A DNA stretch of 64,000 nucleotides. It comes from an uncultured Pelagibacteraceae bacterium (GTDB lineage Bacteria > Pseudomonadota > Alphaproteobacteria > Pelagibacterales > Pelagibacteraceae). The notes under the pieces are model-generated. The model saw nothing but the letters and a program-made list of their open reading frames with translations, was not told the DNA's origin and did no database searches. The stretch lies in contig CACOMZ010000002.1 of the NCBI GenBank assembly GCA_902628525.1, positions 29,372-93,371 of the forward strand, written 5' to 3'. Shown piece by piece: positions 1 to 64,000 of this stretch. The translations under genes were made by a program, and so were the position numbers. The number at the start of each line of letters is the position of its first letter. Position 1 is the first letter of the stretch.

Positions 1-20
1 ATGATCAAACTCTCAAGTTT
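1..20 (-). rRNA. rrs: 16S rRNA, 5' end only (rest lies outside window)
   Basis: Reverse complement of 1-20 reads AAACTTGAGAGTTTGATCAT, matching the conserved 16S 5' terminus (AGAGTTTGATC, 27F site). Confidence 0.88.
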
Positions 21-23
21 AAA

Positions 24-123
24 AACGGCGCACACTAGCTTCCATATAAATTCTAAGAATAAAATTTATATGATGTTGAAGTGTGTACGACAAATTTCTG
101 GTAACCTTAACCGTCCACACTTC
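24..123 (-). other. 16S rRNA leader with long inverted repeats
   Basis: ATATAAATT/AATTTATAT stem, plus GAAGTGTG (78-85) complementary to CACACTTC (116-123); lies immediately upstream of 16S on the minus strand. Confidence 0.5.
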
Positions 124-355
124 TCTTCTTAAATTTTTACTTTTTAAATAGCTAATTGAGCTAAAAAAGCTCAATAATCCTCACAAATTTATTGTATTCT
201 AATAATTTTACTGAGAAAGTTCAGTGCTTATAGGCTAAAATAATAGGAAATCAAGCATATAACATTAAAAAAATTGGTAAAAATAGCCTATTTTTCAGTG
301 TTTTTTTTGATTTTTCCTCTCCTCTAAATTAATAATTGCAATTGTTTAATTCTAA

Positions 356-1648
356 ATGCTTAAAATATTTAAAAATAAATTAAAGAATAATTTAGAAATA
401 TTTGGATTAATAATTTTAATAATTTTTTTAAGTTTTTTCGCTGCTTATCTAAATTATAAGAAAGATGTTGAAAATAAAATTTACAATAATTTTATCGAAA
501 ATATTTACTTTGAAAAAACATTAAAGCATATTGTTTCAAATCTTGAGCCAAAGTTTAAAAAAATAAAACATAAAATAAAATCTGGTGAAACATTTGATGA
601 AATTTTACAAGGATATTCAATTGATAAGAAACAAATACTTAAAATTAAAAATTCTATTGAAAAAAAAACAAATCTTAACAAACTAAATACTAGACAAATT
701 TTATATTTTAGTATTGATAAAACTAATAACAAAATAGATGAATTTACATTTCAAATTTCAAATACAAAAAAAATATTTTTAAAAAGAAATATAAAAGATA
801 ATAACTTTAAAGATGAAATAATATCAATTCAATTAGATAAGAGAATTATTTTTAAAGAAAATATAATTTTTCAAAGCCTTTATAAGTCAGCTATTGATGA
901 AAATATTCCACCAAATACAATTATTGAATTTGCAAGAATTTATGGATTTCAAGTAGATTTTCAAAGAGATGTAAGAAAGAATGATAAATTCCAGATTCTA
1001 TATGAAATTTTTTTAAACGAAAATAATAAAATAGTTGAAACAGGAGAAATTCTTTTTGCAAATTTAGAGCTTAGTGGTCAAGACAATAGTTTATATTACT
1101 TTGATAAAGAGGGTAGTGAAGGTCATTACGATAAAAATGGAAAAAGTGTTAAAAAAGCTCTGATGAAAACCCCTATTAATGGAGCAAGACTTTCATCCTC
1201 ATTTGGAATGAGGAAACATCCTATAGATGGTTATAACAAAATGCATAGAGGTACTGACTTTGCTGCTCCACTTGGAACACCGATAATGGCTTCTGGTGAT
1301 GGAGTAATAAAAAAAGCAGCTTGGTGTGGAGGTGGTGGAAATTGTGTTGTTATAAAACATAATTCAACTTATCAAACTGTTTATGCTCATATGTCTAAAT
1401 TTGCTAGAGGTATAAAGCGTGGTATTAGAGTTAAACAAGGACAAATAATTGGCTATGTGGGATCTACAGGAAAATCTACTGGCCCACATTTACATTACGA
1501 AGTAATTATTAATGGAAAAAAAGTAAATTCACAAAAACTAAAACTTCCATCGGGAAAAATTCTAAAAGGAAATGAGAGAAAAATGTTCGAGACTCAAAAA
1601 ATTAAACTTAATGTACTAAAATCAGAAAAAATTATTGGATTAAATTAA
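356..1648 (+). CDS. M23-family peptidoglycan endopeptidase, membrane-anchored
   Basis: N-terminal TM; C-terminal GMRKHPIDGYNKMHRGTDFAAPLGTPI...GNCVVIKH...VYAHMS...GSTGKSTGPHLHYEV LytM/M23 motifs. Confidence 0.9.
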   Translation: MLKIFKNKLKNNLEIFGLIILIIFLSFFAAYLNYKKDVENKIYNNFIENIYFEKTLKHIVSNLEPKFKKIKHKIKSGETFDEILQGYSIDKKQILKIKNSIEKKTNLNKLNTRQILYFSIDKTNNKIDEFTFQISNTKKIFLKRNIKDNNFKDEIISIQLDKRIIFKENIIFQSLYKSAIDENIPPNTIIEFARIYGFQVDFQRDVRKNDKFQILYEIFLNENNKIVETGEILFANLELSGQDNSLYYFDKEGSEGHYDKNGKSVKKALMKTPINGARLSSSFGMRKHPIDGYNKMHRGTDFAAPLGTPIMASGDGVIKKAAWCGGGGNCVVIKHNSTYQTVYAHMSKFARGIKRGIRVKQGQIIGYVGSTGKSTGPHLHYEVIINGKKVNSQKLKLPSGKILKGNERKMFETQKIKLNVLKSEKIIGLN

Positions 1649-2109
1649 CTCATGTCTGCGATAGATTTTGCAGATTTTTTTGTCTCATCTTTATTGTGGT
1701 TTTCTTTAGAAATTTCCTCAGCATCATCAAGAATTTCGTTTGAAGGTACTGAAATCTCTTCTTTAGAAACTTGATTTGTCAAATTTTTATTTTCATCATT
1801 TTGAGAGAATTTTTCCTTTCTAAAGTTTTCTCTCTCAGTTAGTACTCTCGTAAAATGATCTGCATGTTGCAAATAATTTTCTGATAGTATTTTATCACCA
1901 TGGGATAATGCTTCCCTAGCTAAGTCATTATATTTTTCAATTAATTTTGCTGCATTATGATTATTTCGTCCTGGAGATTTTCTTTTAAAATTATCATTAT
2001 TTGAAAAGTTAGATGAAAACTTTTGTCTTTCCCCACTTGTTTTATAGCCTCGATCTGTTCTTCTAAAATTATTTCTTCTACTATTGTTATTATTTCTAAA
2101 AGTTACCAT
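1645..2109 (-). CDS. DUF4167-like protein
   Basis: Asn/Arg-rich N-terminus followed by KLIEKYNDLAREALSHGDKILSENYLQHADHFTRVL; sits after prfA-prmC as in other alphaproteobacteria. Confidence 0.75.
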   Translation of the reverse strand: MVTFRNNNNSRRNNFRRTDRGYKTSGERQKFSSNFSNNDNFKRKSPGRNNHNAAKLIEKYNDLAREALSHGDKILSENYLQHADHFTRVLTERENFRKEKFSQNDENKNLTNQVSKEEISVPSNEILDDAEEISKENHNKDETKKSAKSIADMS

Positions 2110-2121
2110 GATTAATATCGA

Positions 2122-2964
2122 TTATATTTTAGTACAAACAAAACAACGATAATTGTTTGCAATATCTTTTTGTATTTTGTTTATATAAAAACCTTCTTTA
2201 TTTAATATTTTTGCAACTTTATTTTTCTGATCAAATCCAATTTCTAAAATAAACTTGCCATTAATTTTTATCAGTTCAGACGATTTTTTTATTACTTTTC
2301 TGATTTCTGATAATCCGTCTAGTCCACCATCTAAAGCCAACCTTGGCTCAAATCTACTAATATCCTCTTCCAAATATTTTATATTGTTTTTTTTAATATA
2401 TGGAGGATTAGATAAGACTAAATCATATTTGCCTAAAAAGAATTTGTCAACATTTGATTTATACAATTTTAGCCTAGAATAAACTTTTAATTTTAAAGCG
2501 TTGATTTTACTTATGTTTAAACATTTATTGCTAGCATCTATACCAGTACCATAGAAACTTTTCCTCTCTTTCAATATAGATAATAATATACACCCTGAAC
2601 CAATACCTATATCAAGAATGTGTAAATTTTTTTTTTGTTTAGTAAGTTCTAATACGTTTTCAACTATTAATTCAGTTTCTGGACGAGGTATTAATGTGTG
2701 GGAATTAACATAAAATTCAGAATTCCAAAAAAATTTTTTATTAGTTATATAAGCAACTGGTTTTCTTAATGATCTTTTACCAATTAGTTTTTTATATAAT
2801 TTAAAATCTTCCTCATTTATTGTTTGTGACGAATTTAATATTATAAATTTTCTATCTTTATTCAGAGCCTTAGCCATTAAAATTTCTGAATCTAAGTTTG
2901 CAGTTAAAATCGATTTATCTTTTAAAATTTTTGCTCCTTCGCAAATTGCTGTATGAATATCCAT
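2122..2964 (-). CDS. prmC: Release factor glutamine N5-methyltransferase
   Basis: NPPYIKKNNIKYLEEDISRFEPRLALDGGLDGL motif; adjacent to prfA. Confidence 0.93.
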   Translation of the reverse strand: MDIHTAICEGAKILKDKSILTANLDSEILMAKALNKDRKFIILNSSQTINEEDFKLYKKLIGKRSLRKPVAYITNKKFFWNSEFYVNSHTLIPRPETELIVENVLELTKQKKNLHILDIGIGSGCILLSILKERKSFYGTGIDASNKCLNISKINALKLKVYSRLKLYKSNVDKFFLGKYDLVLSNPPYIKKNNIKYLEEDISRFEPRLALDGGLDGLSEIRKVIKKSSELIKINGKFILEIGFDQKNKVAKILNKEGFYINKIQKDIANNYRCFVCTKI

Positions 2965-4038
2965 TTAATTTAAATTACTTAAACTTTCTTCTTGAGCCTG
3001 TAATGTCAAGGCTTCTATCATTTCATCAAACACTTCGCCCTCTAAAAATTCATTTAACTTATGAATCGTTAAATTTATCCTATGATCGGTTACCCTACCC
3101 TGAGGAAAATTGTAAGTTCTAATTCTTTCAGATCTGTCACCTGTACCTATTTTAGTTTTACGATCTTGAGATCTCTCTTGATCTATTCTTGATCTTTCTA
3201 ATTCATACAAACGTGCCCTTAAAATCTTCATCCCTTTTGCTTTATTTTTATGCTGGGATTTTTCATCTTGTTGAGAAACTGAAATTCCTGTTGGTATATG
3301 AGTTATTCTTACAGCACTATCTGTCGTGTTTACAGATTGTCCCCCTGGTCCTCCTGCTCTAAAAACATCGATTCTTAAATCGATGTCATTAATCTTTAAA
3401 TCTACTTCCTCAACCTCTGGCAATACTGCGACTGTAGCTGCTGAAGTGTGAACTCTTCCTTGAGTTTCTGTATCTGGTACTCTTTGAACTCTATGAACTC
3501 CACTTTCATATTTTAAAGTTGAATATATATTTCTACCTTTTATTGATGCAATTACTTCTTTTAAACCACCAGCATCACTCCTCGAAATAGAAATTAATTC
3601 TAGTAACCATTTTTTTTTATGGCTAACTTTTTCATACATTTTGAATAAATCCGATGCAAATAAACTTGCCTCTAATCCTCCTGTGCCTGCTCTAATTTCT
3701 AATATAGCATTTTTTTTATCTGCCTCATCTTTAGGTAATAAGAATAACTTTAACTTTTTTTCATTAATTTCATGCTTACTTTGTAACTGTAACAGTTCAG
3801 ACTCTGCCATTCTTTTTAATTCCTCATCACTGGAATTATCATTTAATATTTTATTCAATTCCTCTTTTTCATTTTGAAAAGAAATATATTCTTTTGCATA
3901 TGTAATAATTTCATTTACATCAGAGTATTCTTTAGATTTTTCTGCAAATAATTTTTTGTCTATATCTCCTGAAGATAAATCCTTTTCTAGAGAGGAATGC
4001 TTTAAAATTAATTCCTCAATTGTTTTGATCGGAATCAT
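2965..4038 (-). CDS. prfA: Peptide chain release factor 1
   Basis: GGQ motif ([25 protein letters not shown]), full length 357 aa. Confidence 0.97.
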
Positions 4039-4040
4039 AG

Positions 4041-5135
4041 TTAACTCTCTAATTCAGATACTTTTTTCTCAACTTCTCTCACAACTTTTTCAATTATATC
4101 AGTCGTCAAAACTTTCTCATTTTGTACACCAGATAGATAGAGCATATTATTACCTTTACCACCTCCTGTAATTCCAACATCTGTCATTGCAGCTTCTCCT
4201 GGACCATTAACAACGCAACCAATAATTGATAGAGTTATAGGTGCTTTTATATGAGATAGTCTTTCCTCTAAAATTTTAACAGTATCAATTACTTGAAACG
4301 CTTGTCTAGCACAAGATGGGCAAGATATTATTTTTACTCCTCTATTTCTTAAATTAAGTGACTTTAATATCTCATTTCCTATTCTTACTTCCTGAGTAGG
4401 GTCATCTGACAATGAAATTCTTATTGTATCACCGATTCCATCCATCAGTAAGTTTCCAAGTCCAATTGATGACTTTATACTGCCAGTAACAAAACTACCT
4501 GCCTCTGTAATACCTAAATGCAATGGATAATCTGTTACTTTAGATAGTTGTCTATATGCCGCTATTGAGAGAAAGACATCTGATGATTTTACACTTAATT
4601 TGAAATTAAAAAAATCTTTATCCTCTAAAATTTTTATATTTCTAAGGGCACTCTCAACTAATGCCTCAGGGCAGGGTTCTTTAAATTTTTCTAGTATATC
4701 TCTTTCTAATGAACCTGCATTTACTCCAATTCTAATTGAGCAATCATTATTTTTTGCAGCTTTCAATACTTCATAAATTTTTTTTTCGTCTCCTATGTTT
4801 CCTGGATTAATTCTTAAACAGCTAGCTCCATTTTCTGCTGCCTCAATAGCTCTTTTATAATGGAAATGAATGTCTGCAACTACCGGGATTGAAACATGTT
4901 TTATTATTTCTTTCAAAGATGACGTTGAACCTTCATCGGGACAAGATACTCTTACAATGTCAGCACCCTCCTCGGCTATATCATTAATTTGATTTATAGT
5001 TGCTTTAACATCTGTTGTTAAAGTATTAGTCATAGATTGTACTGAGATTGGATTAGCACCCCCAACTTTTACTTTTCCAACACTCACAACTTTCGTTTTT
5101 CTTCTTTTAATATCTCTAAAAGGTCTTACGCTCAT
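4041..5135 (-). CDS. ispG: 4-hydroxy-3-methylbut-2-enyl-diphosphate synthase
   Basis: [33 protein letters not shown]...[12 protein letters not shown]...[11 protein letters not shown]. Confidence 0.96.
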
Positions 5136-5137
5136 TA

Positions 5138-6349
5138 TTAGTCTAATTTAAATTCTTTATGTAAAGTAGCTATTGCTCTTTTAACATGCTTAGCTGAAAC
5201 TAGAACTGAAATTTTTATTTCAGAAGTAGAAATAACCAAAATATTAATCTTTTTTGATGCTAGTGCCTGAAACATTCTGTATGTAATTCCTGGAGTAGTT
5301 ATCATTCCTACACCTATAATTGAAACTTTAGAAACACTTTTATCAAATGATAATTTTTTAAAAGAGATTTTTTTATTTTCTTTAATTAATTTTTCTGTTT
5401 TTTTTAAATCATCAGATTTAATTGTGAATGTAAGATCAGTCTCTTTTCCATCTAAAGAAATATTTTGAACTACCATATCTACATTAATAAGATTTTTTGA
5501 TAATGGTTTAAAAATTGATGCAGCAACTCCTGGCCTATCTTTCACTCCGACAATTGTAATTTTCGCGTCATTTTTTGTTGAAGATATTCCTGTGATAATT
5601 TGGTCGCTAAATGCCTTTTTAGAGTCTGTTATCAATGTTCCAGATTTTGAAACAAATGAAGATTTTACCTTAATATCTATTTTATTTAACTTTGCATCTT
5701 GAACAGATGTTGGCTGCATTACTTTTGATCCTAATGATGCCATTTCTAACATTTCATCATAGAAAATTTTTTTAATTTTTTTTGCATTTTTGTATTGCCT
5801 TGGATCAGTAGTATAAACACCATCCACATCTGTATAAATTATACACTCATCAGCTTTAATAAATTTCGCAAGCATAATAGCTGTTGCATCAGATCCACTT
5901 CTTCCAATTGTTGTAATTCTATAATCATTACTAACACCTTGAAAACCTGTGATTATTGGTGTTCCTCCTGATTTGAGATAATTACTTAATCCCTTAATAC
6001 CAACCGAGCTAATTCTTGCGCTTGAATGTGGTCCATCTGTTAAGATAGGTAATTGCCAAGATAACCAAGATCTTGATTTAATTCCGATGTGATTTAATCT
6101 ACCCGCTATAAGTGCACATGATACTTGTTCTCCAGTAGAAACTAATGCATCATATTCAGCTGTATTAAAATTATTACTAATTAATTTTGATTTATTTACC
6201 AAATCATTTGTCACACCACTCATAGCTGAAGAGACAACAATTACTTTATTTTTTTTCTTTTTATAAAAAGCAATTATTTTACATACCTTTTTAATTCTAT
6301 CTATGCTTCCTACAGAAGTTCCACCAAATTTTAATACAACTGTTTTCAT
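5138..6349 (-). CDS. lysC: Aspartate kinase
   Basis: [31 protein letters not shown], tandem ACT domains. Confidence 0.96.
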
Positions 6350-6423
6350 TTAAGTTTTAATTCTTAATATTTAATAAATATTGATAAAATACATCTTAAT
6401 TGTTATGTCAACTATTTATAATA

Positions 6424-7146
6424 ATGACCAGTGTAAATAAAAAAGAAATAGAAAAGTTTTCTAAAATAGCTGCTGAATGGTGGGATCCAGAAGGAAAATT
6501 TAAACCATTACATAAATTTAACCCAATAAGAATTAAGTATATTAAAGAAAATATTATTCATAATTTTAAATTAAAAAATAAATCCCAATCTTTATCAGGA
6601 ATAAATATTTTAGATATTGGATGTGGTGGAGGTTTACTATCTGAACCAATGTCTAGAATGGGAGCAAATGTAACGGGTATTGATGCATCTGATAAAAATA
6701 TAAAAATTGCAAAACTTCATTCAAAAAAAAATAAACTAAAAATTAATTATTTATGTTCCTCACCTGAAAAGCTAAAAATTAAAAAAAAATTTGATGTTAT
6801 TTTAAATATGGAAATTGTTGAACACGTGGAAGATATAGATTTTTTTTTAAAGTCTTGCTCAAAACTTTTAAAAAAAAATGGACTAATGTTTGTTGCAACA
6901 ATAAATAAAACTTTGAAATCTTATCTTTTTGCGATTATTGGAGCTGAGTATGTTTTGAGGTGGCTACCAATTGGAACACACGAATGGGAAAAATTTGTTA
7001 AACCTGAGGATCTTAAAAAAATTTTAATAAAATATGATTTATCTCTCAATAAATTAGAGGGTATGAATTTTAATTTTGTAAAGGATGAATGGAATATTTC
7101 TAGAGATTTATCCGTAAATTATATAGCAAAGTTTATTAAAAACTAA
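6424..7146 (+). CDS. ubiG: Ubiquinone biosynthesis O-methyltransferase
   Basis: AAEWWDPEGKFKPLHKFNPIRIKYI, ILDIGCGGGLLSEPM; ATG at 6424 preferred over ORF start 6400. Confidence 0.93.
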   Translation: MTSVNKKEIEKFSKIAAEWWDPEGKFKPLHKFNPIRIKYIKENIIHNFKLKNKSQSLSGINILDIGCGGGLLSEPMSRMGANVTGIDASDKNIKIAKLHSKKNKLKINYLCSSPEKLKIKKKFDVILNMEIVEHVEDIDFFLKSCSKLLKKNGLMFVATINKTLKSYLFAIIGAEYVLRWLPIGTHEWEKFVKPEDLKKILIKYDLSLNKLEGMNFNFVKDEWNISRDLSVNYIAKFIKN

Positions 7147-7571
7147 TTTTCTTTTTCATCTATCCAAGGTATCATCTGAGCATCTATACCTTCTTCTTTT
7201 AATTCTTTTAAATCTTCCCTCGACGCACTTCCATAAATACCTTTTGATTTTTTTTTACCATTATAATGAATTGATCTAGCCTCATATGCAAAATTATCAC
7301 CAACATATTTGAAATTATCTTTAATAAATTTTTGATAATCCTTTATAGTTTTTTTGATTTTATTATATTTTTCTAAATCTATTTTTTTATCTGTTTTTGA
7401 TTTACTATTAATTAATTGAGGAGACATTATAGTTTTTTCAACTTTGTATGAGTTGCAATTATGGCAATTCAAAAGTTTTTTCTTTTTCAATTTTTCATAT
7501 TCGTTTGAAGATGCAAACCAACTATCAAAATTTAAATCACAGTTGTTACAGATGAGTTTATATTTAATCAT
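7143..7571 (-). CDS. DUF1178 family protein
   Basis: MIKYKLICNNCDLNFDSWFASSNEYEKL with CxxC pairs; C-terminal EEGIDAQMIPWID. Confidence 0.75.
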   Translation of the reverse strand: MIKYKLICNNCDLNFDSWFASSNEYEKLKKKKLLNCHNCNSYKVEKTIMSPQLINSKSKTDKKIDLEKYNKIKKTIKDYQKFIKDNFKYVGDNFAYEARSIHYNGKKKSKGIYGSASREDLKELKEEGIDAQMIPWIDEKEN

Positions 7572-7609
7572 AATTCTTAATTAATTATACTTTCTAATTT
7601 TTCAATAAG

Positions 7610-8911
7610 TTAACTTCTATAATCTGCATTAATTTCAATATATTTTTTCGTTAAATCCATTGTATAAGCTGTAAAGTTTTTATTTCCCGTAAAAGCTTCA
7701 ATTTTAATTTCTATATTTTCTCTTTTCATATAATTTGCTGTTTGTTTTTCATCATACTTTTGATTTAATTTTCCACCTTCAACAATTGGTATATCTCCAA
7801 ACTTAATTGATAATTTATTTAGATTAATTTTAGGTCCCGCTTTACCAATTGCCATTATTACTCGTCCCCAATTTGGGTCTTCTCCAGCAATTGCGGTTTT
7901 TACTAATGGAGAATTTGCAACTGAAAAAGCAATTTTTTTTGCATCTATCTCATTTTTACACTTACTCACATTTATTGAAATAAATTTTGATGCTCCTTCG
8001 CCATCTGAAACAACTCTTTTAGCTAGATTTAAAAGAACATTGTTTAAAGCTTTGTCAAAATTTTTAATTTTATTTTCGTTTATATTTTTCACTTGGGTAT
8101 TTTTTACTTCATTAGTTGCAAAAATAGTTACCATATCGTTGGTACTAGTATCACCGTCACAAGAAATAGCGTTAAATGTATTAGTTATATTTTTTTTTAA
8201 TAACTTTCCTAAAATATCGTTAGATAAGGTTGCATCAGTAAATATATATGCAAGAGTTGTAGCCATATTTGGATATATCATTCCTGATCCTTTTGCTATT
8301 CCATATATTTTTACTTTTTCACTTCCAATATGACATACCTCCATAGCTAATTTTGGCTTTGTATCCGTGGTCATGATTGCAAGTGCTGCCTTCATCCAAA
8401 TAAATTTATTTTGGGTGTAACGAATTTTATTTATTAAATTTGGAATATTATTAGAAATTTTTTCATATGGAAAGATTTCTCCAATAGTGCCAGTGCAGCC
8501 AAAAATTATATTTTTTGTGGAAATTTTCTTAGGATTATCCTCATCTTCCTCTTGTTTTTTATTTAATTGTTTTGCTGTTAAATCTGCTATTTTTTTTAAA
8601 CTTTCATAACCTTGCCTTCCTGTGAACGCATTTGCATTTCTTGTATTTACAATAAGAGAATATATTTTTTTTGGTCTTTGGTTAATATTCCATTTTATAT
8701 TTTCAGATACTATTTTTGATTGGGTATAGACAGAAGCATAATTCGCGCCTTCTCTGAAATAGAACATTGTTAAATCATCTCTGATATCTTTATATAAATT
8801 TGCAGAAACAACTGAAATTGAAAGACCATCTAAATGATCAAGGTCTTGAAAATCAATCATTTTAGTATTTTTTGATTGAGATGATAAAAAATTTGTTAAA
8901 TTAATTCCCAT
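7610..8911 (-). CDS. argJ: Bifunctional glutamate N-acetyltransferase / amino-acid acetyltransferase
   Basis: GMIYPNMATTLAYIFTDA autocleavage-site context; GEDPNWGRVIMAIGKAG. Confidence 0.95.
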   Translation of the reverse strand: MGINLTNFLSSQSKNTKMIDFQDLDHLDGLSISVVSANLYKDIRDDLTMFYFREGANYASVYTQSKIVSENIKWNINQRPKKIYSLIVNTRNANAFTGRQGYESLKKIADLTAKQLNKKQEEDEDNPKKISTKNIIFGCTGTIGEIFPYEKISNNIPNLINKIRYTQNKFIWMKAALAIMTTDTKPKLAMEVCHIGSEKVKIYGIAKGSGMIYPNMATTLAYIFTDATLSNDILGKLLKKNITNTFNAISCDGDTSTNDMVTIFATNEVKNTQVKNINENKIKNFDKALNNVLLNLAKRVVSDGEGASKFISINVSKCKNEIDAKKIAFSVANSPLVKTAIAGEDPNWGRVIMAIGKAGPKINLNKLSIKFGDIPIVEGGKLNQKYDEKQTANYMKRENIEIKIEAFTGNKNFTAYTMDLTKKYIEINADYRS

Positions 8912-8976
8912 ATTGTTTAAATTATTTATTTAATACATATATTAAACAATATAAGTAAAGAATAAATCAAATAGTA

Positions 8977-11523
8977 ATGTTGAACCCATTAAATTTAATA
9001 ACAAAATTTATCAAATCTAGTAATCAAAAAGAGCTAGATAGAATTGGTAAAATTGTTGAAAAAATAAACTCACATGAGGAGGATTTTAAAAATTTAAATG
9101 ATGACGACTTTCCAAAAAAAACTAATGAATTTAGAAATCAGTATAAAGATGGAAAAACTTTAGACGAGTTACTTCCTGAAGCTTTTGCTTTAGTTAGAGA
9201 AGCTGCCAAAAGAACACGTAACGAGAGACACTTTAATGTTCAATTAATAGGAGGTGTGGCTTTACATCAGGGTAAAATTGCAGAAATGAGAACAGGGGAA
9301 GGAAAAACTTTAACAATAACATTAGCTGCTTACTTAAACGCCTTAAGCGAAAAAGGTGTTCATATAGTTACTGTTAATGATTATCTTGCAAAAAGAGACT
9401 CTATAGAAATGGGTGAGATATATAATTTTCTAGGTCTAACATCTGGATTTATTAATAATTATCAAGATGATGCAGAACGTAAGAAAAACTATAATTGTGA
9501 TATCACTTATGCAACTAATAGTGAACTAGGTTTTGATTACTTAAGAGATAATATGAAATTTTCTGAACAGCAAATGGTTCAAAGAGACCATAATTTTTCG
9601 ATAGTTGATGAAATAGATTCATGTTTGATAGATGAAGCAAGAACACCTCTAATAATTTCTGGAGCAGCTGAAGATAAAACTTTTCAATATCTAGCAATTG
9701 ATAAACTAATTAAAATATTAAATAATAAAGATTTTGAAATAGATGAAAAAGAAAAAAGCATTTTATTGACAAATGATGGAATTAATAATGTTGAAAAACT
9801 TTTTTCTAAAGCTGGTATTTTAAAAAATAACAATTTTTATGATCCAGAAAATTTACATTTAGTTCACCATGTTAATCAAGCTTTGCGAGCAAATCATTTA
9901 TTTGAAAAAGGTAGAGACTATATTGTTAAAGATGGAAGTCTCAAAATTATTGACGAACTTACTGGAAGAATTTTAGAGGGAAGACGTTTTGGAGATGGTT
10001 TACATCAAGCGTTAGAAGCAAAAGAAAAAATTCAAGTACAGGCTGAAAATCAAACTTTAGCTTCTATTACCTATCAAAATTATTTTAAACTTTATAAAAA
10101 ATTATCTGGTTGTACTGGTACAGCAGCTACAGAGTCTGAAGAGTTTTTTGAAATTTATAATTTACCTGTTGTTGTCATTCCAACAAATAAAGAGATGATC
10201 CGAAAGGATTTTAATGATTTAATTTTTAGAACAGAAAAAGAAAAAAATGATGCAATTATACAAAAAATAATTGAAAGAAATAAATTGGGTCAACCTATTT
10301 TGGTATTTACTTCAAGCATTAATAAATCTGAAGTTTATTCAAATTTATTAGATCAAAAAAATATTAAACATTTAGTTTTGAATGCAAAAAATCATGAGAA
10401 TGAAGCTGAAATAATTGCAAATGCAGGAAAAGAAAATTCATTAATTATTACAACAAGTATCTCTGGAAGAGGAGTAGATATTCAACTTGGTGGTAAAAAA
10501 GGTTCTATCCCAGAAGAACAACTTAAAATAAATAAAGATAAAATTAAATCCCTAGGGGGTTTATTTGTAATTGGCACAGAAAGAATGGAGTCTAGAAGAG
10601 TCGATAACCAGGCTAGAGGAAGATCTGGAAGACAAGGAGATGAAGGTAGTTCTGTATTTTATGTTAGTCTGGAAGATGATTTAATGAGAATTTTTGGATC
10701 AGAGTCTATGAATAGTATGCTAGAAAAACTTGGACTTAAAGACGGTGAGAGTATTGATCATCCTTGGATTAACAAAGCATTAGAGAGAGCCCAACAGAAA
10801 GTTGAAGCTAGAAATTTTGATATAAGAAAAACACTCATCAAATTTGATAATGTTCTTAATGATCAAAGACATGTTGTGTTTTCACAAAGAAAAAATGCGA
10901 TGAATAGTGACAATATCTTTGATTATTCAGATGAATTTTTAAAAGAAATATCTGATGATTTAATTAAGTTAAAAATTTCAAATTTATCTAATCCTAAAAG
11001 TAATGAATTTTATAATAAAACTAAGCAAATAGTTGGAAAAAGCTTTGAAGAAACTGAACTAAAGGATTTAATTGAGGCAAAAGATAAAGATTTCAGAGAA
11101 AAAATTTCTAATAAATTTCAAGAAACTAGAAAAGAACGGATCAAACTTCTGGGTGAAGATCATGCAAAAGATATTGAAAAAAGAATTTTTCTTCAATCAA
11201 TTGATCTAAACTGGAAATCACACATTCAATATTTAGAACAATTAAGACAAGTCATAGGTCTAAGGTCTTATGGTCAAAGAGATCCGTTAGTTGAATATAA
11301 AAAAGAAGCATTTGAATTATTTTCAAATCTTTTAGAAAAATTAAAATTAGATTATGTAACTATTTTAATAAATTTAAAAGTTGTTCTTGAGTCGAACCAA
11401 GAAAATAGAAAAAAACAAAACGATATTCCTAAACAAGTTTCTAACAATAAAAAAATGGGAAGAAATGAACCATGTTTTTGTGGATCTGGAAAAAAATTCA
11501 AGCATTGTCACGGTGCTATATAA
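8977..11523 (+). CDS. secA: Preprotein translocase ATPase SecA
   Basis: MRTGEGKTL Walker A, ARGRSGRQGDEGSS, C-terminal zinc motif CFCGSGKKFKHCHG. Confidence 0.98.
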   Translation: MLNPLNLITKFIKSSNQKELDRIGKIVEKINSHEEDFKNLNDDDFPKKTNEFRNQYKDGKTLDELLPEAFALVREAAKRTRNERHFNVQLIGGVALHQGKIAEMRTGEGKTLTITLAAYLNALSEKGVHIVTVNDYLAKRDSIEMGEIYNFLGLTSGFINNYQDDAERKKNYNCDITYATNSELGFDYLRDNMKFSEQQMVQRDHNFSIVDEIDSCLIDEARTPLIISGAAEDKTFQYLAIDKLIKILNNKDFEIDEKEKSILLTNDGINNVEKLFSKAGILKNNNFYDPENLHLVHHVNQALRANHLFEKGRDYIVKDGSLKIIDELTGRILEGRRFGDGLHQALEAKEKIQVQAENQTLASITYQNYFKLYKKLSGCTGTAATESEEFFEIYNLPVVVIPTNKEMIRKDFNDLIFRTEKEKNDAIIQKIIERNKLGQPILVFTSSINKSEVYSNLLDQKNIKHLVLNAKNHENEAEIIANAGKENSLIITTSISGRGVDIQLGGKKGSIPEEQLKINKDKIKSLGGLFVIGTERMESRRVDNQARGRSGRQGDEGSSVFYVSLEDDLMRIFGSESMNSMLEKLGLKDGESIDHPWINKALERAQQKVEARNFDIRKTLIKFDNVLNDQRHVVFSQRKNAMNSDNIFDYSDEFLKEISDDLIKLKISNLSNPKSNEFYNKTKQIVGKSFEETELKDLIEAKDKDFREKISNKFQETRKERIKLLGEDHAKDIEKRIFLQSIDLNWKSHIQYLEQLRQVIGLRSYGQRDPLVEYKKEAFELFSNLLEKLKLDYVTILINLKVVLESNQENRKKQNDIPKQVSNNKKMGRNEPCFCGSGKKFKHCHGAI

Positions 11524-11525
11524 AT

Positions 11526-12620
11526 TTAAATAAATAATAGAATTAAAGAAATTAAAATTAATCCACCAACAATAGCTGATAATACTTTTTTAGATTTTAA
11601 AATTTTATCAAAATTATTTTTCTTAATAGTTAATGTGCTTAGATCCGCAGTGCTAGTAATAAAACCATCGTTTCTTCCAATTTTAAGAAATTTATTTTTT
11701 CTCTCATTCATTATTTCTTCAGAAGATAATTCATCAAAATAATTTAAATTTTTTGTTAAAGTTTTTTTCACGTTATTTAATATAATATCTCTATCTCTAT
11801 GAGCACCACCTAAAGGTTCTTCAATTATTTCATCAATAACTTTTAATTTTAATAAATCTTTAGCTGAAAGTTTCATAGCTTTCGCAGCATCAAGCATTTT
11901 TTTTGGGTCTCGCCATAGAATAGTTGCACATCCCTCAGGAGATATTACTGAATAAATTGCATTTTCTAACATAAGCACTTTATTTGATGAAGCTAGTGCA
12001 ATTGCTCCGCCAGAACCACCCTCGCCTATAATTATTGCAATTGTTGGAACTTTAAGCTCCATGCAGCATTCGATTGATTTTGCAATTGCTTCGGCTTGTC
12101 CTCTCTCCTCTGCTCCTACACCTGGATATGCTCCTGGAGTGTCAATAAAAGAGATTATGGGAATATTAAATTTGTTTGCTAAGTTCATTAATCTTATAGT
12201 TTTTCTATAACCCTCTGGTCTCATCATTCCAAAATTTCTCTCAATCCTACTATCTAAATCTTCTCCTTTTTCTTGGCCTATAACTAAAACAGATTTTCCA
12301 TTGAACTTTGCAAATCCAGTTAATACTGATTTATCCTCTCCGTAATATCTATCCCCAGATAATGAAATGAAGTCTTCAAACAAATTATCAATAAAAAATT
12401 TTGCCTTAGGCCTATCCTCATGACGAGCAACCATAGTGGTCTGCCAAGGATCTAAATTAGAATAAATATTTTTTAATTTTTCATCTATTTCTGTTTGAGT
12501 GCTTGAAATTTTTTGAGTATCGACTTCTGATAATCCCTCTTGGTTGTAAGGATCTTTCAATTTTTCTAGTTCGTTTTCTAGATCTTTAACTTCTGTCTCA
12601 AAATTTAGATAATTTTTCAT
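11526..12620 (-). CDS. accA: Acetyl-CoA carboxylase carboxyltransferase subunit alpha, with extra C-terminal hydrophobic tail
   Basis: DTPGAYPGVGAEERGQAEAIA, GEGGSGGAIAL; ends VLSAIVGGLILISLILLFI. Confidence 0.95.
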   Translation of the reverse strand: MKNYLNFETEVKDLENELEKLKDPYNQEGLSEVDTQKISSTQTEIDEKLKNIYSNLDPWQTTMVARHEDRPKAKFFIDNLFEDFISLSGDRYYGEDKSVLTGFAKFNGKSVLVIGQEKGEDLDSRIERNFGMMRPEGYRKTIRLMNLANKFNIPIISFIDTPGAYPGVGAEERGQAEAIAKSIECCMELKVPTIAIIIGEGGSGGAIALASSNKVLMLENAIYSVISPEGCATILWRDPKKMLDAAKAMKLSAKDLLKLKVIDEIIEEPLGGAHRDRDIILNNVKKTLTKNLNYFDELSSEEIMNERKNKFLKIGRNDGFITSTADLSTLTIKKNNFDKILKSKKVLSAIVGGLILISLILLFI

Positions 12621-12728
12621 AATTATTTATAGCGGAGAGGTAAAATACAAAAAAGGCGATAAAATGATATAAAATATGGTGTAATTCTTAATAATTGACT
12701 TAATTCTTTTAATATATACAAATTTATC

Positions 12729-12870
12729 ATCGGGAGAGACTATTTTTAGCGCCGAAGGAGCAACCGCCCCGGAAACTCTCAGGCAAAAGGACCGATTAAA
12801 GCATAACACTCTGGAAAGAGATTAATTTCCGCCGAAGGAGCAAAACTCTCAGGCAAAAATACAGATGGGG
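12729..12870 (+). promoter_or_regulatory. Tandem glycine riboswitch (two aptamers)
   Basis: Two copies of the GCCGAAGGAGCAA...AAACTCTCAGGCAAAA core; first aptamer P1 ATCGG (12729-12733)/CCGAT (12792-12796), second about 12808-12870; 16 nt before the glcB ATG. Confidence 0.95.
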
Positions 12871-12886
12871 TACGAAATTAAGTGCT

Positions 12887-15061
12887 ATGCAAGATAAATA
12901 TATTAAAATTTATAATCTTCAAGTATCTAAAAAGCTATCAAACTTTGTAAATGATGAATTATTAAAAAATACAAATGTATCATCAGAAAATTTTTGGTTA
13001 GGTTTAGAAAAAACACTCGATGAGCTTGTGCCAAAAAATAAAGAATTAATCAGATTAAGGGAAGATTTACAGAAGAAAATAGATGATTGGCATATCAAAA
13101 ATAAAGGTAAAGAATTTAATTTAGATGAGTACAAAAAATTTTTATTGAAAATTGGTTATTTAAAAAATGAAGGACCTGATTTTAAAATAGAAACTGAAAA
13201 TGTTGATGAAGAAATTGCAAGTATAGCTGGACCTCAGTTGGTTGTACCTGTCATGAATGCGAGGTATGCATTAAATGCTGCAAATGCAAGATGGATGAGT
13301 TTATATGATAGTCTTTATGGTACAGATGTAATTGAGCAGTCAGAAGATAGCGTATCTGAAAGGTATGATCCTTTAAGAGGTGAAATGGTTATTAAATATG
13401 GTAGAGATTTTTTAGATAAATACTTTCCTTTAGCGGGATTGAGTTGGAATAAAATTACAAGTTTTGCTGTAAAATATGGGAAATTAAAAGTTTTAAAAGG
13501 TGCTGATATTTTTGATTTGGAAGATGAAAATAAATTTATTGGACACAGAGGTGAAAGTGATAATCCATCTGCAATTATTTTAAAAAATAATAATTTACAT
13601 ATTGAAATTCTAAAAGACTCAAGGGCTTTTGCTGCCCAACAAGATCATGCTGGTATAAGTGATATAATACTAGAATCTGCAGTATCAACAATTTGTGATA
13701 ATGAAGATAGTGTAGCAGCTGTAGACTCGGAAGATAAAATTATTTGCTATCGAAATTGGCTAGGTCTAATGAAAGGAGACCTAAAGTCAAAATTTGAAAA
13801 AGAAGGAAAATTATTTGAGAGAAAATTAAATCCACACAGAAGCTATATCTCAAAAGATGGTAAGGGTTTAAAATTGCATGGTAGGAGCCTATTGCTTGTA
13901 AGAAACGTTGGTCATCTTATGACTAATCCGTCAATTTTATTAAGTGATGGAAGTGAAATACCTGAGGGTATAATGGATGCATTTATAACTACGGCGGCAG
14001 CACTACATGATATTAAAAACAAAAACAATTCAAGAACTGGATCTATTTATATCGTAAAGCCTAAAATGCATGGTCCAGACGAGACGGCATTTACAGATTT
14101 AATTTTTTCTAAAGTTGAAGAAGTACTAAATTTACCTAAGTATACTTGTAAAATTGGTATTATGGATGAAGAAAGAAGAACATCCGCTAATTTAAAAGAA
14201 TGTATTAGAACTCTAAAAAATAGAGTTTTTTTCATAAATACTGGCTTCTTAGACAGAACCGGAGATGAAATGCATACATCAATGGAAGCTGGACCTATGA
14301 TAAAAAAAGGTGACATGAAATCATCTAAATGGATCAACGCTTACGAAAACAACAATGTTGATATCGGTTTAAGTTGTGGGTTTTCTGGTAAAGCTCAAAT
14401 AGGTAAAGGAATGTGGGCAATGCCAGATAAAATGAAAGATATGATGGAACAAAAAACAGGACACTTAAAAGCAGGAGCAAATTGTGCATGGGTTCCATCT
14501 CCAACTGCAGCTGCATTACATGCTTTACATTATCATGAAATTAATATTTTTAATGAGCAAAAAAAATTAATTGATAGAGAACCAGCTAAGCTTGATGATC
14601 TTTTAACAATCCCAATAGCAGATAGACCTAATTGGTCTGTAGGAGATATAAACAAAGAAATTTCTAATTCTGCTCAAACTTTATTGGGTTATGTTGTAAG
14701 ATGGATAGATCAAGGTGTGGGTTGTTCTAAAGTACCTGACATTAACAATATTGGTTTGATGGAAGATAGAGCCACCCTTAGGATTTCTTCTCAGCATATA
14801 GCAAACTGGATACATCATGGAGTTACAACAAAAATACAAGTTAACGAAATAATGAAAGATATGGCCAAAATAGTGGACGATCAGAATAAAAATGATCCTA
14901 GATATGTTAATATGAGTGATGACTACGAAAACTCTATAGCATTTCAAACTGCTTGTGATCTGATATTTAAAGGTAAAGAACAACCTTCAGGTTATACAGA
15001 ACCATTACTTCATTTGAATAGATTGAAAAAAAAATCTAATCTGAGCTCGAAACCAAATTAG
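12887..15061 (+). CDS. glcB: Malate synthase G
   Basis: 724 aa; GPQLVVPVMNARYALNAANARW...RGSIYIVKPKMHGP(DE)...MEAGPM; length and motifs of isoform G. Confidence 0.96.
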   Translation: MQDKYIKIYNLQVSKKLSNFVNDELLKNTNVSSENFWLGLEKTLDELVPKNKELIRLREDLQKKIDDWHIKNKGKEFNLDEYKKFLLKIGYLKNEGPDFKIETENVDEEIASIAGPQLVVPVMNARYALNAANARWMSLYDSLYGTDVIEQSEDSVSERYDPLRGEMVIKYGRDFLDKYFPLAGLSWNKITSFAVKYGKLKVLKGADIFDLEDENKFIGHRGESDNPSAIILKNNNLHIEILKDSRAFAAQQDHAGISDIILESAVSTICDNEDSVAAVDSEDKIICYRNWLGLMKGDLKSKFEKEGKLFERKLNPHRSYISKDGKGLKLHGRSLLLVRNVGHLMTNPSILLSDGSEIPEGIMDAFITTAAALHDIKNKNNSRTGSIYIVKPKMHGPDETAFTDLIFSKVEEVLNLPKYTCKIGIMDEERRTSANLKECIRTLKNRVFFINTGFLDRTGDEMHTSMEAGPMIKKGDMKSSKWINAYENNNVDIGLSCGFSGKAQIGKGMWAMPDKMKDMMEQKTGHLKAGANCAWVPSPTAAALHALHYHEINIFNEQKKLIDREPAKLDDLLTIPIADRPNWSVGDINKEISNSAQTLLGYVVRWIDQGVGCSKVPDINNIGLMEDRATLRISSQHIANWIHHGVTTKIQVNEIMKDMAKIVDDQNKNDPRYVNMSDDYENSIAFQTACDLIFKGKEQPSGYTEPLLHLNRLKKKSNLSSKPN

Positions 15062-15647
15062 ATCGATTTTTAAAAGCAGAAAATAAAGTTCCATCATCTA
15101 AACTTTCGATTTCTCCTCCTACAGGTAATCCTTGTGCTAATTTGGTAATTTTAACATCTAAATTTTTTAAACTATCCTGAATATAATATGCAGTTGTTTG
15201 ACCTTCTACAGTTGCACTCGTAGCAAGAATTACCTCTTCGATTTTATCTCTATTAACTCTTTCAACTAATGAGTTAATTAATAAATCTTCTTTTCTTTGA
15301 CCAACTGAGGAAATTGTTCCACCTAAAATATGAAAATAGCCCTGAAAGATATTTGAATTTTCAATCGACCATTGGTCTGCAATATCCTCTACTACACAAA
15401 TTTTATTATATTTTTCTTTTGTATTCTCACAATTTAAACAACCATTCGAATTTGACTTTAAGGCACCACATGAATTACATCTAACTACATTTTTATAAAC
15501 CTGTGCCAATGTATTTGCCATAGGTTTTACAAGTTCGTCACGATTATTTATTAATTTTAAGACAATTCTTTTTGCTGATTTGGGACCTAAGCCTGGAAGT
15601 TTTGAAATTAATTTAATTAATTCTTCTATCTCACTGATGTTTTGCAT
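15036..15647 (-). CDS. recR: Recombination protein RecR
   Basis: LPGLGPKSAKRIV HhH, four-Cys zinc finger, TOPRIM VVEDIADQWSIE. Confidence 0.95.
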   Translation of the reverse strand: MQNISEIEELIKLISKLPGLGPKSAKRIVLKLINNRDELVKPMANTLAQVYKNVVRCNSCGALKSNSNGCLNCENTKEKYNKICVVEDIADQWSIENSNIFQGYFHILGGTISSVGQRKEDLLINSLVERVNRDKIEEVILATSATVEGQTTAYYIQDSLKNLDVKITKLAQGLPVGGEIESLDDGTLFSAFKNRSNLVSSSD

Positions 15648-15650
15648 CTA

Positions 15651-15980
15651 TTATAAAGGCCATTTAAAACCAGGAATTCCAAAACCTCCAGTTGCTTTTG
15701 AAATTTCCTCAGTTGTTTTTGATTTAAGTTGAGATTTAGCACTATTATGTGCTGCAACAATTAAATCTTCAATTATGGTTTTGTCCTCTTTCATAATTTC
15801 ATCAGATAACTTTATTGTTTGCATCTCTCCCTCTCCATCCAAAGTTATCTTTACAGAATTTGAACCCGAAACTCCTTCAACTCTAATCTCCTTAATCTTT
15901 TGTTGGCTTTCTTTCATTTTTGCCTCAAGTTCTTTTGCTTTATCTAAAATTTTACTTAAATCAGTCATTATCAACTCCAT
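15651..15980 (-). CDS. YbaB/EbfC family nucleoid-associated protein
   Basis: 109 aa, between dnaX and recR; ITLDGEGEMQTIKLSDE. Confidence 0.92.
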   Translation of the reverse strand: MELIMTDLSKILDKAKELEAKMKESQQKIKEIRVEGVSGSNSVKITLDGEGEMQTIKLSDEIMKEDKTIIEDLIVAAHNSAKSQLKSKTTEEISKATGGFGIPGFKWPL

Positions 15981-17616
15981 CTTTGTTTGAATTTACATCT
16001 ATTAATTCGGCATCAGGAAATTTATCCATCACACTTTTAAATATTTCTGAATTTTTCATTTCATCCATTAACCGTTTTTTTACATTTTTTTCTTTATCTT
16101 TTACTGACATTTGCCCTTTTAATTTACTAAAAGTAATAATCCATCTTTCACTAGTCCATTCAAAAAGCTTTGATGATAAATCTTTTACAAAATCTTTATC
16201 TAAACTTTCATTAAAAGATATTTCAATTCTATTTTTTTCAAATTTTACAAGATTAACATTTTTTTCTAACTCATATTTGAGTTTGATCTCTTTTTTTTTT
16301 GAACAAATTTCAATTAAATCCTCAAATACATTTATATTAATTTTATGTTCTGCTTTAATTTCTGTTTGAACTTCTGGTTTGATTTTTTCTTCCTGTGCAA
16401 CATTCTTAATTTGATTTATTGTTTTAGAAGTTAATTCAGTTTCAGTATTCTCTTCAAAATTGTCACTCTTAAAGTGACCCTCAACTTTTTCAATTTTATT
16501 TTCGGATTTTATAGAACTTAAATGCATTAGTCTTATTAAAAACATCTCAATTGAAAGGTGTTGATTAGATACTATGTCTAACTCTTCGAGAGAAGAGATG
16601 GCAAATTGCCAAAATAATATTAATACCTTTGAATCTATTTGATTTGATAAAATTTTAATTTTAGAAAATTCTTCATCATTTAATGAAAAATTTGTACTTT
16701 CTAAAGTTAAAGAATTAATATTTTTAAAATAGTAAAGTAACTCTAAGAAATCATTAATAAAAACCTTTGGTTCAATACCTTGGTCATAAATTTTTCTATA
16801 AATACTTATTACTTTTGTTTCTTCACCTTTTAAAATTAACTCAAACAAATCAATTAATTGAGATTTATCAAAATACCCAAAAATTTTCTGAGCTGAATTT
16901 AAGTCTAATTCTTTTCCTTGTTCTAAACTTAATAACGCTCTATCGAGCAAAGATAAAGAATCTCTAACAGAACCCTCAGAAATTTTTACTATAAGCTTTA
17001 AAGCATCGTCACTAATTTTTCCATTTTCTTTGTCCTTAATTTTTTTAATAAACTTCAATAATTCTGAGGATTTAATTCTAGATAGATCAAATCTTTGACA
17101 TCTGGATACTACTGTAATTGGAATTTTTTTAATTTCTGTAGTTGCAAAAATAAATTTTAGATATTCTGGTGGTTCCTCTAAAGTTTTTAATAAAGCATTA
17201 AACGCTTGTTTGCTTAACATATGAACTTCATCAATAATGAAGATTTTATATTTAGCCGAAGTCGGCCCGTATCTTGAAAATTCGATTAAATCTCTTACGT
17301 CATCTACACCTGTTTTGCTTGCCGCATCCATTTCAAGCACATCTATATGACTAGACTCACTTATTGATTTACAACTTTCACAAAAGTTTTCTTTACATAA
17401 ATTATCGCTACCATTTGTACAATTAAGTGCTTTTGCAACAATTCTTGCAGTTGTAGTTTTTCCAATTCCCCTTATTCCTGTGAATAAATATGCATTCGGT
17501 ATTTTGTCAGCTTTAATCGAGTTTGTAATAGTTTCTGCAACAACTTCTTGACCAATAAGATCATCAAAAGTTTGTGGTCTATATTTTAATGCTAATACTT
17601 TTTTGTTATTATTCAT
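15961..17616 (-). CDS. dnaX: DNA polymerase III subunit gamma/tau
   Basis: LALKYRPQTFDDLIGQEVV, GIRGIGKTTTARI, zinc-binding cysteines, IIDEVHMLSKQAFNALLKTLEEPP. Confidence 0.97.
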   Translation of the reverse strand: MNNNKKVLALKYRPQTFDDLIGQEVVAETITNSIKADKIPNAYLFTGIRGIGKTTTARIVAKALNCTNGSDNLCKENFCESCKSISESSHIDVLEMDAASKTGVDDVRDLIEFSRYGPTSAKYKIFIIDEVHMLSKQAFNALLKTLEEPPEYLKFIFATTEIKKIPITVVSRCQRFDLSRIKSSELLKFIKKIKDKENGKISDDALKLIVKISEGSVRDSLSLLDRALLSLEQGKELDLNSAQKIFGYFDKSQLIDLFELILKGEETKVISIYRKIYDQGIEPKVFINDFLELLYYFKNINSLTLESTNFSLNDEEFSKIKILSNQIDSKVLILFWQFAISSLEELDIVSNQHLSIEMFLIRLMHLSSIKSENKIEKVEGHFKSDNFEENTETELTSKTINQIKNVAQEEKIKPEVQTEIKAEHKININVFEDLIEICSKKKEIKLKYELEKNVNLVKFEKNRIEISFNESLDKDFVKDLSSKLFEWTSERWIITFSKLKGQMSVKDKEKNVKKRLMDEMKNSEIFKSVMDKFPDAELIDVNSNKDGVDND

Positions 17617-17626
17617 ATATCTAAAA

Positions 17627-17710
17627 GGAGACTAGAACCTGAATAACTGTCTCTACGACTGCTTCTGTTAAGATCTGGTCGGGTTCAAGCAGCATCCACC
17701 TCTAGCCTCC
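17627..17710 (-). ncRNA. ffs: Signal recognition particle RNA, small bacterial type
   Basis: Minus strand GGAGGCTAGA...TCTAGTCTCC terminal stem (10 bp including G-U); core GACCAGATCTTAACAGAAGCAGTC corresponds to canonical GACCAGGTCCGGAAGGAAGCAGCC; next to dnaX. Confidence 0.85.
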
Positions 17711-17756
17711 GTAAGCATTATAGCAGTTAAAATTTCTAATCTACAAGAAAAGATTC

Positions 17757-18593
17757 TTATATTTTTTGTCTCAAACTATCTGCTTCAAAAACACCTAAAA
17801 CGTGAAAATCCTCACAATGCAGGCCCAGCTCTTCAAGAGATTTCTGAACTTTTGGATCTTCTATATGTCCATCCAAATCGCATAAGAAAAAATAAGAATC
17901 GAAACTATTTTTTTCTGGATAACTTTGTAGTTTAGTTAAATTTACACCATTGATAGCAAAGCCCCCTAGCGATTGATATAAAGCCGCTGGTTTACTTTTT
18001 AACTTGAACAAAAAAGAAGTTATATAAGTTTTATTTTTAAATTCCGGTTGTGAAATGTTTTTTCCCATTACTAAAAACCTTGTTAAATTTCCACTTTCAT
18101 TCTCTATATTTTTATTAATTACTTCTAATCCATAAATTTCAGCACTCAAAGCAGATGCGATTGCAGATTGTTTTTTATCTTTATTTTTTGAAATCATTTC
18201 AGCTGATCCAGCTGTGTCTGCTCTAATATGCTCTGTTAAATCGTTTTCTTTTATAAACTTTGAACATTGTGAAAGACCTTGTGCGTGAGAATATACCTCT
18301 TTTATTTCACTTAATTTTGCTCCAGGTTGGCCCAATAAATTGTGTTCGATTTTTTGAAAATGCTCTTTATAAATATTAAGTCTATGTTTAAATATTAAGT
18401 ATTCAATTCCAATATTTCCTGTAATTCTATTTGACTCTGGAATTATTATTTTACATTCCTGTTCTTCTGATGCTTTATTAAAACAATCATCAAAAGTTTT
18501 ACAGGGTAAAATCTCTGCTTTAGGATAAATTGAAAGCGCCGCTAAGTGCGAATATGCACCATATGTTCCTTGAAAATAAATTTTACTCATCAA
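17757..18593 (-). CDS. pheA: Prephenate dehydratase with ACT domain
   Basis: IYFQGTYGAYSHLAA; LTRFLVMG; ACT ESYPEKNSFDSYFFLCDLDGH-type region. Confidence 0.93.
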   Translation of the reverse strand: MMSKIYFQGTYGAYSHLAALSIYPKAEILPCKTFDDCFNKASEEQECKIIIPESNRITGNIGIEYLIFKHRLNIYKEHFQKIEHNLLGQPGAKLSEIKEVYSHAQGLSQCSKFIKENDLTEHIRADTAGSAEMISKNKDKKQSAIASALSAEIYGLEVINKNIENESGNLTRFLVMGKNISQPEFKNKTYITSFLFKLKSKPAALYQSLGGFAINGVNLTKLQSYPEKNSFDSYFFLCDLDGHIEDPKVQKSLEELGLHCEDFHVLGVFEADSLRQKI

Positions 18594-19321
18594 TTCTTAT
18601 ATTCCATTATTTTTTTTAAGGCCAGATAATCTTCCTGAGTATCTACTCCTATTGGAGAAGACTTTGCGAGTGATACATTTATATTAATATTATTATCTAA
18701 TGCCCTAAGTTGTTCTAATCTATTTTTAAGTTCATTTTTAGATTGTCTTAATTTTACAAATCTCTCAAGTGTATCTCTTGAGTAACAATATACTCCTATA
18801 TGATGATAAATATTATCAATCTTTTCAGATTTTCTTAAAAAAGATAATGCTCTTGAAAAATGATCCTCTTCTAAACTTTTTTCGGTAATTACTTTAACAA
18901 TACTTTCGTTATTGAGATAAGAATCGTCACTAATTATAGCAGCAAGAGTACCCAAATCAGAATAACTTTTTACCATTTTATCATTCAATTTTATTATATC
19001 AGCTGTGTTTATTGCTGGCTCGTCGCCTTGTAAATTCATAATGAAATCAACATCTTTAATATAAGATTTTTTAAGCGCTTCATGAATTCTATCGGTACCT
19101 GTTTTATGATTATTATGAGTTAAAATAGCATTAAAACCATTTCTTTTTACGTCATTAACAATTTCTTGGTCCTCAGTTGCTACAATAACTTGACCGATAT
19201 TTGCTTCTTCTGCTCTCTTAGCGACATGTGAAATAATTGACAAACCATTTATTTTCAACAAAGGTTTTCCAGGTAGTCTAGTAGCTGACATTCTTGAAGG
19301 TATAATTATTAAAGTTTTCAT
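18590..19321 (-). CDS. kdsB: 3-deoxy-manno-octulosonate cytidylyltransferase
   Basis: MKTLIIIPSRMSATRLPGKPLLKI, NLQGDEP, HHIGVYCYSRDTL; ATG at 19321 preferred to ORF start 19354. Confidence 0.94.
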   Translation of the reverse strand: MKTLIIIPSRMSATRLPGKPLLKINGLSIISHVAKRAEEANIGQVIVATEDQEIVNDVKRNGFNAILTHNNHKTGTDRIHEALKKSYIKDVDFIMNLQGDEPAINTADIIKLNDKMVKSYSDLGTLAAIISDDSYLNNESIVKVITEKSLEEDHFSRALSFLRKSEKIDNIYHHIGVYCYSRDTLERFVKLRQSKNELKNRLEQLRALDNNININVSLAKSSPIGVDTQEDYLALKKIMEYKN

Positions 19322-19435
19322 TATTTTTTTCGAATTATTATACTTATTAAACAACTATAGAGGCAAATTTATACATTAAATTTTCTCTTTTTTTTAATTT
19401 ATCGTGTTATACGTTCATTATTAAACTTACAAAAT

Positions 19436-19975
19436 ATGGATTCTTTTGAAATTAACAAAATAGTTGCTGCAGTCTTAATGGTTGCCCTACTTGTCATTGG
19501 TATTGGCAAACTATCTGATGTTATATTTCACGTAGAAAAACCTAAAACTCCAGGATATTCAATTGAGGTTGAAACTTCAGCTACTATATCCACTACTAGT
19601 TCAAGTGAAGATAAAAAGGCAGTTGATATAGAAGCACTAATGGCGATGGGAGATGTTGCTCATGGAGAAAAAGTTTTTAAAAAATGTGCTGCATGTCACT
19701 CAATAGTTAAAGGTGGTAAAAATGCTATAGGTCCAGCTTTATACAATGTTGTTGGAAGAAAGATTGGAATAATTGAAGGTTATAAATATTCTAAGGCGTT
19801 GGCTGCTTATGATAAAGAATGGACATTTGAAGAACTAAATGGTTTTTTAATTAAACCGGCTAAATGGATTAAAGGAACAAAAATGGCTTATGCAGGTCTT
19901 AGAAAAGAAAAAGATAGGGCCTCTGTAATAAAATATCTAAATCAGAACTCAGATAGTCCAATACCACTACCTTAA
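19436..19975 (+). CDS. Membrane-anchored cytochrome c
   Basis: N-terminal TM, CAACHSI heme motif, GTKMAYAGLRKEKDRASVIKYL. Confidence 0.9.
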   Translation: MDSFEINKIVAAVLMVALLVIGIGKLSDVIFHVEKPKTPGYSIEVETSATISTTSSSEDKKAVDIEALMAMGDVAHGEKVFKKCAACHSIVKGGKNAIGPALYNVVGRKIGIIEGYKYSKALAAYDKEWTFEELNGFLIKPAKWIKGTKMAYAGLRKEKDRASVIKYLNQNSDSPIPLP

Positions 19976-20896
19976 TTTTCCAAAACAATATAGTAAAATA
20001 CTTTTTTGAACATGAACCCTATTCATTGCTTGTTGCCATACATGAGAATGTTTTCCTAAGAAAACTTCTTCAGAAACTTCATTACCTCGTGGCAAACAAT
20101 GCAAAAAGATACAATTTTTTTTAGCATTAGCAATTAACTTTTTGTTTATTTTAAAATTTTTAAATTCTTTTAATTTTTTTTTTTTATTAACTTTGTCATT
20201 TAAAGAAATTACTTTATCAGAAAAAATAACATCAGCACCTGATATAGCTTTTTTTGGATCATTAAAAATATAAATTTTTTTCTTATTATTTTTAACCCAA
20301 TTTCTAACTTCTCTTCCAGGCTCAAATTTTTTTGGACAACCAATACTTAATTTAAAGGAAAATTTAACCGAGGCAGCAATTAGACTATCTAAAACATTAT
20401 TTGAGTCTCCGATCCAACAAATATTTAATTTTGAAATATTTTTTTTCTTAATTTCTTCGACTGTAAAAATATCAGATAGAACTTGTGTTGGGTGAGATGA
20501 CGGACTTAATCCATTTATCAAAGGTATTGATAAATGTTTACTAAAATCCTCTATCTTTTTATCACTATCAGTTCTAATCATAAAACCATCACCATAAGTA
20601 GAGAGAATTTTTGCTGTGTCAGCAATACTTTCTCCACCTTGGCCAAGATGGAGTTCATTTGAACGTAAAGTTAAAGTCCCTCCCCCCAGTTGCTTTATTG
20701 CCAAATAAAAACTAACTCTCGTTCTTAAGCTAGCCTTTTCAAACATTTGTATCAAAATCTTACCTTTTAGAGGTGCTCCTTTATCAACCTCAAGTGTACT
20801 CAATTTTTTTCTTAGAGTTTTTCTTTTTTGAGCATCAACAATAATCTTTCTAAGATCTTTAGCAGATATATCTTTTAAATTTATAAAATGTTTCAT
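19967..20896 (-). CDS. argF: Ornithine carbamoyltransferase
   Basis: FEKASLRTRVSFYLAI, HPTQVLSDI, FLHCLPRGNEVSEEVF. Confidence 0.94.
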   Translation of the reverse strand: MKHFINLKDISAKDLRKIIVDAQKRKTLRKKLSTLEVDKGAPLKGKILIQMFEKASLRTRVSFYLAIKQLGGGTLTLRSNELHLGQGGESIADTAKILSTYGDGFMIRTDSDKKIEDFSKHLSIPLINGLSPSSHPTQVLSDIFTVEEIKKKNISKLNICWIGDSNNVLDSLIAASVKFSFKLSIGCPKKFEPGREVRNWVKNNKKKIYIFNDPKKAISGADVIFSDKVISLNDKVNKKKKLKEFKNFKINKKLIANAKKNCIFLHCLPRGNEVSEEVFLGKHSHVWQQAMNRVHVQKSILLYCFGKLR

Positions 20897-20897
20897 G

Positions 20898-22076
20898 TTA
20901 TTTCAACTCTGAGCATACTTTTTCGATAATTTTTAATGCTTTGTCTATTTCAGCTTTTTTAACATTTAATGGAGGCAAAATACGAATTACATTTTCTGCC
21001 GCACGAATAGTCAATAACTTGTTGTCCATTAATTTTTTAATAAATAGGACTTGATCATTAAAAACTTTTATTCCAATTAAAAGCCCTCTTCCTCTAATTT
21101 CTTCGATAATTTTTGGGTATTTATTTTTAATTTTGTAAAGATTTGATAAAAAATATCTAGAAGATTTTTTAATATTATTTAAAAATTTTTTATCTGATAC
21201 AATATCCATAACTGTATTTCCTACAGCCATTGCCAGAGGATTTCCTCCAAAAGTTGACCCATGTGTCCCTGCAGTCATTCCTCTTGCAACTTTTTTATTC
21301 ATAAGAACGGCACCAATTGGAAACCCTCCTCCTATACCTTTGGCAATAGGAACTATATCTGGTATTACTTTCGATTTTTCGAATGCAAAAAAATCACCAC
21401 TACGGCCTATACCACATTGAACTTCGTCCAAAATTAATAAAATTTTTTTTTTCTTACAAATTTTTTTTAGATACCTTAAACATTTATCAGGTATAACTTT
21501 AATACCTCCCTCACCTAGTATTGTCTCAACCATTATTGCTGCCGTATTCTTTTTTATTTTACTTTTTATATTTGGAAATCTAGGTTTTGAATCTCTAAAA
21601 ATAATATGATCAAAACCAGGAACTTTTGGTCCAAAACCTTCAATCATTTTTTTTGAACCGCTTGCATAAATTGCAGCAAGTGTTCTTCCATGAAATGAAT
21701 TTTTTATACATAAAATTCTATTTTTATTGGGTTTCCCAATAGAATAAAAATATCTTCTAGCTACTTTTATAGCTGCTTCTGTAGCCTCAGCACCGCTATT
21801 TTGAAACATTACATAATCCGCAAATGTTTTTTTGCATATATTTCTAGCCAATTTTTCACCCTCTGGAATTTGAAAAGCATTTGAAACATGCCAAAGTTTT
21901 TTTGATTGATCTTTTATAGCTTTTACTAGCTTAGGATGCGAATGACCTAAGGAATTAACAGCTATTCCCTGAACAAAATCTAAATATTTATCATTCTTTG
22001 AAGAGTATAAATAACTACCTCTTCCGTACTTAAAAGAAATTTTTTTTCTATTATAATTTTTTGCCAAATAGCTCAT
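20898..22076 (-). CDS. argD: Acetylornithine/succinyldiaminopimelate aminotransferase
   Basis: Class III PLP motif LILDEVQCGIGRSGDFFAFE; FHGRTLAAI; HGSTFGGNPLA. Confidence 0.94.
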   Translation of the reverse strand: MSYLAKNYNRKKISFKYGRGSYLYSSKNDKYLDFVQGIAVNSLGHSHPKLVKAIKDQSKKLWHVSNAFQIPEGEKLARNICKKTFADYVMFQNSGAEATEAAIKVARRYFYSIGKPNKNRILCIKNSFHGRTLAAIYASGSKKMIEGFGPKVPGFDHIIFRDSKPRFPNIKSKIKKNTAAIMVETILGEGGIKVIPDKCLRYLKKICKKKKILLILDEVQCGIGRSGDFFAFEKSKVIPDIVPIAKGIGGGFPIGAVLMNKKVARGMTAGTHGSTFGGNPLAMAVGNTVMDIVSDKKFLNNIKKSSRYFLSNLYKIKNKYPKIIEEIRGRGLLIGIKVFNDQVLFIKKLMDNKLLTIRAAENVIRILPPLNVKKAEIDKALKIIEKVCSELK

Positions 22077-22246
22077 AAATTTAATTTGTTTTTATAAATT
22101 TTAATAATTAGATACAAGTTATGATTGAAATATATATTGCCCATATTTTTCTTAATTTTGTTGATAACTCTAATATTTTGATTGTTTAATTTAAATTTAT
22201 ATCAGTATATTGTTGTTTTTGACAAATAGCATACTAAATATTGATT

Positions 22247-22741
22247 ATGAGTTGGACAGAGGAAAAGGTTAATAAATTAAAAGAGCTTTGGGGAAAGGGT
22301 AATACAGCAAGTCAAATTGCTGAAATTATCGGAGGCATAAGTAGAAATGCAGTTATTGGTAAGGCACATAGACTTAATTTATCAGCAAAAATTAAAACCA
22401 GAACTGCCACATCAAGCCAAAATTTTGAAAACACGATTGATCAAAAAAATATAAAAGCAAAAAGAGGACGTAGGAGTAAATTTAAATCATTAATTATTGA
22501 AAAAGACTTTGAACCTGAAAATCCTAAACAATTAGAAGAGCTAGATGAAAATTCTTGTAAATGGCCTATAGGTCATCCTGACGAAAAATCATTTTATTTT
22601 TGTGGTAGATCTTCTCTTAAAGATTTTTCCTATTGTAAATTACATTTACTTTATGCTTATCAGCCTAAAGGTAAGAAAGAAGATGTAACCGATAAAGATG
22701 AAGTGCCAGATTTTATAGAGAAAAAAATTCAATCAGCTTAA
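22247..22741 (+). CDS. gcrA: GcrA-type cell cycle regulator
   Basis: MSWTEEKVNKLKELWGKGNTASQIAEIIGGISRNAVIGKAHRLNL; ATG at 22247. Confidence 0.93.
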   Translation: MSWTEEKVNKLKELWGKGNTASQIAEIIGGISRNAVIGKAHRLNLSAKIKTRTATSSQNFENTIDQKNIKAKRGRRSKFKSLIIEKDFEPENPKQLEELDENSCKWPIGHPDEKSFYFCGRSSLKDFSYCKLHLLYAYQPKGKKEDVTDKDEVPDFIEKKIQSA

Positions 22742-22744
22742 TTT

Positions 22745-23731
22745 TTAGCTAGATTTTATATTTAAGTTATTGTCAGAATTATATTTTTCAGTTGAAAATT
22801 GCCCACCTTCTCTCCACATATAACAATATTTTTTTACTTCTTTATCAAAATATCTCAAGCTAGGTACTCCAATATCTAAATTTGTTTTATATTTTCCTGA
22901 TGGAATATTGTCATATTTTAGAAGTTTCAATTGATCTCTTGTCAGTAAAGGTTTGGGCATAATTTCAAAAAATCTGGCAGACAACTCGGCAATTGGTAAA
23001 GGTAATGGTAATAAAATTCGCTTTTTATTAATCAAATCTAACAATTTTTTTATAATTTCTCTAAATGTTATAATTTCAGGACCAACACATTCAATAATCT
23101 TTGAATAAACATTATTAGAAATTACGTGCTGAATTATATCGGTTAAATCAGAACAATGTATCGGTGCAAATTTGGTTGCCCCTTCATAATAAAGTGGAAA
23201 TATCGGAAGTCTATTTAATAATGTCATGAAATTAGTTGTAAAATTATCATCCACTGAATACACCACAGATGGTCTCAAAATTGTTGCTAATGGAAAATTT
23301 TTCAAGACCATATTCTCACCTTCTAATTTACTTAAAGCATACTTAGAGTCTTTTGCATCATTAATTCCAAGGGCAGATAAATGAATAAAATGTTTTATAT
23401 TATATTCTTTACAAAGCTTTGCTAGTAATGATGGAAAGATAGTATGAATATTAGAAAATGTGTTACCTTTTTTTTCCTCGTATAATATCCCAACAAAATT
23501 TATACAGATCTCAGCTTTTTTAAAAAGGGCTCTAATTTTTTTTTCATCAAAAATATTGGCCTCAACTATATCTATAAAACCTGCATTAGCTTGGGTTTTT
23601 ATTATATAGCTTTTTTGATGGGTATTCCTAGTTACAACTGTAACCTTATAATTGCTCTTGGTAAGTTTTCTTATTAAGTTTCTACCAATTTGACCACTAC
23701 CACCAAAAATTAGACAATTTTTTGCTTTCAT
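22745..23731 (-). CDS. NAD(P)-binding SDR/complex I NDUFA9-family protein
   Basis: NCLIFGGSGQIGRNLIRKL, LRPSVVYSVDDNFTTNFM; start ATG at 23731 preferred. Confidence 0.85.
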   Translation of the reverse strand: MKAKNCLIFGGSGQIGRNLIRKLTKSNYKVTVVTRNTHQKSYIIKTQANAGFIDIVEANIFDEKKIRALFKKAEICINFVGILYEEKKGNTFSNIHTIFPSLLAKLCKEYNIKHFIHLSALGINDAKDSKYALSKLEGENMVLKNFPLATILRPSVVYSVDDNFTTNFMTLLNRLPIFPLYYEGATKFAPIHCSDLTDIIQHVISNNVYSKIIECVGPEIITFREIIKKLLDLINKKRILLPLPLPIAELSARFFEIMPKPLLTRDQLKLLKYDNIPSGKYKTNLDIGVPSLRYFDKEVKKYCYMWREGGQFSTEKYNSDNNLNIKSS

Positions 23732-23747
23732 ATATATATGTTTAAAA

Positions 23748-24359
23748 ATGAACAATAATATTCAACTTCACAAAAATGATCTACCAGATGATTTAAATTT
23801 AGGCAATACTATAGCTGTTGACGGAGAATTTATGGGTCTTAATGTAAGAAGAGATCCTTTGTGCTTAATTCAAATATCCTCAGGAATTTCGGATGCACAT
23901 ATAATACAATTTGATAGAAACAAATATAACGCACCAAATTTAGTAAAATTATTAAGCAATGAAAAAATAATAAAAATTTTTCATTATGGAAGAGCAGATA
24001 TCGCTTACATTAAATATTATTTAAAAACTGATACAAACAATATATTAGATACAAAAATTGCTTCAAAACTTGCAAGATCTTATTCTGATAATCACTCATT
24101 GAAAACTTTAATTAAAGAATTTATTAATATTGATATTAGCAAACAATTTCAAAACTCAGATTTTGGTGGTGAATTAACACCTGCTCAACTTAAATATTGT
24201 GCCAATGACGTAATATATTTACATAAGATCCACGATGAACTAAATAAAATATTAGAACGAGAGAATAGAGTTCATTTATACAAAGATTGTTTAAAGTTTT
24301 TAAAAACCAGGGTTGATCTTGATTTAGCTTTATTCAAGGACGATATTTGGTCACACTAA
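23748..24359 (+). CDS. rnd: Ribonuclease D-like 3'-5' exonuclease
   Basis: DEDD exonuclease pattern VDGEFMGLN...FHYGRADIAYI...YCANDVIYLHKIHDEL; lacks an HRDC region (203 aa). Confidence 0.88.
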   Translation: MNNNIQLHKNDLPDDLNLGNTIAVDGEFMGLNVRRDPLCLIQISSGISDAHIIQFDRNKYNAPNLVKLLSNEKIIKIFHYGRADIAYIKYYLKTDTNNILDTKIASKLARSYSDNHSLKTLIKEFINIDISKQFQNSDFGGELTPAQLKYCANDVIYLHKIHDELNKILERENRVHLYKDCLKFLKTRVDLDLALFKDDIWSH

Positions 24360-24361
24360 TC

Positions 24362-25327
24362 ATGAATAAAAAGTTTGTATCTACAGCCAAAAATGTAATT
24401 AACCTTGAAATAATCGCATTAAAAAAATTAAAAAATAGTTTAAATGATAACTTTAACAAAGCTGTTATTAAAATCGCCCATTGTCAATCTAAAGTAATTT
24501 TATGTGGAGTTGGCAAAAGTGGATTAATCGCATCTAAAATTGCAGCTACGCTTGCATCAGTAGGTACACCTGCGTTTAATTTAGCTGCTAGTGAAGCTTC
24601 ACATGGTGATCTTGGAATGATATCAAAAAATGATATTTTAATTCTTATTAGTAACTCTGGACAAACAAATGAGCTCAAAAATATTATTCAATATGCTAAT
24701 AGAAATAAAATCTTTCTTATAGGAGTCGTTTCAAAAAGAGATTCTATTTTATATAAAGCATCTGACATAAAACTTCTAATTCCAAAAGTTGTTGAGGCTG
24801 AAGGTATTATTCCTACAGCTAGTACAACCTCTCAGTTAGCTTTAGGCGATGCATTAGCGATTTGCTCTATGAAGTATAAAAAATTTGGAAAACTTGATTT
24901 TAAAAAACTTCATCCTGCAGGAAGTTTAGGAGCAAAGCTTAAAACAGTTGAGGATATAATGATAACAGGAAATAAAATACCATTTGTAAAAGAAAATTTA
25001 AAAATGAATTTAGCTCTTAAAATATTAACTAAAAAAAAATTGGGTATATTGATTGTTTTAAATAAAAAAAATGAAACTATTGGAATTATAACTGATGGAC
25101 AAATAAGAAGATTTACGGAAAAAAATTCAAATTTTCAATCACTACCTGTAAAAAAAATAATGACAAAAATGCCAATTTCTATTGAAAAAAACGAACTAGC
25201 AGCTAAAGCACTTTCGCTAATGAATAATAAGAAAATTACATCTCTTTTAGTTAGTAGGAAAGAAAATCCTCAAAAAACTATCGGTGTTATACACATCCAT
25301 ACAATTTTACAATCTAATATTTCATAA
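24362..25327 (+). CDS. kdsD: KpsF/GutQ family arabinose-5-phosphate isomerase
   Basis: SIS domain GVGKSGLIASKIAATLASVGTPAFNL; two CBS domains. Confidence 0.93.
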   Translation: MNKKFVSTAKNVINLEIIALKKLKNSLNDNFNKAVIKIAHCQSKVILCGVGKSGLIASKIAATLASVGTPAFNLAASEASHGDLGMISKNDILILISNSGQTNELKNIIQYANRNKIFLIGVVSKRDSILYKASDIKLLIPKVVEAEGIIPTASTTSQLALGDALAICSMKYKKFGKLDFKKLHPAGSLGAKLKTVEDIMITGNKIPFVKENLKMNLALKILTKKKLGILIVLNKKNETIGIITDGQIRRFTEKNSNFQSLPVKKIMTKMPISIEKNELAAKALSLMNNKKITSLLVSRKENPQKTIGVIHIHTILQSNIS

Positions 25328-25900
25328 ATGGAAATTAAAAAATTTGCAAAAATTTTTTTTATTTTTCTAATATTGTTAATTTCATTCAGTATTATTTATT
25401 TTAAATTTTTTAAGAATAAAAGTGACGTAATCGTTAATAATGACAAAGAAGATATAAATTATAACTCTAATATTTTGGAGGATATTGAGTATAATACAAA
25501 AGATAAGGATGGTAATGAATATTTAATAAAAGCACTACAAGGAGAGATAGATTTTTCGAATCCAAATATTTTATTTCTTACGAACGTGAATGCGTTTGTT
25601 AAACTGAATACTTCAGAAATAGTAACCATTGTATCTGATTATGGAAAATATAATTCTGAAAATAATGATACTATTTTTTCAAAAAATGTAATAGTAGACT
25701 ATTTAGATAATAAAATTACAGCTGAATATTTAGATTTTTCTTTAGAAAAAAATTTTATGTTAATTTCAAAAAACGTGATTTATAGCAATCCTGAAAATAC
25801 TTTATCAGCTGATGTAGTTGAAATAGACATTAAAACTAGAGATACTAAAATATTCATGTATGAAAAAGAAAAAAAAGTAAATATAAAAAGTAATAAATAA
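25328..25900 (+). CDS. lptC: LPS export ABC transporter periplasmic protein LptC
   Basis: Single N-terminal TM with beta-strand-like LptC domain; precedes lptB. Confidence 0.8.
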   Translation: MEIKKFAKIFFIFLILLISFSIIYFKFFKNKSDVIVNNDKEDINYNSNILEDIEYNTKDKDGNEYLIKALQGEIDFSNPNILFLTNVNAFVKLNTSEIVTIVSDYGKYNSENNDTIFSKNVIVDYLDNKITAEYLDFSLEKNFMLISKNVIYSNPENTLSADVVEIDIKTRDTKIFMYEKEKKVNIKSNK

Positions 25901-26677
25901 ATGGCTGTAATAAAAAAATTTAGAATTAAATCTTTTAAAAATAATATTCCTATAATTGAGTTTAATAATATTTCTCTTTCCTATGGAAATAGATTAATTC
26001 TAGATAATCTAAATTTTAAAATAAATGAGGGTCAAATTTTTGGTATGTTAGGACCTAATGGAGTAGGAAAATCTACTATATTTAATTTAATCACAGGGTT
26101 AATAAGCCCGAATAATGGAACAATAAAAATTATGGATCAAGATGTAACTAAATATCCAATCTACCTTAGAACCAAAAAGTTTAAAGTGGGTTACGTTCCC
26201 CAATATGGAGGATTTTTTAATGATCTTACACTCCATGATAATTTGAAAGCAATTAGTGAAATTGTAATTGAAAATAAAAATTATAGATCAGAAAGAATTA
26301 ATTATTTGATTTCAAAGTTTGAGCTAGACAATTTAAAAGATATAAAAGCTAAATTTTTATCAGGTGGACAAAAAAAAAAATTAATAATTTCACTATCTTT
26401 ATTAAGTGAACCCAAGGTTCTTTTATTAGATGAATGTTTTGCGGCACTAGACGTATTAACGATCAAAATGCTTCAAGAAATAATAGTCAACTTACAAAAT
26501 GAAAACAGAATTACAATTTGTATATGTGATCACATTGCCTCCTCACTTCTTCAAGTCGTTGACTCAGCTATGATTTTAAGTAATGGAAAAATTGTTGCAA
26601 AAGATACTCCTAATAATCTTGTTAACAATATTAATGCTAAGAACGCATACTTTGGTGACAACTTTAAGTTTAACTAA
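25901..26677 (+). CDS. lptB: LPS export ABC transporter ATP-binding protein
   Basis: LGPNGVGKSTIFNLITG, FLSGGQKKKLIISLSL, LLLDECFAALD. Confidence 0.92.
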   Translation: MAVIKKFRIKSFKNNIPIIEFNNISLSYGNRLILDNLNFKINEGQIFGMLGPNGVGKSTIFNLITGLISPNNGTIKIMDQDVTKYPIYLRTKKFKVGYVPQYGGFFNDLTLHDNLKAISEIVIENKNYRSERINYLISKFELDNLKDIKAKFLSGGQKKKLIISLSLLSEPKVLLLDECFAALDVLTIKMLQEIIVNLQNENRITICICDHIASSLLQVVDSAMILSNGKIVAKDTPNNLVNNINAKNAYFGDNFKFN

Positions 26678-26683
26678 ATGTAA

Positions 26684-28036
26684 ATGTCAAATATTGTTAA
26701 AATAAATAAAAAAATTAAAAATTTTAAAAAAACAATAATAGTTCCTGGTGACAAAAGCTTAAGTATCAGATGGGTACTTTTTGCTTCACTAGCAAATGGT
26801 CAGTCCACAGCAAAAAATCTCTTAATATCTGAAGATGTCTTAGCAACAATAGAGGCGGTAAAAAAATTAGGTATTAAGGTAAAATTAAATCAAAATAATT
26901 GCAAGATATTTGGAAATGGAATTAATGGTTTTAAATATAAAAACAACTTAACAATTAACGCACAAAATTCAGGAACTCTAGGAAGACTTATTCTTGGCTT
27001 ATTGATTAATTCTCCAAAACCAATAAATTTAATCGGAGATAAAAGTTTATCGAAAAGAGATTTTAAAAGAGTTTCTGATCCCTTAAGTAAATTTGGAGCT
27101 AAATTTAGTTTAACAAAAAATAAATTTTTACCCCTAAAAGTTTATGGTTCTTCAAGATTAAAACCAATAAAATATTTTGAAAAGAAGGGTTCTGCTCAAT
27201 GCAAAAGTTCAATTATTTTTGCTGGAATGAGAACTGAAGGAACTACAAAAATTAAAGCTAAAAAATCAAGAGATCACACAGAACTATTATGTAAACATTT
27301 AGGTTTACCAATAAGTATTAAAAAAAACAAAAATTTTGATGAAATTAAAATTAGTAATGTAAAGAAAATTAATACCTTAAATTATAATATTCCCTCAGAT
27401 ATTAGCTCCAGTGCATTCTTTATAGTTTTAACCGCATTATCTAAAAATTCTGAACTTACTATAAAAAATATTAACATAAATCCATCAAGGATAGGAATTA
27501 TTACTATTTTAAGAAAAATGGGAGTGAAAATATTTTTTAAAAATCTAAAAATATATAAAGGTGAAAAAAAAGCAGATATTAAAGTAGTTAGTGCAAAAAA
27601 TATAAAGGCAATTAATTGTCCACCTAAACTAAATAGTGGAGCAATTGATGAATTTTTAGTTATTTTTCTTGTTGCAGCTAAAGCCAAAGGTATTTCTTAT
27701 TTTAGAAATCTAAGTGAGCTAAATCAAAAAGAAAGTCCAAGATTAAAATGGGCTAAAAAAATTTTGACTAATTTAGGGGTGAAAACTATAACAACAAATG
27801 ATTCCATAAAAATTTTTGGCAATCCCAATTTAAATTTAAATAAAAAAGTTATTATAAAAAATTATTTGAAAGATCACAGAGTTTTCATGACAAGTTTGAT
27901 CGCAGCATTATCATTTGGAGGTAAATGGACTATACATGACAAAGACTCCATAAACACCTCATTTCCAAGTTTTTTAAAAATTATTGAAGATTTAAAAAAT
28001 GATCAAAAGAAAAAATATTTTAAAGATAAGTATTGA
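26684..28036 (+). CDS. aroA: 3-phosphoshikimate 1-carboxyvinyltransferase
   Basis: VPGDKSLSIRWVLFASLANG, NSGTLGRLILGLL, DHRVFMTSLIAALSFGG. Confidence 0.94.
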   Translation: MSNIVKINKKIKNFKKTIIVPGDKSLSIRWVLFASLANGQSTAKNLLISEDVLATIEAVKKLGIKVKLNQNNCKIFGNGINGFKYKNNLTINAQNSGTLGRLILGLLINSPKPINLIGDKSLSKRDFKRVSDPLSKFGAKFSLTKNKFLPLKVYGSSRLKPIKYFEKKGSAQCKSSIIFAGMRTEGTTKIKAKKSRDHTELLCKHLGLPISIKKNKNFDEIKISNVKKINTLNYNIPSDISSSAFFIVLTALSKNSELTIKNININPSRIGIITILRKMGVKIFFKNLKIYKGEKKADIKVVSAKNIKAINCPPKLNSGAIDEFLVIFLVAAKAKGISYFRNLSELNQKESPRLKWAKKILTNLGVKTITTNDSIKIFGNPNLNLNKKVIIKNYLKDHRVFMTSLIAALSFGGKWTIHDKDSINTSFPSFLKIIEDLKNDQKKKYFKDKY

Positions 28037-28655
28037 TAGTCCCGCGGCTGCTGGTGCTGGAACACAAGCAAAACTAATTGGCAAACACTATAATTTGCTT
28101 GTATTGGATACAGGCCGTTGCTATCGCTATGTTGCCAACATTAAAATAACAGAGCCAGAAAAATTTAATTACAAATATATTAAAAAGAAAATTGACAAAT
28201 TAAAGATGAAAGATTTACAAAATAAAAAATTATCGTCTGATAAAGTTGCTACTGTAGCTTCAATAATTGCAAAGGATAAAGAAATTAGAAAATTGGTTCA
28301 TGGTTTTCAATTAAAATGTGCATACAACCCTCCCAAAAAATATAATGGATCATGTTTAGATGGAAGGGATATAGGCTCAGTAGTCGTAAAAAATGCAGAC
28401 ATAAAATTTTATATTACTGCCAATGTAAAAGTAAGAGCCATGAGGAGATATAAAGAGCTAAAAGCTAAAAATAAAAAAATAAACTACAAGGAAGTCTTAA
28501 AAAGCATTAAAAAACGCGATAAAAGTGACAAAAATAGAAAGATTTCACCACTTAAAAAAACTAAAGAAATGTACTTTATTAATTCGACGTCTTCGTCTAT
28601 AAGCAGCTGCTTTATGAAAATAAAAAAAATAATAGACAAAGAAATTAATAATTAA
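27999..28655 (+). CDS. cmk: Cytidylate kinase family protein with atypical P-loop
   Basis: ISIDSPAAAGAGTQAKLI...VLDTGRCYR...LDGRDIGSVVVKNADIKFYITANVKVRAMRR; between aroA and rpsA. Confidence 0.9.
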   Translation: MIKRKNILKISIDSPAAAGAGTQAKLIGKHYNLLVLDTGRCYRYVANIKITEPEKFNYKYIKKKIDKLKMKDLQNKKLSSDKVATVASIIAKDKEIRKLVHGFQLKCAYNPPKKYNGSCLDGRDIGSVVVKNADIKFYITANVKVRAMRRYKELKAKNKKINYKEVLKSIKKRDKSDKNRKISPLKKTKEMYFINSTSSSISSCFMKIKKIIDKEINN

Positions 28656-30382
28656 TGGAAATCTATAAAGATCTATCAAATCCAGCATCACAGGAATTCG
28701 AAAAATTACTTAACAGCCAGCTTTCGAAAATTAACATTGAAGAGGGTAAAATTATCGAAGGTAAAATAAACAAAATCACTGAAAAGTTTGTTTTTTTATT
28801 TGTCGAAGGTCTTAAATCAGAACCTGTTTTAGATATCAATGAATTAAAAAGTATGGGGCTATCAGAAAAAATTAAAATTGGAGAAACTATTTCAGTTCTT
28901 CTAGAGCGAATTGAAGATAAAAATGGCGAGGTTCTAGTTTCAGCTAGTAAAGCTCAAAAAATAAAAGGATGGGACAAATTAGTAGAAGCTTATGAAAAAA
29001 ATGAGCCCATAATGGGTAAGATAACATCTAAATGTAAAGGTGGTTGTATTGTTGAGCACATTGATACTGGATCTTTAATGTTTTTACCTGGATCTCAAAT
29101 TAGTGATAAACCATTAAAAGATATTAGCCATCTTATGAACGAACCACAAAAGTTTGCATTAATTAAACTTGATAAAGTTAGAGGCAATGCATGTGTATCT
29201 AGAAGAGAAATTATCTCTTCTTTCAAAAAAGAGGATAAAGCAAAAATTATCGAAAAATATAAAGTGGGTGACATTATTAAAAACGCTGAAGTAAAAGGAT
29301 ATAGTTCTTTTGGGTGTTTTTTTAATGTAAACGGTGAACTTGATGTTTTAGTTCATTTACAAGAAATTTCATATTCAAGGGTAAATCATCCAGATGAAGT
29401 TTTTAATATTGGTGAGAAACATGATCTTAAAGTAATTAGCGTTGATAAAGAAAAACTGCAGGTTGGATGTTCAGTAAAACAACTTTCTCCAGATCCTTTT
29501 GAACATATAGAAAACTACGAACTTAATAAAATCTATAAAGTCAAAGTTGTTAAATTAATGGATTTTGGTGCATTTTGTGAGTTAGAGCCTGGATTAACAA
29601 CCTTATTGCACTCAAGTGAATTAAGTTGGACAAAAAAAAATATTTCAGCAAAAAAAATGTTTAAAATTGGTGATGAAATTGACTGTATAATAACTGAAAT
29701 TGACAAAGATAAAAGACGGGTAGCTATTTCTCATAGGTTAACACAAGAAAATCCTTTTGAAACATTTGAAAAAAGATATCCTGTTGATAGCATTATTGAA
29801 GGTGAGGTAGTTAATAAAAATGAATACTCTTTATTTGTAAAAGTAAATGACTTAGACATAGATGCTTTTTTACATTGTAATGATCTCACATACTTAAACA
29901 ATGGTGAAGAGGAATTAACAAAATATAAAAAAGGCGATAAAATTAAAGTGAAAGTATTAGAAATTAAATCTTCTGAACAGAAAATAAGAGTTGGATTGAG
30001 ACAAACCCAACCAGATCCCTTTGATTGGTTTAAAGATAAATCTAAAAATCAAACTATAACAGTTAAGGTAGTTTCCACTGATAATAAAGGTTTGATAGTT
30101 AGACCTGAAGGTTGTGAAATGGATTTTCAAATTAAGAAATCAGCGATAGCAATTAATGCGGCAGATGCTAGACCAAGTAGATGGACTGGGGGAGAAAAAT
30201 TGGACTGTGCAATAGCAGATTTAGATATTAGTAAACGTAAAGTAAGTTTAAGCATAAAGTTACTTGAAGAGATCGAAAAAAAAGAGGCTTTAGAAAAATA
30301 TGGAACTGAAGATTCTGGTAAAAACTTGCCTTTTTCTTCGTTATCTGACGATTTAAAGAAAAAGAAAGAAGATAAACAGTAA
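28655..30382 (+). CDS. rpsA: 30S ribosomal protein S1
   Basis: Multiple S1 repeats (e.g. VVKLMDFGAFCELEPGLTTLLHSSELSW), downstream of cmk. Confidence 0.97.
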   Translation: MEIYKDLSNPASQEFEKLLNSQLSKINIEEGKIIEGKINKITEKFVFLFVEGLKSEPVLDINELKSMGLSEKIKIGETISVLLERIEDKNGEVLVSASKAQKIKGWDKLVEAYEKNEPIMGKITSKCKGGCIVEHIDTGSLMFLPGSQISDKPLKDISHLMNEPQKFALIKLDKVRGNACVSRREIISSFKKEDKAKIIEKYKVGDIIKNAEVKGYSSFGCFFNVNGELDVLVHLQEISYSRVNHPDEVFNIGEKHDLKVISVDKEKLQVGCSVKQLSPDPFEHIENYELNKIYKVKVVKLMDFGAFCELEPGLTTLLHSSELSWTKKNISAKKMFKIGDEIDCIITEIDKDKRRVAISHRLTQENPFETFEKRYPVDSIIEGEVVNKNEYSLFVKVNDLDIDAFLHCNDLTYLNNGEEELTKYKKGDKIKVKVLEIKSSEQKIRVGLRQTQPDPFDWFKDKSKNQTITVKVVSTDNKGLIVRPEGCEMDFQIKKSAIAINAADARPSRWTGGEKLDCAIADLDISKRKVSLSIKLLEEIEKKEALEKYGTEDSGKNLPFSSLSDDLKKKKEDKQ

Positions 30383-30398
30383 TTAAAGAAGATTAAAA

Positions 30399-30689
30399 TT
30401 GGCTATTGTAAAATCAAAGCTTTTAAAACAACTTTCTGACAATTATCCAAACTTTTTAAAAAAAGATTTAGAAAAATTTACAGATATAATTTTAAGTGAA
30501 ATTAAAAGAGCTCTTAAACGTGGAGAAGGAGTTGAATTAAGAAATTTTGGAACATTTAGAGTTAAAAAACAAAAAGCCTCGATAAGAAGAAATCCAAAAA
30601 CTGGCGAAAAAGTAGCAGTTCCTGAAAAAAAAGTAATATCTTGGAAAATGAGCAAAGAAATGTTTAAAAAGATCAACAATGAGGAATAA
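30399..30689 (+). CDS. ihfB: Integration host factor subunit beta
   Basis: GEGVELRNFGTFRVKKQKASIRRNPKTGEKVAVPEKKVISWKMSKEM; TTG start; after rpsA. Confidence 0.93.
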   Translation: MAIVKSKLLKQLSDNYPNFLKKDLEKFTDIILSEIKRALKRGEGVELRNFGTFRVKKQKASIRRNPKTGEKVAVPEKKVISWKMSKEMFKKINNEE

Positions 30690-31371
30690 ATTAGTATTTG
30701 TTGCGTGTGATACTTCAGATTTATCTCAAATTAAAAATATTTTAAAAAGTACTAAAAATAATAAACTAAAAATTATACCAAAATTTGGATTACAATTTTT
30801 CTACTCAAAAAATGGTAGAAAATTTTTAGAAAAGTTTAAAAATGATTTTTGGTTAGATTTAAAAATCAATGACATACCTCAGACAGCTCTCTCTGCGATA
30901 CATAGCATAAAAGATTTAAAAAAATGTAAATACATTACCGTTCATGCTAATGGTGGGCTTGATATGTTAAAAGCTGTTAAAAAAAAAGCCAAAGAAGTTA
31001 ATAAAAATTTAAAAATATTAGGAGTTACAGTTTTAACTAGTCTTAATGACAACTCTCTAAAAGAAATTGGTCATACTAATTCAGTTAAAAAACTTGTTTT
31101 CAAGCAAGCTGATATTATTCAAAAATCAGGATGTGATGGTTTAGTTTGTTCTGCAAAAGAAGCAAAATTCATTAGAAAAAAATATAAAAAATTATTTATC
31201 ATAACACCTGGAATAAGATTGCCAGGTGATGATTCTAATGATCAATCAAGAGTAATGACTCCTAACGATGCTTTTAAAAATAAAGTTTCAGGAATTGTTA
31301 TAGGAAGATCTCTTACAAAAGGTAATATAAAAAGTAATACTAAAAAACTTATTAATCATTTAACCAAATGA
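30679..31371 (+). CDS. pyrF: Orotidine 5'-phosphate decarboxylase
   Basis: FWLDLKINDIPQTALSAI (DxKxxDI-like), VTVLTSL, TPGIRLPGDDSNDQSRVMTPNDAF. Confidence 0.93.
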   Translation: MRNKLVFVACDTSDLSQIKNILKSTKNNKLKIIPKFGLQFFYSKNGRKFLEKFKNDFWLDLKINDIPQTALSAIHSIKDLKKCKYITVHANGGLDMLKAVKKKAKEVNKNLKILGVTVLTSLNDNSLKEIGHTNSVKKLVFKQADIIQKSGCDGLVCSAKEAKFIRKKYKKLFIITPGIRLPGDDSNDQSRVMTPNDAFKNKVSGIVIGRSLTKGNIKSNTKKLINHLTK

Positions 31372-31991
31372 TCAAAGGTTGTAAAATCTGTGGGATATCA
31401 GATCCTAAAACTTTAACTTATATTGTTGATCACCCTTACCCACCTCAATTTGTAGGTTTTATTGTAAATTGGAAAGCAAGTGCGCGTTATGTTGAATTTG
31501 ATAGATTAAAAGAACTTTTAAATATAGAAAAAAAAAAAAGTAAATACGTAGCCGTTATTGTAAAAAATGATGAGACTATACTTGAAAAAATAAAATATTT
31601 ACCTTTTGATTACTATCAGATGTATGACTGTTCTCCAGAAGAAATAATTAAAATTAAAGAAAAATATAGTAAAAAAATTATTGCTGCTCTTACTATTGAC
31701 AATAAAGAAGATATAAAAAAATATAAAGAGTATGAAAATATATCTGAGATAATTTTATTTGATAGTAAGGGTTATGAGAAATCAATGAGTTTTGATCATG
31801 ATTTGCTTGATGAGGTAGAAAATCACACAAAAAAAATGATCGCAGGAAATATAAAAATAGAAGATGTCACCAACTTTAAAAATAAACACTACATATTGGA
31901 TGTAAGTGGAAGTTTAGAAAGCTCAAAAGGAGTAAAAGATATTAATAAAATTGATAAGTTTCTAAATACAGTCCATAATATTAATTCTTGA
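31368..31991 (+). CDS. trpF: Phosphoribosylanthranilate isomerase (divergent)
   Basis: KGCKICGISDPKTLTYIVDHPYPPQFVGFI; directly upstream of trpB. Confidence 0.85.
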   Translation: MIKGCKICGISDPKTLTYIVDHPYPPQFVGFIVNWKASARYVEFDRLKELLNIEKKKSKYVAVIVKNDETILEKIKYLPFDYYQMYDCSPEEIIKIKEKYSKKIIAALTIDNKEDIKKYKEYENISEIILFDSKGYEKSMSFDHDLLDEVENHTKKMIAGNIKIEDVTNFKNKHYILDVSGSLESSKGVKDINKIDKFLNTVHNINS

Positions 31992-31998
31992 AATAAAT

Positions 31999-33192
31999 AT
32001 GACAAAAAATTCTTATAAAACAGGTCCAGATGAGCTAGGTTACTATGGCGAAGGTGATGCTGCAATGGGTGGTATGGCAGTTGGTGAAACTTTGATGCCT
32101 GCTTTACACGAGTTAAATCAAGGATTTGAAGAAGCAATAAAAGATAAAGAATTTTTAGATGAATTTGCTTATTATTGTAAACACTACATAGGAAGACCAT
32201 CCCCTTTATATTTTGCAGAAAATCTCACTAAAGAATTAGGAGGAGCTCGTATCTTTTTTAAACAAGAACACCTAAACCACACAGGCTCACACAAGATAAC
32301 AAATTCTTTGTTTCAAGTATTGCTTGCAAAAAGAATGGGCAAAAAAAGTTTAATTTGCGAAAGTGGTGCCGGCCAACACTATAGTGCTACTGCTGCAGTT
32401 GCTGCTAAATTTGGTATGCCTTTAATTGGAGTAATGGGAGAAGTAGATATAGCAAGAGTAAATCAAAATATAATTAAAGCAAAACACTATGGTGCAAAAT
32501 TAAAAGCAGTGCCAGGAACTTTGAAGGAAGCTATAACAGATGCAATTAAAACTTGGACCACAAATCCAGACTTTGCTTATATATGTGGATCAGTTGTTTC
32601 CTCTCATCCATTTCCAAAAATTGTTGCATTTGCACAAAGCATCATTGGAAGAGAAATAAGAGAGCAATCACTTGAGCAAGAAGGAAAATTACCAGATATG
32701 ATTGTTGGCTGTGTTGGTGGAGGAAGTAATTTTGCGGGAGCAATATATGATTTTCTTGATGAACCTAGTGTTTCTAAAATTGGGGTTGAGGCTCATGAAA
32801 CTGCAGCACTCTCAAATGGAACACCTGGAATTATGCAGGGAATGAAAACTTACATGCTGCAAACCGACGATGGTGCAAAATCTTTAGGAGGCATGAGTTT
32901 GGGCGCAGGTATAACTTACTTTTCTGTTGGTCCACTTCACTCTTATTTAAAAGATCAAAAAGCAGTTACTTATTCATCAGCTACTGATCAAGAAATGCTT
33001 GAGGCATATAAAATTATTGCAAGAACTGAGGGAATTTGCTCTGCATTAGAACCTATGGCAGCAGCTGCAGAGGTAATCTTTAGACAAGCAAAAAATAAAT
33101 CTAAAGATTATACTATTTGCTTGTCTCTATGTGGGCGTGGTGAAAAAGATTTGGATACTATCCAAGAACATATTGGTAAAGATTTTGAGTGA
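31999..33192 (+). CDS. trpB: Tryptophan synthase beta chain
   Basis: EHLNHTGSHKITNSLFQVLLAKRMGK, GAGQHY, GCVGGGSNFAG. Confidence 0.97.
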   Translation: MTKNSYKTGPDELGYYGEGDAAMGGMAVGETLMPALHELNQGFEEAIKDKEFLDEFAYYCKHYIGRPSPLYFAENLTKELGGARIFFKQEHLNHTGSHKITNSLFQVLLAKRMGKKSLICESGAGQHYSATAAVAAKFGMPLIGVMGEVDIARVNQNIIKAKHYGAKLKAVPGTLKEAITDAIKTWTTNPDFAYICGSVVSSHPFPKIVAFAQSIIGREIREQSLEQEGKLPDMIVGCVGGGSNFAGAIYDFLDEPSVSKIGVEAHETAALSNGTPGIMQGMKTYMLQTDDGAKSLGGMSLGAGITYFSVGPLHSYLKDQKAVTYSSATDQEMLEAYKIIARTEGICSALEPMAAAAEVIFRQAKNKSKDYTICLSLCGRGEKDLDTIQEHIGKDFE

Positions 33193-33988
33193 ACGATTTA
33201 AAAAAATATTTGAAAATAATAATCCAAAAACAAAACTAATATCCTATTTTGTTGGATGCTACCCTACTCCAGACGAAAGTTTTAAACTAATCAAGGAAGC
33301 AATTGACAATGGAGTCTCCATTTTAGAAATTGGATATTGTACTTCGGAGGCTTCGGCTGAAGGACCTGTAATCAAAGCTGCTCATGATCATGTATTAAAA
33401 AGTGGATATTCTTTAAACGATACTATTAAACTTATTGATAAAATAAGGTCTTACAACAAAGATGTAGGGATCCTTTTGATGGGCTACATTGCTAATCTAT
33501 ATAAATACCCAATAAAACAATTTGTAGATGATATTAAAAAAGCAGGCGCAGATGCTGTACTAGTAGTTGATGCACCGCATGAACTAAAAGAGGAAAATGA
33601 ATTAAGAGATGCTTTAAATGATAATGGATTATCATTAATAAAATTAGCAGCACCTACAACAGATCAAAAAAGGCTTGAAGATATTATTGAAATCTCTTCT
33701 GGTTTTATTTATCAAGTAAACGTCAGTGGGGTTACTGGAGTAAAGTCGGCAAATGAAACTGATGTTACAAATTTTGTTCAAAGAATCAAAAAACTAACAA
33801 GTATTCCTGTTTGTTCAGGATTTGGAATTAAAAGCCCAGAAGATGCTAAAAAAGTAGCTAATAGTGGCTGTGATGGAGTTATTGTTGGATCAACATTTGT
33901 CAAATATATTCAGGATAACTTAAGTGCCCCAGATTTAACACAAAGTTTTGGCAAACAAGTTAAAAGTTTTTCAGAGGTACTAAAATAA
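33186..33988 (+). CDS. trpA: Tryptophan synthase alpha chain
   Basis: RFKKIFENNNPKTKLISYFVGCYPTPDESF; VSGVTGVKSA; likely start near the trpB stop (TTG about 33186) rather than 33131. Confidence 0.94.
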
Positions 33989-33989
33989 A

Positions 33990-34925
33990 ATGGTCAATTG
34001 GATAACAAAAATTATTAAAGCAGGTGAAAAAATCAAAACTGCTATAAGAGAAAGATCCACTAAAGCTGATATTGCAAATAGTGACTGGACTAGCTGTTGC
34101 CGTGGACCCATATTGAAAAAAGATTTAGAAGCTAACCTGTGGGTATGTCCAGATTGTAATAAACATCATTATATATCTCCTACAAATAGATTTAATTTAA
34201 TGTTTGGTAAAGATGGATGGAAAAAAATTGAGAGTCCTCACCCTCCACCAGATCCATATAAATGGGAAGATACAAAAAAATATGTTGATCGCTTAAAGGA
34301 TGCTAAAAAAATTACTGGTCAAGATAATGCTATATTATCTTGTGAAGCTAAAATTAATAACATTGATGTAGTTGTAAGTGCTGTAGATTTTAAATTTATT
34401 GGTGGAAGTATTTCAATGGCAGAAGGTGAAAATGTTTTGGCTGCCGTTCAAACTGCATTAAATAAAAAATGTCCCTACATTTTTGTAAGTGCATCAGGTG
34501 GCATGCGTATGATGACCAATATACTAAGTTTGATGCAAATGACTCGTATGACGGTTGGGATTAATGCTCTACGTGAAAAAAATCTTCCTTATATTGTTGT
34601 GGCAACATCACCAACTACAGGTGGTTTAACTGCATCAATTGCAAGTTTATCAGACATTTGTATTGGAGAAACAGGAGCAACATGGGCATTTGCTGGCCGG
34701 AGAATTGTAGAAAATACGGAAAAAAGTCAACTTCCAGAAAATTTTCAAACTGTAGAATGGGCCAAAGATAAAGGTGGGCAAATAGATTTAATCTGTGATC
34801 GAAAAGATATTCATCCAACCATTGGAACTTTATTATCAATATTGTTAAAGAAGAATTCTGATATAAGTGCTGAACAAAATGAAACTTCAGAAGATTCTCA
34901 GCAACTTTCAAAAGTTGCATCCTAA
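33990..34925 (+). CDS. accD: Acetyl-CoA carboxylase carboxyltransferase subunit beta
   Basis: SASGGMRMMTNILSLMQM, PTTGGLTASIASLSDI. Confidence 0.95.
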   Translation: MVNWITKIIKAGEKIKTAIRERSTKADIANSDWTSCCRGPILKKDLEANLWVCPDCNKHHYISPTNRFNLMFGKDGWKKIESPHPPPDPYKWEDTKKYVDRLKDAKKITGQDNAILSCEAKINNIDVVVSAVDFKFIGGSISMAEGENVLAAVQTALNKKCPYIFVSASGGMRMMTNILSLMQMTRMTVGINALREKNLPYIVVATSPTTGGLTASIASLSDICIGETGATWAFAGRRIVENTEKSQLPENFQTVEWAKDKGGQIDLICDRKDIHPTIGTLLSILLKKNSDISAEQNETSEDSQQLSKVAS

Positions 34926-36144
34926 GGAAATAGACCTATCACTTGATAGAATTAAAAATCTTTGTGAAAAACTAGGAAATCCGCAAAACAAAATTAAAGC
35001 AATATCAATTGTAGGAACAAATGGTAAAAATTCTACAATTCAAGCTGCTTACTCAATTCTTAAAGAGGCAAGTTTTGAATGTAATGTTTACACAAGTCCA
35101 CATATTCAAAAAATTAATGAAAGGTTTATTTTCAGTAACCAGGAATTATATGATGATGAGTTAGCTGATTTATTGGAAGAAGTTGAAAAAATTAATAATA
35201 ATCAACCAATCACGGTGTTTGAGATGTTATCAGCTTGTTTTTTTTATAAAGCAGCGCAGTATCCAGGTAACATTAACTTAATTGAGAGTGGATTGTTTCA
35301 TCGTTTTGATGCTGTCAATATTCTAGAAACTAATCTAGCAAGTATTGTTACATCTATAAGCAAAGACCATCTAGATTGGCTTCCAAAAGATAAACAAACA
35401 ATCGAACAAATTGTATTTGAAAAAACATCTACACTTTTAAACTCAAACATTATTGTAGCCAAACAAAGTACTAAAGAGACGATGGATTGTATTAAAAAAA
35501 CTATCTCTCAAAATAAATCTAATAAAGTGTTTTTTAATAATGATTTCAGTTATTCAGTAAATGAAAATGATTTCTTCTACTATGAAGATAAATTTGGCGG
35601 ATTAAAACTTCCTATGCCTAATGTACTTGGTCAATATCAATTAGAAAATATATCTACTGCAATAGCAACTCTTAGAACTTTAGATCTTAAAATAAGGGAT
35701 GAACACATAAAAAAAGGTATTAAAAATATATCTAGCTTAGCTAGGCTTCAGGAAATTAAATCTGGTAAATTAAAAGAATTAGTTAAAAACAATAGATTTA
35801 TAGTAGATGGGAGCCACAACGAAGGTGGTGCTAAAGCATTAAATGAATATCTTCAAAGCTTGGATTGTAACAAACATGTTATAATTGGGATGATGGCAAA
35901 CAAAGAACATGAAAAATATATCAGTTACTTCAAAGATATTTCTTCCATAACAACTATAGATTTAAAAACTCAGGCTAACTCTATTAGTGGAAAAGATTTG
36001 AAAGAAAAATTTAAAAGTATGACCAATGTTCAATATCAACCAGATATCAAGCAAGCGATTAAATCAATTGATTTAAAAGAAGGTGATCTTTTATTAATTA
36101 CAGGATCTTTGTATGGGGCTGCTGAAGTATTAAGTTTAAATTAA
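34867..36144 (+). CDS. folC: Folylpolyglutamate/dihydrofolate synthase
   Basis: VGTNGKNSTIQAAYSIL (Mur-ligase-like P-loop), YTSPHIQKINERF, VDGSHNEGGAKAL. Confidence 0.93.
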   Translation: MLNKMKLQKILSNFQKLHPKEIDLSLDRIKNLCEKLGNPQNKIKAISIVGTNGKNSTIQAAYSILKEASFECNVYTSPHIQKINERFIFSNQELYDDELADLLEEVEKINNNQPITVFEMLSACFFYKAAQYPGNINLIESGLFHRFDAVNILETNLASIVTSISKDHLDWLPKDKQTIEQIVFEKTSTLLNSNIIVAKQSTKETMDCIKKTISQNKSNKVFFNNDFSYSVNENDFFYYEDKFGGLKLPMPNVLGQYQLENISTAIATLRTLDLKIRDEHIKKGIKNISSLARLQEIKSGKLKELVKNNRFIVDGSHNEGGAKALNEYLQSLDCNKHVIIGMMANKEHEKYISYFKDISSITTIDLKTQANSISGKDLKEKFKSMTNVQYQPDIKQAIKSIDLKEGDLLLITGSLYGAAEVLSLN

Positions 36145-36458
36145 ATATTTTTATCTAAAAATTCTTTCATATGGCTTTCAGGAACTCCACCAACTTTTCT
36201 ATCTACTTCAACACCTTTTTTATAGATGATAACTGTTGGGACACCTCTAATGCCAGCAGCTGAACCTGTGTTAATTCCACCATCTTCAACATCGGCATAA
36301 TAAAAATTAGCTTTATCTTTATACTCATCAGATAATTTATCTAAAATGGGCTTCATAACACGGCATGGTTGACACCAAGATGCTGAGAACTGGATTATAG
36401 ATATGTCCTCATTCTTAATTTTACTTTCAAAATCTTCATCTTTAAAATCTATAAGCAT
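36141..36458 (-). CDS. trxA: Thioredoxin (WCQPC active site)
   Basis: QFSASWCQPCRVMKPILDKL, GVPTVIIYKKG. Confidence 0.93.
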   Translation of the reverse strand: MLIDFKDEDFESKIKNEDISIIQFSASWCQPCRVMKPILDKLSDEYKDKANFYYADVEDGGINTGSAAGIRGVPTVIIYKKGVEVDRKVGGVPESHMKEFLDKNI

Positions 36459-36492
36459 AAATCCTTTCTATAAATTACTTTACCAAAGTCAA

Positions 36493-37929
36493 CTAGGCAA
36501 TTTCATATTTTTTTTCTATAGACATAATAAATTCATTTATTTCATCTAATTTTTTTAATTCTTCCTCGTCATCTCGATTAGAAGCCTGGTCTCGCAAAGT
36601 ATCAATTTCTTGATAAGCCATTCCAATAGTTTGCCACTTTTCTCTATTTTTACTTAAAATTCGTCTAGCAATTTCTCTTTTTATATTTTTATATAAATCT
36701 GGTGGCAAAATATGTGGCGCTTCTTGATAAATAATTTTTTGGCCAAACCAACTACATCTTTTATCTTGAAACTTATCCAACATTCTTAATTTATCTTCCC
36801 AAGAAGAACTATGCCAAGTTTTAAATAATTGGTTGTCTTTGTTTGGAATAAATTTTTTATATAAAGTTTCCTCTGGTAATAAATCTTCCTGAGTTTGTGT
36901 TTGAGCTTTTTCTTCAGCTGCTTCTCTATTAATGATTTGAATATTTTTGCAAAAATTTTCACTATTTCTAACCATTTTTGCTCTTTTTTGAATGGTTTCT
37001 AAATCTAAATCAGCATATGCCTTCTCTTTTAATGCAAACTTTTTATCTAAAACAACAGGGGCTTTATTAGTTTTGATTACTCTAAGTGCTTTTGGACTAA
37101 ATTTTTTCAAGTAAACTTTAAGATCATTTATTGACAAGTTTAATAATGGCTCAGGATTTCTTCTTAAATCAAATAAATATCCCCAAGATGCATATGAAGG
37201 ATGGAAACAATGATCTGGGTGCAATGTTGAAACAAGATACATCATATTTTTTCCTTTAACATTTTCAAAGATTGAATAAATACCTTCACTTTTTAAAATA
37301 GTTTCAACGCTATTTTTTGTCGATGTGCTTAAAAAATTCTCCCAATTGTCTTTGTGTTTATCTTTTATAATTCTGAGAATTTTTAAGCTTGTGAATGCAT
37401 CATGATAAGCTGTGTGTTGTTGAGATGTATCAAATCCTTGTTGTCTAGCTAGGCCTTCTAAAGCAAGACTTTCATTGCCTGCATCTGTCAATTCAGTCTT
37501 TAATGTTTCGGGATTTAAAGTTTGAGCCACTCTTGCAACATGTAAACCATCATGTTCTTTATTAGGTGATGAATGCGTGATATAAGGATATCTGTTTCCT
37601 TTGAAAAAATTAAAATGAAACATACGCCTATCAAAATTTAAATTACTCCAACCCATAAACAATGCTGGTGCAGCCTTTGAGAAGAAGTTTTCTACAGCTC
37701 CTAAAAAATCATAATGCGAATAATTACCTTTTGTAAGTAAATCAATACTTGTTGAGTTAACTAATAAGGCCTTTGCACTTGGAACCTCACCCTCGGGCAT
37801 TCTGCCACGAATATTTAGCTTGCCAATTTCTTTCAAGTTTTTATCGACAACGACAGCACCTACTTCAATTATTGAGCCCCAAATTGTGCTATTTGTTGTT
37901 TCTGTATCGTAAATTACTATTTTATCCAT
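36493..37929 (-). CDS. sbcB: Exodeoxyribonuclease I
   Basis: IYDTETTNS...IIEVGAVV, GWSNLNFDRRMFH, HTAYHDAFTSLKI (DEDDh), C-terminal ExoI-like region. Confidence 0.9.
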   Translation of the reverse strand: MDKIVIYDTETTNSTIWGSIIEVGAVVVDKNLKEIGKLNIRGRMPEGEVPSAKALLVNSTSIDLLTKGNYSHYDFLGAVENFFSKAAPALFMGWSNLNFDRRMFHFNFFKGNRYPYITHSSPNKEHDGLHVARVAQTLNPETLKTELTDAGNESLALEGLARQQGFDTSQQHTAYHDAFTSLKILRIIKDKHKDNWENFLSTSTKNSVETILKSEGIYSIFENVKGKNMMYLVSTLHPDHCFHPSYASWGYLFDLRRNPEPLLNLSINDLKVYLKKFSPKALRVIKTNKAPVVLDKKFALKEKAYADLDLETIQKRAKMVRNSENFCKNIQIINREAAEEKAQTQTQEDLLPEETLYKKFIPNKDNQLFKTWHSSSWEDKLRMLDKFQDKRCSWFGQKIIYQEAPHILPPDLYKNIKREIARRILSKNREKWQTIGMAYQEIDTLRDQASNRDDEEELKKLDEINEFIMSIEKKYEIA

Positions 37930-37935
37930 AAATTC

Positions 37936-38622
37936 CTAAGTTAAATACGATAGCTCATTAAATTTTTTTAATCTTCCCAAAAACAAATTTTGATAAACAA
38001 CTAAATCATGCCCTTGAATTTTAAACTCTTGGAATATTTTATCTACTGTGCAAACTAAAATTACACAAGAAGTGATATTGGAGTTATACACAATATTATG
38101 GGCTAATGAATATGCGCTTGTTTGAAGAAGCCATGAGTCGATATACTCAGCTTTTTTCGGTTTATTACTTTGTTTAAAGTCAATTATTGTTTCCTTTCCC
38201 TCATACACTCCAACACAATCAGCCGTACCTGCATATTTCTCTGGGTAATAAAGAGTGCATTCCACACCCCAAATTTCATCCAATCTATTTTTCAAACCTT
38301 TTTCTATGATTTCTTTAGCCATTAATTTGTATTGTTCATTATCCTCAAAAAAACTTAAATTTTCTCTTCCAAGTAAATAAGACTCTAAATAGTTGTGCAT
38401 TTGAGATCCTCTACTACTAGCTGCTTTTGTTATCGCTTCAGCTTCTTTTTGACCTGTTCTTTCACGCCAATTAGCGAGAGCAGCTTTATCTTCCTCTGAT
38501 TTTGTTACATCAAGTATTGAGGTAACACTTGGTAATTTTTTCTCCCCTAAAAGATATCTTCTAATTCCATCTACAGTTGCTCTTGAAGATGTAGGATAAT
38601 CGTATTTTTTATTCCATTTCAT
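37936..38622 (-). CDS. RecB/MGME1-like PD-(D/E)XK exonuclease
   Basis: LPSVTSIL...RGSQMHNYLESYL...AGTADCVGVYEGKETIIDFKQSNKPK...LQTSAYSLAHN, the characteristic order for this nuclease family. Confidence 0.78.
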   Translation of the reverse strand: MKWNKKYDYPTSSRATVDGIRRYLLGEKKLPSVTSILDVTKSEEDKAALANWRERTGQKEAEAITKAASSRGSQMHNYLESYLLGRENLSFFEDNEQYKLMAKEIIEKGLKNRLDEIWGVECTLYYPEKYAGTADCVGVYEGKETIIDFKQSNKPKKAEYIDSWLLQTSAYSLAHNIVYNSNITSCVILVCTVDKIFQEFKIQGHDLVVYQNLFLGRLKKFNELSYLT

Positions 38623-38697
38623 GATGAATCAAGTGGTACCTTGTACTATTATGTTTAATAATTATCTACTAGATATGACAAAAAGTTAAATTAAATT

Positions 38698-39867
38698 ATG
38701 GAAGCAATTTTAGGAGTAATAGTAGGATTTGTAGCATTTGGTATTGTTTGGTTTTATTTACTAAAACCAAAAAACAATCAGGCATCAGTTGATGAACTAA
38801 AATTAAAAGAAGAAGAATTAAAAAAATCTCAAATAGATTTGGCTACAAAGGAGGCAGAGATAAAAGCTGCAGAGGATGCAAAAAAAGACTTAACAAAACA
38901 ACTTGACGATAAAAAATTAGAGGTAACAAATCTTTATAAGAAAGTTGATGGTATCGTTGAAGGAATAGGTGAGTACAAGTCAATTTCTGAAAAAGCAATT
39001 AACAAACATGATGAAGCAATAGCACGGCATACAAATTGGTGGGAAAAACTCACAACTAACATCACATATCAAGGAAAATTTAATCAAGAAATTTTAGAAA
39101 ATCTTTTAGAAAGTGCAAATCTTGTAAAGGATAGAGATTTTTTTCCACAAAAAAAACAAACAACTTATGACATTGATGGTAATGAAGAGAAAGATGTAAT
39201 TCCTGATATGCTTGTAAAATTTCCAGAGAGAAATTATATCATTGATGCTAAAATGTCTTTAACTCATTGGACAAAATACATTAATGAAAAAGATGAAAAT
39301 CGAAAAAAACAATATCTTAAAGATCATATAGCATCAGTAAGAAATCACTTATTTGGACCCAAAGGTTTAGCTAAGAAAAATTATAACAAACTATATGGAA
39401 TAAAGTCATTGCAGTCTGTTATTGTTTTTTTCCCAGCATCAAGCTTATATTCTGTAACACTTGATGCTGATAAAACCCTTCAAACAGAGGCTCTTAAAGC
39501 AAACTTTATTTTATCGTCCCCTACTGAGTTGTTGAATATGATTAAGGTTTTTGAGCAAATCAAAAGTGAAAAGAAGCAAATTGAAAATATTAGTAAGATC
39601 ATAACCTCTGCTAGTAAGATATTTGATAAATACTCAGATGTTAAAACTGCGATTAAAGGAGCGCTTCAATCATATAAAACTCATGCAAATCAACTACAAA
39701 GCTTAGTTACAAAATCTTGGGGCTCACAAGGATTAGAGAAGCAAATAAAAAAACTTGAAGATGAACATGGCGTAATACCTGGAAAACAAATTCCTGAAAT
39801 ACCACCTGAACAAGCAAATATTACTGAGGTTACAGATCCAGAGGAAGACAAAGATAAGTTAAACTGA
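38698..39867 (+). CDS. rmuC: DNA recombination protein RmuC
   Basis: N-terminal TM, coiled coil, then DMLVKFPERNYIIDAKMSLTHWTKYI nuclease-fold core. Confidence 0.92.
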   Translation: MEAILGVIVGFVAFGIVWFYLLKPKNNQASVDELKLKEEELKKSQIDLATKEAEIKAAEDAKKDLTKQLDDKKLEVTNLYKKVDGIVEGIGEYKSISEKAINKHDEAIARHTNWWEKLTTNITYQGKFNQEILENLLESANLVKDRDFFPQKKQTTYDIDGNEEKDVIPDMLVKFPERNYIIDAKMSLTHWTKYINEKDENRKKQYLKDHIASVRNHLFGPKGLAKKNYNKLYGIKSLQSVIVFFPASSLYSVTLDADKTLQTEALKANFILSSPTELLNMIKVFEQIKSEKKQIENISKIITSASKIFDKYSDVKTAIKGALQSYKTHANQLQSLVTKSWGSQGLEKQIKKLEDEHGVIPGKQIPEIPPEQANITEVTDPEEDKDKLN

Positions 39868-39985
39868 TCAAATGTAATTAGCTTTTATAATTAAAATATT
39901 CTTTTTTATTGCAGGAATTGTAACTTTATACGCAATAGGCAGGAACCTTGATAATATCAAAATTATACTAATTTATAGGAAATAC

Positions 39986-40678
39986 TTACTTTTTAGAAAG
40001 TAATTTTACCATTTTTCTAAGGCCTATTTTTTTACTTGATGACTTAGAAATCATCATACAAGCCTCTGACCTTAGTATCTCTCCATCGTTTAAAATACGT
40101 AGATTATTTGCTTTTAAAGTTTCTCCAGTAGACGTGATATCGGTAATTATTTCTGAAGAGCCTGTAAAAGGATAAGCTTCAGTTGCACCCAAACTATCAA
40201 TTAATTTAAATTGGGTAACACCCTTTGAAAATAAAAATTGCCTTGTTAAATTTGGATATTTTGTTGCAACTCTTAATCTTTTCTTTTTCTTATCTTTAAA
40301 TTCAAATGCAATTTCCTCTAAATCTGCAATAGTTTGCACATCTATCCATGGATCAGGAATTGCAACTACTAATATGGCCTTACCAAAATTGTATCTTTTT
40401 AAAACATTAATTTTTTTTTGAGTATTTATTTCACTCTCTTTCAATAAATCAAAACCAGAAAAACCTATATCTAAAGATCCATCTCCAAGTCTTTCAATGA
40501 TCTCTCTAGCATGAAGATACAAAATCTTAATATTTTTATATTGTTTAATTGATCCTAAAAGGTCTCTTTCTCCTCTTTCAGAAATTAGATTTAATTTATT
40601 TTTTTTAAAAATATTTAAAACATCTTTTCTAAGTCTGCCTTTGCTAGGGATTCCAATATTTAAAATATTTTTTGTCAT
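39986..40678 (-). CDS. hisG: ATP phosphoribosyltransferase, short catalytic form
   Basis: IGIPSKGRLRKDVLNIF, GSLDIGFSGFDLL, ITDITSTGETLKAN; paired with hisZ. Confidence 0.94.
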   Translation of the reverse strand: MTKNILNIGIPSKGRLRKDVLNIFKKNKLNLISERGERDLLGSIKQYKNIKILYLHAREIIERLGDGSLDIGFSGFDLLKESEINTQKKINVLKRYNFGKAILVVAIPDPWIDVQTIADLEEIAFEFKDKKKKRLRVATKYPNLTRQFLFSKGVTQFKLIDSLGATEAYPFTGSSEIITDITSTGETLKANNLRILNDGEILRSEACMMISKSSSKKIGLRKMVKLLSKK

Positions 40679-41730
40679 TAGTAATTTAAGTTTAAAGCTG
40701 CACCTACTGCTGGGGTAAGTTTTTTTGATCCTAAATCTGAAATTAGACCATCATAACGACCACCATTAATAATATTTTTTAATGAGTTTTTAGATTTAAT
40801 ATCAATTTTAAAAACCATTCCTGTATAATATTCTAATTGCCTTCCAAAGGATGCTGAAAATACTACATTTAATTTTGAAACCTTGTTATTAGAGATTGGA
40901 AAATATTTTTGATCTACAACTAAATTTATTCTGTTTTTTTTAAAAAATTTATTTAACTCTATTGATGCTTTATTTATTGGACATTTAATTTTTAAAAAAT
41001 CTTTTATTACTTTTGAAACATTTTTTCCTTTACTGGTTCTTCTAGGATCTTTGATTTTATGATCAAATCTTTTTAATATTTCATTAATTGTTCTTCCTGC
41101 TACAATGTTGGATAAATCTTCTTTAAGCATTTTCACGTAACGCTTTTTATCAATTTCTACAATTGTTGGATCAACATCTGAATTAGTTTCTAATCTTTTT
41201 AATAAATCGTTAAAATATTCTTCTCTCCAGAAGTGCCTAGATAATCTTAGCTTCCATCTCTTTGGAATATCCAATTTTGAAATTAATAAATTGAATATTT
41301 CAACATTTCCAATAGTGAGTCTTCCTGAAGAATATTTGATATTTTGAAGTGATTTAAGAGATGTATTAATAATTTCTTTATCATCATTTTTTTCATCCTT
41401 AGATCCTAAAATTTCAAATCCAATTTGATTTCTAATAATTGAATCTTGTTTGTTTTGTGATTTTCGATAAGCTTGACCGCTATAAAAAATTTTTTCCTTA
41501 CCTTTTAAATTATTTTCTAAATATCTTAAACAAGATGCAATTGTTAAATCTGGTCTTAGACATAACTCTTTTCCATTTTGATCAGAAAAAGAGAAGATAA
41601 ACTTTCTAAAATTTTCTCCTGATCTTTGAACGATATGATTAGCCTCAATTACTGAGGGTAAATCAATATATTTAAAACCCTTAGATTTTACAGATCTAAG
41701 GATATTTTCAGATAAGTTTTTTGACTTCAT
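40678..41730 (-). CDS. hisZ: ATP phosphoribosyltransferase regulatory subunit (HisRS paralog)
   Basis: Class II aaRS-like fold, LRPDLTIASCLRYL, between hisG and hisS. Confidence 0.88.
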   Translation of the reverse strand: MKSKNLSENILRSVKSKGFKYIDLPSVIEANHIVQRSGENFRKFIFSFSDQNGKELCLRPDLTIASCLRYLENNLKGKEKIFYSGQAYRKSQNKQDSIIRNQIGFEILGSKDEKNDDKEIINTSLKSLQNIKYSSGRLTIGNVEIFNLLISKLDIPKRWKLRLSRHFWREEYFNDLLKRLETNSDVDPTIVEIDKKRYVKMLKEDLSNIVAGRTINEILKRFDHKIKDPRRTSKGKNVSKVIKDFLKIKCPINKASIELNKFFKKNRINLVVDQKYFPISNNKVSKLNVVFSASFGRQLEYYTGMVFKIDIKSKNSLKNIINGGRYDGLISDLGSKKLTPAVGAALNLNY

Positions 41731-43102
41731 CGATTAAATTTTCTTTTGGAAATGTTTTGTTGTTTTTGCCCTTAACACCTTTGAGACTTTTTATAGTTAC
41801 TGTGTTTTCATTAAATTCATTTTCGCCACATATTATTGCAACATCTAACTCACGTTTATTTGCTAGGGTTAGTTGCTTACCTAAATTTTTCTTTGTATCT
41901 AAAAAAATTTCAGCATTGATATTATTATTTCTTAATAGATCTAAAATTTCATAGTAATTTTTAAGATATTTTTCATCCATTACACAAACTAAAACAGGTT
42001 TTTGACTATCTACTTTTATTTGATCTAATTGCATTAAAGCGAATAACAGTCGATCAACTCCAAAACTAATTCCGGTGCCTGGAATATCCACACCTTTAAA
42101 TCTTGAAATTAATTTTGCATAGGCTCCTCCAGAACAAATACTGCCTATATCAACCTCTTTACCTTTGTTATTTGTAACTTTAAAATTTAGGTTCGTTTCA
42201 ACAATGAAATCTGAATAATAAGCCAATCCCCTAACAATTGTAAAATTTGTTTTGACCTGATTTAAATTTGAGCTGTAACCCAATACTTCAAATACTTGTT
42301 CTAATTCCTTTATACCTTTTTGAGACAATGGATTTTTTAATGTTTCTTTTAATTCTTTTAAATCTTTAATTTTTAGAAAATTAAGTATTTCGGAAGCTTG
42401 TTCATCGTTTAAATCTGCACCTTTAGTAATTGCACCACTTATATCTTTTCTCTCTTTTTTAAGCAGATCTTCAACACCTTTTAAACCAAAACCTGGTTTA
42501 TCTAATTTATCAATTGCCCTAATTACTTTTACTTGCTTTTCTTCTGATATTTTTAAATCATCAATTAATCCTTCTACTATTTTTCTATTGCTGATGTTAA
42601 TTGTAAATTGGTCTTTTTTTAGTCCACAATCTAATAAAGCACTTGATATTAAATTACAAAGTTCAGCATTTGCTTGGGCAGGATTAACATTTCCTACGAT
42701 ATCAAAATCTGCTTGCATAAATTCCCTGTACCTTCCGTTACCAGCCTTCTCATTTCTAAAGACATTTTGAATAGCATACCTTTTAAAGATTGATGGAAGC
42801 TCTTGATTATTTTGTGCAACAAATCTAGCTAGTGGGCTTGAAAGATCATACCTAAGAGTAATACTTTTTTCTCCATCCTGAAATGAGAATACATCAGACA
42901 TAGGATTAGCATCATCTTCTGCCAAAAAAGATCCTATATTTGAACTTATCTCAAACGAAGGGGTTTCCAGAGCCTCTGCTCCAAATTTAATGAAATTATT
43001 CTCAATAGCTTTTAAAAGCTTTTTTTTGAGAAGAAGTTTCTTATCCCAACGATCCTCAAATCCCGAGGGTAATCCAGGAATTAATTTTTTTTCTTTATTC
43101 AT
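41708..43102 (-). CDS. hisS: Histidyl-tRNA synthetase
   Basis: GLPSGFEDRW, motif 2 RNEKAGNGRYREFMQADFDIVG, GISFGVDRLLFAL; ATG at 43102 because the longer ORF start overlaps tRNA-His. Confidence 0.94.
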   Translation of the reverse strand: MNKEKKLIPGLPSGFEDRWDKKLLLKKKLLKAIENNFIKFGAEALETPSFEISSNIGSFLAEDDANPMSDVFSFQDGEKSITLRYDLSSPLARFVAQNNQELPSIFKRYAIQNVFRNEKAGNGRYREFMQADFDIVGNVNPAQANAELCNLISSALLDCGLKKDQFTINISNRKIVEGLIDDLKISEEKQVKVIRAIDKLDKPGFGLKGVEDLLKKERKDISGAITKGADLNDEQASEILNFLKIKDLKELKETLKNPLSQKGIKELEQVFEVLGYSSNLNQVKTNFTIVRGLAYYSDFIVETNLNFKVTNNKGKEVDIGSICSGGAYAKLISRFKGVDIPGTGISFGVDRLLFALMQLDQIKVDSQKPVLVCVMDEKYLKNYYEILDLLRNNNINAEIFLDTKKNLGKQLTLANKRELDVAIICGENEFNENTVTIKSLKGVKGKNNKTFPKENLIDEVKKLI

Positions 43103-43106
43103 TTTT

Positions 43107-43181
43107 TGGTACCCGGGCTGAGAGTCGAACTCAAACTTAAAGTTCCACAAACTTCCGTGCTAACCATTACACCACCCGGGC
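43107..43181 (-). tRNA. tRNA-His (GTG)
   Basis: Full cloverleaf: GCCCGGG acceptor, D-arm GTGT/GCAC, anticodon arm GAAGT-TTGTGGA-ACTTT, T-arm TTGAG-TTCGACT-CTCAG, encoded CCA. Confidence 0.95.
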
Positions 43182-43237
43182 ATATCCTATTTGTTTTTAT
43201 CTTATTTTATGTGGATTTAAAATTATAATATAAATAA

Positions 43238-43253
43238 ATAGCCTACTGGCTAT
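43238..43253. promoter_or_regulatory. Palindrome ATAGCC-TACT-GGCTAT upstream of the tRNA-His/hisS cluster
   Basis: Perfect 6-bp arms; a minus-strand TATAAT lies at 43222-43227. Confidence 0.3.
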
Positions 43254-43358
43254 GGAAACAGTTTCTGTGAGTACTACTAAAATTCTTTATGTATGTAATA
43301 TTTATTTTCATAAACAGTCTTTTAGACAAAAAAAATTTATATTCAAGGTATAAATAAA

Positions 43359-43398
43359 AAAGGACGTTTATCTAATTTGTAGATAAAACGCCCTTTAA
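43359..43398 (-). terminator. Rho-independent terminator after cspA
   Basis: Minus strand AAAGGGCGTTTTATCTACAAATTAGATAAACGTCCTTTTTTA: long stem followed by T-run. Confidence 0.85.
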
Positions 43399-43411
43399 AA
43401 TTATTTATAAA

Positions 43412-43624
43412 TTAGTCTATTTTTTTTAAATTAACCGCAGAAGGACCTTTGGGACCATCCTCTAATGTGAATTCAAGTTTATCACCCTCATTTAGAAATC
43501 TCATACCTGCAGCCTTAACTGCCGAAGCATGTACAAAGGCGTCTTTTTCTTTGTCATCTCTTTCAATGAAGCCATATCCCTTTTTACCATTATACCATTT
43601 AATTTTTCCTTGTAGTGTACTCAT
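43412..43624 (-). CDS. Cold-shock domain protein
   Basis: GKIKWYNGKKGYGFIERDDKEKDAFVHASAV. Confidence 0.96.
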   Translation of the reverse strand: MSTLQGKIKWYNGKKGYGFIERDDKEKDAFVHASAVKAAGMRFLNEGDKLEFTLEDGPKGPSAVNLKKID

Positions 43625-43703
43625 CTTATTTCTTAGTCCTTTTGTTATTTTTTATATCTTTAAGGTAATTTTTTTTAAGATTATTTCAAGGTGAAACTTG
43701 TTG

Positions 43704-43778
43704 TGGTGGCTGAGGAAGGATTCGCACCTCCGACACAAGCCTTTTCAGGGCTCTGCTCTACTCCTGAGCTACTCAGCC
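43704..43778 (-). tRNA. tRNA-Phe (GAA)
   Basis: GGCTGAG acceptor, D-arm GCTC/GAGC, anticodon arm GAGCC-CTGAAAA-GGCTT, encoded CCA. Confidence 0.95.
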
Positions 43779-43782
43779 TTAT

Positions 43783-43998
43783 TTATCCCCTAAAGATGAT
43801 TCTTCCCTTAGTAAGATCGTAAGGTGTCATTTGAACAGTTACATTATCACCTTGGAGAACTCTAATTCTGTTTTTTCTTAACTTACCAGCTGTATGGGCA
43901 GTTACAGTATGTCCATTTTCTAATTTTACTCTAAACATAGCGTTTGGAAGTAAGTCTATAACCATACCTTTAAATTCCAGTAAGTCTTGTTTTGACAA
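43783..43998 (-). CDS. infA: Translation initiation factor IF-1
   Basis: [61 protein letters not shown]. Confidence 0.97.
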
Positions 43999-44000
43999 AT

Positions 44001-45284
44001 TTATTTTCTCCTTAATCGTTTTACTACGGATTGAGCATGTGCAACTAACCCTTCGTAGTTTGCAAGTGTTATAACTGATGGCCCAAGACTTTCAATACCC
44101 TTTTTTGATAGGTTTATGTATGAAATCCTTTTATAAAATTCATTTACACTTATACCACTTGAGTATTTAGCAGAACCGTTGGTTGGTAATACATGATTTG
44201 ATCCAACATTATAATCAGTCATTGCCATAACAGCATATTTACCCAAACATATTGATCCAGAATTTTTAATTTTTGGAACTATTGATTTATAATTTTTAAT
44301 ATTTAATTCTAAATGTTCTGGTGCAATTTTATTTACAATACTAATTATTTTAGCTTCAGAAGAAATATACATTAGAATTCCGTTATTAATTAAACTTCTT
44401 TTCGCAACAGAGGCTCTTGGAATTTCTTTTAACTGTTTAATTATTTCAACCTTTACTTTTTTTAGCAAATTTTTATCTTTTGAAATCAAAATACATTGTG
44501 TAAGAACATCATGTTCAGCTTGTCCTATTAAATCACTTGCAACCCACTCAGGATTTGAGAATTTATCACAAACGATTGTAACTTCTGAGGGTCCTGCAGT
44601 CATACCCTCAATTCCGACATCCCCAAAAACTTCTTTTTTTGCTGCTGCGACATATGAATTTCCAGGACCAACTATTTTATGTACTTTTTTAATTTTTTTA
44701 GTTCCATAAGATACTGCTGCAATTGCTGAAGGACCTCCTATGGAATAAATTTCTTTTATTTTACATTTCTTAGCAGCATATAATACAGCAGGATTTTGTT
44801 TACCTTTATAGCCTGGATTAACCATTACTATTCTCTTAACTCCTGCAACAATTGCTGGAATAGCGTTCATCAATACAGTTGATGGGTACGATGCAGTTGA
44901 ACCGGGAACATAAATTGCAGCAGACTCTAAAGGCAAATATCTATATTCAAGCTTATTTTTTAATTTATCTGTGTAAGAAATATTTTTAAATTTTTGAAAT
45001 GAGTGAAATTTATAAATTCTTTTATAAGCTGTATCGATTGCTTTTTTTACTTTTTTATCAAGCGAATTTATAGATTTTTTTATTTGTTGCGGGCTTGGAA
45101 TAATTATTTTGTTTTGATTGAATCTTTTCTCATATTTTAATAATGCTTTATCTCCATTTTTTTTAACATCTTTAATTATATTTGTTACAGATACAGAATT
45201 TGATTGAAGTTTTTTCTTTCTCTGTAAGAGCAAATTATCTAATAATTTATCAAAATTTTTACTTTTACTATTTAATATTTTCAT
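44001..45284 (-). CDS. hisD: Histidinol dehydrogenase
   Basis: [43 protein letters not shown]. Confidence 0.96.
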
Positions 45285-45286
45285 AA

Positions 45287-45679
45287 TTATTCAATTTCAT
45301 TTTGATCCTCTAATCTTGCTTCAATAGTTTCTGTAGTTAAAGCAATATGAGCATTATTATTAAAAATTAGATTTATTTCATAAAGATTATTATTTTTCAA
45401 ATAATCTATACCAATTAATTCTAAAACTGTTTCTTGATTTGATTGGTCTATGTTTTTTGATCTTACTTTATCTACAAAATCAAACCTACAAATACTATTA
45501 ATCTTTTTGTCTTTCAGATCACTTTCAATTTTAGACCTTTCAATCGATAATATAAAAACTTTATTGGATACAAGATACTTTATATCTGCAATTTTAACTT
45601 TGGCACCTGAACTGCATACCGATATCATTTGCAATCCCTCTTGATCAGTTGCTATTATTTTAGCTAGATATTTATTCAC
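45287..45679 (-). CDS. DUF2948-like protein
   Basis: 130 aa, DQEGLQMISVCSSGAKVKIADIKYL; position murA-DUF2948-hisD as in alphaproteobacteria. Confidence 0.75.
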   Translation of the reverse strand: MNKYLAKIIATDQEGLQMISVCSSGAKVKIADIKYLVSNKVFILSIERSKIESDLKDKKINSICRFDFVDKVRSKNIDQSNQETVLELIGIDYLKNNNLYEINLIFNNNAHIALTTETIEARLEDQNEIE

Positions 45680-46938
45680 TATTTAATTCTTTTAATTTTA
45701 ACACCAACTTTTTTAAGTTTATTTTCAATTTTTTCATACCCTCTATCTAAATGGTAAATTCTATTAATACATGATTTGCCATTAGAAACTATTGCAGCTA
45801 AAACTAGGGCAACAGAAGCTCTTAGATCACTAGACATTAATTCAGCAGCAATAAATTTAGTTTTTCCCTTAATTTTAGCAGTATTATTTTTAATATTTAT
45901 TTTAGCTCCAAGTCTTTGTAATTCAGCAACATGCATAAATCTATTTTCAAAAATATTTTCTGTAATAGAACTTTTTCCAACAGCTTTACACATTAATACC
46001 ATTAATTGTGCCTGAAGATCTGTAGGGATACCTGGAAACTCTTTAGTTTTAATATTTCTAATTGATTTTATTTTTTTGGGTCCTCTAATTAAAATTTCAT
46101 TTTTATATATTTTAATTTTAGCACCAACCTTTTTTAATAAATTTATTTCACTAGTAATAGTTCTAGGATTTATATTTTTAACCTTTAAATTACCATTTGT
46201 AAGTGCTGCAGCTACACAAAAAGTTCCTGCTTCTATCCTGTCGGCCATCACAGAATATTCGATTTTACTTAAAGAAACCACGCCTGTAATTTTACATGTT
46301 CTTCCTGACCATTTAATTTTTGCACCAGCTTTATTTAAAAAATTCGTTAGATCTTTAATCTCGGGTTCAATTGCACAATTTTTTAAAATTGTTTCACCTT
46401 TTGCTAAACACGCAGCAATTATAGAATTTTCTGTTGCTCCAACACTTATTTTTGGAAAATTTATAATTGCACCTTTAAGGTTTCCTCTAGATTTTGCTAG
46501 TATATATCCATCCTTTAGTTCATATATCATCCCAAGTTTTTTCAATGCTGCTAAATGATAATTAACTGGCCTTGCACCAATTAGGCATCCTCCTGGCAAA
46601 GAGATTTTTGATTTATGATATTTTGAAATCAGTGGACCCAAAACTAAAATTGAGCCACGCATCGTTTTAACTAATGAATAGCTAGCAAAAGTTTTCATAT
46701 TTTTTTTATTTATAATTTTTGCTGATTTTTGGTCTTTTGATAAAATTATTTTAGAGCCAAGAGATTTTAGCAAATTAAACATTGTATTAATATCTCTAAC
46801 TTTCGGTAAATTTCTTAAAATCACAGGTTGATCAAATAAAAGGGTTGCAGCTAGTATTGGTAAAGATGCATTTTTTGAACCTGAAATTGAAACATTGCCC
46901 TTGATTTTACAAGGACCATTAATCAGAAATTTATCCAT
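45679..46938 (-). CDS. murA: UDP-N-acetylglucosamine 1-carboxyvinyltransferase
   Basis: ISGSKNASLPILAATLLF, MRGSILVLGPL, PGGCLIGARPVNYHL. Confidence 0.97.
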   Translation of the reverse strand: MDKFLINGPCKIKGNVSISGSKNASLPILAATLLFDQPVILRNLPKVRDINTMFNLLKSLGSKIILSKDQKSAKIINKKNMKTFASYSLVKTMRGSILVLGPLISKYHKSKISLPGGCLIGARPVNYHLAALKKLGMIYELKDGYILAKSRGNLKGAIINFPKISVGATENSIIAACLAKGETILKNCAIEPEIKDLTNFLNKAGAKIKWSGRTCKITGVVSLSKIEYSVMADRIEAGTFCVAAALTNGNLKVKNINPRTITSEINLLKKVGAKIKIYKNEILIRGPKKIKSIRNIKTKEFPGIPTDLQAQLMVLMCKAVGKSSITENIFENRFMHVAELQRLGAKINIKNNTAKIKGKTKFIAAELMSSDLRASVALVLAAIVSNGKSCINRIYHLDRGYEKIENKLKKVGVKIKRIK

Positions 46939-46941
46939 AAA

Positions 46942-47502
46942 CTACTTTTTTATCTTAGCAACTTGAATAGTGGTTTGGCCCTGATATTTGCCGTTCTTTG
47001 ATTTATAAGTGGTTTCTGGTTGTGTGTCTGATTTAAAAAACAAAAACTGCGCTATTCCCTCATTTGAATAAATTTTTGCTGGGTTTGGAGTAGTATTACT
47101 TAATTCAATAACAATATTACCCTCAAATTCATTTTCAATTGGAGTTACATTACAAATAATTCCTGTTCGAGCATAGGTACTTTTTCCAACACAAATACAA
47201 AGAACATCTTTGGGTATTCTAAAATACTCCACTGTTTTAGCCAATACAAAGGAATTCGGGGGAATAATACAATATGGACCTTTTCTTTCTATAAAATTAT
47301 CATCTGAAAAATTTTTTGGATCAACTAATGAACTATTCACATTTGTAAATATTCTATATTCATCTGAAATTCTAACATCATATCCCATACTACTTAATCC
47401 ATACGATATTTTACCCTCTGAAACCTGATAATCTAAAAATGGTTCAATCATATTGTGCTCTTTACACATTTTTTTAATCCATGAGTCGGGTTGAATTGAC
47501 AT
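46942..47502 (-). CDS. dcd: dCTP deaminase
   Basis: [54 protein letters not shown]. Confidence 0.95.
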
Positions 47503-47603
47503 TATTTATTTTTCTTTTTATTTTTTTTTTGAAAAATTTTTCTCTTTTTTAAATTTTTTTTAAGCGCTAAACTTAAACGCTCATTTTTATCTTTTGAACT
47601 CAT
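47502..47603 (-). CDS. Small basic protein, 33 aa (not in ORF track)
   Basis: Reads [37 protein letters not shown] overlap with upstream gene and TAATG overlap with dcd. Confidence 0.6.
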
Positions 47604-47800
47604 TCTTTATCTGGGTTAGTTAAAAAATCTAAAGAAATTGGTTTGCTTGGGTCTAGTGCTGGTTGGGTATTTTTCTCTTCTTTTGAGCCTTCTTTAGCTA
47701 AACGTTTTGCTTTTTTTTCAGCAAGTTTTCTTTCTCTCTTAGCTTGCTTTTCCATAAGCTTATTGCCTTTAGTTGATTTATAATCGTAATGAATTCCCAT
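47600..47800 (-). CDS. Small conserved-looking hypothetical protein
   Basis: 66 aa MGIHYDYKSTKGNKLMEKQAKRERKLAEKKAKRLAKE..., same strand and overlapping the next small ORF. Confidence 0.65.
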   Translation of the reverse strand: MGIHYDYKSTKGNKLMEKQAKRERKLAEKKAKRLAKEGSKEEKNTQPALDPSKPISLDFLTNPDKE

Positions 47801-47900
47801 AACATTTTCCTAAAATAGATATAAATCATAATATTCAAAAAATTAAGGCAATAATTTGAAAATAATGCTTTATTATCAATAAAATATAAATCGTTTATAA

Positions 47901-47974
47901 GCTCCTGTAGTTAAATGGTATAACAAGTCATTGGTAATGACTAGTTCCCTGGTCAGTACAGGGTGGGAGCACCA
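47901..47974 (+). tRNA. tRNA-Thr (GGT)
   Basis: Acceptor GCTCCTG/TGGGAGC, D-arm GTTA/TAAC, anticodon arm AGTCA-TTGGTAA-TGACT, T-stem CCCTG/CAGGG, encoded CCA. Confidence 0.88.
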
Positions 47975-48709
47975 TTAATCCTTGAAAAAGATTTTTCTTA
48001 AAATAATAGTTGTAAATATTAACGCTAAAAAAGCAAGTAGAGGAATATATATATCTCTTGAAAATATTATCTCTGCAATACCTGGAACTTTTACATTTGA
48101 TTCTATAATTTTCTCTAATCCACTACCTATCGATGAAATCAAAAAAACTCCTGGTGTAATTCCTAAAAGGGTTGAGAAAAAATAATTTTTTAGTTTTACA
48201 TCAAAAAGCGTTGGCAAGAGACATTGAATTTGCCACGGAATACCTCCGACTAAACGAAAAATAAATAAGTAAATAAATTCTGATTTTTTAAATTTAATCT
48301 CAAGGTTTTTATATTTGTTTAAAAATTTTTTTCTTATAAGTGTTTTTAAAAAATAATTTCCAAATATATAAAGAAATGTTGCACCCACGGTCAATCCAAA
48401 AACTACAATAATAGTTCCTGTCCATTTTCCAAAAATAAAACCTGCTGTTAAAACTACTGGAGATCCAAAACCTAAGAAAGGGAAAACCCATAATATAGTT
48501 AATATCAAGAAAGAAATAGAGACCAAAAATAAATTAGAATTTTTTAGTTCTATAAAGTAAGTTCTATTAATTCTAATAAAATCATAAGAGGTAATTTCTT
48601 GAAGGCTAAATTTTGAAAAAAAGAAATACAAAAATAAACAAACAATTAATAAATAAGATAAGCCAATAAATAATTTAATTTTTTTTGTATTTTCCATGAT
48701 TCTTCTCAT
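47975..48709 (-). CDS. TVP38/TMEM64 (VTT/DedA-like) membrane protein
   Basis: Multiple TMs, GFGSPVVLTAGFIFGKWTGTIIVVFGLTVGATFLYIFGNYF, FRLVGGIPWQIQCLLP. Confidence 0.87.
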   Translation of the reverse strand: MRRIMENTKKIKLFIGLSYLLIVCLFLYFFFSKFSLQEITSYDFIRINRTYFIELKNSNLFLVSISFLILTILWVFPFLGFGSPVVLTAGFIFGKWTGTIIVVFGLTVGATFLYIFGNYFLKTLIRKKFLNKYKNLEIKFKKSEFIYLFIFRLVGGIPWQIQCLLPTLFDVKLKNYFFSTLLGITPGVFLISSIGSGLEKIIESNVKVPGIAEIIFSRDIYIPLLAFLALIFTTIILRKIFFKD

Positions 48710-48794
48710 TTTAATGCTTAATCTTCTATTTGCTATTTTAATTATTACTAATATAAAGGGGCAAAATTATTAAAAAACTTTATCAAATCTAATT

Positions 48795-48935
48795 ATGAAA
48801 AGAACTTATCAACCCTCAAATAAAAAAAGAGCTCGAAAACACGGCTTTCGTTCAAAGATGAAAACTAAAGGTGGAAAGAAATTACTAGCTAGAAGAAGAG
48901 CTAGAGGACGTAAATCATTAACAGTCTCGGTATAG
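48795..48935 (+). CDS. rpmH: 50S ribosomal protein L34
   Basis: [46 protein letters not shown]; not in ORF track because short. Confidence 0.97.
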
Positions 48936-48939
48936 TTCC

Positions 48940-49281
48940 ATGAAAAGCAAAATATTTGCTCTTTCAAAAAATGAGGAATTTAAAAATCTTCTAAAACAAA
49001 AAAAAGTTTCAAATAAATATGTAACTATTTTTTTTGGAAGATTACTAGATAAAAGCAATTCAAGATTAAATATTAGCTTTGTTGTAAAGAAAAAAATTGG
49101 AAATGCGGTTGTAAGAAATAAAATTAAAAGAAGATTAAGAAATATTATGAATGAAGCTGTTAAAAAAATAACAATAAACTTTAATTATTCATTCCTTGTT
49201 ATAGCCAAGTCTTCTATGCTAAATAATGAATACAAAATTATAAAAGAAAAACTATTTCAAGATTTTAAAAATTTAAGATAA
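48940..49281 (+). CDS. rnpA: Ribonuclease P protein component
   Basis: [24 protein letters not shown]; after rpmH. Confidence 0.95.
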
Positions 49282-49532
49282 TGGATATTTTTACCTCAAT
49301 ATTAATAAAATTAATCAAAGGTTATAAATACATAATTAGCCCTTTATTTGGTCATTCCTGTAGGTACCTACCTACATGTTCTGAATATAGTATTGATGCG
49401 CTTAAAGAGTATGGTTTTTTTAGGGGTTTGATTATGAGTATTAAAAGAATTTTATCATGCCATCCAATAAAATTTTTAGGTGGGGGTGAGGGGTTCGATC
49501 CTGTTAAAAAAGATATGAAAGTTAAAAAATAA
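49281..49532 (+). CDS. yidD: Membrane protein insertion efficiency factor YidD
   Basis: [35 protein letters not shown]. Confidence 0.95.
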
Positions 49533-51208
49533 TGGAAACAAGAAATATAATAGCTGCTATATCATTATCAGCAGCTGTAATAATTTTATATAGTCTTTTT
49601 TTCGCACCACCACCAATCACCAAAGAAATTATGGCTGAAAAAAAAACATCTGAACAAAATTCAGATGCACCTAGTCTAGATCAAAAAGAAAATTTTAATG
49701 AAATTTCTAGGGAAGAAGCATTAAGTAAAAGTGAAAGAATTCAATTTGAAAATGAAAGTATTATTGGCTCGATATCTTTAAAAGGTGCCGCGATAGATGA
49801 TTTAACATTTAAAGATTACAATATAAGTTTAGAAAGTAACGAAAAAATAAAATTACTATCTCCAAGAGATTCTAAAGAGGGGTATTTTATAGAAAGTGGC
49901 TTTATTACTTCAGATAAAAATATAGAAATTCCTAACTCTAACTCAATTTGGACTGTCTCTGGAAATAACAAATTAACTGATAATTCACCTATAAAATTAC
50001 GATGGTCCAATGATCAGGGTATCATTTTTGAAAAAGAAATTAAATTAGATGATAAATACTTATTCACTATTAATCAAAAAGTAATAAATACTACGAGTAA
50101 TAGGTATGATTTTTATTCCTATGGACAGATCATAAGAAATAAAACACCAGAAATTTCGAATTTCTATATTCTTCATGAAGGGCTAGTGGCAACACTTGAT
50201 GATGAACTTATAGAGGAAGATTATGATGATATACAAGAAAAGAAATTTACTAGAACTGCTAAAAAGGGCTGGCTTGGAATTGGGGATAAATATTGGATCA
50301 CCTCATTAATTCCACCTAAAGATCAAGAATTTAAAACTACATTTGATTACAAAAATAAATTCAGAGCTAATTTTGTAGCGACTGAGCCATTACAATTAAA
50401 TCAAAATTCTATTATAGAAGAAACGATCCAGATTATTGTTGCTGCAAAAAGAGTAGATGTAATAGATGGTTATGCAGAAACTTTAAAAATTGACAAATTT
50501 GATTTAACTATCGATTGGGGGTTTTTGTACTTCATCACTAAACCCTTATTTTTTGGAATAGATTATTTCTTTAAATTACTTGGAAACTATGGATTGGCAA
50601 TTATAGCTATAACTATTTGTATTAGGCTGGCCTTTTTTCCATTAGCAAATTTTTCTTTTAGGAGTATGGCTAAAATGAAAGCTTTACAGCCTGAAATGAC
50701 TAGACTTAAGGAAGTTCATAAAGATGATAAAATGAAATTACAGCAAGCAATGATGGCTCTTTATAAAAAAGAGAAAGTCAATCCTATGTCAGGCTGTTTA
50801 CCTATACTTGTACAAATTCCAGTTTTCTTTGCTTTATACAAAGTATTATTTGTAACAATTGAGATGAGACAAATGCCTTTTTATGGTTGGATAAAAGACC
50901 TCAGCGAACGTGACCCAACCAGTTTATTTAACCTCTTTGGTTTGTTGCCTTATGACGTGCCTTCTTTCTTAGTTATTGGAGCATGGCCAATCGCTATGGG
51001 AGTAAGTATGTGGATCCAACAAAAATTAAATCCTGCCCCAACTGACCCAATGCAAGCAAAAATATTTATGTTCTTCCCACTTTTCTTAACTGTTATATTG
51101 GCACCTTTTCCTGCGGGTTTAGTTATATATTGGACTGTAAATAATATTTTAACTATGGCACAACAAGTGTTCATTATGAAAAGAACGACGATTAAAACAA
51201 CAACTTAA
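49532..51208 (+). CDS. yidC: Membrane protein insertase YidC
   Basis: [47 protein letters not shown]. Confidence 0.97.
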   Translation: METRNIIAAISLSAAVIILYSLFFAPPPITKEIMAEKKTSEQNSDAPSLDQKENFNEISREEALSKSERIQFENESIIGSISLKGAAIDDLTFKDYNISLESNEKIKLLSPRDSKEGYFIESGFITSDKNIEIPNSNSIWTVSGNNKLTDNSPIKLRWSNDQGIIFEKEIKLDDKYLFTINQKVINTTSNRYDFYSYGQIIRNKTPEISNFYILHEGLVATLDDELIEEDYDDIQEKKFTRTAKKGWLGIGDKYWITSLIPPKDQEFKTTFDYKNKFRANFVATEPLQLNQNSIIEETIQIIVAAKRVDVIDGYAETLKIDKFDLTIDWGFLYFITKPLFFGIDYFFKLLGNYGLAIIAITICIRLAFFPLANFSFRSMAKMKALQPEMTRLKEVHKDDKMKLQQAMMALYKKEKVNPMSGCLPILVQIPVFFALYKVLFVTIEMRQMPFYGWIKDLSERDPTSLFNLFGLLPYDVPSFLVIGAWPIAMGVSMWIQQKLNPAPTDPMQAKIFMFFPLFLTVILAPFPAGLVIYWTVNNILTMAQQVFIMKRTTIKTTT

Positions 51209-52074
51209 TGTTGCGTATTAAAGAAGAAGACTTAAAAAAAATTCTACCAGGTAATGGTCCTTCAATAAGTGAAGTTAAAAAATATTTAGAAAAATATAAT
51301 AATGAATACATTATAGTTAAATGTGGTGGAAGTGTTTTAAATGATAATAATTTATTTAATGTATTTTGTAAAAATATAATAACACTTAGCAAAATTGGTA
51401 TAATACCAATAATTGTTCATGGTGGTGGTAAAAGAATAAGCAAAAAGTTAAATGAGTTGGGGATAGAAAGTAGTTTTATAAAAGGATTAAGAGTTACAGG
51501 AGAAAAAATAATTAAAGTAGTTGAGGATGTCTTAATTGAGTTTAATAAGGAAATTGTAGCATCCTTGGAGAGACAAGATTGTAAAAGTCAGAGCATTCAC
51601 ACTAAAGAAAATAATATTATTTTTGTGAGGAAAGACAATGAAGAATTAGGTTTTGTTGGTTCTCCTACAGAGATCAATAAATCTATAATTGAAAAAATAG
51701 TTAATAAAAAAAAAGTGCCTGTAATAGCTCCATTGGGGTTGGATTTAAATAACCAAATTTATAATATTAATGCGGATACAGCCGCTGGTTCAATAGCGAA
51801 AAAATTAAAAGCACGAAGATTGATTATCATGAGTGATGTAGAGGGTGTTTTGGATACTAATAATAAACTAATTACAGAACTAAATTCAAAATCTATTAAA
51901 AAATTAATAGAAAGTGAGACGATCACTGGTGGAATGATACCAAAAATTAATAACTGTTTAGATGTTGCCAGTAATGGTGTTAAAGGGGTGGTTATTATTG
52001 ATGGAAGAAAAAATCACTCACTTCTTTTTGAATTATTATCTGATAAAGGCTCAGGAACCTTAATAAGACAATGA
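51208..52074 (+). CDS. argB: Acetylglutamate kinase
   Basis: IVKCGGSVLNDNN, IVHGGGKRISKKLNELG, NADTAAGSIAKKLKA. Confidence 0.95.
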   Translation: MLRIKEEDLKKILPGNGPSISEVKKYLEKYNNEYIIVKCGGSVLNDNNLFNVFCKNIITLSKIGIIPIIVHGGGKRISKKLNELGIESSFIKGLRVTGEKIIKVVEDVLIEFNKEIVASLERQDCKSQSIHTKENNIIFVRKDNEELGFVGSPTEINKSIIEKIVNKKKVPVIAPLGLDLNNQIYNINADTAAGSIAKKLKARRLIIMSDVEGVLDTNNKLITELNSKSIKKLIESETITGGMIPKINNCLDVASNGVKGVVIIDGRKNHSLLFELLSDKGSGTLIRQ

Positions 52075-52742
52075 AAGAATTAAGAAATATTAAGAATATC
52101 TTGTTTGATTGTGATGGTGTTCTTTATGCTGATCTTGAAGGGGTATTTGGACAGGTCAGTAGAAAAATGACTCAATACATATCAAAAAAACTAAATGTAG
52201 ATTTAAAAGAAGCAAAGGAGTTGCAAACAAATTATTTTCACAAATATAACACTAGTCTAAATGGTTTAATGATACACCATAATATTCCCCCAAGAGAGTT
52301 TTTAGACTATGTACATGATATAAATTTAGATTTTTTAGAAAAAGATAAAATTTTAAGAAAAGAGTTAGAAAAAATTAATCTTAAAAAATTTGTATTTACT
52401 AATGGTAGCAGAGAACATGTTAAAAATATTACAACTCAATTAGGAATTGATGACCAATTTGATGGTGTATTTGACATTGTAGATGCTGAATATAGTCCAA
52501 AACCTGCAGCAAAAGCATTTGATCTAATGGTTAGAAAGTTTAAAATCAATCCAACTGAAACAGTCTATATTGAGGATATTGCAAAAAACTTATCAATTGG
52601 AAAAGAAAGAGGAGCAAAAACAGTTTGGTTAATCAATGATGAATACTGGGGTAAAAAAGAGTCTGATAAAGAATATATTGATTACAAAATAGAAAATCTT
52701 TCTTTATTTTTAAAAGAAATAAGGTTATTAAAAAACTCATAA
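52071..52742 (+). CDS. HAD-family hydrolase (pyrimidine 5'-nucleotidase type)
   Basis: ILFDCDGVLYADLEGVF, FTNGSREHVKNI, YIEDIAKNLSIGKERGAKTVWL. Confidence 0.9.
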   Translation: MKELRNIKNILFDCDGVLYADLEGVFGQVSRKMTQYISKKLNVDLKEAKELQTNYFHKYNTSLNGLMIHHNIPPREFLDYVHDINLDFLEKDKILRKELEKINLKKFVFTNGSREHVKNITTQLGIDDQFDGVFDIVDAEYSPKPAAKAFDLMVRKFKINPTETVYIEDIAKNLSIGKERGAKTVWLINDEYWGKKESDKEYIDYKIENLSLFLKEIRLLKNS

Positions 52743-52746
52743 AATT

Positions 52747-53574
52747 ATGAGTATTGAAAATATTATAAATGAAGCTTGGGATAACAAAGACCAAGTAAAT
52801 CAAAATTCGGATAAGTCTTTGAAAGATGCTGTAAATCAAATTATAGAGGATTTAGACACCGGAAGAGCAAGAATAGCAGAAAAGATTAAAGGTGAATGGG
52901 TTACACATCAACATCTTAAAAAAGCTATCATGTTAAGTTTTAGGATGTATCCAATGGAAAATTTAAACGGTCCGTATAGTAGCTGGTACGATAAAGCTCA
53001 TTTGCTTAAAGGAAAAACAGCTGGATGGACAAAAGAAGATCATGAAAAAGCTGGTTTTAGAATGGTACCTAACTCACCTGTTAGAAAAGGTTCATTTGTT
53101 GGTAAGAATGCAGTTTTAATGCCATGTTATGTAAACATTGGAGCATATATTGATGAAGGTACTATGATGGATACATTTAGTCGTGCAGGAAGTTGTTGTC
53201 AGATTGGAAAAAATTGTCATATCTCTGCTGGAACCGGAGTTGGAGGTGTATTGGAACCTGCTCAAGCATTACCAACAATTATAGAAGATAATGTTTTCTT
53301 AGGTGCAATGTCCGAGGTGGTAGAGGGTGTAATAGTTGGAGAAGGATCTGTTTTGAGTATGGGAATGTATATTGGACAATCAACAAAAATTGTTAATAGA
53401 AAAACTGGAGAAATAACTTATGGAAAAATTCCACCTTATTCTGTTGTTGTTCCAGGATCTTTGCCGGATAAAAATAATCTACAAGCGCCGTCTTTGTATT
53501 GTGCAGTAATAATTAAACAAGTTGACGAAAAGACAAGATCAAAAACATCTGTTAATGATCTATTAAGAGAATAA
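52747..53574 (+). CDS. dapD: Tetrahydrodipicolinate N-succinyltransferase
   Basis: VGKNAVLMPCYVNIGAYIDEGTMMDTFSRAGSCCQIGKN hexapeptide region. Confidence 0.96.
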   Translation: MSIENIINEAWDNKDQVNQNSDKSLKDAVNQIIEDLDTGRARIAEKIKGEWVTHQHLKKAIMLSFRMYPMENLNGPYSSWYDKAHLLKGKTAGWTKEDHEKAGFRMVPNSPVRKGSFVGKNAVLMPCYVNIGAYIDEGTMMDTFSRAGSCCQIGKNCHISAGTGVGGVLEPAQALPTIIEDNVFLGAMSEVVEGVIVGEGSVLSMGMYIGQSTKIVNRKTGEITYGKIPPYSVVVPGSLPDKNNLQAPSLYCAVIIKQVDEKTRSKTSVNDLLRE

Positions 53575-53578
53575 ATTA

Positions 53579-54721
53579 ATGAAAACTTATGATGAAATAA
53601 AATTAGCTCAGCAGCTAATAAGATTTCCTACGATCAAAACAGAAGATAAGGGTATAATAAAATTCTTATCAAAAAAATTAACTGCTATTGGTTTTAAATG
53701 TACAATAATAAAATCAAAAGGAAGTGGATCAAAACCAGCTCTTAATCTATACGCGAGATATGGTAAATCAAAGCCTCATATTATGTATTTAGGTCATACG
53801 GATGTTGTTACAAATCTTGATAACTGGAAAATTCCACCTTTTAAAGCCATTGTAAGCAAAGGATATCTTAATGGGAGAGGAGCTCAAGATATGAAAGGTA
53901 GTATAGCTTGCTGGATAAGTGCAGTAAGTAATTTTGTAAGACACAATAAATTTAAGGGATCTATTTCAATAACTATTTCTGCGGATGAAGAAACTACAGG
54001 ATTTGGTTGTCCAGCAATAATGAAGTACATAAGAAAAAAAGGTGAAAAAATTGATTTTTCTGTAGTTGGAGAACCATCTTCAAACAAATCTGTTGGTGAT
54101 GAAATAAGAATTGGAAGACGAGGTTCTATGAATGGAGTTATCACTGTATATGGAAAAAGCGGTCACTCTGCATTTTATGGCTCTTACATCAATCCTTGTA
54201 CTGCTTTAGCTAAAATAATTACTAAATTAAAAAGTTCTCCTTTAGATAATGGGACTAAATACATGCCGCCATCTAATCTAGAATTTACTAAAATGAATGT
54301 CGAAAATTTATCAGAAAATGTTGTTCCTCAAACAGCAAGCGCAAAATTTAATTTAAGATTTAATACTAAATATAAATCAACTACTTTAAAGAAGAAACTA
54401 AATAAAATAATTCATTCAGTTGCAAAAAAACAAAAATGTAGGACTAAAATAGAATACAGAGTAAGTGGTGAGGCTTTTTATACAGAACCAAATAAAGATA
54501 TTCTTATGGTAAAAAGTATTGTCAAAAAAGTAACTGGACTTTCAGCTAAATTAAACTGTAGAGGTGGAACTAGTGATAGTCGGTTTTTAGGATCAATACC
54601 AAGACTAGAACTTGGATTAAGAAACAACAGTATTCACCAAGTCAATGAAAGATCATCAATTTCAGATTTAAAAAAATTAACTTTAATATATTCAAATATA
54701 TTAAAAAATTACTTTAAGTGA
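53579..54721 (+). CDS. dapE: Succinyl-diaminopimelate desuccinylase
   Basis: MYLGHTDVV, GRGAQDMKGSIACW, SADEETTGFGCPAIMKYI, NCRGGTSDSRFL. Confidence 0.96.
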   Translation: MKTYDEIKLAQQLIRFPTIKTEDKGIIKFLSKKLTAIGFKCTIIKSKGSGSKPALNLYARYGKSKPHIMYLGHTDVVTNLDNWKIPPFKAIVSKGYLNGRGAQDMKGSIACWISAVSNFVRHNKFKGSISITISADEETTGFGCPAIMKYIRKKGEKIDFSVVGEPSSNKSVGDEIRIGRRGSMNGVITVYGKSGHSAFYGSYINPCTALAKIITKLKSSPLDNGTKYMPPSNLEFTKMNVENLSENVVPQTASAKFNLRFNTKYKSTTLKKKLNKIIHSVAKKQKCRTKIEYRVSGEAFYTEPNKDILMVKSIVKKVTGLSAKLNCRGGTSDSRFLGSIPRLELGLRNNSIHQVNERSSISDLKKLTLIYSNILKNYFK

Positions 54722-55641
54722 GTACCTGTATAATAACTTCAGATACATTTATCAATCATTTAACAGGAGATGGTCATCCTGAACGACCTGAAAGAATCAA
54801 AGCTATAAATGAAAAATTAAAAAAAAGAAAAGATCTAATTTGGGAAAAACCAAAAAAATTTGATCCAATTATATTAAAAAAAGCACATGATGAAAGTTAT
54901 GTAGACATGATTCAAAAAAGCTTTCCAAAAGAGGGATTAAAATTATTAGATGGTGATACTTTAATTTCACCAGGCAGTGAAAAAGCAATAATTGATGCAG
55001 TAGGGTGCGTAATTCAAGCAATTGAAGGTGTGGAGAATAAAATATTCAAAAATGCTTTTGTACCTGTTCGTCCTCCTGGTCATCATGCAGAAAAAAATAA
55101 AGCTATGGGTTTTTGTATTTACAATAATTGTGCGGTAGGAGCTCATTACCTAATCGAAAAATTTAAATATAAAAAAATAGCTATATGGGACCCAGATATT
55201 CACCATGGAAATGGACATCAAAGTATTTTTTGGAATAATAAAAATGTTCTATATTTATCAACTCATCAATATCCATTTTATCCAGGAACTGGTGGTGAAG
55301 ATGAAAAAGGTAATCATAATAATATTTTTAACGTACCTCTTCCAGCAGGAACAAGTTCTGAACAATATCTTAAAGCTCATGATCGAGTCATAAAAAGACT
55401 GATTAAATTTGAGCCAGAATTTTTATTAATTAGCATGGGATTTGATATGCATAAGAATGACGGTTTAGGGCAATTTAGACTAGATTCTAAAGATTTTTAT
55501 GAAATTACAAAAAGAACCTTGGCTGCTACTGACAAGTTCACTAGAGGTAAGGTGGTATCTGTTCTTGAAGGTGGGTACGACTTAAATGCTTTAGCTGAAA
55601 GTGCAAATGAACATGTAAACGCACTTATAGAATTCAATTGA
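54718..55641 (+). CDS. Histone deacetylase/acetoin utilization-family deacetylase
   Basis: GHPERPERIKAI, RPPGHHAEKNKAMGFCIYNNCAVGA, DPDIHHGNGHQSIF, SMGFDMHKNDGLGQFRL; GTG start overlapping dapE stop. Confidence 0.92.
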   Translation: MSTCIITSDTFINHLTGDGHPERPERIKAINEKLKKRKDLIWEKPKKFDPIILKKAHDESYVDMIQKSFPKEGLKLLDGDTLISPGSEKAIIDAVGCVIQAIEGVENKIFKNAFVPVRPPGHHAEKNKAMGFCIYNNCAVGAHYLIEKFKYKKIAIWDPDIHHGNGHQSIFWNNKNVLYLSTHQYPFYPGTGGEDEKGNHNNIFNVPLPAGTSSEQYLKAHDRVIKRLIKFEPEFLLISMGFDMHKNDGLGQFRLDSKDFYEITKRTLAATDKFTRGKVVSVLEGGYDLNALAESANEHVNALIEFN

Positions 55642-55671
55642 TTAATATCTGGTTCGTTGTAAATCACTCAC

Positions 55672-56160
55672 ATGAAATTATATAAAATTAAAAAGTCTGG
55701 AATTGATAATAATGGTAGAGGACTTTATGCTACGTGTGATATTAAAGAAGGAACTAAAATAATTGATTACGTTGGAAAACTAATAACAAAAAAACAAACG
55801 CAAGATTCTAATAAGTACGATAATAGTAAACCGATATATTTATTTACAATAAATAAGAGATACGATTTGGATGGAGATTTTCCATGGAATACCGCAGGTT
55901 TAATTAATCACTCTTGTGATAATAATTGTGATTACGATGGTAAAGGTCTAAAAATTTGGGTCAAAGCAATCAAGGACATAAAAAAAGGTGAGGAGTTTAC
56001 TTGCGACTATGGCTTCGGATTTGATGAGAATTACAAACAATTTAAATGTAAATGTAAATCAAAAAACTGTTGTGGTTATATTGTAAGAGCAGAGTCTAGA
56101 TGGCGAATAAATAAAAAATTTGCAATGAGTAACAAAAAAAATTTAATAGATAACTCTTAA
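55672..56160 (+). CDS. SET-domain protein (putative lysine methyltransferase)
   Basis: GRGLYATCDIKEGTKIIDYVG, GLINHSCDNNCDYDG, GEEFTCDYGFGF, post-SET CKCKSKNCCGYI. Confidence 0.9.
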   Translation: MKLYKIKKSGIDNNGRGLYATCDIKEGTKIIDYVGKLITKKQTQDSNKYDNSKPIYLFTINKRYDLDGDFPWNTAGLINHSCDNNCDYDGKGLKIWVKAIKDIKKGEEFTCDYGFGFDENYKQFKCKCKSKNCCGYIVRAESRWRINKKFAMSNKKNLIDNS

Positions 56161-56883
56161 TAAAAATAAACCACTAGGTGGTGCTGGAGGAGCACATAGT
56201 GTTCTTTTTTTTGACTTAAATCTTTTTTCAAAAGTTTTTAAATCCCATTTATTTTCACCTAAATATTTTAAACAACCAACCATAGATCTAACCTGATGTT
56301 GTAAAAATGATTGAGAACTAAATTGAAATTCAATTTTATTTTTTGAGGATTTAATTTTTATTGATTTGATTGTTTTCACTGGACTTTTTGCATTACAGCT
56401 TGAAGATCTAAATGTTGAATAATCATGAGTTCCTAATAATTTTTTTGCACCCTTTTTAATTATTTCTAAATTTAAAGGCCTTCGAACATGCCAAGATCTA
56501 TTTTTTTCAATTATAGGTTGGCTTATTTGATTATAAATAATGTATTTATAAATTCTTTGTTTTGCTGAAAATCTGGCATGAAATTTATTGTTTTTTTTTT
56601 TAATATTTTTAATTGCAATATCCTCTAAATTTAAAAAATGATTTATAGATTTCAAAAACTTAATTGTGTCAATTATTTTATTTTTACAATCAAAGTGTGC
56701 AGATTGCTCAAATGCATGAACACCTGCATCTGTTCTACCTTGACCATGTAAAATAATTTTTTCCTTTAATAATTTTGATAATTTTTCTTGAATTAATCCC
56801 TGAATAGTTAGACCTTTTTTTTGAGCCTGCCATCCTCTGAAGTTTGTTCCTAAGTACTCAATAAGTATTTGGTACCTATTCAT
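56143..56883 (-). CDS. truA: tRNA pseudouridine(38-40) synthase
   Basis: IEYLGTNFRGWQAQ, GQGRTDAGVHAFEQSAHFD. Confidence 0.95.
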   Translation of the reverse strand: MNRYQILIEYLGTNFRGWQAQKKGLTIQGLIQEKLSKLLKEKIILHGQGRTDAGVHAFEQSAHFDCKNKIIDTIKFLKSINHFLNLEDIAIKNIKKKNNKFHARFSAKQRIYKYIIYNQISQPIIEKNRSWHVRRPLNLEIIKKGAKKLLGTHDYSTFRSSSCNAKSPVKTIKSIKIKSSKNKIEFQFSSQSFLQHQVRSMVGCLKYLGENKWDLKTFEKRFKSKKRTLCAPPAPPSGLFLLRVIY

Positions 56884-57806
56884 TATAAAAATGAACCCTT
56901 TTTAATTTGTGTTCCTAATACAAATTCACCAATATTTTGAGGCTTTTTTCCTTGTCTTTGTATTTCTTTAATCTTTATTGATTTTTTATCTCCACATGAA
57001 ATTTCTAAGTAATTAGATATAACCTCACCAGGGTTTCCTTGTGCTTGTCCAATGTCTGCTTTTAAAATTTTATATCTCTCACCATTAAACATAAAATAAG
57101 CTCCAGGAGCTGGATAAAGTCCATTGATTTTGCCGATTATAATTTTAGCTTCTTCTTTCCAATTTATTTGTCCCTCTAACTTTTGAATTTTTGAAGCATA
57201 AGTAGCCAATGAATGATCTTGTTCTATAAAGTTAGCCTTATCCTCATATATATCATCTATGTTATCTAGAATTTTTTCTGCAGCTAAACTTGATAGCTTT
57301 TCACTTACATCCTGGGCATTTAAATTATTTTCTAAATTAATTTTATAAATATTACATACTGGTCCTGTGTCCAGTTGCTCCCCTATTTTCATAATACTAA
57401 TTCCTGTTTCTTTATCTAAATTCATAATTGATCTTTGAATTGGAGCGGCACCTCTCCACTTTGGAAGAATAGATGCGTGTATATTTATAAATCCTTTTTT
57501 AGTTAAGTTTAAAAATTCTTTGGGAATAATTTGACCATAGGCGACTACAATTGCTAAATCCGCATCTAGTGATTTAAAATATTCTAATTCTTTTTTATTT
57601 TCTTTTAGGGAGTTTGGGTATCTAAATTCTAAATTTAAGGTTTCAGAAATCTTTTGTATTGGAGATTTATTAATTTTTTGGCCTCTTTGAGATTTTTGTG
57701 GTGGTTGAGTATAAACACATTCAATTGGGTATCCATTTTGGTACAAAGATTTTAATATAGGAACAGAAAACATTGGGGTTCCCATAAAAATAATCTTTTT
57801 GACCAT
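56883..57806 (-). CDS. fmt: Methionyl-tRNA formyltransferase
   Basis: IIFMGTPMFSVPIL, NIHASILPKWRGAAPIQRSIMN. Confidence 0.96.
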   Translation of the reverse strand: MVKKIIFMGTPMFSVPILKSLYQNGYPIECVYTQPPQKSQRGQKINKSPIQKISETLNLEFRYPNSLKENKKELEYFKSLDADLAIVVAYGQIIPKEFLNLTKKGFINIHASILPKWRGAAPIQRSIMNLDKETGISIMKIGEQLDTGPVCNIYKINLENNLNAQDVSEKLSSLAAEKILDNIDDIYEDKANFIEQDHSLATYASKIQKLEGQINWKEEAKIIIGKINGLYPAPGAYFMFNGERYKILKADIGQAQGNPGEVISNYLEISCGDKKSIKIKEIQRQGKKPQNIGEFVLGTQIKKGSFL

Positions 57807-57808
57807 TT

Positions 57809-58333
57809 CTAAACTATTACTCTATTAAGATTTTTTTTATCTTTCGAAATTTTTTTTATTATTATATCTCTTTTTAATTTTGACAAATGATCAATAATAA
57901 GTTTTCCATCTAGATGATTAATTTCATGTTGAAGACAAGTAGATAATAAGCCATCACACTTGATATATTTTAATTTTCCTTCAAGATTAATATATTCAAC
58001 ATCACAAAGTTTTGGTCTTTCAATTTCAATAAAAGTATCTGGGATAGATAAACACCCTTCCTCATAAACTGACTTCTCATCACTAATTTTTTTAATTACT
58101 GGATTAATAAAACACATTGGATTTTTTTTTTCTTCCTTTGTGGAAACATCAATTACTAATATCCTTTTTAAGATACCAACTTGAACAGCTGCAAGACCAA
58201 TCCCATTAGAATTGTACATAGTCTCAAATAAATCCTTAACTAACCTTTTTTCGTTATCACCAACTTTTTCTATTGGATCCGAGGTTTTTTTTAAAAGCTC
58301 ATCAGGAACAGTTATAATTGGTTTAACACTCAT
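57809..58333 (-). CDS. def: Peptide deformylase
   Basis: GIGLAAVQVGI, EEGCLSIPD, LQHEINHLDGKLIID. Confidence 0.96.
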   Translation of the reverse strand: MSVKPIITVPDELLKKTSDPIEKVGDNEKRLVKDLFETMYNSNGIGLAAVQVGILKRILVIDVSTKEEKKNPMCFINPVIKKISDEKSVYEEGCLSIPDTFIEIERPKLCDVEYINLEGKLKYIKCDGLLSTCLQHEINHLDGKLIIDHLSKLKRDIIIKKISKDKKNLNRVIV

Positions 58334-58356
58334 GTACCAAATAGATAAACTAATTT

Positions 58357-60120
58357 TTAGACTTTTAAAGGAAGAACTTTTAATAAAAGTTTATTTCTAA
58401 TAGTATCTGCGTTTATATGATTTAAAGTGTTTATAATTAAATAAACTTTTTCATCATTAATATTTTCAATTTTTTCAGTTCCAATCTCCTCTATGACTCT
58501 TAATAATGCAGTTCCAATCTCTTTATTTTCAATCATTTTTTGAATATCCAAAGGCATATCGGGTCTTTTTTTGAGGTATAGATCATCATAATTTTTAGAT
58601 ATATTTATACCATCAGATTTAAGTGCTTCCAAAAAAATAATATCTTTCATACTTAAAATATATTCCTGATCATTTTTAATTTTCATTAAAAACTTTTCTA
58701 GGTCCTGTTCAATTTTTGATTTGTCATAATCCCCATTAAAGTAATTGACTAATTTAGACTGATGCAAGATTTTACTATTAAATTTAATTTTGCCTGCATC
58801 TATATCATCGTTTAAATTTTGATAATAAAATGTCGTATAATTAGATGGTACTTCGGCAAAATCAATTTGTTTTAAAAAGCTTGATAACTGTAAATCAAAG
58901 GCATCTCCGATTTTTTCATTTTCAAAAGAATTCTTTAAAATTTTCATCAACTCTAATTTTAATTTTGGTTCCTCAGATAACAATAATCTTTGATAAAGCA
59001 ATGCTCTTCCCTCTATTGATGATAAAGATTTGTAAACCTCTTTTGCATTAAGCATTTGATCTATACTAAATTGAAATTTTTTATAGAATTCAAACAAATC
59101 TTCCTCTAAATAAATTTTGTCATGAACAGCTTTTTCAATAATTGATATTCTATCTAAGTCTGAAGTTTCTAAATCTTGAATTTTGTATAATAAATTTGAT
59201 GCAGAAAGATACCTCCAAATAAATGTCGGTGTTTCATTATTTGGCTCAAAAGAAAATTCTGGGTTAGTTCTGTGTGCTAAATGAAAATCCAAAATAGAAT
59301 TTACTGAGACCTCATTATCAACTTCTTCTATATATCCAAATAAGTAATTAATTTTGTTCTCAAAATAATCATCATTAAAACCCATTTCTTTTTTTAAATC
59401 TAATATGAGTTGTGCCTCTTCATTTTTACCATAATTGATCAAGCAATATAAATTAAATTTAGATAAATAATCGTCTTGTAATGCTTCTGAGTTTTTTAAA
59501 AAAACTTCACATGCTTTCTTAATATTGGATTCAGCTAAATAACTATCAACCAAATGTTTTGAAAGAATAGGGTATTCATTTATAATTTGATTTTTAATTA
59601 AATATTCTTCAATTAAGTTTAATTTTGTATTTTTTGTTAACCATTCTGATTTTAAGCTAATAAACTCTTGCTCTGTAATATTTTTATTAGGATAATAAGC
59701 ATTAGTAAGTAAAGAAATTTCTATTATTTCTAATGCATCCCTGGAAAGTTTTAAATTTTGTATATTTTTAAAAAAAGTCTTTAGATTTATTCCATCTGAA
59801 TTTGACCACATATTGATACTTAAACCATAATCTTGTGGGTCATATAAACCTACAATTTTAATATTTGAAGAAGAAAAATCTTCATCTAATTTTATACTCT
59901 CACTAGCTTTATTATCTTGTGATTGATAAATGCTGCTTTGCTCAATTTTTTCTTGATTATCTGTAAGTTTGGGATTTTCGATTACAAGTTCATTATCCTC
60001 TTCTTTATCTAAATTCCAAATATCAATTGGTTTTTCCTCAGCTAAAACTTGTGAAAATAAAAAGCTGGAGGAAATCAGAACAATTAAAAAAAATTTATTT
60101 AATGATTTTAAAATTTTCAT
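58357..60120 (-). CDS. Uncharacterised exported protein, mostly helical
   Basis: Signal peptide KFFLIVLISSSFLFSQVLAEE; 587 aa with repetitive helical segments; no recognised family motif. Confidence 0.75.
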   Translation of the reverse strand: MKILKSLNKFFLIVLISSSFLFSQVLAEEKPIDIWNLDKEEDNELVIENPKLTDNQEKIEQSSIYQSQDNKASESIKLDEDFSSSNIKIVGLYDPQDYGLSINMWSNSDGINLKTFFKNIQNLKLSRDALEIIEISLLTNAYYPNKNITEQEFISLKSEWLTKNTKLNLIEEYLIKNQIINEYPILSKHLVDSYLAESNIKKACEVFLKNSEALQDDYLSKFNLYCLINYGKNEEAQLILDLKKEMGFNDDYFENKINYLFGYIEEVDNEVSVNSILDFHLAHRTNPEFSFEPNNETPTFIWRYLSASNLLYKIQDLETSDLDRISIIEKAVHDKIYLEEDLFEFYKKFQFSIDQMLNAKEVYKSLSSIEGRALLYQRLLLSEEPKLKLELMKILKNSFENEKIGDAFDLQLSSFLKQIDFAEVPSNYTTFYYQNLNDDIDAGKIKFNSKILHQSKLVNYFNGDYDKSKIEQDLEKFLMKIKNDQEYILSMKDIIFLEALKSDGINISKNYDDLYLKKRPDMPLDIQKMIENKEIGTALLRVIEEIGTEKIENINDEKVYLIINTLNHINADTIRNKLLLKVLPLKV

Positions 60121-60277
60121 TAGGAATAGTTTTCTCTATTTCTTTTTTAGGTGCTGGAAAATCGATAGTATTTATAAAAAAAACAATTATAGCAATTATC
60201 CCTAATCCAATAATTGATTTAAGTATAATTCTTTTCGTATTTGCGCTCCCTGAACTTGTATTTTTTGTAAATTGCAT
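60095..60277 (-). CDS. Small single-TM protein, overlapping the downstream exported-protein gene
   Basis: 60 aa with one hydrophobic helix SIIGLGIIAIIVFFINTI; 26-nt overlap with the downstream CDS, same strand. Confidence 0.6.
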   Translation of the reverse strand: MQFTKNTSSGSANTKRIILKSIIGLGIIAIIVFFINTIDFPAPKKEIEKTIPNENFKIIK

Positions 60278-60334
60278 ATAGTTTTAGTTAATTTCAAATT
60301 AAGACATATTTATGTTTTTTCAATAAAGAAACAG

Positions 60335-60847
60335 ATGAAATCAAAAGAAAACCTTGTTTTTTTAGGCATGATGGGATCCGGTAAAAGCTCCATTGGGTCT
60401 CTAGTTGCAAAAAAACTAAAATTTAATTTCATAGATATAGATAATGAGATTGAAAATAATTTAAAAAAAACAATAAAAAAAATTTTCGAAGAAAAAGGAG
60501 AAAATTATTTTAGAAAAATTGAGGAACAAATTACATTAAAAAAACTTCGATTACATAATACAGTTATTTCACTTGGCGGTGGGGGATTTATAAATAAACA
60601 TATTAGAAAGGAAATTTTAAAAAACCATTTATCGTTTTGGCTTAATTGGGATAAAAAAATATTATTAAGTAGAATAAAAAATAGTAAAAAAAGACCCTTA
60701 ACTATTAATGCCTCTGATTATGACTTAATAGAATTGATAGAAAAAAGGTATGGTATTTACGCAAAAGCTTTGTATGAAATAAAATGTGATGATCTAACAA
60801 AAAATGAAATAGTTGATAAAGTTGTAGAGATATATGAAACAAATTAA
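60335..60847 (+). CDS. aroK: Shikimate kinase
   Basis: LVFLGMMGSGKSSIGSLVAKKL, DIDNEIE, ISLGGGGF; ATG at 60335 preferred over 60272. Confidence 0.94.
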   Translation: MKSKENLVFLGMMGSGKSSIGSLVAKKLKFNFIDIDNEIENNLKKTIKKIFEEKGENYFRKIEEQITLKKLRLHNTVISLGGGGFINKHIRKEILKNHLSFWLNWDKKILLSRIKNSKKRPLTINASDYDLIELIEKRYGIYAKALYEIKCDDLTKNEIVDKVVEIYETN

Positions 60848-61940
60848 ATTAACAGTAAAAACAAAAACTCAAAAATATCCAATAATAATTGGTCATAACT
60901 TGCACAAAAATCTTGGAAATATAATAAAAAAAAACTCAATTAAATTCAAAAAGTGTTTTCTTATTGTGGATAAAAAGGTTCCAGGTAAATTTATATTCAA
61001 TATTAAGAAATCTTTAAAACAAAAAGAAGTTTATATGTATTCATTCCATGCATCTGAGAAAAATAAAAATTTCAATAATATTAATAAAATATTAGAAATT
61101 ATATTAAGTAAAAACTTCTCAAGAGAGGATTGTATTATTTCTATTGGTGGTGGAATTACAGGCGATACTAGTAGCTTAATTGCAAATCTTTATAAAAGAG
61201 GGTTAAAACTTATAAACTTACCAACTACTCTTTTAGCTCAAGTTGACTCATCAATAGGTGGTAAAACTGGAGTTAATTCAAAATACGGAAAAAATTTAAT
61301 TGGTAGTTTTTATCAACCTAATTTAGTTGTAGCAGATACAATATTTCTTAAAACTTTACCAAAAAGAGAAATTATTTGTGGATATGGAGAAATTTTTAAA
61401 CACTCACTTATTGATAGTAAAAGTTTTTTTAATTTTTTAAACAAAAACTATAAAAAAATTTTTAATCTTAGCTCTCCATATATTGAAAAGGCAATATACG
61501 AAAGTTGTAAAATTAAAAGGAGTGTAGTTGAAAAAGATGAAAAAGAGAAAGGATTAAGGAAAATTTTAAATTTTGGTCATACTTTTGCGCATGCGTACGA
61601 AGCAAGCCAAAAGTACAGTAAAAAACTTAATCATGGAGAAGCTGTAGTATTAGGAATTAAAACAGCGTTGAACTTTAGTCTAGAAAATTCATTACTAAAA
61701 AAAAATGAATATAAATTAATAGTAAATCATATTAATAATGCAGAGTTGCCATCTTCATTAAATGAATTTTTAAAAATAAAAGATTTGAAAAAAATTTTAT
61801 CTTTTATGGTTAGAGATAAAAAAAATAATTCATCTAAAATAAGTTTAGTTCTATTAAGAAAAATTGGTTCACCAGTTTTTAATAGAGAATACACTAAAAA
61901 TAAAATTAAAGTATTTCTTAAAAATTATTTAGCTAATTAA
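60834..61940 (+). CDS. aroB: 3-dehydroquinate synthase
   Basis: ISIGGGITGDTSSLIANLYKRGLKLINLPTTLLAQVDSSIGGKTGVNSKYGKNLIGSFYQP. Confidence 0.96.
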   Translation: MKQIKLTVKTKTQKYPIIIGHNLHKNLGNIIKKNSIKFKKCFLIVDKKVPGKFIFNIKKSLKQKEVYMYSFHASEKNKNFNNINKILEIILSKNFSREDCIISIGGGITGDTSSLIANLYKRGLKLINLPTTLLAQVDSSIGGKTGVNSKYGKNLIGSFYQPNLVVADTIFLKTLPKREIICGYGEIFKHSLIDSKSFFNFLNKNYKKIFNLSSPYIEKAIYESCKIKRSVVEKDEKEKGLRKILNFGHTFAHAYEASQKYSKKLNHGEAVVLGIKTALNFSLENSLLKKNEYKLIVNHINNAELPSSLNEFLKIKDLKKILSFMVRDKKNNSSKISLVLLRKIGSPVFNREYTKNKIKVFLKNYLAN

Positions 61941-62189
61941 AATTTGAATAGAATGAATATACTCTTTTAATTCAATATCCAAAATCTTATAAATTTTTTT
62001 TGTACTATCAATTTTTTTCATATTTTTTAGCTCTTCAGAGAAAATTATTAATTTAAGATGATACTTTCCTTTTTGATTGCCTATATGATTTTTATGTAGA
62101 AAAGTTTTATCTTCTATTTGAATGTTTTCAATTTCAATTTGATCTATTAATTTTTTTTTTACGATTGAAATTAAGTTATTAATGTTCAT
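61929..62189 (-). CDS. BolA family protein
   Basis: IEIENIQIEDKTFLHKNHIGNQKGKYHLKLIIFS; 86 aa. Confidence 0.85.
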   Translation of the reverse strand: MNINNLISIVKKKLIDQIEIENIQIEDKTFLHKNHIGNQKGKYHLKLIIFSEELKNMKKIDSTKKIYKILDIELKEYIHSIQILIS

Positions 62190-62206
62190 AAATAATATTA
62201 TACACT

Positions 62207-62740
62207 ATGAAATATATTTGTGACTGGAATAATTGTAATAATTTGGGAGAATATAAAGCACCAATTGAGAGAGATAATAGTAAAAAATATAGAATGTTAT
62301 GTCTAGAGCACGTAAAGGAATTTAATAAAAATTGGAATTATTTTTCTGGAATGAATGATGATCAGGTGATGGATTTTTTAAAATCTGATATGACATGGCA
62401 TAAACCAACACAAAGTTTTAGCTCATCAGATAATTTTTTTAAAGTTTTATGGAATACCACTTTGAGAGATGAATTGGACAAAGACAAAATTAACGGTGAA
62501 TATAATCATATGCGTCAATTTAAATTTGATCATAGGGATATAAAAGCATTTGGAATACTTGGAGTTTCTGTAGGTTTGAAGTGGAAGACTATACAAGATA
62601 AATTCAAAGTGCTTGTTAAAAAATTTCACCCTGATATGAATTCTGGTAATAAAAAATACGAGGAAAAACTAAAGTTAATAACTTTAGCTTATACTCAACT
62701 TAAAAATACTTATAGGAAAAAAATTGACACCGAATCTTGA
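62207..62740 (+). CDS. DnaJ-domain protein
   Basis: C-terminal J-like domain [54 protein letters not shown]-terminal CDWNNCNN...CLEH cysteine motif. Confidence 0.85.
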
Positions 62741-63698
62741 TCTAGAACCAGATATAAAAGTTTCATTAAAACAATCTTTTGGAATAGACTCTGAGATGGA
62801 AGTAGATGCTTTTTCAAAAAAAAACGACTATGTCCCTGAAATTGATAAAAATTATAAGTTTGATAGGGATACAACTTTGGCAATTATTTCAGGTTTTGCT
62901 TTTAATAAAAGAGTTTTAGTTCAAGGATACCATGGAACTGGTAAATCTACTCATATAGAACAAATAGCTGCAAGATTGAATTGGCCTTGCATTAGAGTAA
63001 ATTTAGATAGTCATGTAAGCAGAATAGATTTAATAGGTAAAGATGCAATAGTATTAAAAGATGGAAAGCAAATTACCCAATTCAATGAGGGTATTTTACC
63101 ATGGTCAATTCAAAATCCCGTTGCGCTTGTTTTTGATGAATATGATGCTGGAAGGCCAGATGTTATGTTTGTAATTCAAAGGGTTCTGGAAGCCGAAGGA
63201 AATTTTACATTATTAGACAAGAATAAAGTAATCAAACAAAACAAATATTTTAGATTATTCGCTACTTCAAATACTGTCGGGTTAGGCGACACTACGGGTC
63301 TATATCATGGAACTCAACAAATTAACCAAGGTCAAATGGATAGATGGAATATTGTTACAACATTAAACTATTTAAGCTTAGATAAAGAGATGGATATTGT
63401 TTTAGCTAAAAATAAAAGTCTTAATAACTCAAAAGGAAAAGAAAAAGTTGCCAATATGATTAAGGTTGCATCTCTAACTCGTAAAGGTTTCATAGCAGGA
63501 GATATTTCTACTGTAATGAGTCCCAGAACAGTTCTACATTGGGCAGAGAATTCAGAAATTTTTAAAGACACTGGTTACGCTTTTAGAGTAACTTTTCTAA
63601 ATAAATGTGATGATATCGAAAAAAATACAATCGCAGAATATTTCCAGAGATGTTTTGGTGAAGAATTACCAGAGTCCTTGATAAATATTCAAATATAA
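62724..63698 (+). CDS. cobS: Cobaltochelatase CobS-type AAA+ ATPase
   Basis: [68 protein letters not shown]. Confidence 0.93.
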
Positions 63699-63699
63699 A

Positions 63700-64000
63700 T
63701 GAGTTCAAGAGAAACTGATTTAAAAGAAAAATTTAGAGTTGCTTTAAATTCAACAGCAAAAGTTATTGCTGATGACTTTAAAATTATTGACGAGAAAAAA
63801 CTAGAAAATAAAAAAGATAAAAATCTACTATCTATTGAAGTTGAAGACATAAAAAATCCAAGTGATTTAATAAGACTACGTGCTGAAACTGACTCAAACG
63901 CTCTTAAAAAAAAATTTTCAAATGATCTAATTTATAAAAAAAATTTACCAAGTAATACATCTTCAAGGTCACTTTATAATATTGCTGAAAAAATTAGATA
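63700..64000 (+). CDS. cobT: CobT-type cobaltochelatase subunit, N-terminal part (runs off window)
   Basis: MSSRETDLKEKFRVALNSTAKVIADDFKI...LRAETDSNALKKKFSND, directly after cobS. Confidence 0.82.

Follow-up and report, generated by a model that had tools for sequence, protein, structure and literature searches.

A phage-type, MGME1-like nuclease beside exonuclease I in the putative addAB slot of SAR11: a candidate substitute for RecJ and ExoVII

We examined a window of 64,000 nucleotides from an uncultured Pelagibacteraceae bacterium, in which the interval between folC and hisG holds a thioredoxin gene (trxA) and three nuclease-family genes: sbcB for exonuclease I (ExoI), a gene that we call nuc (protein, Nuc) and a divergent rmuC (Table 1). 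The genome is 67.6% complete (32 contigs), and gene absences were therefore judged on its relatives; since the closest of these among the collected genomes belong to Pelagibacteraceae, it was taken as a SAR11 genome.

Table 1. Genes and flanks of the trxA-hisG locus in the window.
Feature	Position	Strand	Basis and remarks
pyrF-trpF-trpB-trpA-accD-folC	30679..36144	+	ORFs; conserved left flank of the putative addAB slot; gene order common to other Pelagibacterales genera
trxA, thioredoxin	36141..36458	-	PF00085 8e-21; last gene of the nuc-sbcB-trxA run
sbcB, predicted exonuclease I (DEDDh, 3'-5' ssDNA exonuclease)	36493..37929	-	478 aa; PF08411, NCBIfam ExoI
nuc, predicted MGME1-like PD-(D/E)XK nuclease of phage type (Nuc)	37936..38622	-	228 aa; PHROG 298
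rmuC, divergent	38698..39867	+	389 aa; PF02646 4e-40
hisG	39986..40678	-	ORF
hisG-hisZ-hisS, right flank of the slot	39986..43150	-	ORFs; flank recurs in many same-genus genomes

The nuc gene lies 6 bp upstream of sbcB in the window, and 6-10 bp is the commonest spacing across genomes. The median dN/dS values of nuc, sbcB and trxA (0.044, 0.037 and 0.037, respectively) indicate strong purifying selection; because nuc was moreover found in 206 of the 250 genomes of a second sample of the window's genus (35 of the 37 near-complete ones), its ORF is not a chance one. A prophage remnant was ruled out: the slot has no other recognisable phage genes and nuc is near-core. In the left flank, the trpB and trpA products (window 31999-33988) share only ~35% and 28% identity with their counterparts in most compared genomes, some of the same genus among them, and 84% and 71% with those of one genome (G026); the genes around them are closer to same-genus genomes than trpB/trpA are. 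A xenologous replacement of trpB/trpA is likely.

The window SbcB combines PF00929 and PF08411 (4e-16), i.e. the DEDDh exonuclease domain and the ExoI C-terminal domain, with intact DEDDh residues (D8, E10, D100, H172 and D177). It matched the NCBIfam ExoI model over nearly its full length, but its 105 bits fall short of the equivalog cut-off (260), and we regard it as a divergent ExoI homologue with a presumed ExoI function. It matches PHROG 19080; a tblastn search against named phages gave no match. The window RmuC carries the RmuC domain (Table 1). In other strains a co-directional, unrelated-looking RmuC occupies the position, and BLASTP detected no similarity between the window RmuC and the one at the same place in the complete genome G003; whether rmuC belongs to a functional unit is uncertain.

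An earlier note on this DNA had proposed that addAB was lost in this lineage, and that its slot was taken over by the three nuclease genes as one replacement module. The loss itself was borne out: the alphaproteobacterial AddB model matched none of the 147 Pelagibacterales genomes searched and the AddA model none above its cut-off, while AddB was matched in 133 of 144 genomes of the class. The AddA matches under the cut-off were mostly frames of 680-750 aa that look like UvrD. Neither AddAB nor RecBCD was found elsewhere (AddA/AddB in the 147 genomes; a RecC query in G003). That AddAB/RecBCD are lost in SAR11 is already known, as the absence of RecBCD, RecF and MutSL has been published (PMC12374537). 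A PDDEXK_1 match in the window's own genome (L001:1378-2283, contig C8) was considered as AddB and ruled out, being a 301-aa Cas4-like PD-(D/E)XK protein. This protein lies beside small unknown proteins, and it is related (2.6e-30) to a Cas4-like protein in the slot of another genome, G103.

The identity of the slot, also assumed by the earlier note, is supported by gene order. In particular, the published Brucella operon lists addB and addA ahead of a hypothetical gene and trx, and it ends in folC (PMC9491525), and two AddB-lacking genomes (loci L361, L363) of f9, a family outside the order with ~28% GC, have an NTP-transferase gene, sbcB, trxA and a convergent folC; trxA and folC are likewise convergent in the window. 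By this gene order ExoI occupies the addAB interval.

We found SbcB in 137 of the 147 Pelagibacterales genomes, in all ten genera sampled. It adjoins trxA and folC in most of the order's loci examined, and RmuC accompanies the SbcB locus in g2 and in a second family. ExoI is scarce in the class (9 of 144 genomes), being present in 5 of the 11 AddB-lacking genomes vs 4 of the 133 others (Fisher p 1e-4, uncorrected for relatedness). Because the f9 genomes, which belong to another order, also carry ExoI between the NTP-transferase gene and trxA/folC, ExoI is, to judge from gene order, an old occupant of the addAB interval. The trio as such was not found to be ancestral in distant alphaproteobacteria, and only ExoI at the slot is common to another order. 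Our guess is that f9 corresponds to the HIMB59/AEGEAN-169 group. In the ExoI tree, f9 and Pelagibacterales fell into one group of 27 sequences (90/88), within which a single clade of the 25 Pelagibacterales sequences was neither shown nor rejected (p-AU 0.09) and the inner branching was poorly supported. ExoI in the addAB interval of f9 is possibly a rare change shared with SAR11, or else a parallel swap.

The resemblance of the 228-aa nuclease to MGME1 that the earlier note had pointed out proved to be specific. Nuc matched the PHROG 298 exonuclease at 1.6e-48; in Pfam, its 15.5-bit match to PDDEXK_1 did not reach the cut-off. Its relatives occur in 918 phage records, the best of them in pelagiphages (43-44% identity over the whole length to HTVC023P and HTVC027P), and in two phages they lie in the replication region near DNA polymerase A. 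A Nuc-family profile searched against the PDB gave human MGME1 as the sole match (E=5e-23). With the AlphaFold model of Nuc (pLDDT 93), the first nine Foldseek matches were MGME1 (TMq 0.69-0.74), and a wide gap separated them from the next fold (3e-13 vs 5e-6). Nuc has the RecB-family PD-(D/E)XK core with the H, E, GxxD, DxK and QxxxY motifs; H76, E121, D135, D148, K150, Q167 and Y171 were invariant in 53 sequences and could be aligned to human MGME1, and the first five correspond to its catalytic residues H180, E223, D238, D251 and K253 (PMC6237815; PDB 5zyt-5zyw, 8xa9). Unlike MGME1, to which it is ~25% identical, Nuc is bacterial, is encoded in an operon-like run with ExoI and has no mitochondrial leader. 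The four cysteines of the Cas4 Fe-S cluster were not conserved in A1/A3, and Cas4 models matched weakly. Sequence and fold model together thus define Nuc as a phage-type, MGME1-like PD-(D/E)XK nuclease, with a predicted nuclease activity.

Among the same 147 genomes, nuc was present in 71 of the 76 genomes of the window's genus and in none of the other genera, except for a fragment in one genome of the second family (G087, contig C25). This fragment lies beside a genus-type sbcB with 86% identity, and is probably misbinned or contaminating. The nuc-lacking genomes of the genus that were checked differ from each other: G024 and G044 have kept RecJ; G103 has neither Nuc nor RecJ, with a Cas4-like nuclease in the slot; and in G078 and G101 the matching trxA, sbcB and nuc are all missing, probably through assembly gaps. 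The genus Nuc sequences tested grouped in a single clade (95/93) that was separate from the 46 viral sequences. Nuc is of the same family as the PHROG 298 pelagiphage exonucleases but is chromosomal, near-core, vertically kept and in a separate clade, and it appears as a later, genus-level gain.

This distribution does not bear out a trio that arrived together: ExoI and RmuC are older, and the MGME1-like gene was added afterwards in a single genus. We consider it improbable that Nuc, ExoI and RmuC replace AddAB directly as one module, even if they occupy its chromosomal slot, AddAB too has RecB-family nuclease domains, and in the class as a whole ExoI occurs mainly where AddB is lacking. AddAB is missing order-wide, and since Nuc is confined to one genus it would not be the AddAB substitute; in addition, the rmuC of the window is an exchangeable allele, no helicase is encoded at the slot, and the fold similarity of Nuc to AddAB is weak (TMq about 0.33-0.36).

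The gene sets around sbcB/rmuC differ among the same-genus genomes G040, G082, G024, G103 and G044 (L117-L121), where S24-type regulators, Cas4-like nucleases, an RNaseH/AAA_12 helicase, 525-530-aa ATPase-like proteins, and MTase-like and helicase-like proteins are swapped in; these surroundings look like a hotspot of gene exchange. The trxA-hisG slot could accordingly be a small defence hotspot: its products (Nuc, RmuC and divergent ExoI alleles) would break down phage or mobile DNA that enters the cell, and the phage-type nuclease would have been kept to exclude other phages. Such a role would fit the swapped slots of G040 and G082 (S24-type regulator, Cas4-like nuclease and AAA_12 helicase) and of G103 (MTase-like and helicase-like proteins plus its Cas4-like nuclease), as well as the action of RmuC domains in phage defence in the Pseudomonas Shield system (PMC10270631). 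PADLOC models of reverse-transcriptase-associated SbcB and RmuC also matched (8e-57 and 6e-35), and these systems likewise have adjacent ExoI and RmuC families; but the models also catch ordinary SbcB and RmuC relatives, and no reverse transcriptase was seen in the translations of the ORFs of window 28000-44000, which include the slot. Furthermore, nuc and sbcB are both near-core genes whose dN/dS resembles that of housekeeping genes, and ExoI is near-universal in the order, where it stands with trxA. We therefore hold the defence explanation to be unlikely, if less so than the single module.

The loss of other nucleases from the genus offers a different context for Nuc. RecJ was found in 27 of 30 near-complete genomes outside the genus vs 15 of 75 inside (Fisher p 2e-11, uncorrected for relatedness), and in 35 of 250 genomes of the genus with a profile that included its own RecJ. 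ExoVII was found in 18 of the 30 outside vs 0 of the 75 inside; none of the 76 genomes of the genus had it, nor did g5 and g6, which have no Nuc, and it was found in g2-g4 and in the second family. One genome outside the genus (G090) is an exception, being without RecJ, ExoVII and Nuc. Where RecJ is present, in the window's genus and two other genera, recJ follows glpX; in G003, a small GIY-YIG-like gene stands after glpX, the usual downstream gene comes next, and recJ is missing. When genomes were grouped by nuc identity, the window's own group (83-99%) had no RecJ in any of its about 28 genomes, the 58-65% group had it in a few and the 52-59% group in nearly all, a pattern from which the RecJ losses are seen to be clade-wise and more than one. 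Strict complementarity of nuc and RecJ within the genus was dropped, as the anticorrelation was not significant (p 0.09).

Searches of the complete 1.2-Mb genome G003 with E. coli queries detected no RecJ, ExoVII, RecF, RecN, SbcD, RecC, MutSL or RuvABC. G003 has RecA, RecR, RecG, PriA, UvrD, full-length PolA, ExoI and Nuc, and a weak match to RecO.

MGME1 is a bidirectional ssDNA exonuclease that is faster from the 5' end (PMC11551736). From the homology of Nuc to MGME1 and the co-loss of RecJ and ExoVII, we consider it the most probable account that Nuc is a domesticated phage ssDNA exonuclease that replaces RecJ/ExoVII, and not AddAB, beside ExoI, a reading to which we give slightly more belief than doubt. 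ExoI, with RmuC in Pelagibacterales, would have taken the addAB slot early in the history of the order or before it; the stem of the window's genus would later have gained a phage replication-type MGME1-like nuclease, whose gene became fixed immediately upstream of sbcB. The prediction for Nuc is that it binds single-stranded DNA at a free end and degrades it bidirectionally, more rapidly from the 5' end, and ExoI would complement it by degrading 3'-5'. Together with helicases (UvrD, RecG, PriA) and with RecA, RecR and RecO, the two would trim ssDNA ends and flaps, a task that RecJ and ExoVII perform in other bacteria. Once Nuc was there, RecJ would have become dispensable and been lost more than once, and ExoVII would have gone from the whole genus. 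The predicted role of Nuc resembles that of RecJ and ExoVII (XseA) in ssDNA end trimming with 5'-3' capacity; their folds are unrelated to Nuc, and both are lost from the window's group. We infer the polarity of Nuc, its substitution for RecJ/ExoVII, its partnership with ExoI and the order of events, and phylogenetically the support consists of few events: one gain of Nuc and a handful of losses.

Nuc could also work as MGME1 does in mitochondria, by 5' flap trimming and degradation of linear DNA in replication, with the RecJ losses due to drift or island turnover. MGME1 processes flaps in mtDNA replication (PMC4222359), and the location of the pelagiphage relatives near DNA polymerase A agrees with such a role. 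As recJ adjoins a variable glycosyltransferase region, island turnover may contribute to its loss, and the loss of ExoVII from g5/g6 took place without Nuc. On the other hand, the PolA kept by G003 includes the 5' nuclease region, and the genus with Nuc is the only one in which RecJ loss was found to be heavy. We rate this replication role as rather doubtful, a shade below the defence explanation.

The substitution of RecJ/ExoVII by Nuc and ExoI, our preferred reading, is part of a wider proposal: a phage MGME1-type exonuclease, domesticated in the founding lineage of the main SAR11 genus, would with ExoI be the main ssDNA end-processor and displace RecJ/ExoVII, and, separately, the ExoI-for-addAB swap would be a rare change common to SAR11 and a second AT-rich order. 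We put this forward tentatively, with a little less belief than doubt. Among open-access papers we found none that deals with ExoI in the addAB slot, with an MGME1-like gene specific to this genus or with a connection between that gene and RecJ/ExoVII loss. If true, the swap would offer a character for SAR11 and HIMB59-like groups, whose position in the alphaproteobacterial tree is disputed. SAR11 recombines heavily though it is without RecBCD/AddAB and RecF (PMC12374537), and for the preparation of DNA ends for RecA in these bacteria the near-core, phage-type MGME1-like exonuclease next to ExoI provides a concrete candidate. A viral replication enzyme, related to one that mitochondria use, would then have been turned into core machinery of the host.
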